Below are positions 1-64,000 of a stretch of 64,000 nt of DNA, in pieces (positions within the stretch are counted from its first letter, which is position 1; each line of letters opens with the position of its first letter). The notes beneath the pieces are model-generated. The model worked only from the letters and a program-made list of their open reading frames with translations. It made no database searches and was not told where the DNA came from. The position numbers and the translations under genes were made by a program. The stretch is from Deltaproteobacteria bacterium CG11_big_fil_rev_8_21_14_0_20_47_16 (GTDB taxonomy: Bacteria; UBA10199; GCA-002796325; 1-14-0-20-47-16), in the NCBI GenBank assembly GCA_002796325.1, contig PCXA01000018.1:206707-270706 (forward strand), given 5' to 3'.

Positions 1-1734
1 GAGATGGGCAATGCGGTATTGCATGATTTAAAAGTTAAAATGGATGCACTGGCGGTCAAGATGCAATCGCCCGATGCGGATATTGAAAAGCTGGGGATGG
101 AATTTGCGCATCTTCAGGCCGATTTCGACCACCAAGAGGGGTATACGCTGCGTGCTAGGGCTGAGCAGATGCTGATGGGGCTTGGATTTGCAGTTAATGA
201 CATGGAGCGAAAGCTTTCTGAGTTTAGTGGTGGGTATAAGGCGCGCATCTTGCTTGCCAAATTGCTTATGGGTGAACCCGACCTGTTGCTTCTGGACGAG
301 CCCACCAACCACTTGGACTTAACGACCATTCATTGGTTGGGTGATTACATAAAAGGGATGAAACAAACCGTGGTGGTGGTGAGCCACGATCGCGAATTTT
401 TGAATCTGACGAGCGACCATATTCTACACATCGCGGCCAGTCGCATTACTGATTATACCGGTAACTACGATGAATATCGCCGCATGTATGCCATTCGCGC
501 AGATATCGAGTCAAAAGTGACCGCCAAGGCCGAAGACCGTATTAATCAACTCCAACGCTTTGTGGATCAGTTTGGTGCCAAGGCCAGCAAGGCCCGTCAG
601 GCACAGAGCAAGGCCAAGATGATTCAGAAGATGGAAGATGAATTGGAGGGGCTTGAGCGCGTAGCTGTCGTTGAAAAAGCACCCACATTTGATTTTGGGC
701 AGCGCATCCAGTCGACCGAACATATTTTGCAAGTGAAAGGTTTGGCCAAGTCGTACGATGATGAGATGATTTTTGAAAATGTAAAGTTTGCACTGCGCCG
801 GGGTGATCGTGCGGCAATCGTTGCACCCAATGGTGTTGGTAAAACCACGCTACTTAAGATTTTGGCGGGAGTGCAGCCCGAAACGGAGGGATCTTACCAT
901 TGGGGCCATGCCGTCGAAATTGGTTATTTTGCACAGCAGCAAAAAGAAATTCTGCCTGAGGCAATGAATATTTTTGACTATATGTGCTCGCTTTCCAATG
1001 GTCAGTTGATGCCTAGAATTAGAACCATTTTGGGGCGTTTGATGTTTTCAGGAGACACGGTGAAGAAACCCATGGGTGTGCTCTCCGGTGGAGAACTTTC
1101 GCGTGTGGTTTTTGGCCAGATCATGTTGCAACAGCCCAACACGTTAATATTGGATGAGCCCACCAACCACTTGGACATGGAATCGCGTGAAAATTTGCTC
1201 GCAGCGTTAAAGGAATACCCCGGAACCATTCTTTTTGTGAGCCATGATCAGTATTTTCTGGATCAACTGGCCACACGCATCATTCGCTTGGACCGTCATC
1301 AAACGGATGATTACCTGGGTGGCTATCAAGACTACCTGCGTAAGAACGGCATGGATTATCTGGGACACGTAGTTGCGGAATCCAAGCCGACAAAGCATCG
1401 TGAGACCACACAGGTGGAGTCCAAGGAAGGTAGTGTTTCTAAAGAAGGGCAGCGTAAGGAACGTGCTGCTGAGCGTGCCAAGGTCAATGAACGACTCAAA
1501 CCACTTCAAAAGGAATTGGCCGCATGTGAGGAAAAAGTGGCGACACTAGAAGCCCGTCTCAAGGAAATCACTCATACGATGGCCCATCCAAAACGTGTGG
1601 ATGGCAAGACTGATTGGGACTCGGTTGCGGGGTTGGGCAAAGAAAAGAAGCAGATCGAGACGGACTTAGCCCACTTGGAAGCGGAGTGGGAACAGTTGCA
1701 GAAAGAGATTGAAGCAATCCAGGCCGCGGTGTAA
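1..1734 (+). CDS. ABC-F family ATPase, 5' end cut by window edge
   Basis: This is the C-terminal part of a duplicated soluble ABC ATPase of the ABC-F (Uup/EttA) family, which act on ribosomes and have no membrane domain. The visible first domain lacks its Walker A but shows the signature (EFSGGYKARI) and Walker B (LLLLDEPTNHLD). The second domain is complete: Walker A PNGVGKTT, signature LSGGELSR and Walker B LILDEPTNHLD. A charged linker joins the two domains, and the C-terminus is a predicted coiled coil as in Uup-type members. The frame is open to base 1, so the ATG at 4 is internal and the true start lies upstream. The exact subfamily is not determined. Confidence 0.93.
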   Translation, partial: EMGNAVLHDLKVKMDALAVKMQSPDADIEKLGMEFAHLQADFDHQEGYTLRARAEQMLMGLGFAVNDMERKLSEFSGGYKARILLAKLLMGEPDLLLLDEPTNHLDLTTIHWLGDYIKGMKQTVVVVSHDREFLNLTSDHILHIAASRITDYTGNYDEYRRMYAIRADIESKVTAKAEDRINQLQRFVDQFGAKASKARQAQSKAKMIQKMEDELEGLERVAVVEKAPTFDFGQRIQSTEHILQVKGLAKSYDDEMIFENVKFALRRGDRAAIVAPNGVGKTTLLKILAGVQPETEGSYHWGHAVEIGYFAQQQKEILPEAMNIFDYMCSLSNGQLMPRIRTILGRLMFSGDTVKKPMGVLSGGELSRVVFGQIMLQQPNTLILDEPTNHLDMESRENLLAALKEYPGTILFVSHDQYFLDQLATRIIRLDRHQTDDYLGGYQDYLRKNGMDYLGHVVAESKPTKHRETTQVESKEGSVSKEGQRKERAAERAKVNERLKPLQKELAACEEKVATLEARLKEITHTMAHPKRVDGKTDWDSVAGLGKEKKQIETDLAHLEAEWEQLQKEIEAIQAAV

Positions 1735-1745
1735 ACGCCTCCATT

Positions 1746-2717
1746 ATGTCTTTCCCCATACATCGCAGTCGCCGGTTGCGCCGGCATCCTGGAATTCGAA
1801 GGCTTGTGGCTGAAACACGCCTGCATCCAGCGGATTTGATCCAGCCACTATTTGTGTGCCCAGGCACCAAGGTACAGCATGATATTGCGGCAATGCCGAG
1901 TGTTGCCCAGATGTCAGTGGATCTATTGGTTGAAGAAGCCAAGCGTCTTGGCGATTTAGGAATCTCAGCAGTGCTTCTGTTTGGCACACCCCAGAAAAAG
2001 GACGATACCGGGAGTGAAGCCTGGTCGGACAGTGGTGCAGTACAGCACGCGCTGCGTGCGCTTAAAAAGGAATGTCCTTCATTATATTTAATTACCGATG
2101 TTTGTTTGTGTGCGTACACCAACTGTGGTCACTGCGGATTGCCGAGCGACCATGGCACGGTGTTGAATGATACTTCTATTGAGTTACTAGGCCAGATAGC
2201 GGCCAGTCATGCCAAACATGGTGCAGATATGGTGGCGCCATCCGATATGATGGATGGGCGTGTGGCTGCCATTCGCCGCGCACTCGATAATGCCAAATTT
2301 CAATACACACCCATCATGAGCTATGCCGCCAAATATGCATCCGCATTTTATGGACCGTTCCGTGAGGCACAAGATTCCACGCCGCAGTTTGGTGATCGCA
2401 AGACCTATCAAATGGATCCCGCCAATCGTCGGGAAGCGGTGCGCGAAGTGCTGCAAGACATTGATGAAGGTGCGGACATGGTGATGGTGAAACCTGCCAT
2501 GCCATACCTAGATGTGCTGAGCGATATTCGTGCTGCAGTCGATGTGCCGGTAGCTGCCTATCAAGTGAGTGGTGAGTATGCGATGATCAAGGCCGCTGCT
2601 CAAAATGGCTGGCTGGATGAACGTGCCGCAGCATTCGAGTCGCTACTTTCTATTAAGCGCGCCGGTGCAGACAATATTATTACTTATTTTGCAAAGGACA
2701 TCGCAGCACAACTCTAA
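1746..2717 (+). CDS. hemB: Porphobilinogen synthase (delta-aminolevulinate dehydratase)
   Basis: HemB condenses two 5-aminolevulinate molecules into porphobilinogen in cytoplasmic tetrapyrrole synthesis. The 323-residue length is typical. The Schiff-base lysines are seen at about K196 (SYAAKYASAFYGPFREA) and K249 (MVKPAMPYLD). A cysteine-rich stretch DVCLCAYTNCGHCG (residues 118-131) provides Cys120, Cys122 and Cys130, so this is the zinc-binding type. It follows the ABC-F gene by 11 bp and is followed 1 bp later by polA. hemC and hemD lie about 5 kb downstream. Confidence 0.97.
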   Translation: MSFPIHRSRRLRRHPGIRRLVAETRLHPADLIQPLFVCPGTKVQHDIAAMPSVAQMSVDLLVEEAKRLGDLGISAVLLFGTPQKKDDTGSEAWSDSGAVQHALRALKKECPSLYLITDVCLCAYTNCGHCGLPSDHGTVLNDTSIELLGQIAASHAKHGADMVAPSDMMDGRVAAIRRALDNAKFQYTPIMSYAAKYASAFYGPFREAQDSTPQFGDRKTYQMDPANRREAVREVLQDIDEGADMVMVKPAMPYLDVLSDIRAAVDVPVAAYQVSGEYAMIKAAAQNGWLDERAAAFESLLSIKRAGADNIITYFAKDIAAQL

Positions 2718-2718
2718 C

Positions 2719-5433
2719 ATGGCTAAGCTTCCCACACTGTATCTCATCGATGGCAGCTCTTACATTTTTCGGGCCTTCTATGCAGTGCGGCCGCTGTCGA
2801 ATTCTAAGGGACTTCCCACCAACGCATTGTACGGATTTACACAAATGATCATGCGCTTGTTGAAGGATGAAAAACCCAGCCACTTGGCCATCATATTTGA
2901 TTCCAAAGAACCCACTGAACGCGAAGAAATTTTCCCAGAATACAAAGCCAATCGCTCAGAACCCCCTGATGACTTGGTGCCGCAGTTCCCCTATTTTAGT
3001 CAGATCACAGAGGCCTTGGACATCCACACTGTATTGCAGCCGGGCGTAGAAGCCGACGACATCATTGGAACCATGGCACATGCGCATGAAGCTGCGGGTG
3101 GCGATGTGGTGATTGTGACTGGGGACAAAGATTTCATGCAGATGGTGTCCAAGCATGTGACGCTGCTGGATACCATGAAGGAAAAACGCAATGGCATTCC
3201 TGAAGTGAAGGAAAAATTTGGTGTTAAGCCCGAAGAAGTGGTCGAAGTCATGGGCTTGATGGGTGATGCCGTTGATAATATCCCAGGCGTTAAAGGGGTG
3301 GGGCCCAAAACAGCAATCAAACTCATTCAAAAATTTCATACGGTTGAAAATCTTTATAAAAATTTGGACAAAGTAGAACCCGGTAGCCTTCGCCAGAAAT
3401 TACAAGAGCAAAAAGAGGGCGCCATGATGTCGCGTAACTTGGTGGAGATCCGAAAAAATATTCCACTTGAGTACACATTAGATGGACTTAAGTATGTCGT
3501 TCCATCACCTACAAAGTTCGCACCACTATTCCAAGATTTAGGATTCACACGCTTTTTAAAAGACATGAGTGTTCCGCTATCACAGTCCACCGATACAGCT
3601 GTGCGCGTTGAAAGTATCAGCGACACGCTTCCTGTCTCAATGTCTCAGAGCAACGAAAGTGCTGACCCCATTCGCGTTATATCGATTCCAACGGATTTGA
3701 CAAAGTGGGTATCAACAGTTGGCGCAGATCCGGTTGCCTTTTCGGTGGTAACCGATGAAGGGCACGCCATGCGTGAGCCGATTGTGGGAGTGGCGCTTGC
3801 CTCACCCAAAGCGGGCACCATTTACTGTCCAATTGGGCATCACGTTTTAGAATCCCAACTCCATTTGGATGATTTAAAGGCCGGTATTGCACCGCTTCTT
3901 ACCACCAAACACGTGTGGTGGGGGTATGACGTGAAGCCCCAGTTGGAAACATTGCATTCACACGGCATTACGATTTCAGGCCGCACCGAAGATGGTTTGC
4001 TCATGCAGTATCTCATGGGTGGGTCCACGCCAAAAAATGCAGAAATTTATTTAGAGCGCGAGGGTGTGGCATTGCCAAATTTGGCTGAGTTGTTGGGAAA
4101 AGGGGCAAAGAAGAAGGCCATATGTGAAATGGATGTTACCACAATTGCTTCATGGGCAGGCGCGATTGCAAGTGGCTTGATGCAGCGGCTTCCAGGTCTT
4201 AAGTCAGAGTTGGGTGATGTCAAATCGCTATACAATGATATGGAGTTGCCGCTCTCACATATTTTACAGGACATGGAGGAAACGGGAGTTTTGATTGATG
4301 CCGATGCTTTGGCCGATGCACACGATGAGTTTGCCGAGCGCCTTGCTGCACTCGAAGCTGATATCTATGCGCTTGCGGGAGCGCCATTTAATATTCAATC
4401 ACCTAAGCAATTGTCTGAGATGCTTTTTGGGAAGATGCAAATCCCCGTCGTTAAAAAAACAAAAACGGGTGCATCAACAAACAGTGATGTTTTAGAAGAA
4501 TTGGCGCCCGCATATCCCATTGCACAGCGCATTCTGGATTATCGTCAATTGGCCAAGTTACAATCGACTTATGTGGATGCGTTGCCACTATTGAGAGATC
4601 CTCAAACAGGCCGCATTCACACCAGTTATAATCAGGCGGTTGCGGCAACGGGGCGTCTGTCATCGAGTGACCCCAATTTGCAAAACATTCCAATTCGCAG
4701 TGAAGACGGTCGTAAAATTCGGCGTGCCTTTGTAGCTGCAAAGGGCTGCCGTCTTGTTTCAGCAGATTATTCCCAGATTGAGCTGCGCATTTTAGCCCAT
4801 ATTACAGATGAACCACTTCTGATTGAGGCATTTAAAAAAGATGAAGATGTCCACTCACTGACCGCATCTCAAATTTTCAATGTGCCATCGGCAAAGGTTA
4901 CTAAAGAACAGCGTGCTGTTGGTAAGACGGTGAATTTTGCAGTGCTCTATGGCCAATCCGCATTTGGTCTTTCTCGGCAATTGGGAATTCCTGCAGGTGA
5001 GGCCAAGCAATACATTGATAACTACTTTGAAAAATATTCTCGTGTGGCGGCATATCGCGAACACGTTTTGGAAACGGCACGCGAGACGGGTTATGTTGAA
5101 ACACTATTTGGGCGCCGCCGTTATTTTCCTGATTTGAAACATGCCAACAAGGGGTTGCGTGCTGCAACGGAGCGTATGGCATTTAATACGGTGTTGCAGG
5201 GAACTGCTGCAGACATCATGAAGCGGGCCATGATTCGGGCATCCCACTCGTTATGCGACGTACCAAATGCCAAAATGATTATGCAAGTTCACGATGAATT
5301 GGTTGTCGAAACCCCCAAAGATAGTGTAGGAGCGGTCGAGACAATTCTCAAGGCGGACATGGCTGCAGCGGCCAAACTAAAAGTGCCGCTGACAGTGGAT
5401 GTAGCCAGTGGATTGAATTGGGATGACTGTTAG
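2719..5433 (+). CDS. polA: DNA polymerase I, proofreading site degenerate
   Basis: Family A DNA polymerase of 904 residues for gap filling and Okazaki-fragment processing. The ORF track opens at 2605, but MAKLPTLYLIDGSSYIFRAF is the conserved PolA N-terminus, so I start at the ATG 1 bp after the hemB stop. The N-terminal 5' nuclease domain is intact (GDKDFMQ, GLMGDAVDNIPGVKGVGPKTA). The polymerase domain has motif A DYSQIELRIL (about residue 683), motif B RAVGKTVNFAVLYG (about 730) and motif C QVHDELVVE (about 855). The middle 3'-5' exonuclease domain is present by length, but the position of E. coli FDTETD reads FSVVTD (about 337), and the second Asp (KYD) aligns with KPQ. Proofreading is therefore probably absent, as in Taq polymerase. 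Confidence 0.97.
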   Translation: MAKLPTLYLIDGSSYIFRAFYAVRPLSNSKGLPTNALYGFTQMIMRLLKDEKPSHLAIIFDSKEPTEREEIFPEYKANRSEPPDDLVPQFPYFSQITEALDIHTVLQPGVEADDIIGTMAHAHEAAGGDVVIVTGDKDFMQMVSKHVTLLDTMKEKRNGIPEVKEKFGVKPEEVVEVMGLMGDAVDNIPGVKGVGPKTAIKLIQKFHTVENLYKNLDKVEPGSLRQKLQEQKEGAMMSRNLVEIRKNIPLEYTLDGLKYVVPSPTKFAPLFQDLGFTRFLKDMSVPLSQSTDTAVRVESISDTLPVSMSQSNESADPIRVISIPTDLTKWVSTVGADPVAFSVVTDEGHAMREPIVGVALASPKAGTIYCPIGHHVLESQLHLDDLKAGIAPLLTTKHVWWGYDVKPQLETLHSHGITISGRTEDGLLMQYLMGGSTPKNAEIYLEREGVALPNLAELLGKGAKKKAICEMDVTTIASWAGAIASGLMQRLPGLKSELGDVKSLYNDMELPLSHILQDMEETGVLIDADALADAHDEFAERLAALEADIYALAGAPFNIQSPKQLSEMLFGKMQIPVVKKTKTGASTNSDVLEELAPAYPIAQRILDYRQLAKLQSTYVDALPLLRDPQTGRIHTSYNQAVAATGRLSSSDPNLQNIPIRSEDGRKIRRAFVAAKGCRLVSADYSQIELRILAHITDEPLLIEAFKKDEDVHSLTASQIFNVPSAKVTKEQRAVGKTVNFAVLYGQSAFGLSRQLGIPAGEAKQYIDNYFEKYSRVAAYREHVLETARETGYVETLFGRRRYFPDLKHANKGLRAATERMAFNTVLQGTAADIMKRAMIRASHSLCDVPNAKMIMQVHDELVVETPKDSVGAVETILKADMAAAAKLKVPLTVDVASGLNWDDC

Positions 5434-5493
5434 ACTAACAATCGATTTGGGTGCGTGGTGTGTCCGAATCACAAACAATGGAGGGAGAGCAGA

Positions 5494-5907
5494 ATGAAAC
5501 GTTTAAATATCGCAATTGTAATGGGATTGGTTCTTGGACTTGCCGCTTCTGCCAGCGCATTTGATGTAGGCGGGGCCATGAAGAATGCTGCCAATAACGC
5601 TGCCAAAAAAGGTAGTCAGGCTGTTGTTGAGTCCCAAATCAATAACGATTTGGCCAAAACAACGTGTGCTTGTAACAGTGGCAAAATTGATGAAAAGTGC
5701 TTGGCTAAGGTAGCTGCTAAATTGAAGACCGAACATGCATTGGCTGAAAAGAATGGATTTGCTGATTTTAACATCCATATTGATGCTGATAAGACATGCG
5801 CAAAGTCTGCCGAAACACAAATGACAACACTTGTGGGTTGGGCTGATACTTATGTAAATGCCAAGAAGAATACAAAGACGCTGAGCTTTTCAGTGAAACT
5901 GAACTAA
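5494..5907 (+). CDS. Small secreted protein of unknown function
   Basis: A 137-residue protein with a clear Sec signal peptide (MKRLNIAIVMGLVLGLAASASA, cleavage expected after ASA). The start at 5494 is chosen over the track's 5455 because the signal peptide begins there and a purine-rich GGAGGGAG lies just upstream. The mature part is Lys/Ala-rich with five cysteines (TTCACNSG, EKCLAK, KTCAKS among them), so disulfides are possible. No known family is recognised. It is a single gene closed by a strong terminator at 5933. Confidence 0.85.
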   Translation: MKRLNIAIVMGLVLGLAASASAFDVGGAMKNAANNAAKKGSQAVVESQINNDLAKTTCACNSGKIDEKCLAKVAAKLKTEHALAEKNGFADFNIHIDADKTCAKSAETQMTTLVGWADTYVNAKKNTKTLSFSVKLN

Positions 5908-5932
5908 TTTGTTAACAGAGAGTATAAACGAA

Positions 5933-5965
5933 GGGCCATGGTCTTAACCAACCATGGCCCTTTTT
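5933..5965 (+). terminator. Rho-independent terminator
   Basis: A perfect 10-bp stem (GGGCCATGGT / ACCATGGCCC) with an 8-nt loop is followed by TTTTTGTTT. It lies 25 bp after the stop of the small secreted protein. It sits between convergent genes, and the opposite side is weakly T-rich, so it may also serve the FHA gene on the minus strand. Confidence 0.9.
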
Positions 5966-5982
5966 GTTTGGAGGGAACAAAA

Positions 5983-7056
5983 TTACTGATGAAACTCCAT
6001 TGCAAAATCACCAATTTGAATTTGGTCGCCTTCTGAAAGCACGTGTTCCTTCACGCGCTCACCGTTGACGTAGACACCGTTTGAACTTTGAAGATCCTCA
6101 AGAACAAACTCTTTTCCAGCTTGTCGAATAATGGCGTGCTGTCGTGAAATGCGCGCTTCCTTGAGGACAATGTGGTTTGTGTGTGCACGCCCAATGGTTG
6201 TTTCTTTACCAAGTGGGTATTTGGGGTTGTCCGATGCACCCCGTGTGACGGTTAAATAGGCAGTGCCAGGTTTAATACCCGGCGCTGTGGCAGAACTAAT
6301 ACTCGCCGAGCCCGTTGAAGTTGCATCTCCAGTATTTTGTCCAGGGGCAAAGACCTGGGTGCGTTGTGTGGGGGGAGGTGCGGGTGGTGGTGCGACGCCC
6401 GTTGGCCGCTCGCTGACATCATCCCCAGATGCAAAGTAGTCCTGTGATTTTTCTTGAGGTAGTTGGTAATCCTTTTTTGCGCCAGCCTTACTACGCCGTG
6501 CGGGTAGTGTTGATGTAGAACCTGTTGATGGACGCGGGGGGCTAGAAGATGGTGCTTTGACCGCTGCAGGTGTGGGTTGAGACGGTTCGAGCGGTTTTGG
6601 CGAAAAATCAGAAAAAAGCACCTCGTATTTTTTGATGTTGCCATTAATGGCATCAATAATTTTTTGAAACTTACCTAACTTATCCTTTGCTTCTTGTGTG
6701 CGTTCGGTGAATTCTGCTTCATCGAATTCGCCCAATTGTTTCCGGAATTCTAGTTCTTCAACGGCTGTTTTTTGAGTTTCAAAGTTAGTGGTTACTTTTT
6801 GACGTGTGTCGTACAAGGTAGCCAGTTCGCGATCGACTTCGGCCTTTTTCTCTAAAAGAGCCTTTGTGATTTCTTCAAACTTGGTACGATATTCACCGCA
6901 GACACGCTCATAGACTTGGGGGCTGACTTGATCTTTGGTGGCCTCAATCTTGGCCATACGCTCAGCGACCGTGCTGCGTTCTTGGCGAAGCTTTTCAGCC
7001 TCATCCAGAAGCGTTTGATTGATAGGGAACTGAACTTCCGCAGCATCACCGGCCAT
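5983..7056 (-). CDS. FHA-domain protein with N-terminal coiled coil
   Basis: A 357-residue cytoplasmic protein. Residues about 10-160 are charged, heptad-like and probably coiled coil. Residues about 165-255 are a Pro/Ser/Thr-rich linker. The C-terminal 95 residues form a forkhead-associated domain, a phosphothreonine-binding module, with the conserved landmarks TIGRAHTNHIVL, SRQHAII and SSNGVYVNGERV. The track uses a TTG at 7062, but the ATG at 7056 sits 7 nt after GGAGG on the minus strand and is preferred. No kinase gene is adjacent, so its phosphoprotein partner is unknown. Confidence 0.88.
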   Translation of the reverse strand: MAGDAAEVQFPINQTLLDEAEKLRQERSTVAERMAKIEATKDQVSPQVYERVCGEYRTKFEEITKALLEKKAEVDRELATLYDTRQKVTTNFETQKTAVEELEFRKQLGEFDEAEFTERTQEAKDKLGKFQKIIDAINGNIKKYEVLFSDFSPKPLEPSQPTPAAVKAPSSSPPRPSTGSTSTLPARRSKAGAKKDYQLPQEKSQDYFASGDDVSERPTGVAPPPAPPPTQRTQVFAPGQNTGDATSTGSASISSATAPGIKPGTAYLTVTRGASDNPKYPLGKETTIGRAHTNHIVLKEARISRQHAIIRQAGKEFVLEDLQSSNGVYVNGERVKEHVLSEGDQIQIGDFAMEFHQ

Positions 7057-7190
7057 GCACAATCCTCCACCTTCGTTTTAGCAAAATAACATAAAATTCA
7101 TTGTTTTTCAACAATTTGTTCAAGTCAATTGTGTGAATCCTCAGATATCACTTGAAGGGTTAAATGGCTCTAAAATAGGGCTTAGAGGGC

Positions 7191-7222
7191 AAAAAATAAC
7201 CCCCGGGCACTATGCCCGGGGG
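7191..7222 (-). terminator. Terminator-like hairpin in front of the FHA gene
   Basis: A perfect 10-bp stem (CCCCCGGGCA / TGCCCGGGGG) with a 3-nt loop. Read on the minus strand it is followed by TTATTTTTT, the layout of an intrinsic terminator. No minus-strand gene lies immediately upstream, so it could end a small RNA, attenuate the FHA leader, or block transcription coming back from the hemC side. Confidence 0.6.
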
Positions 7223-7301
7223 TCCAAGGGGGTTCATGGCCTCCACTTTTTTGGAGCGAAGGCATTACTGTATATAGTATCGGCGCGTAGGAGGCCTAAA
7301 G

Positions 7302-7330
7302 TTGCTTGTTTAAGTGATATTTAATAAAAT
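7302..7330 (+). promoter_or_regulatory. Candidate sigma-70 promoter for hemC-hemD
   Basis: TTGCTT (7302-7307), a 17-bp spacer and TAAAAT (7325-7330) lie in an A+T-rich stretch about 70 bp ahead of hemC. The match is good for a housekeeping promoter, but it was read by eye only. Confidence 0.45.
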
Positions 7331-7402
7331 TATTAAAAATCAAATAGTTATACCTATTTAATTTGCTTTGCCAGATGTGACGGGCTGAGGTAGGAGGGAT
7401 TT

Positions 7403-8305
7403 ATGTCACTTCCAAAACAACTCAAAATTGGTACCCGTGGTTCGCCCTTGGCGCTGTGGCAGGCCAATTGGGTGGCCTCTCAAATTCGTGCAAAGGCCCC
7501 TGAGACCCAGGTGGACTTGATTCAGGTGGTAACCTCTGGGGACCGATTGAAGGATGTCTCACTCAAGGATCAGGGTGGGAAGGGACTCTTTGTAAAAGAA
7601 ATTGAAGAGCAGCTTCTGGAGGGTCGTATTGATCTAGCTGTGCATAGTGTCAAGGATGTGCCAGGAAAATTACCGAAGGGGTTATTGCTGTCTGCAATTC
7701 TAGAACGCGCAGATCCGCGCGATGCATTTCTGTCACGTGTGGCAACATCACTCAAAGACTTGCCTCAAGGTGCAACGGTTGGCACCTCGTCACCACGGCG
7801 TATGGTTCAACTCAAACAGATGCGTCCAGACCTTCATATTGTTGAGTATCGTGGCAATGTGGAAACCCGCATGCGTAAAATGGAAGCAGGCGAAGTTGAT
7901 GCAACAATTTTGGCCGTTGCGGGTCTGGAACGACTGGGATTAACCGATCATATTTGTGATTACTTTAAAATTGAAGAAATGATTCCAGCGATTGGGCAAG
8001 GGGCTGTTGGTATTGAAACAAGGCATGACAATGCCGATTTGAATGTATGGCTTCAGGAAAACATCCATCATCGTGAAACAGGTCTTTGCGTTGCGGCAGA
8101 ACGTGCCTTGTTGTTGGCCATCGAAGGGGATTGTCATACTCCGGTGGCAGGTCATGCGCAACTGCATAGGGATGAGCTTCATATGTGGGCATGCTATGCC
8201 ACTCCAACGGGTGAGCGTGTTGTACACGTGGAGTCTGAGGGCCGTGCATTGTCACCAGAGCGCTTGGGTGAACATGTGGCGCAGGAGCTGCAATGTCAGC
8301 TGTGA
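7403..8305 (+). CDS. hemC: Porphobilinogen deaminase (hydroxymethylbilane synthase)
   Basis: Polymerises four porphobilinogens into hydroxymethylbilane. The 300-residue length is typical. The N-terminal substrate/cofactor segment TRGSPLALWQ, the catalytic Asp in VHSVKDVP (D85) and the dipyrromethane-carrying Cys244 in EGDCHTPV are all visible. A strong ribosome-binding site (GAGGTAGGAGGG) precedes the ATG. It overlaps hemD by 13 bp, giving a hemCD operon. Confidence 0.97.
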   Translation: MSLPKQLKIGTRGSPLALWQANWVASQIRAKAPETQVDLIQVVTSGDRLKDVSLKDQGGKGLFVKEIEEQLLEGRIDLAVHSVKDVPGKLPKGLLLSAILERADPRDAFLSRVATSLKDLPQGATVGTSSPRRMVQLKQMRPDLHIVEYRGNVETRMRKMEAGEVDATILAVAGLERLGLTDHICDYFKIEEMIPAIGQGAVGIETRHDNADLNVWLQENIHHRETGLCVAAERALLLAIEGDCHTPVAGHAQLHRDELHMWACYATPTGERVVHVESEGRALSPERLGEHVAQELQCQL

Positions 8306-9051
8306 GAATCTGTATCACATCCCCTCAGCCGGGTAATGACCGATTGGCAGCAATGCTCAAAAATGTTGGCTTGGATGTTTGGCAAATGCCTGTTTTGGAA
8401 TACGCTCCTCCGCATGATGATTATGCAGCGCTTGATCACGCGATTAATGAACTTTCAGTTTACCGGTACGTTGTATTTACAAGTCCCCATGCCGTGACGG
8501 TATTTTCAGATCGCCTTGCGGCCCATGGGGATGCACCTATCGCACACTTGCAATTTGCTGTTGTGGGGGAAGCGACTGCCAAGCTGTGTGCCGAGATGGG
8601 TTTTTCAGTGCATCACATTCCGACAAAATCAACAAGTCAGGCTTTAGGTGACTTGTTGCGTACCCAAGTTCCTTCAGGGAGTAAGGTTTTGTTTCCCCAG
8701 GTGGAAGCAGGGCGTCCAGAGTTTGTGGAAGCGATGGCACATTCAGATGCCAACGTGACAATTGTGGCTGCATATTCAACACAACCAACAAGTCTCGATG
8801 TTGGATATTGGAAGCGACAACTTAATGGGTCAGAGTGGCAGGGGCTTGTTGTAACAAGTCCTCGGGGTCTTCGTACATTTCTGGATGTGTTTGGTCATGC
8901 CTGGTGCCACGAGGTGATGGAGGTCCGTCCACTATTTGTAATGGGAGCAACAACGGCACAGAGTGCGGACTACTTAGGTTTTAGACATATTCAAATTCCA
9001 GAGCACAGTACTCTGGAATCTTTGAGTCGTTGCATCTCGGAGTATTTCTAA
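8293..9051 (+). CDS. hemD: Uroporphyrinogen-III synthase
   Basis: A 252-residue protein that cyclises hydroxymethylbilane with ring-D inversion. The family is poorly conserved in sequence. Support comes from YVVFTSPHAVTVF, the repeated half-domain layout (GLVVTSPRGLRTFL, VMGATTAQSA) and the position overlapping hemC by 13 bp. The 3' end overlaps the convergent secreted-protein gene by 4 bp. Confidence 0.92.
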   Translation: MSAVRICITSPQPGNDRLAAMLKNVGLDVWQMPVLEYAPPHDDYAALDHAINELSVYRYVVFTSPHAVTVFSDRLAAHGDAPIAHLQFAVVGEATAKLCAEMGFSVHHIPTKSTSQALGDLLRTQVPSGSKVLFPQVEAGRPEFVEAMAHSDANVTIVAAYSTQPTSLDVGYWKRQLNGSEWQGLVVTSPRGLRTFLDVFGHAWCHEVMEVRPLFVMGATTAQSADYLGFRHIQIPEHSTLESLSRCISEYF

Positions 9052-9800
9052 GGATTCTTGGGTTGATCAGAAGGTGGTGCGGGTGGTGGCTCAATAGTGA
9101 TAGTGCCTGAGCCATCAACCTCTGCACTACCAACGCTACTGTCCTTGACGGAGTATCGATTGATTGTAAACTTAGTGCTTGTTTTTTCGGTTTCAGAAAT
9201 AGGTACTAAGATATTATCCAAGCTGGGCTTTGCCTTTTGTAATGCATCAGAAATCCATTTTTCAGGTTCACCCTTAGTGTAAAAGCGACTGTCGGGTGCA
9301 TCAATAAATGTGCACAACGATTGCCAGTCTTCCAAAATTTTTTGTTTGAATTGAAGACCTAGCTTTATCGAAGTATCTCCATCCTCTGTGACCGTCATTT
9401 CATATGGAACGCCGGCGACATTGACTTGTAACAAGCATTGTCCCGATGTCCACTTGGCCAAGTATCCTTTAATTTCTGTTTTAATCGTTGCATTGCCGCG
9501 AATAAGTGCTGTCTTGGATACAATGACGCCGCTTAATCGAATACGATAAGTAACAGTGAAATTATCTGAGCTGGGAGCGGAGAAGAGATAGTGCAATTTC
9601 ACAGTGGCGTCCAAATCGACTAGTCGTTCCCCAGATTTTGGCTTGGGCGCAGCTGCTTGTGGCAATGCATCTTCGAAAAGTCCTTGATCAAATTCATCGG
9701 GAGGTGGGGGTGGTGGTGTTGGAGCGTCGTTAGCCGCATGGCAGACGTGCCAAGAGAGGGAAAGCAGTATCAAGACAATAAGGGCACGCATCACAGCCAT
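9048..9800 (-). CDS. Secreted protein of unknown function
   Basis: A 250-residue protein with a signal peptide (MAVMRALIVLILLSLSWHVCHA) followed by a Pro-rich spacer. The middle looks beta-strand rich (VKLHYLFSAPSS, VTYRIRLSGVIV), and it ends in a second Pro-rich tail. Two mature cysteines (GQCLLQ, SLCTF) may pair. I do not recognise a family. It is transcribed away from purB and overlaps the hemD stop by 4 bp. Confidence 0.75.
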   Translation of the reverse strand: MAVMRALIVLILLSLSWHVCHAANDAPTPPPPPPDEFDQGLFEDALPQAAAPKPKSGERLVDLDATVKLHYLFSAPSSDNFTVTYRIRLSGVIVSKTALIRGNATIKTEIKGYLAKWTSGQCLLQVNVAGVPYEMTVTEDGDTSIKLGLQFKQKILEDWQSLCTFIDAPDSRFYTKGEPEKWISDALQKAKPSLDNILVPISETEKTSTKFTINRYSVKDSSVGSAEVDGSGTITIEPPPAPPSDQPKNP

Positions 9801-9814
9801 CGTACTTCATATGT

Positions 9815-9830
9815 TGGCACACAACTGGCT
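9815..9830 (+). promoter_or_regulatory. Weak sigma-54-like element before purB
   Basis: TGGCACACAACTGGCT keeps the GG-N10-GC spacing of -24/-12 promoters, with a perfect TGGCAC but a poor -12 half. It lies in the 95-bp divergent gap between the secreted protein and purB. A chance match is quite possible. Confidence 0.2.
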
Positions 9831-9895
9831 GATATTTCCAGTGATTTTTTATTCAGACCTTGCCTTTGTGAAGCACATTACCTACAAGGCGCTCC

Positions 9896-11197
9896 ATGAT
9901 TCCACGCTATAGTAGACCTGAAATGACCGCCCTTTGGACGGATGAGGCGCGGTGGTCCATTTGGCTGCGCATTGAACTGGCTGCCTGTAAAGCCTGGGCC
10001 AAGTTGGGCAAGATCCCCCGGAAAGACCTACAGACAATATTAAAAAAGGCCGACTTTGACCCCAAACGGATCCCCAAGATTGAGGCCGAAGTGAAGCACG
10101 ATGTGATTGCATTTTTGACATCGGTGGCTGAAAAAGTCGGGCCGTCGAGTCGCTATATTCACCTGGGTATGACATCGAGTGATGTATTGGACACGACGTT
10201 GGCGTGCCAGCTGACTGAAGCCCTGGACTTGATTGTGGTGGATGTTAAACGCTGTATGGTCATTCTTAAAAGACGCGCACAAAAGTATCGGATGACACCC
10301 ATGATGGGGCGTTCCCATGGGATCCATGCGGAACCTGTGACCTTCGGACTAAAGTTGGCGCTATGGTATTCTGAATTTGAACGTAATCTGGAACGCTTGC
10401 AGCAGGCGCGTAAGATGATTGCAGTAGGCAAAATTTCGGGGGCAGTGGGCACGTTTGCGAATGTACCCCCCGCTATTGAAAAAGCGGTGTGTACGGAATT
10501 GGGGTTAAAACCAGAGCCTTTGGCCACGCAAGTCGTGCAGCGTGATCGTCATGCGCAGTACTTTACAACATTGGCAGTGCTTGCAGGAACAATCGAAAAA
10601 ATTGCGGTTGAGATTCGTCATTTGCAACGCACCGAAGTTTTAGAAGTGGAAGAACCCTTTACCAAGGGCCAAAAGGGTTCGTCTGCAATGCCACACAAAC
10701 GCAATCCCATTTTGTCTGAAAACCTCACAGGTCTAGCTCGTCTTGTGCGCGCCAACAGTGTTGCCGCAATGGAAAATATTGCGCTGTGGCATGAGCGCGA
10801 CATCTCGCATTCATCGGTGGAGCGTGTGATTGGTCCCGACAGTACTATTTTGGTCGACTTTATGTTGTCACGCCTGGCAGGTCTTTTGGATGGTATGGTG
10901 GTGTATCCCCGTCGCATGGCATCCAATATGCAAAAGTCGCATGGCTTGATTTTTTCACAGCGTGTTCTACTCGCGTTAATCGAAGCGGGTATGAGTCGTG
11001 AAGAGGCGTATCGTGTGGTTCAGAAGAATGCGATGAAGGCTTGGGATGAAGAAAGTGACTTTAAGGAGTTTTTAAAGAAGGATCCTCAGGTTTCTAGCTT
11101 TTTGACGGACGCTGAAATTGGTAAGTTGTTTGATTTGCGTCATCACTTGAAGCATGTCGATACATTGTTCAAGCGTGTATTCGGGAGTGGGCGATGA
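9896..11197 (+). CDS. purB: Adenylosuccinate lyase
   Basis: Catalyses two fumarate eliminations in purine synthesis (SAICAR to AICAR and adenylosuccinate to AMP). The 433 residues include the superfamily signature SSAMPHKRNP (about 262-271) that carries the catalytic serine, and MGRSHGIHAEP with the conserved His (about 141). It is the first gene of a six-gene purine run and overlaps purC by 4 bp (ATGA). Confidence 0.97.
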   Translation: MIPRYSRPEMTALWTDEARWSIWLRIELAACKAWAKLGKIPRKDLQTILKKADFDPKRIPKIEAEVKHDVIAFLTSVAEKVGPSSRYIHLGMTSSDVLDTTLACQLTEALDLIVVDVKRCMVILKRRAQKYRMTPMMGRSHGIHAEPVTFGLKLALWYSEFERNLERLQQARKMIAVGKISGAVGTFANVPPAIEKAVCTELGLKPEPLATQVVQRDRHAQYFTTLAVLAGTIEKIAVEIRHLQRTEVLEVEEPFTKGQKGSSAMPHKRNPILSENLTGLARLVRANSVAAMENIALWHERDISHSSVERVIGPDSTILVDFMLSRLAGLLDGMVVYPRRMASNMQKSHGLIFSQRVLLALIEAGMSREEAYRVVQKNAMKAWDEESDFKEFLKKDPQVSSFLTDAEIGKLFDLRHHLKHVDTLFKRVFGSGR

Positions 11198-11898
11198 GCG
11201 AAAAACTCTACGAAGGTAAGGCGAAAGTTCTCTACGCAACAGATGACCCCCAACAAGTCATTCAATATTTTAAAGATGATGCCACAGCGTTCAATGCGCA
11301 GAAACGCGGCACCATTGTGGATAAGGGTGTCATGAATTGTGCAATTTCCTCTAAAATCTTTCAGGAACTTGAAAAGGTGGGCGTGCCTACGCATTTCATT
11401 TCCCAAAAGTCCGAGCGCGAAATGCTGGTGAAGCGTTTGAAGATTGTGCCAATTGAAGTTGTCGTGCGTAATGTGATTGCGGGCTCTTTGGCCAAACGTA
11501 TGGGTCGTCCCGAAGGTGAATCGCTCCCCAATACAATCGTTGAACTTTATTATAAAGATGATGCTTTGGGTGATCCCATGATTAACGATGATCATGTGTT
11601 TACATTTAAGTTGGCAACCCCCGATGATCTGACAGCGATTCGGCGTATGGCTGTGCAAGTGAATAATTATTTGAAGTCGTTCTTTGATCGACTGGGAATT
11701 CGTTTGGTGGATTTTAAGTTGGAATTTGGTCGCGATGTGACGGGTCAATTGGTCTTGGGTGACGAAATCACGCCCGATGGCTGTCGTTTGTGGGACAAGG
11801 CCACCAATGAAAAAATGGATAAGGATCGGTTTCGCCGGGATTTGGGTGGAGTCGAAGAAGCCTATCAAAAAGTCTATCAACTGGTGACAGGAGCGTAA
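11194..11898 (+). CDS. purC: SAICAR synthetase
   Basis: ATP-dependent ligase joining aspartate to CAIR. Its 234 residues match the compact bacterial type. The N-terminus EKLYEGKAKVLYATDD and the blocks FNAQKRGTI, EVVVRNVIAGS and VDFKLEFGRD are characteristic. It is translationally coupled to purB through an ATGA overlap and followed 2 bp later by purS. Confidence 0.97.
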   Translation: MSEKLYEGKAKVLYATDDPQQVIQYFKDDATAFNAQKRGTIVDKGVMNCAISSKIFQELEKVGVPTHFISQKSEREMLVKRLKIVPIEVVVRNVIAGSLAKRMGRPEGESLPNTIVELYYKDDALGDPMINDDHVFTFKLATPDDLTAIRRMAVQVNNYLKSFFDRLGIRLVDFKLEFGRDVTGQLVLGDEITPDGCRLWDKATNEKMDKDRFRRDLGGVEEAYQKVYQLVTGA

Positions 11899-11900
11899 TC

Positions 11901-12137
11901 ATGTTGGCCAAAGTTTATGTAACGTTAAAGCAAGGTGTGTTGGACCCACAGGGAAAAGCCGTAGGGCATGCACTTGGGACACTCGGGTTTAAAGAAGTCG
12001 AAGATGTTCGCATTGGAAAATATATTGAAGTAACATTGCCAGATCTCCCCAAAGATAAAGCCGAAGCGCGAGTGAAGGAAATGTGTGAGGGATTGTTGGC
12101 TAATACCGTCATTGAAAGTTACCGGATCGAACTTTAG
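11901..12137 (+). CDS. purS: FGAM synthase subunit PurS
   Basis: A 78-residue bridging subunit of the three-part PurS-PurQ-PurL phosphoribosylformylglycinamidine synthase. The opening AKVYVTLKQGVLDPQGKAV and GFKEVEDVRIGKYIEV are typical of PurS. It stands between purC and purQ, the usual order for this complex. Confidence 0.95.
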   Translation: MLAKVYVTLKQGVLDPQGKAVGHALGTLGFKEVEDVRIGKYIEVTLPDLPKDKAEARVKEMCEGLLANTVIESYRIEL

Positions 12138-12143
12138 GTGCAT

Positions 12144-12800
12144 ATGAAAGTCGGCGTCATTACATTCCCCGCCAGTAATTGTGATCAAGACTGCGTCAGC
12201 GCTGTGAAGCGTATGGGCGCGTCTGTTGTTTCACTTTGGCATCGTGATGCAAGTGTTCAAGATGTGGATGCGGTGATTATTCCAGGTGGATTTTCGTATG
12301 GTGACTACCTGCGTTGCGGTGCCATGGCAGCACATTCACCGATTATGGCTGCGGTAAAACAGTTTGCAGCCAAGGGCGGTCGCGTCCTTGGGATTTGTAA
12401 TGGTTTCCAAATCTTAACGGAGTCTGGGTTGTTGCCTGGTGTGCTCATGCGCAATGCCCATTTGAAATTTGTGTGCAGAACGGTTGCAGTGAAAATTGTG
12501 AACACCCAAACAGCAGTTACCTCTCGTTATAAGTCGGGCCAGATATTGCAAATGCCGGTGGCACACATGGAAGGTAATTATTTTGCCGATGCTACGACTT
12601 TGGCAACTCTCAAAAAGAATAATCAAATTGTATTTCAATATGCGGATGGCCAAAATCCCAATGGGGCCATCGATAATATTGCAGGGATTTGTAACGAAGC
12701 ACGCAATGTCGTTGGCTTAATGCCTCATCCTGAACGCGTTTGCGATCCACTTTTGGGTGGCACCGATGGTGTCGAACTCTTTAAGGCCTTACTCCAATGA
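12144..12800 (+). CDS. purQ: FGAM synthase glutaminase subunit PurQ
   Basis: Class I glutamine amidotransferase that supplies ammonia to PurL. The nucleophile cysteine is in [10 protein letters not shown] and the His/Glu pair in MPHPERV. The ATG at 12144 ([17 protein letters not shown]) fits family N-termini better than the track's GTG at 12138. It is 218 residues long and its stop overlaps the purL start by 4 bp. Confidence 0.96.
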
Positions 12801-14989
12801 CCATTACACCTGATCAAATTGCATCCCATGGTTTGTCACCGGATGAATATTCCCGAATTTTGGAACTGATTGGTCGCGAACCCACACTGACAGAGTTGGG
12901 TATTTTTTCGGTCATGTGGAGCGAACATTGTAGCTATAAAAGTTCACGCATTCATTTGAAAAATTTTCCCACAAAAGGTCCGCAGGTCCTGCAAGGTCCA
13001 GGTGAAAACGCAGGTATTGTGGATATTGGTGATGGTGATGCCATTGCCTTCAAAATGGAATCCCATAATCATCCATCTTACATTGAACCCTACCAAGGTG
13101 CGGCCACCGGCGTGGGTGGAATTTTGCGTGACGTCTTTACGATGGGGGCGCGGCCGATTGCAAATTTGAATAGCTTGCGCTTTGGTGAACCAAGTCATCC
13201 CAAAACAGCACACTTAGTGCGTGGTGTCGTCGCAGGTATTGGTGGTTATGGTAACTGCGTGGGTGTTCCCACCGTTGCTGGCGAAATTTATTTCGATGCC
13301 TGTTACAATGGGAATATTTTAGTGAATGCAATGACGGTCGGCCATGTGCGACAAGATGAGATTTTCCGTGGTTTTGCGAGTGGTGTGGGTAATCCGGTTA
13401 TTTATGTGGGCTCCAAAACCGGGCGTGATGGGATTCATGGTGCCACAATGGCGAGTGATGTGTTTGACGACGCAAGTGATGAAAAGCGCCCAACTGTTCA
13501 GGTTGGTGATCCCTTTACTGAAAAATTATTACTCGAAGCCTGTATCGAAGCCATGAAGACTGGTGCGATTGTGGGTATTCAGGACATGGGTGCGGCAGGG
13601 CTCACCAGTTCATCATTTGAAATGGCATCGCGTGCAGGAACCGGTATTGTGATGGACTTAGACAAGGTGCCAAATCGTGAGCCCGGCATGACCGCCTATG
13701 AATTGATGCTCTCTGAATCCCAAGAGCGTATGTTGATGGTCGTGACTAAAGGCCGCGAGTCTGAAATTTTAGAAGTATTTGAAAAGTGGGAGTTGGATGC
13801 GAGTATTGTGGGCGAAGTCACCAACGATGGTCGTATGAAAATTATTCACCATGGTGAAGCGGTGGTCGATCTTCCTGTTGCGCCACTCGCAGATGCGGCG
13901 CCACTTTATGATCGTCCACGTCAAAAGCCAGAGTGGTTAGATGCGCTTAATAATGCAGCACCTGTCCAAAAGACATACTCTGATTGGAATGCGATATTGC
14001 TCCAGATGATGGGCTCTGCCAATTTGTGCAGTCGGGCATGGGTGTATGAGCAGTATGATCAATCTGTGGGAGCAAATACCGTAACGCTGCCTGGGAGCGA
14101 TTCGGCAGTTGTCCGTGTGGATGGCACTAAGAAGGCTGTCGCAACAGCGGTGGACTGCAATAGTCGCTATTGTTATTTGGATCCCTATTGGGGTGGCGCG
14201 CATACGCTTGCAGAGTGCGCCCGCAATGTCTCGTGCAGTGGGGCACTGCCACTTGCGGCAACAGATTGCTTAAACTTTGGTAACCCTGAGCGCCCTGAAA
14301 TTATGTGGCAGTTTGAGCGTGCCGTAGCAGGTGTGAGTGATGCTTGCCGTGAACTCAATGTCCCCATCGTTTCTGGCAATGTGAGTTTATACAATGAGTC
14401 CGTAGGCTCAGCGATTTATCCCACGCCAACAATTGGTGTGGTGGGGCTGCTCAAAGATGTGTCCCGTCATGTGACATCTCATTTTCAAAAGAAGGGTGAT
14501 GTTGTTATTTTGTTGGGTGGCAATGAATTGTCTCTGGGTGGAAGTGAATTTGCTTGGGTGATGGAAAAGCGTGTTGCGGGGCGCCCACCTGTTTTGGATC
14601 TGAAACTCGAGAAAAATGTGCAGGCTCTCCTTCGTGAGTGGATTGCTCAGGGAAAGCTGCTTTCCGCACATGATGTGAGTGACGGTGGTATTGCTGTGGC
14701 ACTCGCCGAATGTTGTTTTAAAAATGAATTGGGTGCACAGATAGAGCTAAAATTTGATGATCCGATGATGGGACTTTTTGGTGAAGGCGGGTCGCGAATC
14801 ATTATCACCTGTGAGCGTGATTCTGTGACCAAACTATTTGATCATGCAAAGAAGATGGGAGTGCCCGCGTTGCCTGTTGGAATTGTGGGTGGTACTCATT
14901 TAAAAATTGGAAAATCGATTAATGTAGAAGTTGCAGCATTGAAGCATGAGTGGTCCAATGGGTTCTCAAACGTTGTTGGGAAGGAATAA
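12797..14989 (+). CDS. purL: FGAM synthase large subunit PurL (small type)
   Basis: A 730-residue ATP-dependent synthetase converting FGAR to FGAM with PurS and PurQ. Family marks include [39 protein letters not shown] and the internal AIRS-like duplication ([16 protein letters not shown]). The size fits the PurSQL type, not the about 1300-residue fused enzyme of Enterobacteria, which agrees with the separate purS and purQ. Confidence 0.97.
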
Positions 14990-14991
14990 GT

Positions 14992-16341
14992 ATGTGTGGC
15001 ATTGTGGGTGTTTACAATTCTGAAGAAGCGGCAAACCTGGTCTATTTGGGGCTTTACGCGCTTCAACATCGTGGACAGGAAAGCGCCGGAATTGCAACGG
15101 GTGATGGTAAACAGATTCGTCAATTCCGTGGCATGGGCTTGGTTGCTGATATTTTTTCTGAAGATGTCATGAAGAAACTTCCAGGACATTGTGCAATTGG
15201 TCACACGCGATATGCAACATCGGGTGAAACAGTTCTATGTAACGCTCAGCCATTTGTCATGAACTATGCCAAAGGGTGGTTGGCCATTGCACATAATGGA
15301 AATTTGACGAATGCGACAAAGCTGCGCAAAGAATTGGAAGCAGGTGGTTCCATTTTTCAATCCAGTATGGATTCGGAAGTCTTCATGCATTTGATTGCCA
15401 ATGAACCTGAACGATCACTGAAGGACCGCATTATTTCAGCCTGCCAAGATGTGGAAGGTGCCTATTCACTTCTCTTCTTGGGAGAGGATCTAATGATTGC
15501 CGTTCGCGATCCGTATGGTTGGCGTCCACTTGTCATCGGTAAAAAGGGTGACACCTATGTTGTTGCTTCAGAGACCTGCGCTTTGGATTTGTTTGGTGCG
15601 ACGTTTGAACGCGCCGTTGAGCCGGGTGAAGTAATCATTTGGAATAAAGAGGGCATGAAGAGCTACATGCTCCCCACAAAGCCGGCTAGGCGTGCGCAGT
15701 GTGTGTTTGAATATATTTATTTTGCGCGCCCCGATAGTGATGTTTTTGGACGCAATGTGTATCAGATGCGTGTGGGGTATGGAAAAGAGTTGGCCAAGAA
15801 ACACCCAACGAAAGCCGATATTGTCATTCCAGTGCCTGACTCTGGCGTGCCAGCCGCCATCGGTTATGCAGCAGAAGCAGGGCTGCCATTCCAAATGGGA
15901 CTCATTCGTAATCATTATGTGGGCCGTACGTTTATTGAGCCGCAGCAATCTATCCGTAACTTTGGTGTGAAGCTCAAATTGAATCCAGTGCGTGAAATTT
16001 TGAAGGATAAGCGTGTGGTGGTGGTGGATGATTCGATTGTACGTGGCACTACATGCAAAAAAATTGTTGGTATGTTGCGTCGGGCTGGTGCCAAAGAAAT
16101 TCATATGCGTATTTCAGCACCGCCAACCAAGTGGCCCTGCTACTATGGGATCGACACACCGACACGTGAAGAACTAATTGCTGCCTCTCACTCCATTGAG
16201 GAAACTTGCAAATTTATTGGTGCAGATTCATTGGAATACCTTACAGAAGATGAACTCTTCTGGTTCGATAAGAAGCCAGGCGAGTGGTTTTGTGATGCCT
16301 GTTTTACCGGAAACTACCCCACGCCAGTTGATATAAAGTAA
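14992..16341 (+). CDS. purF: Amidophosphoribosyltransferase, Fe-S type
   Basis: Commits PRPP to purine synthesis. MCGIVGVYN supplies the N-terminal nucleophile Cys directly after Met, so the start is 14992 and not the track's 14950, and there is no propeptide. The PRPP loop is VVVVDDSIVRGTT. Cysteines in KWPCYYGIDTP and the C-terminal WFCDACFTGNYP match the Bacillus-type enzyme that binds a 4Fe-4S cluster. It is 449 residues long and the last purine gene of this run. Confidence 0.97.
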   Translation: MCGIVGVYNSEEAANLVYLGLYALQHRGQESAGIATGDGKQIRQFRGMGLVADIFSEDVMKKLPGHCAIGHTRYATSGETVLCNAQPFVMNYAKGWLAIAHNGNLTNATKLRKELEAGGSIFQSSMDSEVFMHLIANEPERSLKDRIISACQDVEGAYSLLFLGEDLMIAVRDPYGWRPLVIGKKGDTYVVASETCALDLFGATFERAVEPGEVIIWNKEGMKSYMLPTKPARRAQCVFEYIYFARPDSDVFGRNVYQMRVGYGKELAKKHPTKADIVIPVPDSGVPAAIGYAAEAGLPFQMGLIRNHYVGRTFIEPQQSIRNFGVKLKLNPVREILKDKRVVVVDDSIVRGTTCKKIVGMLRRAGAKEIHMRISAPPTKWPCYYGIDTPTREELIAASHSIEETCKFIGADSLEYLTEDELFWFDKKPGEWFCDACFTGNYPTPVDIK

Positions 16342-16343
16342 TC

Positions 16344-16361
16344 AGTTGTAAGCAACTTTTT
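16344..16361 (+). terminator. Weak hairpin/T-run after purF
   Basis: AGTTG-TAAG-CAACT followed by TTTT lies directly after the purF stop. The stem is only 5 bp and A+T-rich, so termination would be partial. Confidence 0.35.
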
Positions 16362-16394
16362 GCGTGATCTGCCGATACTATATGTGGAGGTAGC

Positions 16395-16859
16395 ATGGCA
16401 AAGCCCATCCAAAAGCATCAGCATATTTTCGCGACAGGCAAGGGGACTTATTATCCAGGTCGTACAAAACCGCTTGTCGGCATTAGATTATCGCCACTCG
16501 CTGCCTACCTTCAATCTCACTACTCTACATTTGCATCTCCTTGTGGCAATAAAGGTGATGTGTATAAAATTACATTGGTGGGGCAACCCGCGCTATTTCG
16601 GTACGCATTACTGAATGATCGTATTATGCATCATAGTTGCAGTGTCGTTGGTAAGGCAAAAGATGATGACGGGAAGAATCTGATGCCTCACGGATCAAGC
16701 GTGCCACTGGTTGATCTATCCGTTGGTCTTGCCGAATATTTTGGGATTAAGGGCAGAAAGGGAATTGCACAATTTAAAGTGCGTCCCGTACCCCATGATC
16801 AATACGATGCAGTGCTAGACTTGATAAAGAGCGGTGTCCTGGTTGCTCATGCTAAATAG
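16395..16859 (+). CDS. Hypothetical protein, possible RlpA-like double-psi barrel
   Basis: A 154-residue protein without a signal peptide, preceded by a usable GGAGG. The segment LVDLSVGLAEYFGIKGRKGIA resembles the DLS-x3-A-x2-LG-x4-G signature of RlpA/barwin-type double-psi beta-barrels, and GKGTYYPGR could stand for the G-x-ATYY start of that fold. The rest does not match well, so the call is tentative. Its stop overlaps the convergent lyase gene by 8 bp. Confidence 0.6.
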   Translation: MAKPIQKHQHIFATGKGTYYPGRTKPLVGIRLSPLAAYLQSHYSTFASPCGNKGDVYKITLVGQPALFRYALLNDRIMHHSCSVVGKAKDDDGKNLMPHGSSVPLVDLSVGLAEYFGIKGRKGIAQFKVRPVPHDQYDAVLDLIKSGVLVAHAK

Positions 16860-17994
16860 TCGCAAGTGCTTGATCGACGTCTTTAATTAAATCATCCACA
16901 TCTTCGATACCCACAGACAACCGAATGAGTCCGTCGCTAATACCAATTTTGTCGCGCTCGCTGGCTGGAATGGCCGCATGGGTCATGAGTGCTGGGTAGC
17001 AGAGTAATGACTCTACGCCCCCCAAGCTTTCAGCAAGTGAAAAGAGCTTGAAGGATTCCATAACTTTCTTCGTTTGCGCCACATCGCCCTTAATTTCGAA
17101 CGACATCATACCCGAAAACCCACTCATTTGCTTTTTTGCAAGTGCATGTTGGGGGTGTGATGCAAGACCGGGGTAGAAGACCTTGGATACTTTAGGATGT
17201 TTGGATAAATGTTCTGCAATGGCTTGCGCATTTTTGGCATGTTGCTCCATGCGGATGGCCAAGGTTTTTAAACCACGCAATGTGAGATAACAATCCATCG
17301 GCCCAGGAACAGCACCAACGGCTTTTTGAATGAATTTTAATTTTTCATACACGTCGTTGTTGTTTGTCATCACACAGCCACCAATTACATCGCTATGACC
17401 GCCAATGTATTTGGTTGTGCTGTGCAATACAATGTCTGCACCTAGCGCCAATGGTTGTTGGAAGTACGGCGACGCAAATGTGTTGTCGACAATCGTTAAA
17501 CAACCCTTTTCTTTGGCTGCTTTCGCAATGGATTCAATGTCGATGACGGTCAAAAGTGGATTGGTAGGGGATTCCAGCCATACCAATTTTGTTTTGGGGG
17601 TCATGGCATTAACAAAGGCATCGGGCCCTGTAGGATTTACAAATGTAAAATTGAGACCCAAATCTTCCATTACCATTTTAAAGAGTCGGTATGTGCCGCC
17701 GTAGACTTCGCTGGAAACCACCATGTGGTCACCGGCCTTCATCAGGTGGCAGATTGCTGCGGTGGCAGCGCAACCAGATGCGTAAGCCAATCCATGTTGC
17801 GCATTTTCTAGTGACGCCAAACAGTCTTCTAGTGCAGTGCGCGTGGGATTTCCTGCGCGACTGTAATCATAACCTTTGGTGACGCCAACGGCATCTTGGG
17901 TAAATGTAGATGTTTGATATACAGGAACAATCGTGGCACCCGTTGCAGGATCGGCACCTTGTCCGACATGAATGGCCTTCGTAGCAAATTTCAT
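16852..17994 (-). CDS. Cys/Met-metabolism PLP enzyme, probably cystathionine gamma-lyase
   Basis: A 380-residue fold-type I PLP enzyme of the transsulfuration family. PLP-binding Lys195 lies in HSTTKYIGGHSD, and the cofactor phosphate and ring contacts in YDYSRAGNPTR and VDNTFASPYFQQP. The family covers cystathionine gamma-synthase, beta-lyase and gamma-lyase, and sequence alone does not settle the reaction. The 4-bp overlap with an upstream cystathionine beta-synthase gene favours gamma-lyase in reverse transsulfuration (homocysteine to cysteine). Confidence 0.92.
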   Translation of the reverse strand: MKFATKAIHVGQGADPATGATIVPVYQTSTFTQDAVGVTKGYDYSRAGNPTRTALEDCLASLENAQHGLAYASGCAATAAICHLMKAGDHMVVSSEVYGGTYRLFKMVMEDLGLNFTFVNPTGPDAFVNAMTPKTKLVWLESPTNPLLTVIDIESIAKAAKEKGCLTIVDNTFASPYFQQPLALGADIVLHSTTKYIGGHSDVIGGCVMTNNNDVYEKLKFIQKAVGAVPGPMDCYLTLRGLKTLAIRMEQHAKNAQAIAEHLSKHPKVSKVFYPGLASHPQHALAKKQMSGFSGMMSFEIKGDVAQTKKVMESFKLFSLAESLGGVESLLCYPALMTHAAIPASERDKIGISDGLIRLSVGIEDVDDLIKDVDQALATI

Positions 17995-19352
17995 GCATGC
18001 TCCTTTTGGTTCTGCCAGTAGTTGATTAAGTCGATTCGTGAAATAACGCCAACAGGCTTGCCATGGTCTTGCACTAAAATTGCGTGTGTTCCTGCAATCA
18101 AGAGGCGATAGGCCTCAGAAATGTTGGTTGTCACATCTAGCGCGGGAAGTGGTTTGCCCATAATGACGCCGACTGTTTGGTGTGACAGGTTGGCACCGTC
18201 ATACATGAGCTTCATGAGTGTGTCTTCATGGATGCTACCCACGCTCTTGCCATCATCAATAACGGGAATTTGAGAAATTTCATGCTCGTGCATGAGCGTT
18301 ATGGCGTCACTTGCCGAGTTTGCAGATGTAACGGAAAGAATCTTTTGTGTTTCTGTCTTGGTTGCCAAAATTTCACTGATGTTTGTTTTCTTGGGTGCAA
18401 AATGGACGAAGCCATTTTCTTGTAGCCACTGATCTGAAAATATCTTGGTGATGTAATTGCGACCTGTATCAGGCAAAACCACAACGATGTTTTTGGGTTC
18501 GGTGAGGCGCATGGCATATTTAATGGCGCCAGAAACTGCTGTGCCAGAGGAACCCCCAACCATTAAGCCTTCTTCGCGGGCCAACCGGCGTGTCATATAG
18601 AAGGATTCCTTGTCGCCCACGCGAATCATTTCATCGATCAGCTCGTGGTGAAAATTACGTGGGATAAAGTCTTCACCGATACCCTCGACTTTATAAGGCT
18701 TGGGTGTATCACCTGAAAGAATGGAGCCTTCTGGATCAATCCCCACCACAAATATCTTTGGATTCTTTTCTTTGAGATAGCGAGAGATTCCCGAAATAGT
18801 GCCGCAGGTGCCCATGGCAACGACCAATACATCGATTTTCCCTTCAGTTTGTTCCCAGATTTCAGGTCCTGTTGTCAGATAGTGCGCCATGGGGTTTTCA
18901 GGATTATTATATTGGTCCGGGCGAAATGAGTTGGGAATTTCTTTGGCAAGCCGGTTGGCCACTTGAATATATTGTTGGGGGGAATCGGGTGGAACGTCTG
19001 TTGGTGTCACCACAACTTCGGCACCATAGGCACGAAGTAAAGCCCGCTTTTCTTCACTCATCTTGTCGGGCAACACGCAAATACAGCGATAGCCTTTTAC
19101 TGCAGCAACCATTGCAATGCCAACGCCCGTGTTGCCGGCAGTGGGTTCAATGATGGTGCCACCCGGTTTGAGGAGGCCTGCCTTTTCAGCGGCTGCAATC
19201 ATTTGAATGCCCACACGGTCTTTGATGCTGCCACCCGGATTCATGCATTCTACTTTGGCGTAAATGGGTGATGAAATATCACCAATGACTTTGTTCAACT
19301 TTACAAGTGGTGTGTGACCTACGGCTTCTAAGATGTTATTTGCGACTTTCAT
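17991..19352 (-). CDS. Cystathionine beta-synthase with C-terminal CBS-domain pair
   Basis: A PLP fold-type II enzyme of 453 residues that joins serine and homocysteine. The PLP lysine is about K44 in NPGGSIKDRVG, and the phosphate loop is in EPTAGNTGVGIAM. Residues about 325-450 form two CBS motifs (MHEHEISQIPVID, GKPVGVISRIDLI), a regulatory module. The true start is 19352 (MKVANNILEAVGHTPLVKLN after GGGGG), not 19484 in the track, which would run into the divergent adh gene. It is the first gene of an operon with the lyase. Confidence 0.94.
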   Translation of the reverse strand: MKVANNILEAVGHTPLVKLNKVIGDISSPIYAKVECMNPGGSIKDRVGIQMIAAAEKAGLLKPGGTIIEPTAGNTGVGIAMVAAVKGYRCICVLPDKMSEEKRALLRAYGAEVVVTPTDVPPDSPQQYIQVANRLAKEIPNSFRPDQYNNPENPMAHYLTTGPEIWEQTEGKIDVLVVAMGTCGTISGISRYLKEKNPKIFVVGIDPEGSILSGDTPKPYKVEGIGEDFIPRNFHHELIDEMIRVGDKESFYMTRRLAREEGLMVGGSSGTAVSGAIKYAMRLTEPKNIVVVLPDTGRNYITKIFSDQWLQENGFVHFAPKKTNISEILATKTETQKILSVTSANSASDAITLMHEHEISQIPVIDDGKSVGSIHEDTLMKLMYDGANLSHQTVGVIMGKPLPALDVTTNISEAYRLLIAGTHAILVQDHGKPVGVISRIDLINYWQNQKEHA

Positions 19353-19442
19353 TGAACCCCCAGTTGGTGAATGATGCAAAGCGGCATAAACAAAGCAAAT
19401 CCTTTGACAGTATTCAAGGGAAAGACTTAGGAAAAAGCATCC

Positions 19443-20606
19443 ATGTCCCAATTTAACTTCTTTCAGTTCGGTGTACCCACCCATATTGTCTTTGGTGAAG
19501 GTGTTGCATCTGATTTTTCAGCAGAGTTGGCCCGTTTTGCCATGAAACGACCCATGTTGGTCTGTGATCATTTTTTGAGAGAGAGTGGCGCGATTGGCGC
19601 AATACGAGACGGTTTGCTGCAATCTGGACTTCACATTGCCGGTGAATTTTTTGATGTGGCGCATCCCGCGAGTGTTCGCATCGTAAAAGAATTGGCATTC
19701 GAGGCACGTGAACAGAATGCTGACAGTTTTGTCGTGATTGGCGGGGGATCGGTCATGGATGTGGCCAAGGCAGCCAACATTTTACTGACCCATGGTGGTG
19801 ACTTGGTTGCTGACTATTCAGGTGCTCAAACGATTCCGGGTCCACTCAAGCCACTAGTGGCCATTCCCACAACCGCAGGTACAGGTAGTGAAGTCACTCA
19901 GGCAGCGGTGTTGTATGATGAATCCCAGGGTGTAAAGCTGAGTTTTGTAGATGATTATTTGCGTCCCCATCTTGCAGTATTGGACCCACTACTAACGTTG
20001 AGCCTGCCACCATTTTTGACAGCGGCAACCGGCATGGATGCACTGACCCATGCAGTAGAAGCGTGGACAAGTGTGCAGTCGAATCCATTTTCAGACGCAT
20101 TAGCCAAACATGCCATTCATTTGGTGATGCATCATTTGCTCCCTGCTGTGATTGATGGCGATGATCTGGATGCACGCAAAGGGATGCTGACTGCATCCAC
20201 CATGGCAGGAGTAGCGTTTGATCATGCGATGGTGGGTGTGACTCATGCAATGACGCATGCGGTGGAAGCAGTTGCCCATGTCCATCATGGTACGGCCAAT
20301 GCCATTTTATTACCGTGGGGGATGACATATAACCGCGATGTATGTGCAGACCGATACGTGGAGTTGGCATCGCGCGTGGGCATAACAGGCAAGTGTGATG
20401 TTGATACGATTATTCAGCAGATGCGCCAATTAGTCGTAGAGTTGGAGCGCAAGTGTGGTCTCCCAACACGCCTACGCGATGTGAATGTGCAAAAGGATCA
20501 ACTTCCCAAGATTGCATCACTGGCAGCACAAGATGGCACAACAGTTTATAATCCGCGCGAAGTGGATGAAGCTGAGATTCTAAAACTGCTCGAACAAGCG
20601 TGGTAG
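19443..20606 (+). CDS. Iron-containing alcohol dehydrogenase
   Basis: A 387-residue NAD(P)-dependent group III alcohol dehydrogenase. The nucleotide site is GGGSVMDVAKA (about 101-111). Metal ligands are visible as D199 and H203 in GMDALTHAVEAW, with H268 and H282 in GVTHAMTHAVEAVAHVHHG. The substrate is not determined. A perfect TTGACA at 19404 could be its -35, but the -10 (TTAGGA) is weak and would leave almost no leader. It is followed 8 bp later by the SCP2 gene. Confidence 0.95.
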   Translation: MSQFNFFQFGVPTHIVFGEGVASDFSAELARFAMKRPMLVCDHFLRESGAIGAIRDGLLQSGLHIAGEFFDVAHPASVRIVKELAFEAREQNADSFVVIGGGSVMDVAKAANILLTHGGDLVADYSGAQTIPGPLKPLVAIPTTAGTGSEVTQAAVLYDESQGVKLSFVDDYLRPHLAVLDPLLTLSLPPFLTAATGMDALTHAVEAWTSVQSNPFSDALAKHAIHLVMHHLLPAVIDGDDLDARKGMLTASTMAGVAFDHAMVGVTHAMTHAVEAVAHVHHGTANAILLPWGMTYNRDVCADRYVELASRVGITGKCDVDTIIQQMRQLVVELERKCGLPTRLRDVNVQKDQLPKIASLAAQDGTTVYNPREVDEAEILKLLEQAW

Positions 20607-20614
20607 GGGGATAA

Positions 20615-21010
20615 ATGGTCTATTTTAAATCGTCGGAAGAACTACAGAAAGTGTTGGGCGGTTTTTTTCAACTCTTAGGGCAACATCCGCAATTGGGCCC
20701 AAAGTTTTTACATTCTAAATTAGTTGTCCGATTTAATTATCGTGAACCGGAATTAAGTATTACTGCAGATTGTACAGGCTCAAATGTTATAATTACATTC
20801 AATGACACCACCAAAAAACCTGAAGTGGAAATGGATATGAAGGCGGATGTGGCTCATGAATTTTGGATTGGCAAAATTAATTTGCTCGTGGCGTTGGGGC
20901 GTCGCCAAATGATTGCACGGGGGCATATTCCCAAAATTTTAAAACTTCTCCCCATTCTTAAACCCGCCCACGAACTCTATCGGCAATACATCGAATCGTT
21001 TTCACTTTAG
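20615..21010 (+). CDS. SCP2 sterol-binding domain protein
   Basis: A 131-residue protein that is one SCP2-like lipid-binding domain and nothing else. The pattern VEMDMKADVAHEFWIGKINLLVALGRRQM followed by a hydrophobic helix is typical. Such stand-alone domains bind lipids or acyl-CoAs. Co-transcription with the iron alcohol dehydrogenase suggests a role with lipid-derived alcohols or aldehydes, which is inference. Confidence 0.85.
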   Translation: MVYFKSSEELQKVLGGFFQLLGQHPQLGPKFLHSKLVVRFNYREPELSITADCTGSNVIITFNDTTKKPEVEMDMKADVAHEFWIGKINLLVALGRRQMIARGHIPKILKLLPILKPAHELYRQYIESFSL

Positions 21011-21034
21011 TCGCCTCAAGACTTTTTCTAATGA

Positions 21035-21259
21035 CAACCAAATTTACCTCGCCGTCTCGCTCGTCGGGCACGACGTCGGTTTTTCGTTACGGCGAAAAAC
21101 CGCTTACCCTTCGCCTCTCGGCTACGGGTACTTCTTCGTCCACCCGCTACGCAGGTACCCGGACTCGGTCGTCACTCTCGCCGTGTGTGGCAAAGAACCA
21201 TGGATACACACAGCGAAGAGAGTCACACCGAAGCGAGACGGCGTCGTTAAATTTGGTTG
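21035..21259. repeat. Long imperfect hairpin repeat (shares a 40-mer with 57 kb)
   Basis: The ends are inverted copies: CAACCAAATTTA (21035) pairs with TAAATTTGGTTG (21248), and CGCCGTCTCGCT (21050) with AGCGAGACGGCG (21232). Inside are more hairpins, including CGGTTTTTCG-TTACGG-CGAAAAACCG, GGGTAC...GTACCC and an ACTCTC/GAGAGT arm. Bases 21039-21078 recur, reverse-complemented and identical, at 57067-57106. The element is about 225 bp, has no transposase gene, and looks like a non-autonomous MITE-type or REP-type repeat. Confidence 0.8.
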
Positions 21260-21261
21260 TA

Positions 21262-21366
21262 GCCAATGGCATTTTTGCCATCGTCATACGACTACGCTCA
21301 TAAACGCGCCTTGATACTCAGTACAACGTAGTTCTCCGAATGAAATGGCGAGCTCACTTGAGTGAA
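21262..21366. repeat. 105-bp dispersed repeat, copy 1
   Basis: From GCCAATGGCATTTTTG to GAGTGAA this matches 56942-57046 with five mismatches in 105 positions by eye. The other copy is the right arm of a longer hairpin, and here only that arm remains. It sits between the 225-bp hairpin and the mqnC 3' end. Together with that hairpin it fills the 400-bp gene-free stretch 21011-21412. Confidence 0.85.
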
Positions 21367-21412
21367 GTATTGGCGCGGGCTGGGTGACGCCCGGAGGTTC
21401 CCTACGAATGAA

Positions 21413-22438
21413 CTATTTGCAAGCTGGAATTGGGAATGGTTGGCGCATGACAGGGGTGAGGCCGCGGGCGCGGACCCAGTTGAGAACCTGATCGGTATTG
21501 TTTTCAATGGTGGCACCCGCTAGCTGAGTCACTTGATCTTCAAGCGGAATGTCAAAATCGTTTGCACCATAGAGTAGTGCTTCGGGGCCTTTTTCATGTT
21601 GGGTTAAGATCGATGCCCGAACGTGGGGAATATTATCAAGATACAATCGTGAAATGGCAATAGTGCGCAGGTAGTCATCGTTACTTGTAACGCTGCCACC
21701 CAATGCCGTGTTTTGAGATTGGTATGTCCACATCAGAAAACTTGCAAAGCCACCGGTTTCATCTTGCAAGTTGCGCAAGTGGCGAAGGTGCTCCACGCGT
21801 GCCTCATAGGGTTCACCAAATCCAATAACCATTGTGGCGGTTGTCCCCATACCCAAGCGCTGCGCGGTGCGCATGCCGTTAATATACTCTGCAACCGAAT
21901 ATTTTTTGGGGGACAATTTTTTGCGCCATTCGTCGGTTAAAATTTCGGCACCACCACCTGGAATCCAACGAAGCCCCGCAGCCATCAAGCGCTTCAAACA
22001 GTCTTCAAGTGAGATTTTGGAACTTTTCGCAATCCAGATTGCTTCCACAATGGTGGGCCCATAGATTTCAATGCGATCACCGTAACGCTCACGCATGGCG
22101 CGAAAGAGGGTTTCATAGTGTTCGACCTTCAGTTTGGGGTGAAATCCGCCTTCCATGGCAACCATGGAGCCCCCACGCTCCACTAACTGGTCTACTTTGG
22201 CGAAGATTTGATCCTGTGTGAGTACGTAGGCATCTTTGTCACCGGGGCGGCGATAAAAGGCGCAGTAGACGCAATCGGCCACACAGACATTGGTCAGGCT
22301 GACAATGCGCATGATGACATAGCTGGCAGTGTTGTCGGGGTGGTGTTGCAATTTAGCTTCAGAGGCAAGTTGAGACAGTTCTTCTAAGCTGCTGTTTTTA
22401 AAGAGGTTTATTGTTGCTTTGTCGCTTAGTCGGCTCAT
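21413..22438 (-). CDS. mqnC: Cyclic dehypoxanthinyl futalosine synthase (radical SAM)
   Basis: A radical-SAM enzyme of the futalosine route to menaquinone. The Fe-S motif CVADCVYCAF supplies C52, C56 and C59 (CX3CX2C). Other MqnC-like stretches are IPGGGAEIL, TTATMVIGFGE, LRNLQDETGGFASFLMWTYQ and the C-terminal PVMRQ. I start at 22438 (341 residues). An in-frame ATG at 22453 with AAAGGG close upstream is an alternative, while the track's 22558 would overlap the divergent gene. MqnE is a related family, but this spacing fits MqnC. No other mqn gene is in the window. Confidence 0.9.
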   Translation of the reverse strand: MSRLSDKATINLFKNSSLEELSQLASEAKLQHHPDNTASYVIMRIVSLTNVCVADCVYCAFYRRPGDKDAYVLTQDQIFAKVDQLVERGGSMVAMEGGFHPKLKVEHYETLFRAMRERYGDRIEIYGPTIVEAIWIAKSSKISLEDCLKRLMAAGLRWIPGGGAEILTDEWRKKLSPKKYSVAEYINGMRTAQRLGMGTTATMVIGFGEPYEARVEHLRHLRNLQDETGGFASFLMWTYQSQNTALGGSVTSNDDYLRTIAISRLYLDNIPHVRASILTQHEKGPEALLYGANDFDIPLEDQVTQLAGATIENNTDQVLNWVRARGLTPVMRQPFPIPACK

Positions 22439-22500
22439 GGTAGTCTGGCGCATAGCCCTTTCGACGCGGCCTGTCAAATCCCCGCAACTTTTTCGGAAAT

Positions 22501-23640
22501 ATGCCGATGAGTAGGGTGATGAAATCAACTTCCCCAATTGCCTATATTGTAGTGGCATTGACCATGCTGGGTGCTGCTGCGTGTACTAAGCCAAATGTCT
22601 TTGCTGATTATCGCCAGGAAGTCTTTCCACAGACCGCGATTAATGAATCAAGTGAGAAGGTCATTCGGATTGTAAATCCCTATTCCGACCAAGCCCAGAA
22701 AATTGGTGGTATCGGTTTTGATGGGGGTGGCAATCAGGATGGGAATTTTGAAATCGCCCACATTGTGGTTGCAGGTAAAATTGTTCCCAAGTCCAACATC
22801 GTTGTGCCGGCGGGTGCAACATTGGAAGTCCATATGGTGTATCATCCCCAAAAAATGGTGACGACATATGCGCAATATGGGGGGTGGGTGACGGGTGAAC
22901 CAATTCGCGAGGTGCCACTCGCACCGAATGAAAGTGCACCGAAAGCGTCGGAAACACCGGTTCATCGTGGCATGCTGGATATCACTTATCATTCACCTGA
23001 AGAAGGTATCGTACAAGTAGAGCTCGTGGGCACAGCTGAGCCGGGTAAAAATGGAGAGCGTGAATCAGGTGGTGGTGCAGGCAGTGAATGTGAAGCAAAA
23101 GATACAACGGCGTGCTTTAAGGGAACATTCTCGATCACCATTGAAGGTTTGGTTAAGGGTGATCCAATTGCATATCCTATGAGTGGTCCAGTGCCCATTG
23201 AGATTGAATCGGGTACGGCGCGTATGTCCATGGATAAATTCCCACATGTCCTGATTGTCTTAAAGGGGAATGGCCCAGGAGAGCCGCTTGAGGGGCAACC
23301 GCTATCATCACTTTCAATTGTTGTATCTGGTGCTAAAGGTATTACGGCTGTTGGATCGTTTGATGGTAGCAGCATTAGTTTGCAAGGTGTGGGAATGCGT
23401 ATTCGTATTCGCCCTGGTGAGATACTAGAAGAGGATATTAATCCTAGCATGGATGCCATGGCAGACTTTGAAATTAACGATATTGATCTTAATACGACAG
23501 AACCACTGACAACAGGTGAAATTACATTTAATCTGGATACGACTCTGTCAGATAAACCCTCTGGCAATGAGATTATTGATGGCTTTTTGGCCGGAGCCCA
23601 TGTTGTTGTAGAAATGAAGGGTCTGCTTGATTTGCCATAG
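22501..23640 (+). CDS. Lipoprotein of unknown function
   Basis: A 379-residue predicted lipoprotein with a hydrophobic leader and lipobox LGAAAC at about residues 23-28. The mature protein is beta-rich. Residues about 40-180 look like an Ig-like or DUF1573-like fold (VIRIVNPYSDQAQKIGGIGF), with a Gly-rich acidic hinge (ESGGGAGSE) and a second beta domain to the end. In-frame ATGs at 22507 and 22519 are alternative starts, and the last leaves a more usual signal peptide. The family is not recognised. Confidence 0.75.
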   Translation: MPMSRVMKSTSPIAYIVVALTMLGAAACTKPNVFADYRQEVFPQTAINESSEKVIRIVNPYSDQAQKIGGIGFDGGGNQDGNFEIAHIVVAGKIVPKSNIVVPAGATLEVHMVYHPQKMVTTYAQYGGWVTGEPIREVPLAPNESAPKASETPVHRGMLDITYHSPEEGIVQVELVGTAEPGKNGERESGGGAGSECEAKDTTACFKGTFSITIEGLVKGDPIAYPMSGPVPIEIESGTARMSMDKFPHVLIVLKGNGPGEPLEGQPLSSLSIVVSGAKGITAVGSFDGSSISLQGVGMRIRIRPGEILEEDINPSMDAMADFEINDIDLNTTEPLTTGEITFNLDTTLSDKPSGNEIIDGFLAGAHVVVEMKGLLDLP

Positions 23641-23661
23641 CAATCCTGTTAGACGCGCCCC

Positions 23662-24753
23662 ATGCCTCAAACAATGATTCCCAAAAAAGAGCTGGTTCAA
23701 GAAGCACGAACTGTTGCAGCAGCACTTGCACAGTATTCTACCATGGTAGTTGTGGGGATTGGTGGTTCAAGCCAGGGCTTGCGCGCTATTACCTCTGCAC
23801 TAGGTGCTCGTAAAAAAACGATCATCATTTGCGACGATCTCGATCCCATTGCGTTTCAGATGGCGACACAACATGTGGACTGGAAAACGACATGCATCAA
23901 TGTTGTGAGTAAGTCAGGTGGTACGCTTGAAATTATGGCGCTAGCTTCTGTTGTCGTTGATTTCTTGAAGAAAGCTGTGGGAGAAGACTGGATCCATCAT
24001 GTGGCTGTGACCACAGATCCACAAGTTGGTTTTCTAAGGCAGTGGGCCAAGCAACATGATTTGAAGACCTGCCAAATTCCAGCGAATGTTGGTGGCCGCT
24101 TTTCCATTTTTACAGCGGTGGGATTGTTGCCACTGTGTTGGGCAGGCTATGATATTGATGCACTGTTGTTGGGTGCTCAATCTGCTCTTGCAGATGCAGC
24201 GCCAAAAAAATGGGCAGAACAACAAGTTGAGTGGGACAGATCAGGTCGTTCAATAGCCGTCGTTATGCCTTATAGTTCTCACTTATCAGATTATGCCCGT
24301 TGGTTTGTTCAGTTGTGGGCAGAAAGTTTGGGAAAGAGTGAAGTGGGGCAGACACCACTCGTTGCAATAGGTACAGCAGACCAGCATGCACAGCTGCAAA
24401 TGTTTGCTGAAGGCGCCAAAAACAAATGTATTCGTTTCATCATCGTTAAATCATGGTTGCAGGATATAGTCGTGCCAGAATCTATTAATCCTGAAACGAG
24501 TTACCTATCTGGCAAATCATTTGGGCAATTGCTGACAACTGCAGCTGAGACTACCGCTCAAGCATTGGAGCAGGTGGATTGCCCCTCATATACAATTGCA
24601 CTACCTGAGCTCAATGAAACGGCATTGGGGCATTTGATGATGTGCGATATCATCATGACTTTGGCAGCTGCCAAGCTCTATGGTGTGAATCCATTTGGGC
24701 AGCCAGGTGTTGAGCTGGGTAAAAAGTTGTGGCGGCAACGAATCGAAGCGTGA
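23662..24753 (+). CDS. pgi: Glucose-6-phosphate isomerase, short form
   Basis: Interconverts glucose-6-phosphate and fructose-6-phosphate. Sugar-phosphate isomerase marks are GIGGSSQGLRA, NVVSKSGGTLE, NVGGRFSIFTAVGLLP, TADQHAQLQ and the C-terminal NPFGQPGVELGK. At 363 residues it is much shorter than Bacillus (about 450) or E. coli (about 549) Pgi. The missing part is mainly at the N-terminus, while both SIS halves and the active-site blocks are present. Activity is likely but not certain. Confidence 0.9.
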   Translation: MPQTMIPKKELVQEARTVAAALAQYSTMVVVGIGGSSQGLRAITSALGARKKTIIICDDLDPIAFQMATQHVDWKTTCINVVSKSGGTLEIMALASVVVDFLKKAVGEDWIHHVAVTTDPQVGFLRQWAKQHDLKTCQIPANVGGRFSIFTAVGLLPLCWAGYDIDALLLGAQSALADAAPKKWAEQQVEWDRSGRSIAVVMPYSSHLSDYARWFVQLWAESLGKSEVGQTPLVAIGTADQHAQLQMFAEGAKNKCIRFIIVKSWLQDIVVPESINPETSYLSGKSFGQLLTTAAETTAQALEQVDCPSYTIALPELNETALGHLMMCDIIMTLAAAKLYGVNPFGQPGVELGKKLWRQRIEA

Positions 24754-24766
24754 TAAACCCTTCCTC

Positions 24767-25210
24767 ATGTTTCATTCAGGTTTGACCAAACCAGAGCGTG
24801 AACTCCGAACCCTCTTGCGATTTTGGCTCGTGGCCTTCTTCTTAGTCGGTCTTGTATTTGCCACTTTTCCAGACGATGTGAGCGCGTTTTTGAATACGGT
24901 AGGCCAATACTTACGTTGGCCTGGCCCTGAATTGCCACCCATGCAGGGACATTTATGGCATGTGCTGGCGATTTCCCTCATGGGCATTTTGGTGGTGATT
25001 TGCTCACGTGCGATTAAAGAGTTGGGGCATTCACTTTTATTGGTGAGGTTGTTGATGATGGCCAAATCCATTTCGGGTGTGGGGTACATTATTGCGTTGG
25101 GTGGAACGACGTGTTTCGCATATTTGGCAGGTGCAGTCATTGATCTGGGGATAGCAGGATTAACCTATTTTTATTATCGGCAGGTTGTTGCACTGAAGGG
25201 GTCACAGTAG
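24767..25210 (+). CDS. Small integral membrane protein
   Basis: A 147-residue protein with three to four membrane segments (FWLVAFFLVGLVFATF, VLAISLMGILVVICS, GVGYIIALGGTTCFAYLAG, AVIDLGIAGLTYFYY). The start at 24767 (MFHSGLTKPERE) follows the pgi stop. The track's 24695 lies inside pgi. It is followed 2 bp later by the epimerase gene, so it may belong to a lipid or envelope operon. No family is recognised. Confidence 0.75.
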   Translation: MFHSGLTKPERELRTLLRFWLVAFFLVGLVFATFPDDVSAFLNTVGQYLRWPGPELPPMQGHLWHVLAISLMGILVVICSRAIKELGHSLLLVRLLMMAKSISGVGYIIALGGTTCFAYLAGAVIDLGIAGLTYFYYRQVVALKGSQ

Positions 25211-25212
25211 TC

Positions 25213-26181
25213 GTGGTTAAGTCCAAACAAAAAGTGGTTGCAATTACTGGTACCAGTGAATTTTTGGGTGGCTTGCTTTTAAGAGCACTCATTAATGAAG
25301 ACTGGTGTGAGCGAATTTTGGCGTTAGATGAATATCCTCCCACGCACCATGCAAAGGTGATTTACCACCCAATTCAGTTGGAACATATGGAAAGTGAAAA
25401 GGAGCTACATCGGTTTTTGGATATGCACGGGTGTACAACTTTTATTCATGCAGCATCGCCGCAGCATCCCATGCGTAATTTGGAACGTCTGCATGAAATT
25501 TTATCGGTGGGTAGTATGTATTTGCTTAACTTGGTTGCTAAGACACACGTAAAGCATTTGATTCTGGCCAGTACTACCGAAGTGTATGGTGCAACATCAA
25601 CAAACCCCAATATGCTTACTGAAACATCGCCGCGTCATGCCAGTCGTGGTAATCCATTTTTACATGACAAAATCGATGTTGAGAAACAGTTTGAATATTT
25701 TGGTGAACACCATCACGATGTAACCATCAGCATTTTGCGAATGTGTACCATTTTAGGACAAACGTCCCGGACATGGATGACACGATTTTTACGTCAACGG
25801 CTGATTCCAACTGTTGCAGGTTATGATCCACTCGTACAATTTGTGCACGAAAATGATGTAATTCGTGCATTTCTGCACCTTATACAGCATCCACATCAAG
25901 GGGCATTTAACATTGTGGGGGACGGGGTAATGCCGTTATCGCGCGCAATTGCAATGGCTGACAAAACGGCAGTTCCCGTACCATCGCCACTGTTTTATAT
26001 TACTGCGGATATGTTGTGGCAGGCCAGTGTGAGTCCCGTGCCATCGGCAAGCATTGACTACTTAAAGTATGGATGCGTGGCAGATGGTGGCAAGGCACGT
26101 CGTGAATTAAAGTTTGAACCTGTTTATAATTCAGAAGAAGCGCTGATGACATTTTTGGATGCGCATCGTGAGGAAGAGTAA
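25213..26181 (+). CDS. NAD-dependent epimerase/dehydratase-like protein, catalytic Tyr replaced
   Basis: An extended short-chain dehydrogenase of 322 residues starting at a GTG. The Rossmann entry is AITGTSEFLGGLLL, a variant of TGxxGxxG, and the serine strand is ILASTTEVYGA. Where active family members have YxxxK, it reads PFLHDKID, so the Tyr is Phe while the Lys is kept. This suggests a binding role or altered chemistry. It overlaps the following acyltransferase gene by 1 bp (TAATG). Pairing of such an epimerase with a PlsC-like enzyme is seen in other phyla. Confidence 0.85.
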   Translation: MVKSKQKVVAITGTSEFLGGLLLRALINEDWCERILALDEYPPTHHAKVIYHPIQLEHMESEKELHRFLDMHGCTTFIHAASPQHPMRNLERLHEILSVGSMYLLNLVAKTHVKHLILASTTEVYGATSTNPNMLTETSPRHASRGNPFLHDKIDVEKQFEYFGEHHHDVTISILRMCTILGQTSRTWMTRFLRQRLIPTVAGYDPLVQFVHENDVIRAFLHLIQHPHQGAFNIVGDGVMPLSRAIAMADKTAVPVPSPLFYITADMLWQASVSPVPSASIDYLKYGCVADGGKARRELKFEPVYNSEEALMTFLDAHREEE

Positions 26182-27053
26182 TGGCACGCAAGAAGAAATC
26201 AGCCAAAAAACATGAAGTTCTGGAACGTTTTGAAATGGCGGTCATGCAGACTGTTATGGGTGTGTGCTCGCTATCTGCTGATTCCCAACAAACGGACGAC
26301 TTTGGGTGTGACATGCAGTTTGTGCAAGCTGTTGCGCCTATTTTTGATTGGCTTTACACCGACTACTGGCGTGTTCAAACCATTGGCATGTCTAATATTC
26401 CTGCCACGGGGCGCGGACTGATTGTCGCGAACCACTCTGGTACTTTACCATTCGATGGCGCCATGCTGAATTTGGCTGTGATGCGCAATCACCCCCACAA
26501 ACGCTTCATGCGGTTTTTGGTGGAGGACTTTGTGTTTCACTCACCGTTTATGGGGGTGACCATGAATCGTTTGGGTGGCGTGCGCGCTTGTCCTGAAAAT
26601 GCCACCCGACTTTTAGAGCAAGATGATTTGGTGGCTGTGTTTCCCGAAGGTGTGAAGGGTCTCGGCAAATTATATGAGGACCGGTATCAACTGGCGCGCT
26701 TTGGTCGCGGTGGATTTGTGCGAGTTGCCGCTGAAAATGACACACCCATTATTCCCTGTGCCATTATTGGTGCTGAAGAAATTTATCCCATATTATGGAA
26801 GTCGGATATCTTGGCCAAGTCACTGGGAATTCCATACTTACCTATAACACCGCTTTTCCCGATGTTTGGTGGATTTGGCCTGATTCCGCTGCCGAGCCAG
26901 TGGGTGATTGCATTTGGTAAGCCCATCCATGTACCGAAGTCGGTTTTGGATGATCCGCTCAAAATCCACGAAAAATCGCTCGATATCCGCAATGTGATTC
27001 AGCAGATGGTTGATACGCTGCTCAAATCACGTAAATCGGTCTGGCAATTTTAG
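26181..27053 (+). CDS. PlsC-like glycerophospholipid acyltransferase
   Basis: A 290-residue acyltransferase. Motif I is NHSGTLPFDG (H85, D92), with the longer His-Asp spacing seen in one branch of the LPLAT superfamily in place of the classical HX4D. Motif III is FPEG (154-157) in VFPEGVKGLGKLYEDRY. It is translationally coupled to the epimerase-like gene. Substrates are unknown; a membrane glycerolipid is likely. A Lys-rich N-terminus (ARKKKSAKK) may help membrane contact. Confidence 0.88.
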   Translation: MARKKKSAKKHEVLERFEMAVMQTVMGVCSLSADSQQTDDFGCDMQFVQAVAPIFDWLYTDYWRVQTIGMSNIPATGRGLIVANHSGTLPFDGAMLNLAVMRNHPHKRFMRFLVEDFVFHSPFMGVTMNRLGGVRACPENATRLLEQDDLVAVFPEGVKGLGKLYEDRYQLARFGRGGFVRVAAENDTPIIPCAIIGAEEIYPILWKSDILAKSLGIPYLPITPLFPMFGGFGLIPLPSQWVIAFGKPIHVPKSVLDDPLKIHEKSLDIRNVIQQMVDTLLKSRKSVWQF

Positions 27054-27117
27054 CGTCACGTGATTGTCACAAGAGCTGCCGCAACAAATCCATCGGGTGG
27101 CCGATACATCTATATAT

Positions 27118-30916
<3,799 letters not shown>

Positions 30917-30917
30917 G

Positions 30918-31124
30918 TCATCCTCCTCCAACAGCATGGACAATTTCCACGCGGTCCCCGGCAGTAATTTGTAGCTCTGCATGGTGTGATTTTGGGATAA
31001 TACGATCGTTAACGGCAACGGCAACACCCGTGACAGGGGCTTTTAAACTTTGTAGCAGCTGCAATACAGTTTGGGGCTGTGAGTACGCTTGGGGTTGACC
31101 GTTAATTGTAATGGTATCTGTCAT
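30918..31124 (-). CDS. thiS: Sulfur-carrier protein ThiS
   Basis: A 68-residue ubiquitin-like sulfur carrier. The C-terminus is the required Gly-Gly (HAVGGG), and [12 protein letters not shown] and [14 protein letters not shown] are typical. The codons for the terminal glycines (GGAGGAGGA) also form the Shine-Dalgarno of thiG. The ATG lies 5 nt after AAGGGA at the 3' edge of the TPP riboswitch. Confidence 0.95.
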
Positions 31125-31126
31125 TG

Positions 31127-31196
31127 CAATCCCTTCGGCGGCATTATCCGCATCAGGTTATGAGGGTATATTCTCAGCCCGCTGGGCACCCCTTGC
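31127..31196 (-). promoter_or_regulatory. TPP riboswitch (THI element) for thiSGC
   Basis: On the minus strand the sequence runs GGGGTGCC, GGCTGAGA, ACCCTC, AACCTGATGCGGATAATGCC and GAAGGGA, the conserved core of the thiamine-pyrophosphate aptamer. The terminal AAGGGA is also the ribosome-binding site of thiS, and P1 (GCAA/TTGC) closes right at the start codon. TPP binding should therefore hide the Shine-Dalgarno directly and stop translation, with no separate expression platform. Confidence 0.96.
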
Positions 31197-31204
31197 TCAA
31201 AATC

Positions 31205-31232
31205 AAATGGGCGCCTATCAAAGGCGCCCATT
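31205..31232 (-). terminator. Hairpin ending the lipoprotein transcript
   Basis: A perfect 11-bp stem (AATGGGCGCCT / AGGCGCCCATT) with a 5-nt loop lies 35 bp after the stop of the lipoprotein gene at 31267. On the minus strand it is followed by TGATTTTGAG, so it is probably an intrinsic terminator. The thi operon promoter would then have to overlap or lie just after it. Confidence 0.65.
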
Positions 31233-31266
31233 CAAGTCAAACACCAAACCAATCTTAGGCAGCGTC

Positions 31267-32655
31267 TCAGTATTGGCCTGTGGCTGTGCCTCCGGTAACA
31301 GTAAAGTTGGCGTACTGGCAATTAGTGGTACCGGTGCCATCGCTCTTGAGCAGAAGACCAATTTTTTTGGAACTACCGTAGTTAACTGTTTTAGTGACAA
31401 TATCCGTAAATGCGCCCGATGAACCTACACGATAACTCACCGTAAGCGAGGTTCCAGATTGGGCAATTTTTAGGAAGAGTGTTCCTGCAAGTACAGACGA
31501 ATCACTACCTGCCCCTAGCGAAGCAGATAGATTGTCACTGCTTCCATCAACATATGCCGCATTAATAACGATGTTTCCTCCATCAGGCTCAACTAAGGCC
31601 ATAATTCCGGTTTGTTGTGATGATTCATCTTGAATCCAAAGGCCGCAAATGTCGTTAGATGAATTGATACCACTGAAAGTTGGAATTGATACAGTGACAG
31701 TGACATTGTCGTTCGCAAATGTTTTGTTTTCTTGAACAAATGAAAATCCAGATGTTGTGGATGTGCTCATATTCAATACATCACCAGCGATGGCGATCGT
31801 TGCGCCACTAGCATTCGCTGCTGTCCAACAGGAACTTAATGTACTCGAATTGCTGAAGTCATCAGAGGTAGAACAGCCTGTAGTATAATTATAACTGGTT
31901 GCAGCGAGTGCGTTGCCATTAGAGTCCTCGATCGTCTCGGCCAAGTTCAAAACACAGTTTGAAATCTGGGGCAACGCAGCTGTCGGTGTAATGGTGTAGA
32001 TTGTGTTGTCAGCTGTTGCAAGGGTAGGGCTTAGCGACGTACCGCTGGGACACTGAAATGTTGTTCCAGCAGTAACAGTGCTGTTGGACATGGCTGTTGA
32101 AAATGTTAATGTCAGTGGCGCTGTTGTGGCACCTGAAATGTCTGTGGTGCCTGATGTGGCAATGGTGCCACTGCTTCCCGTACTTAAAACGGTACCTGAT
32201 AGCGATGCTGTTGGCGTGGATGCAGAGGCTGTTGTGAATGTATAGCTTGCAGCTGTTACTGCTGTCGCAGAGGCGTTGGTTACCCCTGCACTGACTGATA
32301 ATGTGCATGCCGTGCCAGTTGGCATTGATGTAGATGGCGTGATGGTGAATGCCGTACTCGTGTCACCAGATGTAACGCCGGCAATCGTAACTGTCTGTGC
32401 CGAGCTACAAGTCAATGTGATGTTACTGGTAGATGCTGTGCTGGATAGCATTGCTTCAGAGAAGGTAAGTGTGAATGCAGAATCAATAGCAATGCCTGTG
32501 GTGCCGCTTGTATTGATTGTAGTACCACCAGTGGTGGCGAGTGAGGATACCGTGGGGCCTGAAGATGGCGATGTTGTACTAGTGCTACTGCCGCAGTGGA
32601 CAAGCAGAAGGACCACTCCCGCCGAAAGCAAAATTTGCTGTATCCGCGTATGCAC
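31267..32655 (-). CDS. Ig-like repeat lipoprotein (family A, copy 1)
   Basis: A predicted lipoprotein of 462 residues. I start at the GTG 32655, 4 nt after GGAGG, which puts the lipobox LLLVHC at the end of a normal signal. The mature N-terminal half has two Thr/Ser-rich bacterial Ig-like domains of the 'SFTLTFSEAM' type. The C-terminal about 190 residues (from GCSTSDDFSN, ending NCQYANFTV) look like a jelly-roll or LamG/DUF1349-like domain. That last domain is shared with the gene at 34713. The low-complexity Thr/Ser content suggests a surface protein. Confidence 0.8.
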   Translation of the reverse strand: MHTRIQQILLSAGVVLLLVHCGSSTSTTSPSSGPTVSSLATTGGTTINTSGTTGIAIDSAFTLTFSEAMLSSTASTSNITLTCSSAQTVTIAGVTSGDTSTAFTITPSTSMPTGTACTLSVSAGVTNASATAVTAASYTFTTASASTPTASLSGTVLSTGSSGTIATSGTTDISGATTAPLTLTFSTAMSNSTVTAGTTFQCPSGTSLSPTLATADNTIYTITPTAALPQISNCVLNLAETIEDSNGNALAATSYNYTTGCSTSDDFSNSSTLSSCWTAANASGATIAIAGDVLNMSTSTTSGFSFVQENKTFANDNVTVTVSIPTFSGINSSNDICGLWIQDESSQQTGIMALVEPDGGNIVINAAYVDGSSDNLSASLGAGSDSSVLAGTLFLKIAQSGTSLTVSYRVGSSGAFTDIVTKTVNYGSSKKIGLLLKSDGTGTTNCQYANFTVTGGTATGQY

Positions 32656-32829
32656 ACAACCTCCAGTTGTTGGCCTCAACGTACTGACTAAGAGCAACTC
32701 TTGTGCCAAATGTTTGGACAGTTTTGTTTTGGAAAACATATATATATCAATGTGTTGTTCTTGCTTCTGGGTTTTCAAATTGAGAAGCGGGGGTTTAAAA
32801 TACCTGTATATGGGTGAATAACGTCAAAC

Positions 32830-34395
32830 TCACGGTACTGATATGTAATAGACGCCTGCAGCTGTGGGATGATTCATGGAGCCCACTCCACCTAAGTCTT
32901 TAGTGAGAGTTAGGCGATAAACAGTACCTGGTGTGAGGTGGTGGGTTAGCGTAAGGCGTGTATAGTCATGGCTCCAATTTTCAACGGAAAAATCATCGTC
33001 GCCGATGAGGTTGTTGCCATAGTTAACCGGAATGTTTCCTTCGTAAGGTTCCAGAATGATGTTACCCGAATTAAATGATGCAAGATAAGGTTCATAAGAA
33101 AGAGACAGTAAAATTGTGGGCGTTAATGTGACTGATGTCGGGTTTGAAGCGTCTGTTGATAAAAGCTCACCATTAATGGTGGCTACTACTGCAAATTCAC
33201 CATCTACCTTGGCATGACAATCAACTTGATTGTTATCGAGTGCAAAGCCAGAACATACGCTATTGGCAATTTCCACGGGTGGTGCAGTGGTGATATCGTC
33301 CAATAATGCACAATTAACACTTTCATCTGCGGAGAAACTGATCGGTGCAACATCTTGTACAGCCATGGGTGAATTTTGTTCGACGATTGCAAGATATGGG
33401 TTGCAGTCTCTGGGATCGCTGCTTTTATTGCCATTGGCATCCCAGCATTCTGTTTGATCTGTGTGTCCATAAATCAAATGCCCTGCGCCATTGAGAATTT
33501 GATACTGAGAAGGATCCAATATAATGGGTCCAGCGTAATCGATTCCAAAAGCAGAAAAGATACGTTCTTGAACAACCTCAGTTTCACCTGCTCTTTTATA
33601 AAATGCGGATAGCGTTGCGTTTGTCTGCTCTTGGATCATTTCCCCTTTACGCGTGCGAATTGTACTGTTGTCATCGGTGGGATCGTAGTGTTCGCTATCA
33701 ATAACCTTTGATGTGTATTGAGCACTATCATTTAATGAACCTGTTGCATTGATAATATGCCGATTCCCATTTTCCAAATTTTTTGATGTAATGATCGCGG
33801 TATCGCCTGTGATGGTTTGAGAACTGTAGAGGGTTTGTACTCCTGCTTCACAAGCATATAAATTAAATTTTGATAGGTTGCCAGAATCATCCTTCACAAG
33901 GCGAAATCGAAAGATCACATCAGACATTCCATGTCCAACATCTACCTTGATAGAAGCATTGTGGTAGTTACCATCATACATGTTGACGCCAGCATTGGTG
34001 AGTGATGGGGCCACATAGTTTTTGAGAAGACATAATTCCAAGTCCGTTTGCGCACCATCGCTCATCATGCCCCAAAAAAAATTACGTGTTTCGCAGGCAT
34101 TCAAACTGTTGCCAAACTTGCTGGTGAGTCCCATGCCTTTAGCAACACTCTGATTTGCAGCCTTCACTGATTTTGCCGATATGTTGGCGCCGCCATCCAT
34201 GACAACGGGCCCCGTAATATAGAGTAGGTCACCCACCGAATCGAGCGATGGAATTTCAACTGCAACTGGGATTCCCACGCCACCCGATGGTGCAGCATTG
34301 CCACCGGAGCCTGGTGGGCTACAGGAAATCAAGCTGATGCCCATTATGGCTGCGGTAAGGATGAACAGGAACGATCTTGTAATGTTAGACTTCAT
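32830..34395 (-). CDS. Large lipoprotein of unknown function (family B, copy 1)
   Basis: A predicted lipoprotein of 521 residues with lipobox SLISC after a signal starting MKSNITRSFLFILTAA (the start at 34395 is preferred to the track's 34440). Right after the lipid anchor it carries NAAPSGGVGIPVAVEIP, nearly the same as NNAAPSGGSSAPIAVEVP in the gene at 35985. The rest is probably beta-rich with several cysteines and no family I recognise. It is transcribed ahead of the Ig-like lipoprotein with a 174-bp gap. Confidence 0.78.
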   Translation of the reverse strand: MKSNITRSFLFILTAAIMGISLISCSPPGSGGNAAPSGGVGIPVAVEIPSLDSVGDLLYITGPVVMDGGANISAKSVKAANQSVAKGMGLTSKFGNSLNACETRNFFWGMMSDGAQTDLELCLLKNYVAPSLTNAGVNMYDGNYHNASIKVDVGHGMSDVIFRFRLVKDDSGNLSKFNLYACEAGVQTLYSSQTITGDTAIITSKNLENGNRHIINATGSLNDSAQYTSKVIDSEHYDPTDDNSTIRTRKGEMIQEQTNATLSAFYKRAGETEVVQERIFSAFGIDYAGPIILDPSQYQILNGAGHLIYGHTDQTECWDANGNKSSDPRDCNPYLAIVEQNSPMAVQDVAPISFSADESVNCALLDDITTAPPVEIANSVCSGFALDNNQVDCHAKVDGEFAVVATINGELLSTDASNPTSVTLTPTILLSLSYEPYLASFNSGNIILEPYEGNIPVNYGNNLIGDDDFSVENWSHDYTRLTLTHHLTPGTVYRLTLTKDLGGVGSMNHPTAAGVYYISVP

Positions 34396-34712
34396 GCAGT
34401 TGCTTAGAGCAAAAATTGGGCCAAATATAATTTTGTCCAAATTTTGAATTACTTTTAAATATCAAGTAGTTGAAATTCCTAATATGAGAATGTTTCTTGT
34501 AGTTTTGAAAATGGTGAGTATGTTTTGTCAATTTAAATGGGTGCTTTGCTACCTGTAAAGTTTCTTCCAGCTGCGTTGGTTTTACATCACCTGGTGTGTA
34601 TCAATTCACCTCTTTTCGAGGATTGTATCAAAATGAGTTTTTTTAAGTATTTGTTAAATAAGGGGTTTATCCCTGTATTGTTTGGCATTGTTATTGCTCT
34701 TATACCTGACAT
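34396..34712. other. Divergent A+T-rich intergenic region of the lipoprotein island
   Basis: 317 bp between the two divergent lipoprotein pairs, clearly A+T-rich and probably holding both promoters. On the plus strand TTGTTT-N17-TATACC (34678-34706) would place the transcript start almost at the ATG of the next gene. A 71-residue ORF (34537-34752) overlaps the next gene and is not called. Confidence 0.45.
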
Positions 34713-35978
34713 ATGTGCCGTTCGCGTCTACATGCGGGTGTTACTATTGTGATCCTACTGCTGGAAATTTCGTGCGGCGGGACGGCGAACAACTCTACTG
34801 TCACAACTGTCAATTCAGACAATGGATCGGTTACATATGGGATTCCTGCAACAACATCAGTGGATGGTATTACGACAGATATGTGTGGAACAGTCGCATG
34901 TACGGAAGGGGCGACACCTGGTACCACGCCGACTGCTCCGTATAGTGGTTTCCCCTCAAACATTACAGCACCAACGGTGAGTTCAATTGTTGTTAACAGC
35001 ACATATACAATGAGTACGTCGGGTAACAACAGCTTTCCACTGCGTGGTAGTGGGAGCAGTTACGATAGTTTTGTCATTACATTCGATGAGGCCATGCTTA
35101 CGGACCAAGAGGCTGGGAGCAGTGGGGTTCCCGTGGATGCGGCTGATATTGACTTCTTGTGTACGGGTGATGATTCAACACAAAACCGCGTGAGTGGTGC
35201 CACTATTCAGTACAGCACCAGCACAACTTTGGCATTTTCATTACGTGCAACACTTCCGGCTGATACGGCTTGCACGCTTGTACTCAATGGTGCTGAAAAT
35301 GGTATTGGTGGTACGCAACGTATTCGTGATCAATATCATAACCCTCTGATTAAAACGACATACACAATTAATACAGGTTGTGGCGTGTCCGACGACTTCT
35401 CAAATGGATTAAGTTGCTGGACGGCGGTGAATACGGACAATGGTACATTCAGTGCCAGTAGCAGTGTCCTGACACTTTCAATTCCGGGTGCAGTTACATC
35501 AACGGCGGCTGGACAAAGCCCGACGGCCGCTGGTTTGTTAAAAACGGGCATTCGCAAATTAGCTGAAGCAGACTACATGCGCTTTGGCATCACAATTGAC
35601 TCTATTACAGGATTCTTAAATGACGGTGATGGTGTTGGGTTACGTGTGTCTGACCCCGATGGCAACTATATCGTGTTTATGGTGTCCAGTGATGCAGGTA
35701 CGAATAAATACCGTGCACTATATGGTACAACTTCTACTGACACAGACACATTCTATGCCTCAACATATACAGCTGGGGATGAGATGTATATCCAACTGAC
35801 AGCGACAACAGTATCCATCGTATTTGATGATGGTGCGGGTGGTGGTGGGACTGTGGCCAACATTAGTTTGGCGATGGATTTAACAGACTTGGATGTGCAG
35901 ATACTGGGTATGAAGAATGGATCTGGTACGGCAAGTACAGTGACCATGTCCAACTTCTATGGAACCTTTGCGGAGTAG
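34713..35978 (+). CDS. Ig-like repeat lipoprotein (family A, copy 2)
   Basis: A predicted lipoprotein of 421 residues with lipobox LEISC. A Ser/Thr/Gly-rich spacer leads to one Ig-like domain (SFVITFDEAMLTD, cysteines in FLCTGDD and ACTLVLNG). The C-terminal jelly-roll starts CGVSDDFSNGLSCWTAVN, closely resembling CSTSDDFSNSSTLSSCWTAAN of the gene at 31267. It ends MSNFYGTFAE. It is followed 6 bp later by the family B copy. Confidence 0.78.
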   Translation: MCRSRLHAGVTIVILLLEISCGGTANNSTVTTVNSDNGSVTYGIPATTSVDGITTDMCGTVACTEGATPGTTPTAPYSGFPSNITAPTVSSIVVNSTYTMSTSGNNSFPLRGSGSSYDSFVITFDEAMLTDQEAGSSGVPVDAADIDFLCTGDDSTQNRVSGATIQYSTSTTLAFSLRATLPADTACTLVLNGAENGIGGTQRIRDQYHNPLIKTTYTINTGCGVSDDFSNGLSCWTAVNTDNGTFSASSSVLTLSIPGAVTSTAAGQSPTAAGLLKTGIRKLAEADYMRFGITIDSITGFLNDGDGVGLRVSDPDGNYIVFMVSSDAGTNKYRALYGTTSTDTDTFYASTYTAGDEMYIQLTATTVSIVFDDGAGGGGTVANISLAMDLTDLDVQILGMKNGSGTASTVTMSNFYGTFAE

Positions 35979-35984
35979 ACGGCT

Positions 35985-37127
35985 ATGATGAAACAGGTAA
36001 GACATTTCTTGAGGAAGTCATGGCACGTAGGCCTGCTAGGGTTGGTCTTAGCTGTTAGTGGTGCATCGTGTGCTATTACTAACAATGCAGCGCCATCGGG
36101 CGGTAGTAGTGCACCAATCGCAGTAGAAGTGCCGATGATTGTGCCAGCATCTATTGGTGTGGGTGGCGGTCTGGTAGGATCAGCAAATATTTCATCACCA
36201 CTGGGTAAGTCGATTATGGCGGCGATTGCGCCAGGTACCTATTTGAGCGTTAATGAAGAAGTGGATACGACGACTACCATTCTAAATAATTTTGTGGATG
36301 ATGCTCTGGCGTCTGTGTTTTTGGATAATGGTACACCAGTTGAATTAACATCAAGCATCAGTAAGCACTCTGCAACAGTGACACTAAGTAGTGGTGTGAT
36401 ATTATACATCGACTATAAGGCGTTTGAGTTTACTGCATTTACGACGACGGATCCTGTTGGCATTAATCCTGGTTCACAAACCTGCTCTGGCAATAATGCG
36501 GATCCAGCTACGACAGGAAAAGCCATTTGCATGCGTGTTTGGAAGTTATCCCCTGGGCAAGTCGTTACGGAATCAACGGATTTACGGTATATGGAAGCTT
36601 TGTTCACCGTGAAACCAACAGCTACAAATGATGGTGCTGGGTCGTTCCATATTGTTGCACCAATTCAAAACAGTGAGCCGTTCCAAGGTGGCTACTCATA
36701 TAATCGCAGCGGTGATAACCGTGAAGTGTTCGCAAATGTTAACATTCTTGATCCTGTATTGGAATTTGAGGCATACGGCGATCGATTGTATGTTAGTGAC
36801 GAAGTTGATTCAGGGGATGTGCTGCACTATTTAAATAAGGCAGGTTTCCAAAGTAATGCAGCGAGCTTGTTGACAGCATATTTTTATGACACTGGATCCT
36901 ACATCCGAGAAAATATTAAATTCACCAATACCAGGGGTACAGAGGAAATCGTGGTGCGCAATGCTTGTGTGAATCGCACGACAGGTGTGCAAGACGTGAG
37001 TGGCACCAGTTGTACCGGGATTGCTGCAATTACGGATAGCTTCTTTGAGCCCGCGGTGCCAACAGATTACACATTCCAGGCTGACTTCTACCTACAACCA
37101 CCGAACGGAATTGACCCAACGAACTAA
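35985..37127 (+). CDS. Lipoprotein of unknown function (family B, copy 2)
   Basis: A predicted lipoprotein of 380 residues with lipobox SGASC after a signal rich in Leu and Val. The post-anchor segment NNAAPSGGSSAPIAVEVP matches that of the divergent gene at 34395-32830. The mature part is beta-rich with paired cysteines (SQTCSGNN, AICMRVW, NACVN, TSCTG). ATG at 35985 or 35988 can start it. It is probably cotranscribed with the preceding Ig-like lipoprotein. Confidence 0.75.
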   Translation: MMKQVRHFLRKSWHVGLLGLVLAVSGASCAITNNAAPSGGSSAPIAVEVPMIVPASIGVGGGLVGSANISSPLGKSIMAAIAPGTYLSVNEEVDTTTTILNNFVDDALASVFLDNGTPVELTSSISKHSATVTLSSGVILYIDYKAFEFTAFTTTDPVGINPGSQTCSGNNADPATTGKAICMRVWKLSPGQVVTESTDLRYMEALFTVKPTATNDGAGSFHIVAPIQNSEPFQGGYSYNRSGDNREVFANVNILDPVLEFEAYGDRLYVSDEVDSGDVLHYLNKAGFQSNAASLLTAYFYDTGSYIRENIKFTNTRGTEEIVVRNACVNRTTGVQDVSGTSCTGIAAITDSFFEPAVPTDYTFQADFYLQPPNGIDPTN

Positions 37128-37129
37128 GT

Positions 37130-37825
37130 TTACCGCCGGCGTCCGAAGAGTCGCAGTAAGCTCAGGAACAAGTTGATGAAGTTCAGGTACAGGGCCAGCG
37201 CCATCATGAGCGATGCCTTGCGCGATTCATCTGAATCCGAAGCAAAGAATTTACCCATCTCTTTGGCGCGTTGCGTGTCATAGGCGGTGAGTAATGTGAA
37301 GACGATCACGCCAATGAAACCAATCATCCAACCCATCGAATCACTGTGGGTAAACATATTCACGACACTCGCAATCACAACTCCAAAAAGTCCCATAATC
37401 GCAAAGCTGCCCACTTGGGTGAGGTCGCGCTTGGTAACTGCACCATAAATACTCATGGAGACATACATGCCTGCGGTAATTGCAAATGTGCCGGCAATGG
37501 ATGCCGATGTGTACGCCAGAAAAATAACGGAGAGGGTGACGCCGTTCATGGCGGCATAGGTGACGAAAAGTAGTGAGGCCACAGTGCTCGTAATTTTATT
37601 CAGCAAAAAGGAAAACCCAAGAACCATTGCCAGTTCAGCGATCATGAGTCCCATGAACACACCGGGTGTTTTGAACACGAATTCCATGACAGCGGGTGTC
37701 GTGACCACAAAAAATGAAACGACCGCTGTGAGTCCCAATCCAAATCCCATCCAGCCATACATGCGGCTCAAAAATTGATTGGTGGTGGCTGAAGCCGTAA
37801 TAGGTCGTGCGTTGAGTTCTTGCAT
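37130..37825 (-). CDS. Bax inhibitor-1/YccA family membrane protein
   Basis: A 231-residue protein with seven likely membrane helices. Family features are YGWMGFGLGLTA near the start, AYDTQRAKEM and ALALYLNFINLFLSLLRLFGRR at the end. The start is the ATG 37825 after AAGGAG, not 37987 in the track. These proteins are linked to membrane stress or ion leak, but the role here is not known. It lies 10 bp after the metallo-hydrolase gene on the same strand. Confidence 0.93.
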   Translation of the reverse strand: MQELNARPITASATTNQFLSRMYGWMGFGLGLTAVVSFFVVTTPAVMEFVFKTPGVFMGLMIAELAMVLGFSFLLNKITSTVASLLFVTYAAMNGVTLSVIFLAYTSASIAGTFAITAGMYVSMSIYGAVTKRDLTQVGSFAIMGLFGVVIASVVNMFTHSDSMGWMIGFIGVIVFTLLTAYDTQRAKEMGKFFASDSDESRKASLMMALALYLNFINLFLSLLRLFGRRR

Positions 37826-37835
37826 GCAGATCTCC

Positions 37836-38618
37836 TTATATCGTTTGTGTCCAATTGTTGTTGGGTGGCACCACAACACAACGGTCGCCCATGTTGTGCA
37901 TAAGCATGGCACCTTTAAATGTTTCGACATCACCCTCGCCCGGGTGACGGTTCCAGCCAAAACTTCCCCAGTGATTGGGAATGACAAATTCAGGGTTCAA
38001 TTCTTGTGCGGCCTCTGCGGCTTGTTTGGGGGACAAGTGCGCCATATGATTCCAGGGCACAGAGACCATTGTGCCCACTGGTAGAAGTGCCACATTGATC
38101 TTCATGGTATTGCCAATTTCTTTAAAATGGGTACCCGCGCGGGTATCGCCAGCAAAGTAGACGGACTTGTTATTATACCGGATGACCCAGCCACAGACTT
38201 TTCGAAAGCGCCACGGTAGTATTTTGCCGCCATTGTGGCGTGCCGGAACTGCTGTGATCGTAAGTCCTGATGGTAGAGCGAAATGGGTCCACCAATTGAG
38301 TGCAATGATCGGATTTTGGATAGTTGCCCGCAGTGCCATTGCCATGCCTTCTGGTACAAAGACAGGCACAGAACCAGGAATGAATTTGAAGCTGTCGATA
38401 TTAAGGTGATCAGGGTGAGCATGGCTGATGACAACCGCATCCAGCGTTGGAAGCTGGCCAGGATCCGGCATCTCACTTTGTCGCTTCCACAGCAGGCATC
38501 GGCTGCCAAAGTGGGGATCCGTCAAAACATAATGCCCACCCAAACCAATGAGTTGAGTGCTATGCCCAAAGTTTTGGACGGAAACTGAAATTTGCGATTG
38601 CTCTTGTGGCTCGGTCAT
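37836..38618 (-). CDS. Metallo-beta-lactamase-fold hydrolase (UlaG/NAPE-PLD-like)
   Basis: A 260-residue cytoplasmic hydrolase. The metal site SHAHPDHL (HxHxDH), YFAGDTRAG and PNHWGSFGWNRH agree with the branch that includes UlaG and NAPE-phospholipase D-like enzymes. The substrate is unknown. The start is taken at ATG 38618, and a TTG at 38627 is possible. Its 5' end faces alr with only 17 bp between the start codons. Confidence 0.88.
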   Translation of the reverse strand: MTEPQEQSQISVSVQNFGHSTQLIGLGGHYVLTDPHFGSRCLLWKRQSEMPDPGQLPTLDAVVISHAHPDHLNIDSFKFIPGSVPVFVPEGMAMALRATIQNPIIALNWWTHFALPSGLTITAVPARHNGGKILPWRFRKVCGWVIRYNNKSVYFAGDTRAGTHFKEIGNTMKINVALLPVGTMVSVPWNHMAHLSPKQAAEAAQELNPEFVIPNHWGSFGWNRHPGEGDVETFKGAMLMHNMGDRCVVVPPNNNWTQTI

Positions 38619-38635
38619 TTTATGCAACGCCCCTC

Positions 38636-39802
38636 ATGTCACCCATATCCGAATCGCCGACAACTTCCACAGAAATTTTTCGTCCCACAATTGCAACGGT
38701 GGAGCGCGCTGCATTACTGCATAATTTAAATGTGATTCAAAGGGAATTGCCCAAGGGCGCAGAAATTTTAGCCATGGTGAAGGCCGATGCCTATGGTCAC
38801 GGCGCAGTTCACGTGGCGCAATGGTTATCCGATGCAGGTGTGACGGCATTTGGTGTCGCAACCATTGAAGAGGGTGTGGCACTTGTGATGGCGGGAATCA
38901 AAAAGCCAATTGTTGTAATGGGGGGCTTGCAGGGGGCATCTGACAGGGCGGCCAAGGCGTGTATTCAATTTGGCCTTATTCCGGTTATCCATTCAACACA
39001 AGCCATTGAGTGTTTGGCAAAAGTGGCAGGCCCACAATCTGTTACGGCCCACTTAAAGATCGATACCGGCATGGGTCGTTTGGGAATTCGACCAGAGTCA
39101 TTGTCCGCGTTGCTACGTGTTTGGAAGCAGCACGCGAACCTTAAGTTGGGCGGTGTTATGACGCACTTCGCCAATGCGGGGGACCCGAAAGTCTTGACCG
39201 AACAGTTGCATGTCTGGAACAAATGTGTGAGAGAGGTCCGCTCTGAGCTGGGGACAATTCCATGTATTCATGTGGCCAATAGTGCTGCCATTTTACGGCA
39301 TGTTGTGCCGGAAATTGAAGCCGGCGAAACCATCTTGGTGCGGCCTGGAATCGCGCTGTACGGCAGCTCCAGCTATTCAGACGATTTAAAAACGCACCCA
39401 TTGCAAGTGGTTATGTCGGTGAAAAGCCGCATTGTGCTCGTGAAGCATGTGCCCAAAGGAACTCCCATCAGTTATATGGGGGCGTATCAGTTGCCAGAAG
39501 AGGGGCGCGTTGCGGTGGTGCCGATTGGATATGCCGATGGATATCCGTGGGCCGCTCAGGGAAATGCTCAAGTATTGGTTAAGGGGTGTCGCGTTAAAGT
39601 GGCTGGCCGCATCACAATGGATATGTTGATGCTGGATGTATCCGACTATCCCGATGTACAGGTGGGGGATGAGGTTACGTTAATTGGTAGCCAAGGCACT
39701 GAAACCATCACCTCAGACGATGTTGCAGGGTGGGCAAGTACAATCTCTTATGAAATTATGTGTCACGTGGGGCCTCGGGTGCCGCGTGTCTATGTGGAGT
39801 AG
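38636..39802 (+). CDS. alr: Alanine racemase
   Basis: A PLP enzyme making D-alanine for peptidoglycan. The PLP lysine is K49 in MVKADAYGHG, and the second catalytic base, Tyr, lies in ISYMGAYQLP. GRITMDMLMLDVS is another family block. The start at 38636 leaves 388 residues. A GTG at 38606 would overlap the divergent hydrolase gene. It is followed 3 bp later by mlaE. Confidence 0.95.
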   Translation: MSPISESPTTSTEIFRPTIATVERAALLHNLNVIQRELPKGAEILAMVKADAYGHGAVHVAQWLSDAGVTAFGVATIEEGVALVMAGIKKPIVVMGGLQGASDRAAKACIQFGLIPVIHSTQAIECLAKVAGPQSVTAHLKIDTGMGRLGIRPESLSALLRVWKQHANLKLGGVMTHFANAGDPKVLTEQLHVWNKCVREVRSELGTIPCIHVANSAAILRHVVPEIEAGETILVRPGIALYGSSSYSDDLKTHPLQVVMSVKSRIVLVKHVPKGTPISYMGAYQLPEEGRVAVVPIGYADGYPWAAQGNAQVLVKGCRVKVAGRITMDMLMLDVSDYPDVQVGDEVTLIGSQGTETITSDDVAGWASTISYEIMCHVGPRVPRVYVE

Positions 39803-39805
39803 TTG

Positions 39806-40621
39806 ATGAATCGGATGTTGGGCGGAATCGAATATGTTGCGGATTATGCGGGCGGTATGGCGATTAATGCCTGTCGTGGTTTGGGCAATTGGTCGTTATT
39901 TGTTTGGGAAGCCATGCGCTGGCTTACCCACGCCCCATACCGCATGCGTCTCTATTTCCAACAGATGGAATTTATCGGTGTGCGTTCGGTTCCGATCATT
40001 GCATTGACTGGGCTTTTTGTAGGTGCTGTCTTTGGGCTGCAAACGGGTAAAGCCTTTGCCCTGTTCAATGCCGAAACTTTGGTGGGGGCCACGATTGGGT
40101 TGTCACTCGCGCGCGAAATTGGTCCGGTGTTTACCGCACTCATGGTGACTGCGCGTGCCTGCTCAGCAATGGCCGCAGAGCTCGGTACCATGCGTGTTAC
40201 TGAGCAAATCGATGCACTGGAAACCATGGCGGTGGACCCCATTCACTATTTGGTTGTGCCACGTGTTGTAGCGGCCACACTCATGACGCCACTGCTCACC
40301 GGCATTTTTATTTTTATCGGTGTGTTTGGCGGTTACTTGGTGGGTGTTCAATTGCTGAATATTGATGAAGGCTCCTTTTTAAACAAGTTATATTATTACG
40401 TCGATGTGAATGACTTGATTGGTGGTTTAGTGAAGTCGGCGTTCTTCGGGTTCGCGATATCACTCATTAGTTGTTACCAAGGCTTCAATACTCGCAACGG
40501 TGCCGAGGGTGTAGGTCGCGCTACTACGCAAGCCGTGGTGATTTCGAGTGTTACGATTTTGATTTTGGATTACTTCCTGACGTCTTGGATTTTACACGTC
40601 TTTAAGAGCACGATCATATGA
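39806..40621 (+). CDS. mlaE: MlaE-type ABC transporter permease
   Basis: Inner-membrane permease of the Mla/MCE phospholipid transporter. Its 271 residues show the family features GLFVGAVFGLQTGKAF, LAREIGPVFTALMVTARACSAMAAELGTMRVTEQIDALETMA and about five helices. ATG 39806 is chosen over the TTG at 39803. It overlaps mlaF by 4 bp. mlaA, mlaB and mlaC homologues are not present here. Confidence 0.95.
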   Translation: MNRMLGGIEYVADYAGGMAINACRGLGNWSLFVWEAMRWLTHAPYRMRLYFQQMEFIGVRSVPIIALTGLFVGAVFGLQTGKAFALFNAETLVGATIGLSLAREIGPVFTALMVTARACSAMAAELGTMRVTEQIDALETMAVDPIHYLVVPRVVAATLMTPLLTGIFIFIGVFGGYLVGVQLLNIDEGSFLNKLYYYVDVNDLIGGLVKSAFFGFAISLISCYQGFNTRNGAEGVGRATTQAVVISSVTILILDYFLTSWILHVFKSTII

Positions 40622-41397
40622 CCGGTGATGCCATTGTATTTCATGATGTTTGCAAATCTTTTGGTACTCAAAAGGTACTTAGAGGACTTAATTTAACCAT
40701 CCCACGTGGGAAGATTACAGTCATTATTGGCCGAAGCGGTGGGGGAAAATCCGTTATCTTGAAGCATATGATTGGCTTGCTGCGCCCTGATTCGGGCGAG
40801 GTCACCGTCGATGGCACCAACTTGTCGACATTGGACTCCATGAAGCTGCGCGAAATTCGCACCAAGTTTGGCATGCTCTTTCAAAATGCGGCCCTGTTTG
40901 ATTCCATGAATGTCTTTGATAATGTCGCGTTTCCAATGGTAGAGCATAGTGATCTTGATAAAAATAAATTAGCCAAACGTGTGAAGGAACTGTTGAGTCT
41001 CGTTGGATTGCCAGATATCGGACATAAGATGCCGTCGGAATTGTCAGGTGGTATGCGTAAGCGTGTGGGATTGGCACGTGCTATTGCCTTAAAGCCTGAA
41101 ATTATGCTGTATGACGAACCCACTACAGGGCTTGATCCAATTATGACCGATGCGATTGACAATTTGATCCTCTCCATGCAAAAGGAGCTCGGAATTACAT
41201 CTGTAGTCATTAGTCATGATATTGCAGCAACATTTCACGTGGCTGATAAGATTGCCATGTTAAGTGAGGGGGAAATTATCTTGTCTGGAACTCCCGACGT
41301 ATTTAAAAAAACTGATGTTCCATTTGTTAGACAATTTTTGGAAGGACGTTCCACGCCGTCTGCAAGTGGCCTCAACGATATTAAGGACCTACGTTAA
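40618..41397 (+). CDS. mlaF: MlaF-type ABC transporter ATPase
   Basis: A 259-residue ATPase powering the MlaE permease. Walker A is GRSGGGKS (about 37-44), the signature LSGGMRKRVGLARA, and Walker B MLYDEPTTGLDP. The gene lies between mlaE and an MCE-domain gene, the standard MlaEFD order, with a 1-bp TAATG overlap to mlaD. Confidence 0.96.
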   Translation: MTGDAIVFHDVCKSFGTQKVLRGLNLTIPRGKITVIIGRSGGGKSVILKHMIGLLRPDSGEVTVDGTNLSTLDSMKLREIRTKFGMLFQNAALFDSMNVFDNVAFPMVEHSDLDKNKLAKRVKELLSLVGLPDIGHKMPSELSGGMRKRVGLARAIALKPEIMLYDEPTTGLDPIMTDAIDNLILSMQKELGITSVVISHDIAATFHVADKIAMLSEGEIILSGTPDVFKKTDVPFVRQFLEGRSTPSASGLNDIKDLR

Positions 41398-42698
41398 TGA
41401 AGCGTGAAACAATGGTTGGCACGTTTGTGCTTATTGCTCTTGTGATTATGGGCTACATGACACTCAAAGTGGGTGGTGGCTCTGATTTTGCGGGTGGCAA
41501 AACGTATTATGTTACCGTGAACTCAGCGTTGGGTATTAATGACAAAACGCCAGTGCTGATTGCAGGTTACCAAGCAGGTGTTGTTGCCAAAATTTCGCTT
41601 GATGATTCCCGTCGTGCACGTCTTAAGCTTTCTGTGCAAAAAGATGTGTTCCTTCCAGAGGGAACACAAGCTGCTGTCCGTGCTAAGGGCGCTTTGGGTG
41701 AAACCTTTGTTGAAATTGTTCCCGGTCCAGTGGGTCAGCCGGAATTGGCGGATAACTCAGAATTGATTTATAATGGTTCTGGCGGTGATATTAATAGTCT
41801 GGTGTCACGATTGAATGACATGACACCGGGTGCTGCCCATGCAGTTGATAATTTGGATAAGTTTACAACGGTTCTTAAAGATCTGATGATTCGCAATGAA
41901 CAAAATGTGAATCGCATTTTGGAAAATTTCGCGATGTTGTCTTCTGATTTGCGAACAACTATTTCAGGTGCCGGGCCAAATGTTCAAGAAACTGCTGAAC
42001 GCATTGCAAGTATCACCCAAAAGGTTGATGAAGGACGCGGTACGGTGGGGCGCTTGATCAATGATGATTCAACAGTCAATAAAGCCAATGAGGCTTTGGA
42101 TAATATTAATGGTCTTGTAGGTGGTGTTCACCGTATGCAAACTGATATTGGCTATCATACGGAATATCTAGCTAATAAGCGGGACTTCAAAAACTATGTG
42201 CATTTGGATTTGAAGCCGCGTCCGGATCAGGCTTTCATTTTGGAATTTGTGACCAACCCGTATCCACCACCAAGCGTCAGCATTCAGCAATCCAATATCT
42301 CTGTGGGCGGGGCCACGACGTCGGTCTACTCCGTCAACAGCGTGACTCAGCGAAACAAGTTCTTGGTGTCTGCTGAGTTGGCCAAGAAGTTTTATAACTG
42401 GCGATTGCGCGGTGGTATTATTGAATCCCGCGGTGGTGTGGGTCTTGATTATATGAATGGTCCCCTTTCTGCAGGAACATCTGTTTGGGACTTTGGTTCC
42501 AACGACGGTCGTACACCACAGGTTAAGGTGTATGGTAACCTAAATGTTACGAAGAGCCTCTACTTGACAGGTGGTGGTAACGACTTGCTCAATTCAACAC
42601 AATCACGAAGCTGGATTGTTGGTGCTGGTGTGAAGGTGAGTGATGATGATGTTAAAGGTCTCTTAGGACTCGGTGCTAGCACCGTTGGAAACAAGTAG
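41397..42698 (+). CDS. mlaD: MCE-domain protein MlaD with long C-terminal extension
   Basis: The N-terminal anchor (TMVGTFVLIALVIMGYMTLKV) is followed by one MCE domain (about 35-120; YYVTVNSALGINDKTPVLIAGYQAGVVAKI). A helical segment follows (about 135-250), and then a C-terminal region of about 170 residues with alternating Gly/aromatic strands (WRLRGGIIESRGGVGLDYM, YGNLNVTKSLYLTGGGND). At 433 residues it is far longer than E. coli MlaD (about 180). The tail may form outer-membrane-like strands that bridge the periplasm, which is inference. purH begins 1 bp after its stop. Confidence 0.92.
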   Translation: MKRETMVGTFVLIALVIMGYMTLKVGGGSDFAGGKTYYVTVNSALGINDKTPVLIAGYQAGVVAKISLDDSRRARLKLSVQKDVFLPEGTQAAVRAKGALGETFVEIVPGPVGQPELADNSELIYNGSGGDINSLVSRLNDMTPGAAHAVDNLDKFTTVLKDLMIRNEQNVNRILENFAMLSSDLRTTISGAGPNVQETAERIASITQKVDEGRGTVGRLINDDSTVNKANEALDNINGLVGGVHRMQTDIGYHTEYLANKRDFKNYVHLDLKPRPDQAFILEFVTNPYPPPSVSIQQSNISVGGATTSVYSVNSVTQRNKFLVSAELAKKFYNWRLRGGIIESRGGVGLDYMNGPLSAGTSVWDFGSNDGRTPQVKVYGNLNVTKSLYLTGGGNDLLNSTQSRSWIVGAGVKVSDDDVKGLLGLGASTVGNK

Positions 42699-42699
42699 T

Positions 42700-44238
42700 A
42701 TGATTGAGCGTGCCCTCATTAGTGTTTCTGACAAATCTGGAATTCTTGATCTTGCCAAGCAACTGCATGCCATGAACATTAAGATTCTTTCCACAGGGGG
42801 GACCGCTAAGGTTATTTCAGGTGCAGGTATCCCTGTTGTTGAAGTGTCTGATTTTACAGGGTTCCCTGAAATTTTAGATGGGCGTGTTAAAACACTGCAT
42901 CCTAAGGTGCATGCAGGGCTACTTGCACGTCGTGATATTCATGATGCAATTATGCAACGAGAAGGGCTTCCTTATATTGATTTGCTGGTTGTGAATTTTT
43001 ATCCATTCGAGAAAGCTGTTTCAGATCCCCAGTGCTCACTTGCAGATGCCGTTGAACAAATTGACATTGGTGGTCCGGGTATGGTGCGCTCTGCAGCCAA
43101 GAACTATACTGATGTAGCCGTTGTGACGGATCCATCAGATTATGAAGTGATATTACGGGAGTTGTCTGAAAAAAGGGAAGTGACGCGATCGACACGATTT
43201 CGACTGGCCCAAAAAGCATTTGCACGAGTGGCTGAATACGACGCCGCGATTTGTCACTATTTGACACAATTTACTGATGAGTCACAGAAAAGTGACATAC
43301 CGGAAACAGTAGTGGTTTCTGGAAGGCGTATTCAATCATTGCGCTACGGTGAAAATCCCCATCAATCGGCTGCGTGGTATCAAACCTCAGCAACTGGTTT
43401 GTCTGCGGCACAGCAACTGCAGGGGAAAGAGCTGTCTTATAATAATATTCTTGATGCAGATGCAGCCCTTGAAACAGTCCGTGCGTTTTCTGAGAAGACA
43501 GCATGTGTCATTGTAAAACATGGTAATCCCTGCGGGATTGGGGTTGAACAAAAATTGAATGACGCCTTTGTACGTGCACAAGCAACAGATCCTGTGAGTA
43601 GCTTTGGTGGCATTGTGGCACTATCGCGTCCTTTAGATGTAGAAACGGCTGAGGCAATTGCCAAAACTTTTTTTGAAGTGGTGATGGCACCAGGCTTTGA
43701 TGCAAAAGCGCTGGCGATTTTAGAATCCAAAAAGAATTTACGTCTGTTGAAAGTGCCGTGTGCTGCGGAGCTGCCAACCTCAGATCCAATATTAAGATCT
43801 GTACAGGGAGGATTTCTGTGGCAGATGCGGGACTGTGAATTTCAAGATTTAGGGTCGATGCGTATTGTTACGACGCGTGCACCCAGTCGAGAAGAGTTAC
43901 TTGCACTTGATTTGGGGTGGCGTGCTGCCCATTATGTCAAATCCAATGCAATTGTCTTTGCAAATGCAACGGGAACAGTCGCCATTGGTGCGGGCCAGAT
44001 GAGTCGAGTGGACTCTGTGCAATTGGCAGTCATGAAGGCTCAGCTCCCCCTCAAAGGCACAGTCGTTGCGTCAGATGCGTTCTTTCCGTTTGCAGATGGG
44101 CTTTTGGCGGCTGCCAAAGCCGGTGCAACAGCTGTCGTTCAACCTGGCGGTTCTGTCCGCGACGAAGAAGTCATTGCAGCTGCCAATCAGCATAACATGG
44201 CCATGATTTTCACAGGCACACGCCACTTCCGCCATTAA
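42700..44238 (+). CDS. purH: Bifunctional AICAR transformylase/IMP cyclohydrolase
   Basis: Catalyses the last two steps to IMP. The 512 residues contain the MGS-like cyclohydrolase domain (ALISVSDKSGILDLA, ILSTGGTAKVI, LDGRVKTLHPKVHAGLLARR) and the transformylase domain (LRYGENPHQSAAWY, CVIVKHGNPCGIG, DSFFPFADGL-like DAFFPFADGLLAAA). The start at 42700 fits family N-termini. The next gene, purD, is separated by an inserted-looking repeat. Confidence 0.97.
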   Translation: MIERALISVSDKSGILDLAKQLHAMNIKILSTGGTAKVISGAGIPVVEVSDFTGFPEILDGRVKTLHPKVHAGLLARRDIHDAIMQREGLPYIDLLVVNFYPFEKAVSDPQCSLADAVEQIDIGGPGMVRSAAKNYTDVAVVTDPSDYEVILRELSEKREVTRSTRFRLAQKAFARVAEYDAAICHYLTQFTDESQKSDIPETVVVSGRRIQSLRYGENPHQSAAWYQTSATGLSAAQQLQGKELSYNNILDADAALETVRAFSEKTACVIVKHGNPCGIGVEQKLNDAFVRAQATDPVSSFGGIVALSRPLDVETAEAIAKTFFEVVMAPGFDAKALAILESKKNLRLLKVPCAAELPTSDPILRSVQGGFLWQMRDCEFQDLGSMRIVTTRAPSREELLALDLGWRAAHYVKSNAIVFANATGTVAIGAGQMSRVDSVQLAVMKAQLPLKGTVVASDAFFPFADGLLAAAKAGATAVVQPGGSVRDEEVIAAANQHNMAMIFTGTRHFRH

Positions 44239-44246
44239 AGTCACAA

Positions 44247-44511
44247 CATAATGTCGCTTATACGGCGATCTTCGTAAGGGAGCAGCATGCCGTTCCAACT
44301 TTTCACACTGTGGCCGCCGTATTCTGAGCCGATGTGATCCCGGCAGGGCGGCTCTCGGAAGAGCGTGCATCTAAGCCTATAAACTGCACGCTCTGAGAGA
44401 GCAGCGTGGCGTTTTTTCGGCGTATGAGAAAAAACGACCACCGGCGCCCGAAGGGACCACATCGGCGAAGTCAGGCGGCCAGTGAGGAAAATTCGTATAA
44501 GCGACATTATG
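44247..44511. repeat. 265-bp MITE-like element with 18-bp perfect terminal inverted repeats
   Basis: CATAATGTCGCTTATACG (44247-44264) recurs as its reverse complement CGTATAAGCGACATTATG (44494-44511). The interior continues the palindrome imperfectly (CACTG..GCCGCC and CCGATGTG-TCCC arms on both sides). It also carries two inner hairpins, GAGCGTGCA...TGCACGCTC (44361-44393) and CGTTTTTTC...GAAAAAACG (44410-44436). It has no ORF of its own, fills most of the 338-bp purH-purD gap, and a second copy begins at 63903. Confidence 0.85.
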
Positions 44512-44576
44512 GTATTGGCGACACGGCCTAGGGGAATAGAGTTTTTTATGTACTCTTTTGGGGGCATTCGTTAAGC

Positions 44577-45854
44577 ATGCGTCCCATGAAGATTCTAGTA
44601 ATTGGCGGTGGTGGGCGCGAGCATGCCATTGCATTTGCATTGTCGCGTAGTCAGCATGCCCCCCAACTATTCGTGGCGCCGGGTAATCCGGGGATTGCTG
44701 CACTTGCAACTTGTGTGGATATTCCCGTTGATAATATCAACAAGCTTCTCTCTTTTGCTCAAACTGAAAAAATTGATATGACAATTGTAGGGCCAGAACT
44801 GCCATTAAGTCTGGGGGTGGTGGATACATTTAGAAATGCGGGTCTCCCCATTATGGGACCCACACGCATGGCCGCACAATTAGAATCCAGCAAGTCGTTC
44901 GCAAAATCATTTATGGATCGTCATCATATTCCCACTGCAAAGTGGGGAACGTTTACCGATATTGCCAAAGCCCTTCATTATTTGAAATCTCAACAGTACC
45001 CAGTGGTGATCAAAGCAGATGGTCTTGCTGCAGGAAAAGGCGTTGTGATTGCGCAAACGGCAGATGAGGCCCAAAAAACATTGTCGGACTGGATGGGTGG
45101 TAAACAGTTGGGTGGTGCAGGTCAGAGCGTGGTGATTGAAGAATTTTTACAGGGCCGTGAGATTTCCATGATTGCTATTGCCGATGGTGAGAAGGCTGTA
45201 TTGCTTCAATCAGCAGCGGATCATAAGCGTGCTTATGATGGTGATCAGGGGCCCAATACGGGCGGAATGGGAGCTGTGAGTCCCGTACCATGGGTGAATG
45301 CTGCATTGGTGGAACGGGTTCGTACCGAAATTCTAGAACCTACCATTGCCGGTATGGCGCTAGATGGCATGCCATTTTCTGGCTTTTTGTATATGGGTAT
45401 TATGGTGGTGGGGCAGACACCCCATGTCTTGGAGTACAACGTACGACTTGGTGATCCTGAAGCACAAGCCTTATTGCCACGGTTGCAAACTGATTTTGTA
45501 GAGCTGTGTGGGCGATCGGCCGCAGTTGCGCTTTATCAACAAGAACAACTTAAATGGGATTCGCGTTCGTCGGTGTGTGTGGTAATGGCTGCAGAGGGCT
45601 ATCCAGGTACAGTAGTTACAGGGTCCGAGATTCAAGGTATTCCATCCCCTACAGAAGATGCGGTCGTGTTTCAGGCAGGAACTTGCATGAAAGATGAAAA
45701 GCTACAAACTGCAGGTGGCCGCGTTTTAGGAGTTACAGCGTTGGGTGACACATTGGAAGGTGCACAGTATCGTGCCTATGATGTCGCTAAAAAAATTCGT
45801 TGGAAGGGTGCCTGGTATCGTCATGATATCGGTAAGTCACTGGTGAAACTATGA
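44577..45854 (+). CDS. purD: Phosphoribosylamine-glycine ligase
   Basis: An ATP-grasp enzyme forming GAR. The N-terminus KILVIGGGGREHAIAFAL, the ATP-grasp blocks VVIKADGLAAGKGVVIA and EEFLQGREISMIAI, and the metal site LEYNVRLGDPEAQ are characteristic. The start may be 44577 or the ATG at 44586, which matches most homologues. It overlaps the next gene by 4 bp. Confidence 0.97.
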   Translation: MRPMKILVIGGGGREHAIAFALSRSQHAPQLFVAPGNPGIAALATCVDIPVDNINKLLSFAQTEKIDMTIVGPELPLSLGVVDTFRNAGLPIMGPTRMAAQLESSKSFAKSFMDRHHIPTAKWGTFTDIAKALHYLKSQQYPVVIKADGLAAGKGVVIAQTADEAQKTLSDWMGGKQLGGAGQSVVIEEFLQGREISMIAIADGEKAVLLQSAADHKRAYDGDQGPNTGGMGAVSPVPWVNAALVERVRTEILEPTIAGMALDGMPFSGFLYMGIMVVGQTPHVLEYNVRLGDPEAQALLPRLQTDFVELCGRSAAVALYQQEQLKWDSRSSVCVVMAAEGYPGTVVTGSEIQGIPSPTEDAVVFQAGTCMKDEKLQTAGGRVLGVTALGDTLEGAQYRAYDVAKKIRWKGAWYRHDIGKSLVKL

Positions 45855-46495
45855 GTAAAATTTTGCATGTTGATGCGCGGGATCCGGAACCCCATGTGAT
45901 TGCTGAAGCAGTTGAAGCGTTGAAGGCGGGTCAGGCAGTGGCGTATCCTACTGAAACGCTCTATGGATTGGCCGTTGATGTGACGAGTGATAAGGCCGTT
46001 AAACATCTATATGATCTGAAGCGTCGTGACTATGGATTGCCTGTGGCCATCTTGGTGGCAGACATGAAAATGCTGCAAGACTATGTTACCAACATTCCTG
46101 AGCCGGCACGGGGAATGGTGAAGCAGTTTTGGCCTGGAGCGTTAACGATCTTGTTTACGGCGGGCGACAAAATTTCCAGAAGCCTTATGACGAACACAGG
46201 TAAGATTGGTATTCGCATTTCATCACATCCTGTCGCCACAGCTCTTGTGCGGGCGTTTGGAAAGCCAATTACAACAACGAGTGCAAACTTATCTGGGTAT
46301 CCGCCATCACTACAGGTGAAGCATGTTAAAAAGTACTTCTCAGATCGTATTGACTGCATTTTAGATGGCGGCGAATGCAGGCCTAGCTTGGGATCAACCG
46401 TTGTAGATGTCTCAGAAGATACTATGGCCATCATTCGTGAGGGCGCCATTCAGGCAGATTGCGTGATTCGGGCGTTTCAGGGAAAACCTGCCTAA
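45851..46495 (+). CDS. Sua5/YciO/YrdC threonylcarbamoyl-AMP synthase-like protein
   Basis: A 214-residue YrdC-fold protein. AYPTETLYGLAVDVTSDKAV, LKRRDYGLPVAILV and FWPGALTILF with SSHPVATALVRAFGKPITTTSANLSG match the family that makes the intermediate for tRNA t6A37. The YciO branch is close, and function there is less clear. It overlaps purD by 4 bp. Confidence 0.92.
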   Translation: MSKILHVDARDPEPHVIAEAVEALKAGQAVAYPTETLYGLAVDVTSDKAVKHLYDLKRRDYGLPVAILVADMKMLQDYVTNIPEPARGMVKQFWPGALTILFTAGDKISRSLMTNTGKIGIRISSHPVATALVRAFGKPITTTSANLSGYPPSLQVKHVKKYFSDRIDCILDGGECRPSLGSTVVDVSEDTMAIIREGAIQADCVIRAFQGKPA

Positions 46496-46513
46496 GCCCT
46501 CTGGAGAATTTTC

Positions 46514-46828
46514 TTGAAAGTCAAAACCAAACTCGAAACTATTTCAGATATACTTTCAAACTATTTTGCCAAAGATCCAACTGCGCAAAAAAAGCTTAAA
46601 CAGTATTCCGTTTTTGCCGTTTGGAATGATGTTGTTGGAGCACGCATCGCCAAACACACTCAGCCGGTCAAAATGATGGACCTGACGCTGGTGGTGCGTG
46701 TAGAGTCGGCAGCCTGGTTACAGGAGCTTCAGTACATGAAACCACAAATTCTTAAGAAAATTCATGCTCATGTGGAGCCATCCCTGGTTCAGGATATTCG
46801 ACTGGAAATAGGCCGTTTAGAGGAGTAG
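46514..46828 (+). CDS. DUF721 (DciA-like) protein
   Basis: A 104-residue protein starting at TTG, 8 nt after GGAG. The middle WNDVVGARIAKHTQPVKMMDLTLVVRVESAAWLQELQYMKPQIL is the DUF721 signature; DciA members load or assist the replicative helicase. It lacks the long C-terminal extension of some members. The next gene begins after a 73-bp gap. Confidence 0.85.
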   Translation: MKVKTKLETISDILSNYFAKDPTAQKKLKQYSVFAVWNDVVGARIAKHTQPVKMMDLTLVVRVESAAWLQELQYMKPQILKKIHAHVEPSLVQDIRLEIGRLEE

Positions 46829-46901
46829 GCTTTTAGGGTTGACAAAAATGGGTGGATGGGAAAAAGCCATGCACCCTTTAAACCTTTGATATGAGGTGGT
46901 T

Positions 46902-47267
46902 ATGAATAAAAAAGACCTTAAGCGGTTCCGTGACATGTTAACTGAGCGTTCTGAACAGATTTTAGAGTCGCTCAATGCAACCAAGGACGCGACTCGGGTT
47001 GTTGATCCAAGTGATTTGCCCGACGAAGTGGATCAGGCCTCCAGTGAAGCGGATCAGTCCATGCAGTTGCGCTTGCGTGACCGCGAAAATGTGCTCCTCA
47101 AAAAGATTTTAAAGACCATTCAGAAAATTGATGACGGTGATTTTGGTATCTGTGAAAAGTGTGGTGATGATATCGATATCAAGCGTCTTGAAGCACGTCC
47201 TGTAACCGATCTTTGCATCCGCTGCAAAGAAGAAGAAGAACGCCGCGAAAAAACCTACGCAGGCTAA
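46902..47267 (+). CDS. DksA/TraR-type zinc-finger protein
   Basis: A 121-residue protein with an N-terminal coiled coil whose tip reads DLPDEVDQASSEAD, keeping the DxxDxA pattern that DksA inserts into the RNA polymerase secondary channel. A C4 zinc finger follows (CEKCGDDIDIKRLEARPVTDLCIRC). It is likely to modulate stringent-response transcription. ATG 46902 follows GAGGTGG; the track starts at the GTG 46896. A perfect TTGACA at 46839 may be part of its promoter, but no good -10 is seen. Confidence 0.93.
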   Translation: MNKKDLKRFRDMLTERSEQILESLNATKDATRVVDPSDLPDEVDQASSEADQSMQLRLRDRENVLLKKILKTIQKIDDGDFGICEKCGDDIDIKRLEARPVTDLCIRCKEEEERREKTYAG

Positions 47268-47421
47268 TCTATTGAAGCTGATTATACGTAGTGGCCTATG
47301 TGGTTGCCTTGCAATCTTGTGCTATTATTATGTTGCCGTGTTGTTATGTCCGTACTTTGCATAATCCATTTTATGCTGCACAACCCTTGTCAGCGAGCAA
47401 AATCCATTCTATGAACGCACT

Positions 47422-48093
47422 ATGTCCGGAACACTCTACATCGTCTCAACGCCTATCGGAAATCTGGAGGACATGACCCAGCGGGGCATCCGCATTTTGG
47501 GTGAAGTGGATTTGGTGGCCGCCGAAGATACACGCCGCACGAAAAATCTGCTCAATCACTTGGGAATCCGCACGCCACTCACCAGTTTTTTTGCGCATAA
47601 CGAAGAATTCAAATCAGATGTGATCTTGAATGCATTGGAAAAGGGAAAGAACGTTGCGCTTGTCAGTGACGCCGGAACACCGGGACTTTCTGATCCCGGT
47701 TACAAATTGATTTGCGAAGCAATCGAACTCAAAATCCCAGTGGTACCAATTCCAGGGGCTTCTGCATTGTTGGCTGCATTGGTGCCCAGTGGTATGCCCA
47801 CGCATCGTTTTACGTTCATTGGGTTTTTGCCCGACAAAAAGGGGCGTCGCACATCACTCCTGGAAGAAGTTAAAGAATTGCGTCACACCTTGGTTTTTTA
47901 TGTAGCAAAATGGGATGTGCAAAAAGTACTGCGTGAAATGGCAGATGTGTTGGGTGATCGTGATGCCGTTATTTGTCGCGAGCTCACCAAGGTTCATGAA
48001 GAATTTCGTCGCGGAAAGTTGTCGGATCTGGCGCAACATGTAGAGCGCAATCCACCACGCGGGGAATTCACGCTCTTGGTAGCGGGGGAATAG
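47422..48093 (+). CDS. rsmI: 16S rRNA C1402 2'-O-methyltransferase RsmI
   Basis: A SAM-dependent tetrapyrrole-methylase-fold enzyme. LYIVSTPIGNLEDMTQRGIRIL, AAEDTRRTKNLLNHLGI, VALVSDAGTPGLSDPG and VPIPGASALLAAL are clear RsmI blocks. At 223 residues it is shorter than E. coli RsmI (about 286) and lacks the C-terminal extension, as in several other bacteria. It is followed 2 bp later by a membrane-protein gene. Confidence 0.95.
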   Translation: MSGTLYIVSTPIGNLEDMTQRGIRILGEVDLVAAEDTRRTKNLLNHLGIRTPLTSFFAHNEEFKSDVILNALEKGKNVALVSDAGTPGLSDPGYKLICEAIELKIPVVPIPGASALLAALVPSGMPTHRFTFIGFLPDKKGRRTSLLEEVKELRHTLVFYVAKWDVQKVLREMADVLGDRDAVICRELTKVHEEFRRGKLSDLAQHVERNPPRGEFTLLVAGE

Positions 48094-48095
48094 GT

Positions 48096-48749
48096 ATGCA
48101 AGTCAATTGGAATCCCTATTTGCCATGGATTGGCATAGGTATCGTTGCGGTGCTCGTGGGCATTTGGATTTATGTGCGTGCGCGAAAGAAGCGGATATTA
48201 TTTCGTAAACTTCTTTCCGTCATTGCACAACAAATGCACCTGCAATATCCCAGCATTAAACCGTATCCAGTAACCACACTCCATGGCCGCTATTTTTCAT
48301 ACGAAGTTGCAGTAGAAGCCAAAACGCAATCCGATCCCCATTATCCGTGGATCTTTCGCATCCATTTGGAACTGCAACATCAATTGGAAGGGCGCCTCTA
48401 CATTCAAAGTGAAAATAAGCCCGCTAAAATCGCGCGTCTCTATGGCATGGAAGTGATTATTACCGGGAACAGCACTTTTGATAACCAGATTTTGGTCTGT
48501 TCCACTGATGAAGCCAGTGCCCAATTACTTTTTACACCCTATCTGATCGAGCGTTTCATGCGCGTGCAATTTCCACCGTTTCATATTGATTTTCACAAAC
48601 ACAATGCATACGCCGAAATCACATTGCATCGTACAGAAGACATTGCGCTCACATCTCATCTTGTCGCACTGATGGTGGAGATTGCCGAATTTCTGCATCA
48701 AGGTAAACACAGTCTTGAACCCTTCGATCCACCCCCGATGGCGGCTTAA
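48096..48749 (+). CDS. Membrane-anchored protein of unknown function
   Basis: A 217-residue protein with one N-terminal membrane helix (WIGIGIVAVLVGIWIYV) followed by basic residues (RARKKR), suggesting a cytoplasmic domain. The soluble part looks alpha/beta, with RLYGMEVIITGNSTFDNQILVCSTDE in the middle. No family is recognised. It is probably cotranscribed with rsmI. Confidence 0.75.
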   Translation: MQVNWNPYLPWIGIGIVAVLVGIWIYVRARKKRILFRKLLSVIAQQMHLQYPSIKPYPVTTLHGRYFSYEVAVEAKTQSDPHYPWIFRIHLELQHQLEGRLYIQSENKPAKIARLYGMEVIITGNSTFDNQILVCSTDEASAQLLFTPYLIERFMRVQFPPFHIDFHKHNAYAEITLHRTEDIALTSHLVALMVEIAEFLHQGKHSLEPFDPPPMAA

Positions 48750-48880
48750 ACGAGCAAATAGGTAACTTTCTACCCCAAATTTCCCCATTCTTCTTGCTTT
48801 GATAAAATAAGCAATGCTCCTTGATTGTTAAAAAACGTATAAAAAACATTATCTTGCGTGTTTATTGGGGGTGGGTCACT

Positions 48881-48896
48881 TGGCACGACTTCTGCA
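48881..48896 (+). promoter_or_regulatory. Sigma-54 (-24/-12) promoter
   Basis: TGGCACGACTTCTGCA has the full TGGCAC -24 box, the required 10 nt between GG and GC, and a CTGCA -12 box. It lies 36 bp before the start of a gene of unknown function, so transcription would begin about 25 bp ahead of it. The upstream 100 bp are A+T-rich and could take an IHF-type bend. Confidence 0.7.
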
Positions 48897-48931
48897 TTCT
48901 CTAGCTAACGAACAACAAGGGGGATGTGAGA

Positions 48932-49330
48932 ATGAAAATGCCAAGAGATGAAATGCCAGATGTTCAGCATCACGAATCAGAGGGTGCGACTACCACTCCA
49001 TTAGACCGGCTACGCTCAATGTCGACTGTGGCCCACAAGGTTAAGAGTAAGGGGCAGCAGCGGGCGGTCGATGCCATGTTGGCCGTGTATAATGGGCGAC
49101 TCACTTATACATTCATTGCCGGTCACGAAGTGGCATCCATTCACTTTGATCAAAACCGAGGCGAGATTTTCTATAAAGGCCATAATGTCCGCAATATGAC
49201 GCTGGGCGAGGAGGTTCGTGGCTATTTATGGGAGCTGGCAGAGGTTTTAACCACAGATCCCAAGGGAAATGACTATGCGGGCGATTATTCCGCAACTTTG
49301 AGGAAGCTTCTGGACGATAACCATATATGA
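48932..49330 (+). CDS. Protein of unknown function behind a sigma-54-type promoter
   Basis: A 132-residue cytoplasmic protein starting at ATG 48932 after AAGGGGGATG. Residues about 35-120 (KVKSKGQQRAVDAMLAVYNGRL, HFDQNRGEIFYKGHNVRNMTLGEEVRGYLWELAEVL) look like one compact alpha/beta domain. I find no known family. It overlaps the next gene by 4 bp, so the two are translationally coupled. Confidence 0.78.
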   Translation: MKMPRDEMPDVQHHESEGATTTPLDRLRSMSTVAHKVKSKGQQRAVDAMLAVYNGRLTYTFIAGHEVASIHFDQNRGEIFYKGHNVRNMTLGEEVRGYLWELAEVLTTDPKGNDYAGDYSATLRKLLDDNHI

Positions 49331-49980
49331 GCTGGATTTCTCACATTCGAGAGCGGGTGGAACGGGTCAGGGGTAGCAAAACGACTGGCACGGAAAAAGC
49401 CACACGTACCGACCTTCCATTAGATCACCAACTGAGCTTTAATTCTGACACAGGCGACACCTGGCAATTTGATGGCAACCATATCATGCGTAATGGTGAT
49501 GATGTGGAAGAGTGTATTGAAAATCCAAAATCGAGTGTGAAGGAATGGCAGGATGTTTCGGCCGGGATTGATCAATACAAGGCCCATGTGTTTGCACGTG
49601 CAGCAGCGCGGTATGCGCGCTTGGTGCAAGTGGCTGATCGGATACAAAGCCGAATCATGTTTCACATGAAACGTATCTTTGATGAAAAGATGAGCGCGGT
49701 GCAATTGCGCTGGGGGGATGGTGCCGCATTGCTGAATAACGTCAATGTGCGGGCGCTAATGGCCATGTACCATGTACGGCCCACTGAAAAGGCGAAATGC
49801 TATTTAAATGGCTTGAGGGCAAAACTCGGCTTGATCTTGTCGGGTGCACACGCTAGTCCGGCTCATGCGCGCGTGAAAGACCTTGCGCAGGACCTGTATG
49901 ATGAAATTACTGACTCGCTATCCGTTTCCACCATTGATCATCGTTGCCTGCCTGCTCCTGGTGGGCGTCGTCCTATCTAA
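49327..49980 (+). CDS. Protein of unknown function overlapping comEC
   Basis: A 217-residue cytoplasmic protein coupled to the preceding gene by ATGA. The N-terminal half is polar. The C-terminal half is helical (AGIDQYKAHVFARAAARYARLVQVADRIQSRIM, RALMAMYHVRPTEKAKCYLNGLRAKLGLIL). The last about 28 codons run in another frame over the start of comEC (83 bp), much longer than normal operon overlaps here. The family is not recognised. Confidence 0.72.
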   Translation: MSWISHIRERVERVRGSKTTGTEKATRTDLPLDHQLSFNSDTGDTWQFDGNHIMRNGDDVEECIENPKSSVKEWQDVSAGIDQYKAHVFARAAARYARLVQVADRIQSRIMFHMKRIFDEKMSAVQLRWGDGAALLNNVNVRALMAMYHVRPTEKAKCYLNGLRAKLGLILSGAHASPAHARVKDLAQDLYDEITDSLSVSTIDHRCLPAPGGRRPI

Positions 49981-52168
49981 TTACGTCGGCATTCTTTCCA
50001 TTCACTTTCCAGATCGTCCTGCATTTCTGCCCAAGTCTGCTGAAATCTGTGAAGGTCGTGTGTCGCGTATGGCATCACAGCGTTTGCGAGGATTGCGATT
50101 ATGGGTCGATGACCTTCATTGCCGTGATGGGGAATGGATGCAACCCGTATCTGGTGTTGCGCAGCTTACGGTGATGGGTGGCGCACCATCACCGTTGATC
50201 GGGGATCGCATTCGGTTTCGTAGTCATTTGCACACACCACATCGTTATCACAATCCTGGGGCACCCGATTGGGAACGTAAAGCGCTTGCTGATGGCGTGG
50301 CATGGACGGGGTCCATTGAAAGCGGCGATTGGATGATGGTGGTGAAAGAGGGGGCGTGGTCACCGCTGCGATGGGTTGATCAGTGGCGCCAAAAACTGGC
50401 TCAGCAGATTTCCACTATCTCAGATCCCTATATTCAAGGTAGTGCGTCGGCATTGTTGCTGGGTAATGCTGGTTTGCTGCCAGACACCTTGGGTGATCAT
50501 CTGCGCTATTTGGGAATTATTCATTTGTATGTCATTTCAGGATTGCACGTCGCAATTGTGGCATGGGCAGCGTACGAATTAATTTATTGGTTGCTGTCAC
50601 GTCGTTCGCGGTGGGCATTGCGTTACCCACTGTGGCGATGGTCAGCGGCTGGTGCCATTGTGTTGGTATGGATCTATGCAGCATTGGTGGGCATGGGCGT
50701 TTCTGTCATTCGTGCGAGTGTGATGATCAGTGTGTATTTGCTGGCCCGAATCCGCGATCGACATGCGCACGTGGGTGCAGCCATTGCACTTGCAGCGATT
50801 ATTTTAATTCTGCAATCACCACACGTGATTTTCCTACCCGGTTTTCAGTTGAGTTTTGTGGCCGTGATGGCACTTGTGGGTATTTATCCAAAACTCATTC
50901 AACGGTTCAAAATTGCACAGCTCCGATCGCGCACGCTGCGCTGGATAGGCGAAGCGATCATTGCCGCATCGGTTGCCACATGGGCGACAGCGCCACTGGT
51001 GGCCTACCATTTTCATCAGACACCATTATTGAGCGTGCCTGCAAATTTATTGGCTGCGCCATACACCACACTGGTGTTGATGCCATTGGGGTTATTATGG
51101 ACCGTCTGTTCTGCCATTCCAGGAGTGTCCGCATTTCTACAACACTTGTGGGTTTGGGCAGCCACACCATTTGTGCATGTCATTTCTGTGAGTGGTGAAT
51201 GGGCTATGAACAGTCTGTGGACATTCACGCCCACAATTTTTGAAATCGTGTGGTGGTATGCGCTCATTCCACTCTCTTTGTGGGAGAGAGCTCGGGTGAA
51301 GGGGATTATGACGTGGTGTGCAGTGGGGCTTCTTATCGTCTCGCTTCACAGTTATAATTATTATAAAGCGCAACCCCTTCAGATTACTTTTTTGGATGTG
51401 GGGCAGGGGGCATCTGTTCTCATTGAATTTCCCAATCGCAAAACCATGTTGATTGATGCTGGTGGTGCACCTGGAAGTGATTTTGATATGGGACGTTGGG
51501 TGGTTGCACCAGCGCTGCTGGCGCGCGGCATTGCGCATGTGGATACGATTGCCCTGACACATCCGCATCCTGATCACTACGGTGGCATGGCGTATATCGC
51601 TGAACATTTTCATCCAACCACGTATTTGACCAATGGTGCTGTGGGTGAGGAGCGTGATCCGCAGTGGTCGGCATATATGCAGCGGATGATGGATGCCGGG
51701 ATGCAGGCAACAGCTGTGCACAATGGTATGCAATCAAACGAAGGTGATGTACAACTCACATGGCGACATCCGCCCGTTACGGGACCGGATCCCATCCAAA
51801 ACACCAATAACGGATCCCTTGTTGCGGATATTCAATATGGTGATTTTCGTGCAGTGATTGTGGGTGATGTGGAGAAAGAGGCGGAGGGTAAATTATTGCA
51901 GACTGATGAGTTGGGTCCCGTAGATGTCATGCAGGTGCCGCATCATGGTAGCCGTACGTCCAGCACAGAGGCATTTTTGAATCGGCTAAAGCCCAAGATT
52001 GCCGTGGCTCAGCTGGGATTTGAAAATCGCTATGGCTTTCCACACCAGGAAGTGGTGGCGCGCTATAAAAGGCTGGATACGGCATTGTTCCGAACCGATT
52101 TGGATGGTGCCATTAGCATGTCCACAAGGCCAAAATCTGGAATGATTATTAAAAAAATAGGAAATTAA
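49898..52168 (+). CDS. comEC: ComEC/Rec2-type DNA uptake channel
   Basis: A 756-residue inner-membrane protein for import of single-stranded DNA in natural transformation. An N-terminal DUF4131-like region is followed by the multi-helix competence domain (YLGIIHLYVISGLHVAIVAW, LPGFQLSFVAVMALVGIY) and a C-terminal metallo-beta-lactamase-like domain (DVGQGASVLIEF, LTHPHPDHYGGM near residue 555, VPHHGSRTSS). The start is the ATG 49898 after AGGA; the track's TTG 49883 is less likely. No other competence gene is nearby. Confidence 0.93.
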   Translation: MMKLLTRYPFPPLIIVACLLLVGVVLSNYVGILSIHFPDRPAFLPKSAEICEGRVSRMASQRLRGLRLWVDDLHCRDGEWMQPVSGVAQLTVMGGAPSPLIGDRIRFRSHLHTPHRYHNPGAPDWERKALADGVAWTGSIESGDWMMVVKEGAWSPLRWVDQWRQKLAQQISTISDPYIQGSASALLLGNAGLLPDTLGDHLRYLGIIHLYVISGLHVAIVAWAAYELIYWLLSRRSRWALRYPLWRWSAAGAIVLVWIYAALVGMGVSVIRASVMISVYLLARIRDRHAHVGAAIALAAIILILQSPHVIFLPGFQLSFVAVMALVGIYPKLIQRFKIAQLRSRTLRWIGEAIIAASVATWATAPLVAYHFHQTPLLSVPANLLAAPYTTLVLMPLGLLWTVCSAIPGVSAFLQHLWVWAATPFVHVISVSGEWAMNSLWTFTPTIFEIVWWYALIPLSLWERARVKGIMTWCAVGLLIVSLHSYNYYKAQPLQITFLDVGQGASVLIEFPNRKTMLIDAGGAPGSDFDMGRWVVAPALLARGIAHVDTIALTHPHPDHYGGMAYIAEHFHPTTYLTNGAVGEERDPQWSAYMQRMMDAGMQATAVHNGMQSNEGDVQLTWRHPPVTGPDPIQNTNNGSLVADIQYGDFRAVIVGDVEKEAEGKLLQTDELGPVDVMQVPHHGSRTSSTEAFLNRLKPKIAVAQLGFENRYGFPHQEVVARYKRLDTALFRTDLDGAISMSTRPKSGMIIKKIGN

Positions 52169-52242
52169 GCAACTATTTTGGAGTACGGACGATATGTGTA
52201 TGGCCATTAAGTTAATCAATAAATGAAGTGGAGGGTTGTGTG

Positions 52243-54096
52243 GTGATTACTAAGTGTCATGTTAATTTTCAGGGAGCGTTAAAAAAGACGGTAGAAGGAA
52301 TTTACAATGCCATTCTCCAAAATGGTGAATCATGCGAAAAGATAGACCAAGGATATACCGTTGTTAATTATGCAGGTATTCATTGTGCAGATAGCAACTC
52401 CAAAACTTGTATTAAGGGCAGTGGAGACGGTGTTTTGGAATCTTCAGAGGTCTTGGAATATGTACTTAATAACTATGAAAAATATCGGGAAATAATTGAG
52501 GGCCAACTCAATTTAAAGTTGCCTTGGGTATTGGACGACCTTGACCCCAAGACAGATTTTGACACAAAAATTCGTGAGCAGGTTCAAACGGCAATTGATG
52601 CATTAGATAAAATTCTTAAGGCAAAGGGTCTTGTTAAAGGTTCAGCTGAATATAACGAAAAGCTTGCTGTGGGACTGCATTGGTTTGTGGCAATGCCTGT
52701 ATTAAAATCGCCTCTGGATATTCCATTGGTTAATCAAAGAATAGCAGATGAAATGAAGAAAGATGGGTTGGAGGATTTTACAAAGTATTTGCAAGCTAAG
52801 GGGGGACTAAGAGTTGATGGCGATTACTCAAGAGAATATTCAGCTTTAGATGCAATTCGATTTCATCAAGGTGAATGTACTGAGATGTCGAAAATATTGT
52901 ATGCTGTTCTCAAGATGGCCCATCTGAATCCCCAGTTTTTGGATGTAGAAATCTACAAAGAAAAGCCAGAAAATGTATATATGCTCGGTCAATATCTAGT
53001 TACGCCAAGAAACATTAGCCATGTATGCATCGCTCTTAAGAATGGTGATAGAATGAGAATGTTGGATCCAACGCTTTTGACTTCGGATGCCACGTATCAG
53101 TATTATCGTCCACTTTCTCTGAGATTATATTTGAGTGAGGACTACAGTGGCCTTGGTGCCGCATGGTTTTTTAAAAATGACTACGATTTGGCACTTGATG
53201 AATATGATAAGGGGGTTGCCTTAGATCCAGATGCTGCGAACATCTATGAAAATCGTTCTATCACATTTTTCAAAAAGGGAGATTACGATCGCGCCATCGT
53301 TGAGGCGAGGAAAGGGATTAAAATTCACCCTAAAAGGGCAGAGCTATATTGCGCTCTTGCCAATGCGTTACGTGAGAAGGGGGAATTGGATAAAGCAATT
53401 GAAGCCTTTATTAAGGCAACAGAGGTAGACACTCAATATGCTGTTCCATACTCTAATCTTGGTGTTGTGTGGCAAATGAAAAATGATTTGGATAAGGCAT
53501 TTTACTATTATAACAAGGCGGTCGAATTGGATTCAAAAGATGCAGTAGCCCGCTCTAATCGGGGCAATATTTGGGGGCTTCGAGGGAAGCTTGACTTGGC
53601 AATTCAAGACTACACAGCCTCTGTTCTCTTGGATCCTAAGCGGCCAGAACCATATATGAATGGTCTTGTTTGTCGATGGCTGAAAGGGCAATCTAATGAA
53701 GCAATAGATGATGCTGCAACGCTTATCCAGATGACTAATGGAAGATTGTCAGAGATTGTCGTCGCCGTTGCTTTTTCATTTTCTATGTTTGTGTCGCAAA
53801 GTGCATATGGAAAACAACAGAAGATTGCGAAGCAATTTAAAATCGATACTGGTATTGAGATGGGGAAATTCACAGTTCATGCCTTAACGTGCTACGCACT
53901 TTGGAAGGGTGGGAAGCATTTCATGGCTGAGATGGAATTTGATAATGTGATTGGATCTAATCTAGCTTTACAAAAACATCTTTCCCCTTCAACGAAGAAG
54001 TATTTTCATCGAGTGCTTTCTGCGATGCCAGACAAAATGAGTGAATCAGATATTTTTGGAGAGGCGCTCAAAAAACTAAAAAGAAAAATTCGCTAA
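52243..54096 (+). CDS. Transglutaminase-like protein with TPR repeats
   Basis: A 617-residue cytoplasmic protein starting at a GTG 7 nt after GGAGGG (GTG 52240 is also possible). Residues about 195-280 look like a transglutaminase-type papain fold with an ordered triad C212 (GECTEM), H260 (ISHVCIAL) and D275 (MLDPTLL). Residues about 300-480 are at least five TPR units (AWFFKNDYDLALDEYDKGVALDPD, NLGVVWQMKNDLDKAFYYYNKAVELD). The gene is visibly more A+T-rich than its neighbours and may be a later arrival. Substrate and partner are unknown. Confidence 0.82.
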   Translation: MITKCHVNFQGALKKTVEGIYNAILQNGESCEKIDQGYTVVNYAGIHCADSNSKTCIKGSGDGVLESSEVLEYVLNNYEKYREIIEGQLNLKLPWVLDDLDPKTDFDTKIREQVQTAIDALDKILKAKGLVKGSAEYNEKLAVGLHWFVAMPVLKSPLDIPLVNQRIADEMKKDGLEDFTKYLQAKGGLRVDGDYSREYSALDAIRFHQGECTEMSKILYAVLKMAHLNPQFLDVEIYKEKPENVYMLGQYLVTPRNISHVCIALKNGDRMRMLDPTLLTSDATYQYYRPLSLRLYLSEDYSGLGAAWFFKNDYDLALDEYDKGVALDPDAANIYENRSITFFKKGDYDRAIVEARKGIKIHPKRAELYCALANALREKGELDKAIEAFIKATEVDTQYAVPYSNLGVVWQMKNDLDKAFYYYNKAVELDSKDAVARSNRGNIWGLRGKLDLAIQDYTASVLLDPKRPEPYMNGLVCRWLKGQSNEAIDDAATLIQMTNGRLSEIVVAVAFSFSMFVSQSAYGKQQKIAKQFKIDTGIEMGKFTVHALTCYALWKGGKHFMAEMEFDNVIGSNLALQKHLSPSTKKYFHRVLSAMPDKMSESDIFGEALKKLKRKIR

Positions 54097-54413
54097 TACA
54101 GATTTTCCCAAGACACAATTCGCCATCCGAAGGGATCGTTGCGCTGAATCATGCACAGTACGTGTGAGGTGAGCCCCTCTTTATTGGTGAGCGTCATGGT
54201 GGCTTGCACCATGCCCTTGTGGACTTCTTGAATGCTTTCTACTTCTACTTTTTGAATTTTAGCCAAGCCAAACGTGCTGGTCTTGTATTTTCGGCCATAC
54301 TTGTTGAAATAGTGTTTGCCCAAATTGGCGGCCTTCTTTTCACTGGGTTGGCGCGCACAACCGACAACCGCTACACAGAGAATAAGGGCAATAAAAATAG
54401 GTTTGATTCGCAT
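54093..54413 (-). CDS. Small lipoprotein
   Basis: A 106-residue predicted lipoprotein with lipobox VVGC. The mature part (HYFNKYGRKYKTSTFG, VQATMTLTNKEGLTSHVLCMIQRNDPFGWRIVSWENLY) is a small beta-rich domain. It has no recognised family. Its stop overlaps the convergent TPR gene by 4 bp, and it lies 54 bp after the lytic transglycosylase gene on the same strand. Confidence 0.8.
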   Translation of the reverse strand: MRIKPIFIALILCVAVVGCARQPSEKKAANLGKHYFNKYGRKYKTSTFGLAKIQKVEVESIQEVHKGMVQATMTLTNKEGLTSHVLCMIQRNDPFGWRIVSWENLY

Positions 54414-54467
54414 GGGGACCCAAATAGCAGAACGGGATTGGGAGTAAAGATTAAGATGCGGAATGTG

Positions 54468-55619
54468 TTAGCGGGTGGGAATGCGAATTTCAACCCCATC
54501 TGGAATTGGAATACGGCCCGAAATGACGGCATCTTGTAGGCTCGGATTCAGATTCTCAATTACAGCAACGCTGGTGCGCTGTTTGCGCGCCAAATCCTTA
54601 ATGGGAATGGGCTTGTTGATACTAATGGTCTTGTAGGACAGTTGAGGCAAGTGTTTCATCTGTGGAAAATAGATATTGCGCTTGTCGTAGACATCACAGG
54701 CTGCCAAAAATTCAGGATAGTAGTTTCGCGATGCAAACCCATAGGACCCTTGCCGGTGATTGCGAATGATTTTGCTGATATCGCGCGTTCCCAATGCCGC
54801 GACTGCACGATTCAGATGTCCCAGCCCCGCATTGTATGCGTTGATCGTTAACGGCCATGTTCCCAGAATATCGTAATCATGTTTGAGCATGCGGGTCGCG
54901 GCATAGGTTGCAAGAAGGGGGTCGTTACGTTCATCAATGGACTTGGTAATCCGCAGGCCATAGCGGCGTCCGGTTCCCGGCATGAATTGCCACACTCCAC
55001 TGGCGCCCGCATGTGAAATGGCCTTCATGTTAAACATGGATTCCACCATGACCAAGCGCGTGAGTTCAATGGGAAGTCGTGCATTTTTAAAAATAGCTTC
55101 GAATTTGGGCATGTACAGTTCCGCATACGTGAGACCAATCTCAAATCGGGTCTTTTGACCAGTTTGCGCCCGCAGACGCTTTTTATCAGCGGCCTCCTCA
55201 AAAACGTTGCTGTTAGTGTGTTTGCGCCAGATGGCCTTGATGCGTTTTGCTTCAGGGGATAGGGCGGCATCGGGTGGGTTGTTGGCCAATGTTAATAATA
55301 TTTTTCGGACGCGTTCTTTGGCGTCATTTACGCGATCTTGCCGTGCCTTCTTCACTGAGTCTGCACAGAAATCCAGGCATGGTAGGTCCTGCAAATTTAC
55401 CGTGCCATAAATGACGCCCATGTATTCGGTATCATGCAGAACAGCGGTATTGTTGTCATACTTGGAATAGACGTCGATCCAAAACTGAACGTCGGGTTGC
55501 AATGTCTTTGGGGTTTGCGTCCAACTGGGTGCTGACGGTCCTTTAGATGCTGCAGCAACAGTATCAATACAGGAAAAAATGGCAAAAAATGAAAAAATGA
55601 TGGCTGATAAACGACGCAT
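54468..55619 (-). CDS. MltD-like lytic transglycosylase with LysM-like tail
   Basis: A secreted murein hydrolase of 383 residues. The signal peptide is MRRLSAIIFSFFAIFSCIDTVAAA. The SLT domain has catalytic Glu about 193 (MVESMFNMKAISHAGASG), VWQFMPGTGRRYGL and INAYNAGLGHLNRA. The last about 55 residues (IPIKDLARKQRTSVAVIENLNPSL) look like one degenerate LysM peptidoglycan-binding unit. It is divergent from nagZ, another cell-wall recycling gene. Confidence 0.93.
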   Translation of the reverse strand: MRRLSAIIFSFFAIFSCIDTVAAASKGPSAPSWTQTPKTLQPDVQFWIDVYSKYDNNTAVLHDTEYMGVIYGTVNLQDLPCLDFCADSVKKARQDRVNDAKERVRKILLTLANNPPDAALSPEAKRIKAIWRKHTNSNVFEEAADKKRLRAQTGQKTRFEIGLTYAELYMPKFEAIFKNARLPIELTRLVMVESMFNMKAISHAGASGVWQFMPGTGRRYGLRITKSIDERNDPLLATYAATRMLKHDYDILGTWPLTINAYNAGLGHLNRAVAALGTRDISKIIRNHRQGSYGFASRNYYPEFLAACDVYDKRNIYFPQMKHLPQLSYKTISINKPIPIKDLARKQRTSVAVIENLNPSLQDAVISGRIPIPDGVEIRIPTR

Positions 55620-55696
55620 ATCCGCTCACCGTAGCATAGATTGAAAATGCATGAAAGGCTGTTGCGTCCCGATTCTGAAAAATATATGAAAGAGGC

Positions 55697-56752
55697 ATGG
55701 CACATATCGCAGTAGGACAATGTTTTATCGTGGGGTTCGATGGCACAACGCCGCCACCCGATCTGATTCAACTCATTCGTGAAGAGGAAGTGGGTGCGAT
55801 CATTTTATTTCGTCGCAATATCGAGTCTGTTGATCAACTGCGTCGGTTAACATCACAACTTCAAGAAATTGCAGGTGGTAATTTGCTAATTGGGATCGAC
55901 CACGAAGGGGGGCGGGTTTTTCGCATGCCACCGCCGTTTACGCAAATCCCCAGCATGCGTGCTGTGGCAGCCTATGCCCAAAAATTTCCTGAAGAGCGCA
56001 TTGCGTACAAGTTAGGTCAGCTCATGGGCCGCGAGCTTTCTGCTGCGGGCATTCACATCAACTTTGCGCCAGTGCTGGATTTGGATACCAATGCGAATAA
56101 TCCTATTATTGGCGATCGTGCGTTTAGCGCGGATCCACTGCGTGTGGCCAACTTGGGCTGTGATTTGCTAGAAGGACATATGAATGTGGGGGTTGTGCCT
56201 TGTGGTAAACATTTTCCAGGGCACGGCGATACCTATGAAGATTCACATCATGCGTTGCCACACGTGCCACACACACCCGAACGCATGGACATTATGGAGT
56301 TGGTGCCATTCCGTGCGGCCATTCATCATGGAGTGCCCATGCTCATGACCGCGCATGTCGTCTATGAGGGATGGGATACGGAACGTCCTGCCACTTTATC
56401 ACCGCGCATTATTGAATCAGTGCTGCGTGATCAGTGTGAATTTGATGGTGTGGTCATTACAGACGATCTGCACATGCAGGGCATTGCCAAATTTTGGGAT
56501 GTGGGAACCGCATCGCGCATGGCACTCACTGCGGGATGCGATTTGTTGGCGGTTTGCCGATACCCCGAAACGGCGCGTCAGGGAATTGAAACCGTGAAAA
56601 ATGCGGTGGCTGATGGTCAGATTTTGGTGGAGCGTTTAGAAAAAAGTATTGCCCGCATTCAGTCACTCAAAAATATTCTCATATCTCCTGCGCCTGATGC
56701 CACATGCATCGGCTGCGCCTCCCACAAAGAACTGATTCGCAAAATTCTTTAA
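55697..56752 (+). CDS. nagZ: Beta-N-acetylhexosaminidase
   Basis: A GH3 enzyme that removes GlcNAc from anhydro-muropeptides during cell-wall recycling. KHFPGHGDTYEDSH (about 171-184) is the NagZ catalytic loop, and the nucleophile Asp about 256 lies in VVITDDLHMQGI. LIGIDHEGGRVFRM binds substrate. No signal peptide is present, in keeping with a cytoplasmic enzyme. The length (351) is standard. Confidence 0.95.
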   Translation: MAHIAVGQCFIVGFDGTTPPPDLIQLIREEEVGAIILFRRNIESVDQLRRLTSQLQEIAGGNLLIGIDHEGGRVFRMPPPFTQIPSMRAVAAYAQKFPEERIAYKLGQLMGRELSAAGIHINFAPVLDLDTNANNPIIGDRAFSADPLRVANLGCDLLEGHMNVGVVPCGKHFPGHGDTYEDSHHALPHVPHTPERMDIMELVPFRAAIHHGVPMLMTAHVVYEGWDTERPATLSPRIIESVLRDQCEFDGVVITDDLHMQGIAKFWDVGTASRMALTAGCDLLAVCRYPETARQGIETVKNAVADGQILVERLEKSIARIQSLKNILISPAPDATCIGCASHKELIRKIL

Positions 56753-56833
56753 TACGTACACCAGCGTTCGGTGACCAAACCCCAGCAGGCGTATGGCGCA
56801 GTTACGCTGGCGCTTGCCATTTCCTCCTCCGAC

Positions 56834-57012
56834 CCTACGTTGTACTGAGTGGCGCAATCGCTCCGTCATGACTCGACAAAAATGCCTTGGCCACAAAACG
56901 AGCTTGAATGTCCTCCTGCCTGTCGGCCTTCAATCTCGGTGGCCAATGGCATTTTTGCCATCGTCATACGACTACGCTCATAAACGCGCCTTAATACTCA
57001 GTACAACGTAGG
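56834..57012. repeat. 179-bp hairpin element with 17-bp perfect terminal inverted repeats
   Basis: CCTACGTTGTACTGAGT (56834-56850) is the exact reverse complement of ACTCAGTACAACGTAGG (56996-57012). Inner arms CAAAAATGCCTTGGCCAC (56877) and GTGGCCAATGGCATTTTTG (56939) pair with a single extra base, giving a long cruciform. The right half recurs at 21262. Upstream, CAGCAGGCGTATGGCGCAG (56780s) resembles CAGTAGGCGTATGGCGCAG near 63980. Confidence 0.85.
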
Positions 57013-57046
57013 TCTCCGAATGAAATGGCAAGCTTATTTGAGTGAA
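56942..57046. repeat. 105-bp dispersed repeat, copy 2
   Basis: Same sequence as 21262-21366 with five differences in 105. It includes the right arm of the 179-bp hairpin plus the following TCTCCGAATGAAATGGC segment, so the duplicated unit is larger than the inverted-repeat arm alone. Confidence 0.85.
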
Positions 57047-57052
57047 ACGAGT

Positions 57053-57111
57053 ACACCCAAATTTAGCGACGTCGTGCCCGACGAGCGAGACGGCGAGGTA
57101 AATTTGGGTGT
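57053..57111. repeat. 59-bp palindrome-ended repeat
   Basis: ACACCCAAATTTA (57053-57065) and TAAATTTGGGTGT (57099-57111) are perfect inverted repeats. Bases 57067-57106 are the exact reverse complement of 21039-21078 in the 21-kb hairpin. With the elements above it fills the gene-free stretch 56753-57290 up to the promoter at 57135. Confidence 0.85.
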
Positions 57112-57134
57112 GGTGGTTAGGTAAATTTACTGAT

Positions 57135-57163
57135 TTGGCGCGGGTTTAGGGTTGGTATATAAT
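57135..57163 (+). promoter_or_regulatory. Sigma-70 promoter for the orphan three-gene operon
   Basis: TTGGCG (57135-57140), exactly 17 bp, then a perfect TATAAT (57158-57163). It is followed by a leader of about 120 nt before the ATG at 57291. It lies just past the repeat cluster and is the best match to the housekeeping consensus that I found in the window. Confidence 0.65.
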
Positions 57164-57290
57164 TTGCTTATACATAGAGGGACTGGGGAATTCCGACTTG
57201 AGGGGTTCCTTGTAAGTTGTTGAAATATAAAGAAAACACCCATTTCAAGGTGGGGTGGGATGTCAATAAAACGACGGAAACTGGGGTATT

Positions 57291-58388
57291 ATGTCCGCAT
57301 TTGGGCCCAATGATTGGAAGTTAACAAAGCAAGTACCTGGTGCTGCGGGTACGGGCATTTTGCGTCCTGCAAGCGATGATCAAAAGCGTGGCGATAAAGG
57401 CCTGCCCAAGGATCAGAGACCGCCCGCTAAACCAGAGCCTTCGCACAATGCCAAAGCAGGGCCAGCAGTACATGCACAGCCAAAAACTGGTGCAGCTGGG
57501 ACACGAGCAACAGCCGATTCCAAGGTAATTCCAAAAGCAGAAACACACGGCGAAACGCCAGTGGCACACGGAGAAGGACGCTCAACCACTGGAACAGCGC
57601 AACAACATCAGACAGATCCTCATAAGCATTTTTTGCATTCTCAAGGTCAAAATAAACAATTGGCCCAACTGTTGCGTGGGGGGCAACCTGCACAAGCTAC
57701 AAAGCCGCCACCCCAAGGGTCCTTTACGGCAATGATGCACCCTGATGCAAAAGGGACAGCCTCGGCATTATTGACGAAGCCATTTGCGAAGGCGCCAGTG
57801 CCTTCTAAACAACCAGGTAAACCCACTGTAACGCTGCAACCCAGTGTTCCGACAACACCAGGTGAAGAGGCGCAAAGTGGTGTGCAAGAACAGATGGTGG
57901 CGCAAAAAACGCCACCCCCATTTGTTGAGAAGCCCACGACAAAACGTGGTGAACGTCGGGAAGAAGTGAAATCAAATCGTGATACATCCGATACCTTGGG
58001 GCGCGTCCTGGCAGGTGCAGCGGACAAGCGTGTTGGTGGTGTGGGGTCGCAGGTATTTGGTGAAGGTGGCTTTGGTGGATTTAGTGATGGTGCCCAGGAA
58101 GAATATGGCGATCTGTCACAGTTGTCGGGTGCAGGTCCAATGCCGCACTTGCCCGTTGTCCTGGATAAGAGTTTGCAGGATCCCCGTTTTGCAGAGGCCA
58201 CAAAGGGGATGTATCATGCATTGGGATTGTCTTATACGGTGAGTGGTAAACAAGAAATTTATGCGCAAGTTGCTGTGGATGTGAAGATGGCCAACGAAAC
58301 ATATGTCGGAATATCTGAACGCGCACCGGATGTGCCCGTTGGTGCAGCGTATATTACGGCGAATGGTCGCGGAAAGGTGATTGCATAA
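57291..58388 (+). CDS. Orphan Pro/Ala/Gln-rich protein (operon gene 1)
   Basis: A 365-residue protein with no signal peptide or membrane segment. Residues about 15-240 are low complexity (Pro, Ala, Gly, Lys, Gln), probably disordered. A Gly-rich stretch (GGVGSQVFGEGGFGGF) leads to a compact C-terminal domain of about 85 residues (LPVVLDKSLQDPRFAEATKGMYHALGLSY, EIYAQVAVDVKMANETYVGIS). The N-terminus MSAFGPNDW recalls the MSF/MAFG openings of the next two genes. No family is recognised. It overlaps the next gene by 1 bp. Confidence 0.8.
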   Translation: MSAFGPNDWKLTKQVPGAAGTGILRPASDDQKRGDKGLPKDQRPPAKPEPSHNAKAGPAVHAQPKTGAAGTRATADSKVIPKAETHGETPVAHGEGRSTTGTAQQHQTDPHKHFLHSQGQNKQLAQLLRGGQPAQATKPPPQGSFTAMMHPDAKGTASALLTKPFAKAPVPSKQPGKPTVTLQPSVPTTPGEEAQSGVQEQMVAQKTPPPFVEKPTTKRGERREEVKSNRDTSDTLGRVLAGAADKRVGGVGSQVFGEGGFGGFSDGAQEEYGDLSQLSGAGPMPHLPVVLDKSLQDPRFAEATKGMYHALGLSYTVSGKQEIYAQVAVDVKMANETYVGISERAPDVPVGAAYITANGRGKVIA

Positions 58389-59863
58389 TGAGTTTCATTT
58401 CACCATGGGGGATGTCAGTGTGGCAGTCACCATTTGTGAACGTGACATCCGAGACCTATTCATCAGCGGAAACGGTGGGTAGTTGGACCTGTGCATGGAA
58501 TAGTCCCATTGGTGGATTTTCAAGTGGCTATGGGCATGGTGGTCATTCGCTGTGCCGTCCTGGTGAATATCAGCCCGGTTGGGCCAATCGATTTTTTAAT
58601 AATGATGCGCCAACGCCCCAACAGTCCCGTGAGTATGATCGTGATCCGGGTACGCGTGCCCAACGGTATGTGAATGCGGCCTATTCTCAAAAATGGAATC
58701 AACAATTACAGAAGTGGGAGAAGGCCACCGCCTATGATGCGTATTCCAGCAATCAACATGCGGCGCGCAGTGAAGATGCACGGCGTGATGGCACTGAAGG
58801 TTATGATGAAGAGATGATGTGGCTGGCGGACTCCTCAAAAGAATGGATGAACAATGATCAAAAGCGCATGGATTTTTTCCACGCAGTGCAAGAAATGGGC
58901 GGCACACCTTACGGAAATGGTGTGAAGGCAGCGCTGGCCAATTTAATTGCGCCGGGATCGACATCTGTGACTGATGATGTGGGCGGTGAGCTCGCAAAGC
59001 ATTTGAGGGCTTCTGAAAAACCAGCGGGCGAGAAGACAGCGGATGCTTATATGAATGCGTACATTGCCAAGTTGGGTGGCGAAGCGAAGGTGTGGGAATG
59101 GCTGCGCCCCATGCTCGATGCCGTGTGGCAACAGGCACAAGCCCGTGGCGGATATTCACAGCCACAATCCACCAGTGATTACAAAAATGATCTGCGCAAA
59201 AAAGGACTTAGCGCGGATGAAGCGGCGATCGTTGCAGACACAGCACTTGCTGGAAAGAAAGACTATAACGCGCGCAAAATTGTGGCGGACTTTACTGATT
59301 TAACCCACTTGCCCAATATGATTGGCGACGATGAAAAGAAACGCAAGCGCCACGAACAGATTTGTGTTGCCGGTCTCAAGGCGCTTGGTGTGTCAGATGA
59401 TGGTCAGATCAATAAATATTACGCCCAGATCCAGGAGAAAATTCAGAAAGCAGCCAATAGCCAGAAACCAGTCTACGATTTTGCCGCGTTCATGAAAGAA
59501 GCGAAGCGCATGGTGGATGCAGGTGAAGCGCCAAGTGATTCGCAGTCGGCTGCGGCTTCGCCTGCACAAGCGCCTCAGGCCGGGGCTGGGCACCGTGGTG
59601 GTCGAGGGCACCGTCGTACAACGCCCACAGCGTCTGAGATGCAAAAGCTCCGGGCACTTGCTGCGAAGCAAAATGCACATCAACCCCTAACACCAGATGA
59701 GCAGCAATTTGTGGCCAATATGCAAAGGCGGTTCCCAGCACTATTTGAGCCGGCACCTGCTGCACCCAGTGCAACACCGGGTGCGCCAGCAAGTGGTGGT
59801 GGAACAGTCAGTAATTTATTGAATGGTGCCCGAAATTATTTGGGCAATTTGTTTGGACTTTAA
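58388..59863 (+). CDS. Orphan 491-residue protein (operon gene 2)
   Basis: A Trp/Gly/Ser-rich N-terminus (FISPWGMSVWQSPF, GGFSSGYGHGGHSL) is followed by a helical charged body (about 90-370; GGTPYGNGVKAALANLIAPG, LGGEAKVWEWLRPMLDAVWQQA). Then come an Ala/Pro/Gly linker, a short helical segment (SEMQKLRALAAKQNAHQPLTPDEQ) and the tail NGARNYLGNLFGL. There is no signal peptide or membrane helix. The helical body suggests a structural or chaperone-bound secreted protein, but that is a guess. Confidence 0.8.
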   Translation: MSFISPWGMSVWQSPFVNVTSETYSSAETVGSWTCAWNSPIGGFSSGYGHGGHSLCRPGEYQPGWANRFFNNDAPTPQQSREYDRDPGTRAQRYVNAAYSQKWNQQLQKWEKATAYDAYSSNQHAARSEDARRDGTEGYDEEMMWLADSSKEWMNNDQKRMDFFHAVQEMGGTPYGNGVKAALANLIAPGSTSVTDDVGGELAKHLRASEKPAGEKTADAYMNAYIAKLGGEAKVWEWLRPMLDAVWQQAQARGGYSQPQSTSDYKNDLRKKGLSADEAAIVADTALAGKKDYNARKIVADFTDLTHLPNMIGDDEKKRKRHEQICVAGLKALGVSDDGQINKYYAQIQEKIQKAANSQKPVYDFAAFMKEAKRMVDAGEAPSDSQSAAASPAQAPQAGAGHRGGRGHRRTTPTASEMQKLRALAAKQNAHQPLTPDEQQFVANMQRRFPALFEPAPAAPSATPGAPASGGGTVSNLLNGARNYLGNLFGL

Positions 59864-59875
59864 AAGGAGTCGGTT

Positions 59876-61390
59876 ATGGCATTCGGAATTAATCCATTAG
59901 TAGGTGGCCTGAGTTTCGGTGGTGGTATGGATGTATGGGACACCATGAACCTGGGTGCCCAAGCCACAGGGACACCGGGTTATGGATTTTCATTGATGCC
60001 ATCGGGTGGCATGGCATTTCCCACATATGGATTTGGGGCTCCGCGTACCAGTTATTGGGGAAGTTCAGACTTTCGAGGTGTGGCGGACATTGCGATCGGA
60101 TCCAATGATCTGCAACGCGGTACCTATGGCTTGGGTGGATTCGGTGGATATGGTGGGTTTGGATCACCAATGATGGGTGCTTTTAACATGGCCTATCCGT
60201 TTAGTAATTTGGGCCCGATGATGGCGCAACTGGCAGAGAACTTGGCGCCGGCTTCATTCCCTACGTATGCTGCGGGTCCCGCCAATGCTGTAACGCCGTC
60301 TGCACCACCGCCTCTTGCGTCAGAGCCAGCTACCCAAAATCCAGCACCTGATGTTGAAAAGGATGCATCTGCTTCCCCAGCTTCAACAACTGGTACCAGT
60401 GCTGCGTCGGGTACTCCGGCTGCGGGACATCGTGTGGATGAAGCCAAAGTGCGCCGTGACTTTAATGTGCCCGGCGTAAACGTCTTGGGTGTAACCGATG
60501 ATGGTCGTGTACGCATTAAGCCGGATGCCAGTTATGATCCGGCGGCATCCAGACGTGAATTGGCGTCGAGTTTACGCAAACTGAAACGTGATGGCGTGAA
60601 GGATGTCATTGTAGGGGATACGGGTACGACAGCGATTCCTGTGCAGGCGCGTACGGGGAGCAGGAGTGTTCCTGTAATGGAGACAAAACCCGATGGAACA
60701 AAGGTGCCAAAAATGGATGCGGCGGGTCGTCCGGTCACAAGACGTGTGCCAAGTTATGGGCCCAACACACGGGCTGTATCAGATGCACTGAATGCGGCAA
60801 AGCCATCTGCGGCACCGGCATCATCGCCATCAAGTGGGACAAGCGTGCCACCACGTGCTGCAGCAGGAGCAGGCAGTGGTACAGCGGGAGGACCTCCACC
60901 AGCTGCTCCAGTTGTACCGCCCCCAGTGCCAGCGCCGACACCACCAGCAGGTAGCCGTGCAGCAGGCGCTGCACCAGCACCGTCGAGAGCTGCATCGAGA
61001 GGCGCTGTTCCAGCACCGTTTGTGCGTAACGCCGCTGCAGCAGCAGCAGATCGTAGTCGTGCAGATGAAGTTATGTACCAGGCGTGGATGTCGCGTGCAG
61101 TCGCGCGTGCCAATTTAAAGGGAAGTGGTGATGCCCATATTGAGCGGCGCGGTAATCGCAATATTTTATCAATTCGAGTTAAAGATTTTGCGTCAGGTTT
61201 TGCTCTTGTGCGTGCCTTGAGTGAAAGGCCCCCCGCCAATAAGCCGGTCGCTATTGAACTGGTTGCACAAAATCCAGATGCCAACTCAGCAGCGCAAAAC
61301 ATTGCAGGTATTGTGAATGAACGTATTGCAAAAGGGAACACCCCATGGAATGCCGGTAGCACGATTCTGGTAGTTAAAAGGGATAGCTAA
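59876..61390 (+). CDS. Orphan Gly/Ala/Pro-rich protein (operon gene 3)
   Basis: A 504-residue protein starting 7 nt after AAGGAG. The N-terminal 115 residues are Gly/Phe/Tyr/Met-rich (GLGGFGGYGGFGSPMMG). A compact domain at about 185-300 (FNVPGVNVLGVTDDGRVRIKP, LKRDGVKDVIVGDTGTTAIP) is followed by a long Ala/Pro linker (about 310-390). The C-terminal alpha/beta domain spans about 395-504 (ILSIRVKDFASGFALVRALSERP). It has no signal peptide. GM-x-VW near the start is shared with gene 2. Confidence 0.8.
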   Translation: MAFGINPLVGGLSFGGGMDVWDTMNLGAQATGTPGYGFSLMPSGGMAFPTYGFGAPRTSYWGSSDFRGVADIAIGSNDLQRGTYGLGGFGGYGGFGSPMMGAFNMAYPFSNLGPMMAQLAENLAPASFPTYAAGPANAVTPSAPPPLASEPATQNPAPDVEKDASASPASTTGTSAASGTPAAGHRVDEAKVRRDFNVPGVNVLGVTDDGRVRIKPDASYDPAASRRELASSLRKLKRDGVKDVIVGDTGTTAIPVQARTGSRSVPVMETKPDGTKVPKMDAAGRPVTRRVPSYGPNTRAVSDALNAAKPSAAPASSPSSGTSVPPRAAAGAGSGTAGGPPPAAPVVPPPVPAPTPPAGSRAAGAAPAPSRAASRGAVPAPFVRNAAAAAADRSRADEVMYQAWMSRAVARANLKGSGDAHIERRGNRNILSIRVKDFASGFALVRALSERPPANKPVAIELVAQNPDANSAAQNIAGIVNERIAKGNTPWNAGSTILVVKRDS

Positions 61391-61431
61391 TTCCGGTTGC
61401 CAAGGGCTGGCAAACGCCCTATGACGGCCGC

Positions 61432-62565
61432 ATGGAAATCACACTCATTGTCATCTCTTTCGTTTTGCTCGGTGGTGCAGTAGCAATTTGGCTGCGTTCC
61501 CGGAAACCCCAAGTCGATTCCAACCTTCAATTGATGCAACAGGTCCAACAACTGCAAGGTGAGTTGGGTCGTGCCTTGGAAGCCAACGCGCAGACCGTGA
61601 ATCAGCAAATGGCGGCATTGCAGGGGCAGATTGCACAAAGCCTGCAACATCAATCCACAATCCTACAATCCACCAACCAGGGTCTGTCGACACGCATGGA
61701 CACGACCACACAGTCGCTCAATCACCGATTGGATGCGGCAGCACGGGTTATTGGTGAGGTTAAAAATGAATTGGGGAAAGTTTCTACGAGCATGAAAGCT
61801 GTTTCAGAAATTCAGGATATATTAAAGGCCCCCAAATTGCGGGGTGGTTTTGGCGAAATCTTTCTAGGAGACTTATTGGAACAGATTTTGCCGCGTCGCT
61901 ATTTGCTCCAGCATCGCTTTCGCAACGGGACTGCTGTAGATGCAGCGGTTATGTTGGGGGATAAATTGATTCCCATTGATTCCAAGTTTCCTTTGGAAAA
62001 TTTTACCAAAGCCAGTGCTGCTGAAGGGGATGATGCACGGAAGCTTGCGCGACGCCAGTTTGCAACAGATGTGCGCAAACATATTGATGCAGTTGAAAAA
62101 TATATTTTGCCTGACGAAAATACATTTGAGTTTGCGCTGATGTATATTCCTGCCGAAAGTATTTATTACGAAGTGGCTGTTAAGAATGACTGGGGAACCG
62201 AAGATCGGCCAATCCTGGAATATGCGTTGCGTAAGAAAGTCATTCCAGTGTCCCCGAACACGCTCTATGTCTATTTATACACAATCAGTCTGGGGCTGCG
62301 TGGCATGGCTGTTGAAAAAAATGCGCAGCTTGTGATTGATCGCATGATTCGTCTGCAAAAAGAGATTACCCGATTCCAAGACGAATTTGGCAGGGTGGGC
62401 ACCCATTTGACCAATGCAGCCACGGCTTATGCCAAGACGGATAAACGGTTGGGGGTTATTACCGAGCGTATGCGTGTGTTTTCACCCGAAGAATCGGTTA
62501 GCGAGTCTGATACAGCTGATGCGATTGAATATACTGCGCCACCGGTTCTGGGACCAGGGCAGTAA
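61432..62565 (+). CDS. rmuC: RmuC-family DNA recombination protein
   Basis: A 377-residue protein with an N-terminal membrane anchor (LIVISFVLLGGAVAIWL), a coiled coil (about 30-120) and the RmuC nuclease-like core (LRGGFGEIFLGDLLEQILPRRYLLQ, IPIDSKFPLENF, YIPAESIYYEVA, VIPVSPNTLYVYLYTISLGLRG). RmuC limits recombination between inverted repeats in E. coli. The 3' end overlaps the convergent nadD by 68 bp. Confidence 0.93.
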   Translation: MEITLIVISFVLLGGAVAIWLRSRKPQVDSNLQLMQQVQQLQGELGRALEANAQTVNQQMAALQGQIAQSLQHQSTILQSTNQGLSTRMDTTTQSLNHRLDAAARVIGEVKNELGKVSTSMKAVSEIQDILKAPKLRGGFGEIFLGDLLEQILPRRYLLQHRFRNGTAVDAAVMLGDKLIPIDSKFPLENFTKASAAEGDDARKLARRQFATDVRKHIDAVEKYILPDENTFEFALMYIPAESIYYEVAVKNDWGTEDRPILEYALRKKVIPVSPNTLYVYLYTISLGLRGMAVEKNAQLVIDRMIRLQKEITRFQDEFGRVGTHLTNAATAYAKTDKRLGVITERMRVFSPEESVSESDTADAIEYTAPPVLGPGQ

Positions 62566-63028
62566 TAGAGGTTCCGTCTTGCACTGCCTTTCGAATGTTG
62601 GTTGCACTGACATTGGGAATGGGAGAGCGGGGACCGCGGGGCACCAATAGCAGTGGTGCGAGTGTTGGAATCTCAGCGCCATCCTTCCAGTGTGAAAGAA
62701 CCTCATCCGAAATATCTGATCCTACAATGAGCGACCAATCATGGGAAAACTTTTGTTTTAAAGCGCGCAATGTTTGCACGGTATAGCTGGGGGTTGATAG
62801 TTGTGATTCAAAGTCGGACACTATGACGTGTTCGATTCCTTGAAATGCCAGTTGGCACATGGCAATACGATCTAAAAAAGGGGCGATGGTTTTTCCATAA
62901 GGGTGATCAAGACAAGGAATTACCCACACTTCATCAACCCAATCATTGCGCAAGACGTGTTGGGCGATGCCGATGTGACCATTGTGAGGCGGGTTGAAAG
63001 AGCCACCCAATATTCCGATGCGTGCCAT
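62498..63028 (-). CDS. nadD: Nicotinate-nucleotide adenylyltransferase
   Basis: Converts nicotinate mononucleotide to deamido-NAD. The nucleotidyltransferase motif GILGGSFNPPHNGHIGIA and the C-terminal VSATNIRKAV (ISSTxIR type) are present. The 176-residue length is slightly short but normal. It lies divergently 50 bp from nadK, so two NAD genes share a promoter region. Confidence 0.95.
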   Translation of the reverse strand: MARIGILGGSFNPPHNGHIGIAQHVLRNDWVDEVWVIPCLDHPYGKTIAPFLDRIAMCQLAFQGIEHVIVSDFESQLSTPSYTVQTLRALKQKFSHDWSLIVGSDISDEVLSHWKDGAEIPTLAPLLLVPRGPRSPIPNVSATNIRKAVQDGTSITALVPEPVAQYIQSHQLYQTR

Positions 63029-63078
63029 TGAGAATTGCTTTGACGGATTTTAAGAAATGCGTCAATTGAAAGATACAG

Positions 63079-63873
63079 ATGAAATTAAATCGCGCCATTA
63101 TCGTTTATAAGGAAGCCCGCCCCGGTGTTACCGGTGTGGCCAATCATTTGGCCACATTAGATGAGCTGTATTCATTGCTCAAAGAACTGGGTGTGGATTT
63201 TGAAAGTTGCAAAGTGGGGCAGTTGTGCAGCTCAGAAGGCACTGACCTGGTGATTACGGTCGGTGGCGATGGTACCGTGCTCACCACATCGCATTATGTG
63301 ACTGATAAACCCATTTTGGGAATCAAATCATTTGGTCAAACCAGTGTGGGTTACTTTTGTGGTGCCACCCAAAAGACGATGCGCAAATATATTCAGGATC
63401 TGGTGGCAGGAAAACGCAAGCCCACTCATTTGCACCGCCTACAAGTTTTGATTGATGGTAAGCCACTGCGTGAATTGGTGTTAAATGAAATTTTGTTTGC
63501 CCACGCATTGCCGGCATCAATGACCCGATACGAATTGACTGTTGGACGGCGCAAAGAGGAACACCGTAGTTCAGGTGTGTGGATTAGCACCGCAGCAGGA
63601 TCGACAGCCGCCATTTATGCAGCAGGTGGTACACCGCTGCCCATTACCTCCAAGCAAATGGAATATCTGGTGCGGGAACCGTACTATCATGGAAAGTATT
63701 ACCGCCTGGTGCAGGGAATTTTATCTGAGACAGCGCGTATCCAAATTCGTTCACATGTGGCCGAAGGGATTATTTCTATCGATGGGTCACACATCCAATA
63801 TCCTGCCCCCGAAGGTGCCGAGATTACCGTGGCAGCTGCCAAGCATCCATTGAAGCTTTATTGGCGGAAATAG
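63079..63873 (+). CDS. nadK: NAD kinase
   Basis: Phosphorylates NAD to NADP. The catalytic GGDGT (62-66) is in VGGDGTVLTT, the second conserved block is VLNEILFAH, and the Gly-rich loop is STAAGSTAAIYAAGG. The 264-residue length is in the compact range for the family. Confidence 0.93.
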   Translation: MKLNRAIIVYKEARPGVTGVANHLATLDELYSLLKELGVDFESCKVGQLCSSEGTDLVITVGGDGTVLTTSHYVTDKPILGIKSFGQTSVGYFCGATQKTMRKYIQDLVAGKRKPTHLHRLQVLIDGKPLRELVLNEILFAHALPASMTRYELTVGRRKEEHRSSGVWISTAAGSTAAIYAAGGTPLPITSKQMEYLVREPYYHGKYYRLVQGILSETARIQIRSHVAEGIISIDGSHIQYPAPEGAEITVAAAKHPLKLYWRK

Positions 63874-63902
63874 AATTTAGCCCGTATCGTCATTTTCCAC
63901 CC

Positions 63903-63950
63903 CACAACATAATGTCGCTTATGCGGCGATCTTCTAAGGGAACGGCATGC
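63903..63950. repeat. Second copy of the 44-kb MITE-like element, cut by window end
   Basis: CACAACATAATGTCGCTTATGCGGCGATCTTC-TAAGGGAACGGCATGC matches 44242-44290 with three substitutions and one missing base. The match includes five bases outside the 18-bp terminal repeat. The right end would lie beyond base 64000. Confidence 0.8.
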
Positions 63951-64000
63951 TGCTACCCTCGGCAACAAGGCTCAGTAGGCGTATGGCGCAGGAGCTCCGT

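What the first reader, a model, noticed from the sequence alone, without database searches (positions are those of the whole stretch)
57135..61390. Three-gene operon of large, low-complexity orphan proteins behind a near-consensus promoter
Seen: three collinear genes (365, 491 and 504 codons) with 1-bp and 12-bp junctions, good ribosome-binding sites and a TTGGCG-N17-TATAAT promoter. All lack signal peptides and membrane helices, and combine disordered Gly/Pro/Ala regions with small compact domains. The first residues look alike (MSAFGPNDW, MSFISPWGMSVW, MAFGINP). Inference: they may form one system, for example substrates or scaffold of a secretion or assembly machine. This is my best candidate for an undescribed system.
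Basis: partly seen in the sequence, partly recalled or inferred. Interest (0 to 1): 0.75.

Follow-up and report, generated by a model that had tools for sequence, protein, structure and literature searches.

The report
Fast-evolving disordered-protein operon
Three tightly linked genes make large, mostly unstructured proteins that match nothing in the databases, but the same slot between nagZ and rmuC holds similar fast-changing genes across a whole class of uncultured bacteria, so this is a real, conserved and undescribed locus, possibly of proteins exported by a secretion machine that the entire class carries.

Summary
In detail: three real, collinear ORFs (365, 491, 504 codons) with 1-bp overlap and 12-bp gap. 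Pfam, NCBIfam, PHROGs, PDB and 45 other class genomes give no homologue to single-sequence searches. Synteny does. In 29 of 39 class genomes where the slot is readable (15 of 20 families), nagZ is followed by a disordered orphan gene 'A', and in about 15 by a coupled gene 'B', in several genomes running straight to rmuC. Gene 2 is homologous to the closest relative's B (z about 9, 25% identity). That relative's A belongs to the class-wide A family (z about 6). Gene 1 is A by position, plus weak N- and C-terminal similarity. Gene 3 is a second B-type protein by its aromatic/Gly-rich N-terminus only. A and B diverge far faster than nagZ/rmuC. The claimed resemblance of the three N-termini is not significant, and the promoter-like site is within chance counts. 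Every class genome carries type III secretion genes, non-flagellar here. Export of A/B by that system is my preferred but unproven mechanism (about 0.3): N-termini show no shared signal and the system is too universal for co-occurrence tests. Verdict: real, undescribed, class-restricted hypervariable locus; function open.

The parts
57135..57163 (+). sigma-70-like promoter match TTGGCG-N17-TATAAT
   Evidence: best of 6 sites, 6.3 expected by chance; directly downstream of a dispersed palindromic repeat
57291..58388 (+). gene 1 = 'A'-type protein, 365 aa, disordered, sole Trp at residue 9 (NDWKLT), small C-terminal segment
   Evidence: (N-term p 0.02, C-terminal 85 aa p 0.002 against A family); position between nagZ and a gene-2 homologue as in L099/L154
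58388..59863 (+). gene 2 = 'B'-type protein, 491 aa, aromatic/Gly-rich N-terminus, helical middle part
   Evidence: homologue in nearest relative L154:8381-9835 (z 9.2, phmmer E 0.0017, 25% identity); N-terminal 120 aa 17% F/Y/W
59876..61390 (+). gene 3 = second 'B'-type protein, 504 aa, F/Y/W/G 38% in the first 120 aa, two small alpha-beta domains (residues 185-310 confident, 380-504 weaker)
   Evidence: pLDDT 85-91 for about 190-240; no significant PDB match
61432..62565 (+). rmuC, conserved right-hand anchor, 41 bp behind gene 3
   Evidence: PF02646 3e-52; 39 of 46 class genomes
55697..56752 (+). nagZ-like beta-N-acetylhexosaminidase, conserved left-hand anchor
   Evidence: 40 of 46 class genomes; gene A follows it in 29 of 39 readable cases. 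Name from sequence knowledge (KHFPGHGDT motif), not from a family scan
56755..57130 (.). dispersed palindromic repeat elements between nagZ and the operon
   Evidence: (z -9.5; 49 matches in own genome, five of 190 bp or more)

Best explanation
Shown: genes 1 and 2 (and by composition gene 3) are the local version of a class-restricted, fast-evolving locus of low-complexity proteins kept between nagZ and rmuC: an 'A' protein (Ala/Pro/Gly/Lys-rich, without Sec-type signal or membrane helix, small C-terminal part) coupled to one or more 'B' proteins (aromatic/Gly-rich N-terminus, helical or alpha-beta part). [quoted passage not shown] How B's sticky aromatic/Gly-rich ends and A's stalk-like disorder would assemble is conjecture. 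The confidence given is for the whole statement with the export step; for the conserved-locus part alone I put about 0.85.
For: Slot occupancy: 29 of 39 readable genomes, 15 of 20 families have a low-complexity orphan directly behind nagZ on the same strand; in about 15 a B gene follows, mostly with overlap or a gap below 45 bp. Gene 2 - G004_B z 9; G004_A - A family z 5.9; gene 1 - A family p 0.002-0.02, DWKLT shared with G017_A, sole Trp N-terminal in 8 A proteins. A and B diverge faster than the anchors, e.g. nagZ 74% and A 45%, rmuC 83% and A 46%, nagZ 69% and A 28%. No hydrophobic N-terminus in A. SctV/FlhA or SctR/FliP in 46 of 46 class genomes; own SctV passes the SctV cut-off and fails the FlhA cut-off, with SctJ, SctN, SctL, SctO, SctP and SctQ homologues around it. 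Needle, tip and translocon proteins are known to evolve quickly and to escape similarity searches (PMC3459982).
Against: No physical link of A/B to T3SS genes; no convincing A/B homologue in T3SS loci by phmmer. N-termini of A/B are no more like those of SctP/SctI than of control genes. Families f2, f10, f15, f18, f21 have the T3SS but no A gene behind nagZ. Gene 3 has no demonstrable homologue; gene 1's membership rests on position and weak signals (z 0.3-1.7).
Confidence: 0.33

Rival explanations
1. A and B are cytoplasmic scaffold or condensate proteins: multivalent aromatic/Gly-rich B segments and Lys/Pro-rich A proteins self-assemble and organise a cell-envelope, peptidoglycan-recycling or nucleoid process.
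For: No Sec signal or membrane helix; aromatic/Gly-rich N-termini in all 12 B proteins of the six A-core families (F/Y/W/G 0.22-0.38 against background maximum 0.19); locus neighbours are peptidoglycan recycling and nuclease-like genes.
Against: Very fast divergence is unusual for a housekeeping scaffold; adjacency to nagZ/rmuC need not be functional; in several relatives a glutaredoxin gene on the other strand separates the locus from rmuC.
Confidence: 0.3
2. The slot is an insertion-tolerant site that independently gathers unrelated low-complexity orphan genes; resemblance between families is only composition.
For: Between distant families A proteins are not alignable above shuffles (f12, f13, f17, f19, f4 z near 0); Pfam finds nothing shared.
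Against: Homology is demonstrable within and between f9, f14, f20, G004_A to them (z 5.9), gene 2 to G004_B (z 9); A-B order and coupling recur; single-Trp N-terminal pattern.
Confidence: 0.2
3. Mobile or prophage cargo, or spurious ORFs.
For: Orphans without relatives; dispersed palindromic repeats lie directly upstream.
Against: No PHROGs hit, no viral contig, host-like codon usage, housekeeping neighbours, class-wide slot.
Confidence: 0.04

Closest known systems
Tip/translocator and other secreted proteins of non-flagellar type III secretion systems (LcrV, YopB/YopD class)
   Same: No Sec signal, rapid divergence, co-transcribed sets, carrier class has a universal T3SS
   Different: No sequence or fold match, no membrane-spanning segments as in YopB/YopD, not next to T3SS genes, no chaperone gene in the operon
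SctP/FliK needle- or hook-length regulators
   Same: Gene A has a similar layout: short N-terminus, long Pro/Ala/Lys-rich disordered part, small C-terminal part
   Different: No Flg_hook (PF02120) match; the genome has its own SctP in the T3SS cluster (L239:14873-15664, PF02120 6e-5)
Myxococcus xanthus needleless T3SS* (PMC12075869) and the Myxo NF-T3SS group (PMC3459982)
   Same: NF-T3SS cluster in a lineage filed as Deltaproteobacteria; no secretin or classical needle was recognised among the genes I annotated
   Different: The class cluster carries a FliG-like gene, which the Myxo group lacks according to PMC3459982, and a sigma-28-like gene; whether it is the same group was not tested by phylogeny, nor were secretins searched genome-wide
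BON / ring-building-motif (alpha-beta-beta-alpha-beta) domains, e.g. OsmY, DolP, FliF
   Same: Gene 3 domains 185-250 and 380-464 have this order of elements in the model; OsmY, FliF and DolP appear in the Foldseek list
   Different: All matches insignificant (E 0.6-1.8, probability 0.10-0.30)

Membership tests
Class-wide nagZ-rmuC 'A' family | lies directly behind nagZ on the same strand, before B | tested here: met
Class-wide nagZ-rmuC 'A' family | gene 1 scores above local shuffles against the family profile | tested here: not met
   z 0.3 to 1.7 (G004_A z 5.9)
Class-wide nagZ-rmuC 'A' family | N-terminal W element as the only Trp, and similarity of both ends to other A proteins | tested here: inconclusive
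   sole Trp at residue 9; N p 0.02, C-terminal 85 aa p 0.002, but the last 30 aa alone p 0.69
B family | gene 2 homologous to the B gene of the closest relative | tested here: met
B family | gene 3 homologous to any B gene | tested here: inconclusive
   only composition; profiles z -1.2 to 1.4; single z 4.4 to G022_B
T3SS substrate | N-terminal signal shared with other substrates of the same machine (SctP, SctI) | tested here: not met
   gene 1 z -0.1 and 0.2; A mean z 0.6, control genes -0.3 to 0.5
T3SS substrate | secretion dependent on the machine | not testable with these tools
   needs cells or metaproteomics
T3SS substrate | gene linked to T3SS genes or chaperone | tested here: not met
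SctP/FliK | C-terminal PF02120 domain | tested here: not met
BON / ring-building domain (gene 3) | significant sequence or structure match | tested here: not met

The most novel reading that the evidence does not exclude
A previously undescribed, class-defining assembly made by hypervariable disordered protein pairs (stalk-like A, sticky aromatic/Gly-rich B) that works as an extracellular or contact apparatus, alone or mounted on a class-universal type III export machine that still carries flagellar-type parts.
Probability: 0.2. Interest if true: 0.8.

Novelty: new variant of a known kind. Interest (0 to 1): 0.5.

Why it matters
It shows that apparent single-genome orphans are the local face of a class-wide locus that diverges beyond recognition while its neighbours stay alignable. 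If A and B are exported, they would be candidates for the missing distal or surface parts of a universal type III system in an uncultured class, and point to a contact-dependent lifestyle.

Tried and rejected
Single-sequence homologue searches in 46 class genomes for each gene gave only self and chance hits (e.g. the gene-1 hit in G042 is antisense to cysS). Genome contigs and viral-contig scans with gene 2: none. A genome-contig scan with an rmuC alignment returned 80 loci, of which only G004 carries the locus. Co-loss of T3SS and gene A as a test: impossible, since the T3SS is universal (G032 and G045 lack SctV hits but have SctR). Profile of the A family in 193 genomes finds only f9, f14 and f20 members. 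AlphaFold model of gene 2 with two sequences: mean pLDDT 43, useless. Foldseek of gene 3 against PDB and viral library: nothing significant. Idea that A N-termini share the SctP/SctI N-terminal signal: negative. Idea that A-lacking families keep A in the T3SS cluster: none seen.

Full report
Observation. The three ORFs are exactly as described: 57291-58388, 58388-59863 and 59876-61390, + strand, 365/491/504 aa, 1-bp overlap and 12-bp gap. In-frame codon usage equals that of neighbouring genes and is negative in the other frames, so they are genes. They lack signal-peptide-like or membrane-type hydrophobic stretches. Two supporting details do not hold up: promoter-like sites in the region are no more frequent than in shuffles (6 against 6.3), and the similarity of the first 20 residues among the three proteins is not significant (p 0.15-0.38).

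Known families. Pfam, NCBIfam and PHROGs give nothing; PDB sequences give nothing usable for genes 2 and 3; scanning 22 A-slot and 19 B-slot proteins individually gives no widely shared Pfam family. Direct protein searches in 46 genomes of the class find only the own genome; the weak hits I inspected are antisense or chance. The only named relative recovered is contig JACPFG010000052.1, 'Deltaproteobacteria bacterium NC_groundwater_355_Ag_B-0.1um_58_8', whose A and B proteins are identical to those of G004 of the genome search.

Synteny. I searched with the flanking genes. rmuC and nagZ occur in 39 and 40 of 46 class genomes, often a few kilobases apart on one strand. Reading the intervals shows that nagZ is followed on the same strand by a low-complexity orphan ('A', 142-567 aa) in 29 of 39 readable genomes, spread over 15 of 20 families; it is absent from the slot in f2, f10, f15, f18, f21 and in one f5 genome; seven genomes are unreadable there (nagZ missing, or at a contig end). 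These counts are my own reading of the ORF maps. In about 15 genomes (f1, f3, f5, f9, f12, f14, f20) a 'B' gene follows A, mostly with overlap or a gap below 45 bp (longer gaps in two f12 genomes), i.e. as a coupled pair.

Homology tests, with local shuffles to remove composition effects. Gene 2 against the B gene of the closest relative: z 9.2, phmmer E 0.0017, 25% identity over the alignment. The relative's A gene against the A-family profile: z 5.9. Gene 1 against that profile: z 0.3-1.7, i.e. not shown by profile; but its N-terminal 35 residues (p 0.02) and C-terminal 85 residues (p 0.002) are closer to A proteins than shuffles are, it shares DWKLT with G017_A, and in it and seven other A proteins the only Trp of the protein lies within the first 26 residues. 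The last 30 residues alone show nothing (p 0.69). Gene 3: profiles negative; a single z of 4.4 with G022_B, among many comparisons. By composition genes 2 and 3 are both B-type: F/Y/W/G in the first 120 residues 0.26 and 0.38, all 12 B genes of the six core families 0.22-0.38, 19 other window proteins mean 0.14, maximum 0.19; all A proteins have F/Y/W at or below 0.05 there. The A-family profile searched in 193 genomes finds only f9, f14 and f20, so the family diverges beyond profile detection across families.

Rate. Between pairs of genomes A and B diverge much faster than their flanks: nagZ 74% and A 45%; rmuC 83% and A 46%; nagZ 69% and A/B 28%; here nagZ/rmuC 55-56% and A/B 26%. Identities near 26-28% for A include what composition alone gives, so they are upper bounds.

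Structure. Gene 2 with its one homologue gives an all-helical, low-confidence model (mean pLDDT 43). Gene 3 folded alone gives a confident domain at residues 185-310 (block means about 65-91) and a weaker one at 380-504; both begin helix-strand-strand-helix-strand, the order of BON and ring-building domains. Foldseek lists OsmY, FliF and DolP, but nothing is significant (best E of any match 0.2), and viral structures neither. I treat this as a hint only.

Mechanism. PF00771 is present in 44 and PF00813 in 42 of 46 class genomes, at least one in all 46. In the own genome the PF00771 protein passes the SctV cut-off (778 over 692 bits) and fails FlhA (679 below 772), and its neighbourhood holds homologues of SctJ, SctN, SctL, SctO, SctP and SctQ, a FliG-like and a sigma-28-like gene (SctJ scores below its NCBIfam cut-off), followed by sctR, S and T genes (PF00813 for sctR; the others from sequence and order); the same cluster recurs in the relatives read. 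So the class carries a T3SS throughout, non-flagellar where I read it. Proteins without Sec signals that evolve very fast and come as coupled sets fit exported, target-facing proteins; needle, tip and translocon proteins are known to evolve quickly, and tip and translocon homologues may be missed by similarity searches for that reason (PMC3459982). But three tests give no support: no convincing A/B relatives inside T3SS loci, no shared N-terminal signal with SctP/SctI, and T3SS without A in five families. I therefore keep T3SS export as the preferred mechanism at about one third, with a cytoplasmic scaffold/condensate close behind.

Novelty. As a gene family it is undescribed in the libraries searched and restricted, as far as seen, to one class. 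As a mechanism it would be a new variant of secreted, fast-evolving type III substrates if the preferred reading holds; the categorically new reading (an own assembly) is not excluded and is given under the novel case.

Noticed in passing
L239 (own genome C2:86000-105500) and L262, L264, L267-L282: Class-wide T3SS cluster with FHA/SctD-like, SctJ, sigma-28-like, SctI-like, FliG-like, SctL/N/O/P/Q and SctR/S/T genes, and sctV beside secA; no secretin recognised among the genes annotated. A non-flagellar T3SS with FliG-like and sigma-28-like genes may be an early-branching type worth a phylogeny.
   Followed up: partly
window 56755-57130, also 21034-21078 and 21259-21366: Dispersed palindromic repeat family: large imperfect hairpin (arms 56812-56850 / 56996-57033, fold z -9.5) with five copies of 190 bp or more and many partial, mosaic copies in the genome.
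   Followed up: partly
window 31112-31203 (-): TPP riboswitch (RF00059, 67.9 bits).
   Followed up: no
L238:8505-11591: 1028-aa protein with a low-complexity 'MAVDPTKPGGGSPVIPP' N-terminus, a metallo-beta-lactamase domain and cNMP-binding domains, upstream of recN in the own genome.
   Followed up: no
L099:5237-7207 (-): In the closest relative a further large orphan (656 aa, one strongly hydrophobic stretch) lies upstream of nagZ.
   Followed up: no
L239:6617-6892, 6956-7480 and 8913-9389: Three conserved small orphan genes of the T3SS cluster (91, 174, 158 aa) without database matches; candidates for needle, rod or translocator parts.
   Followed up: no
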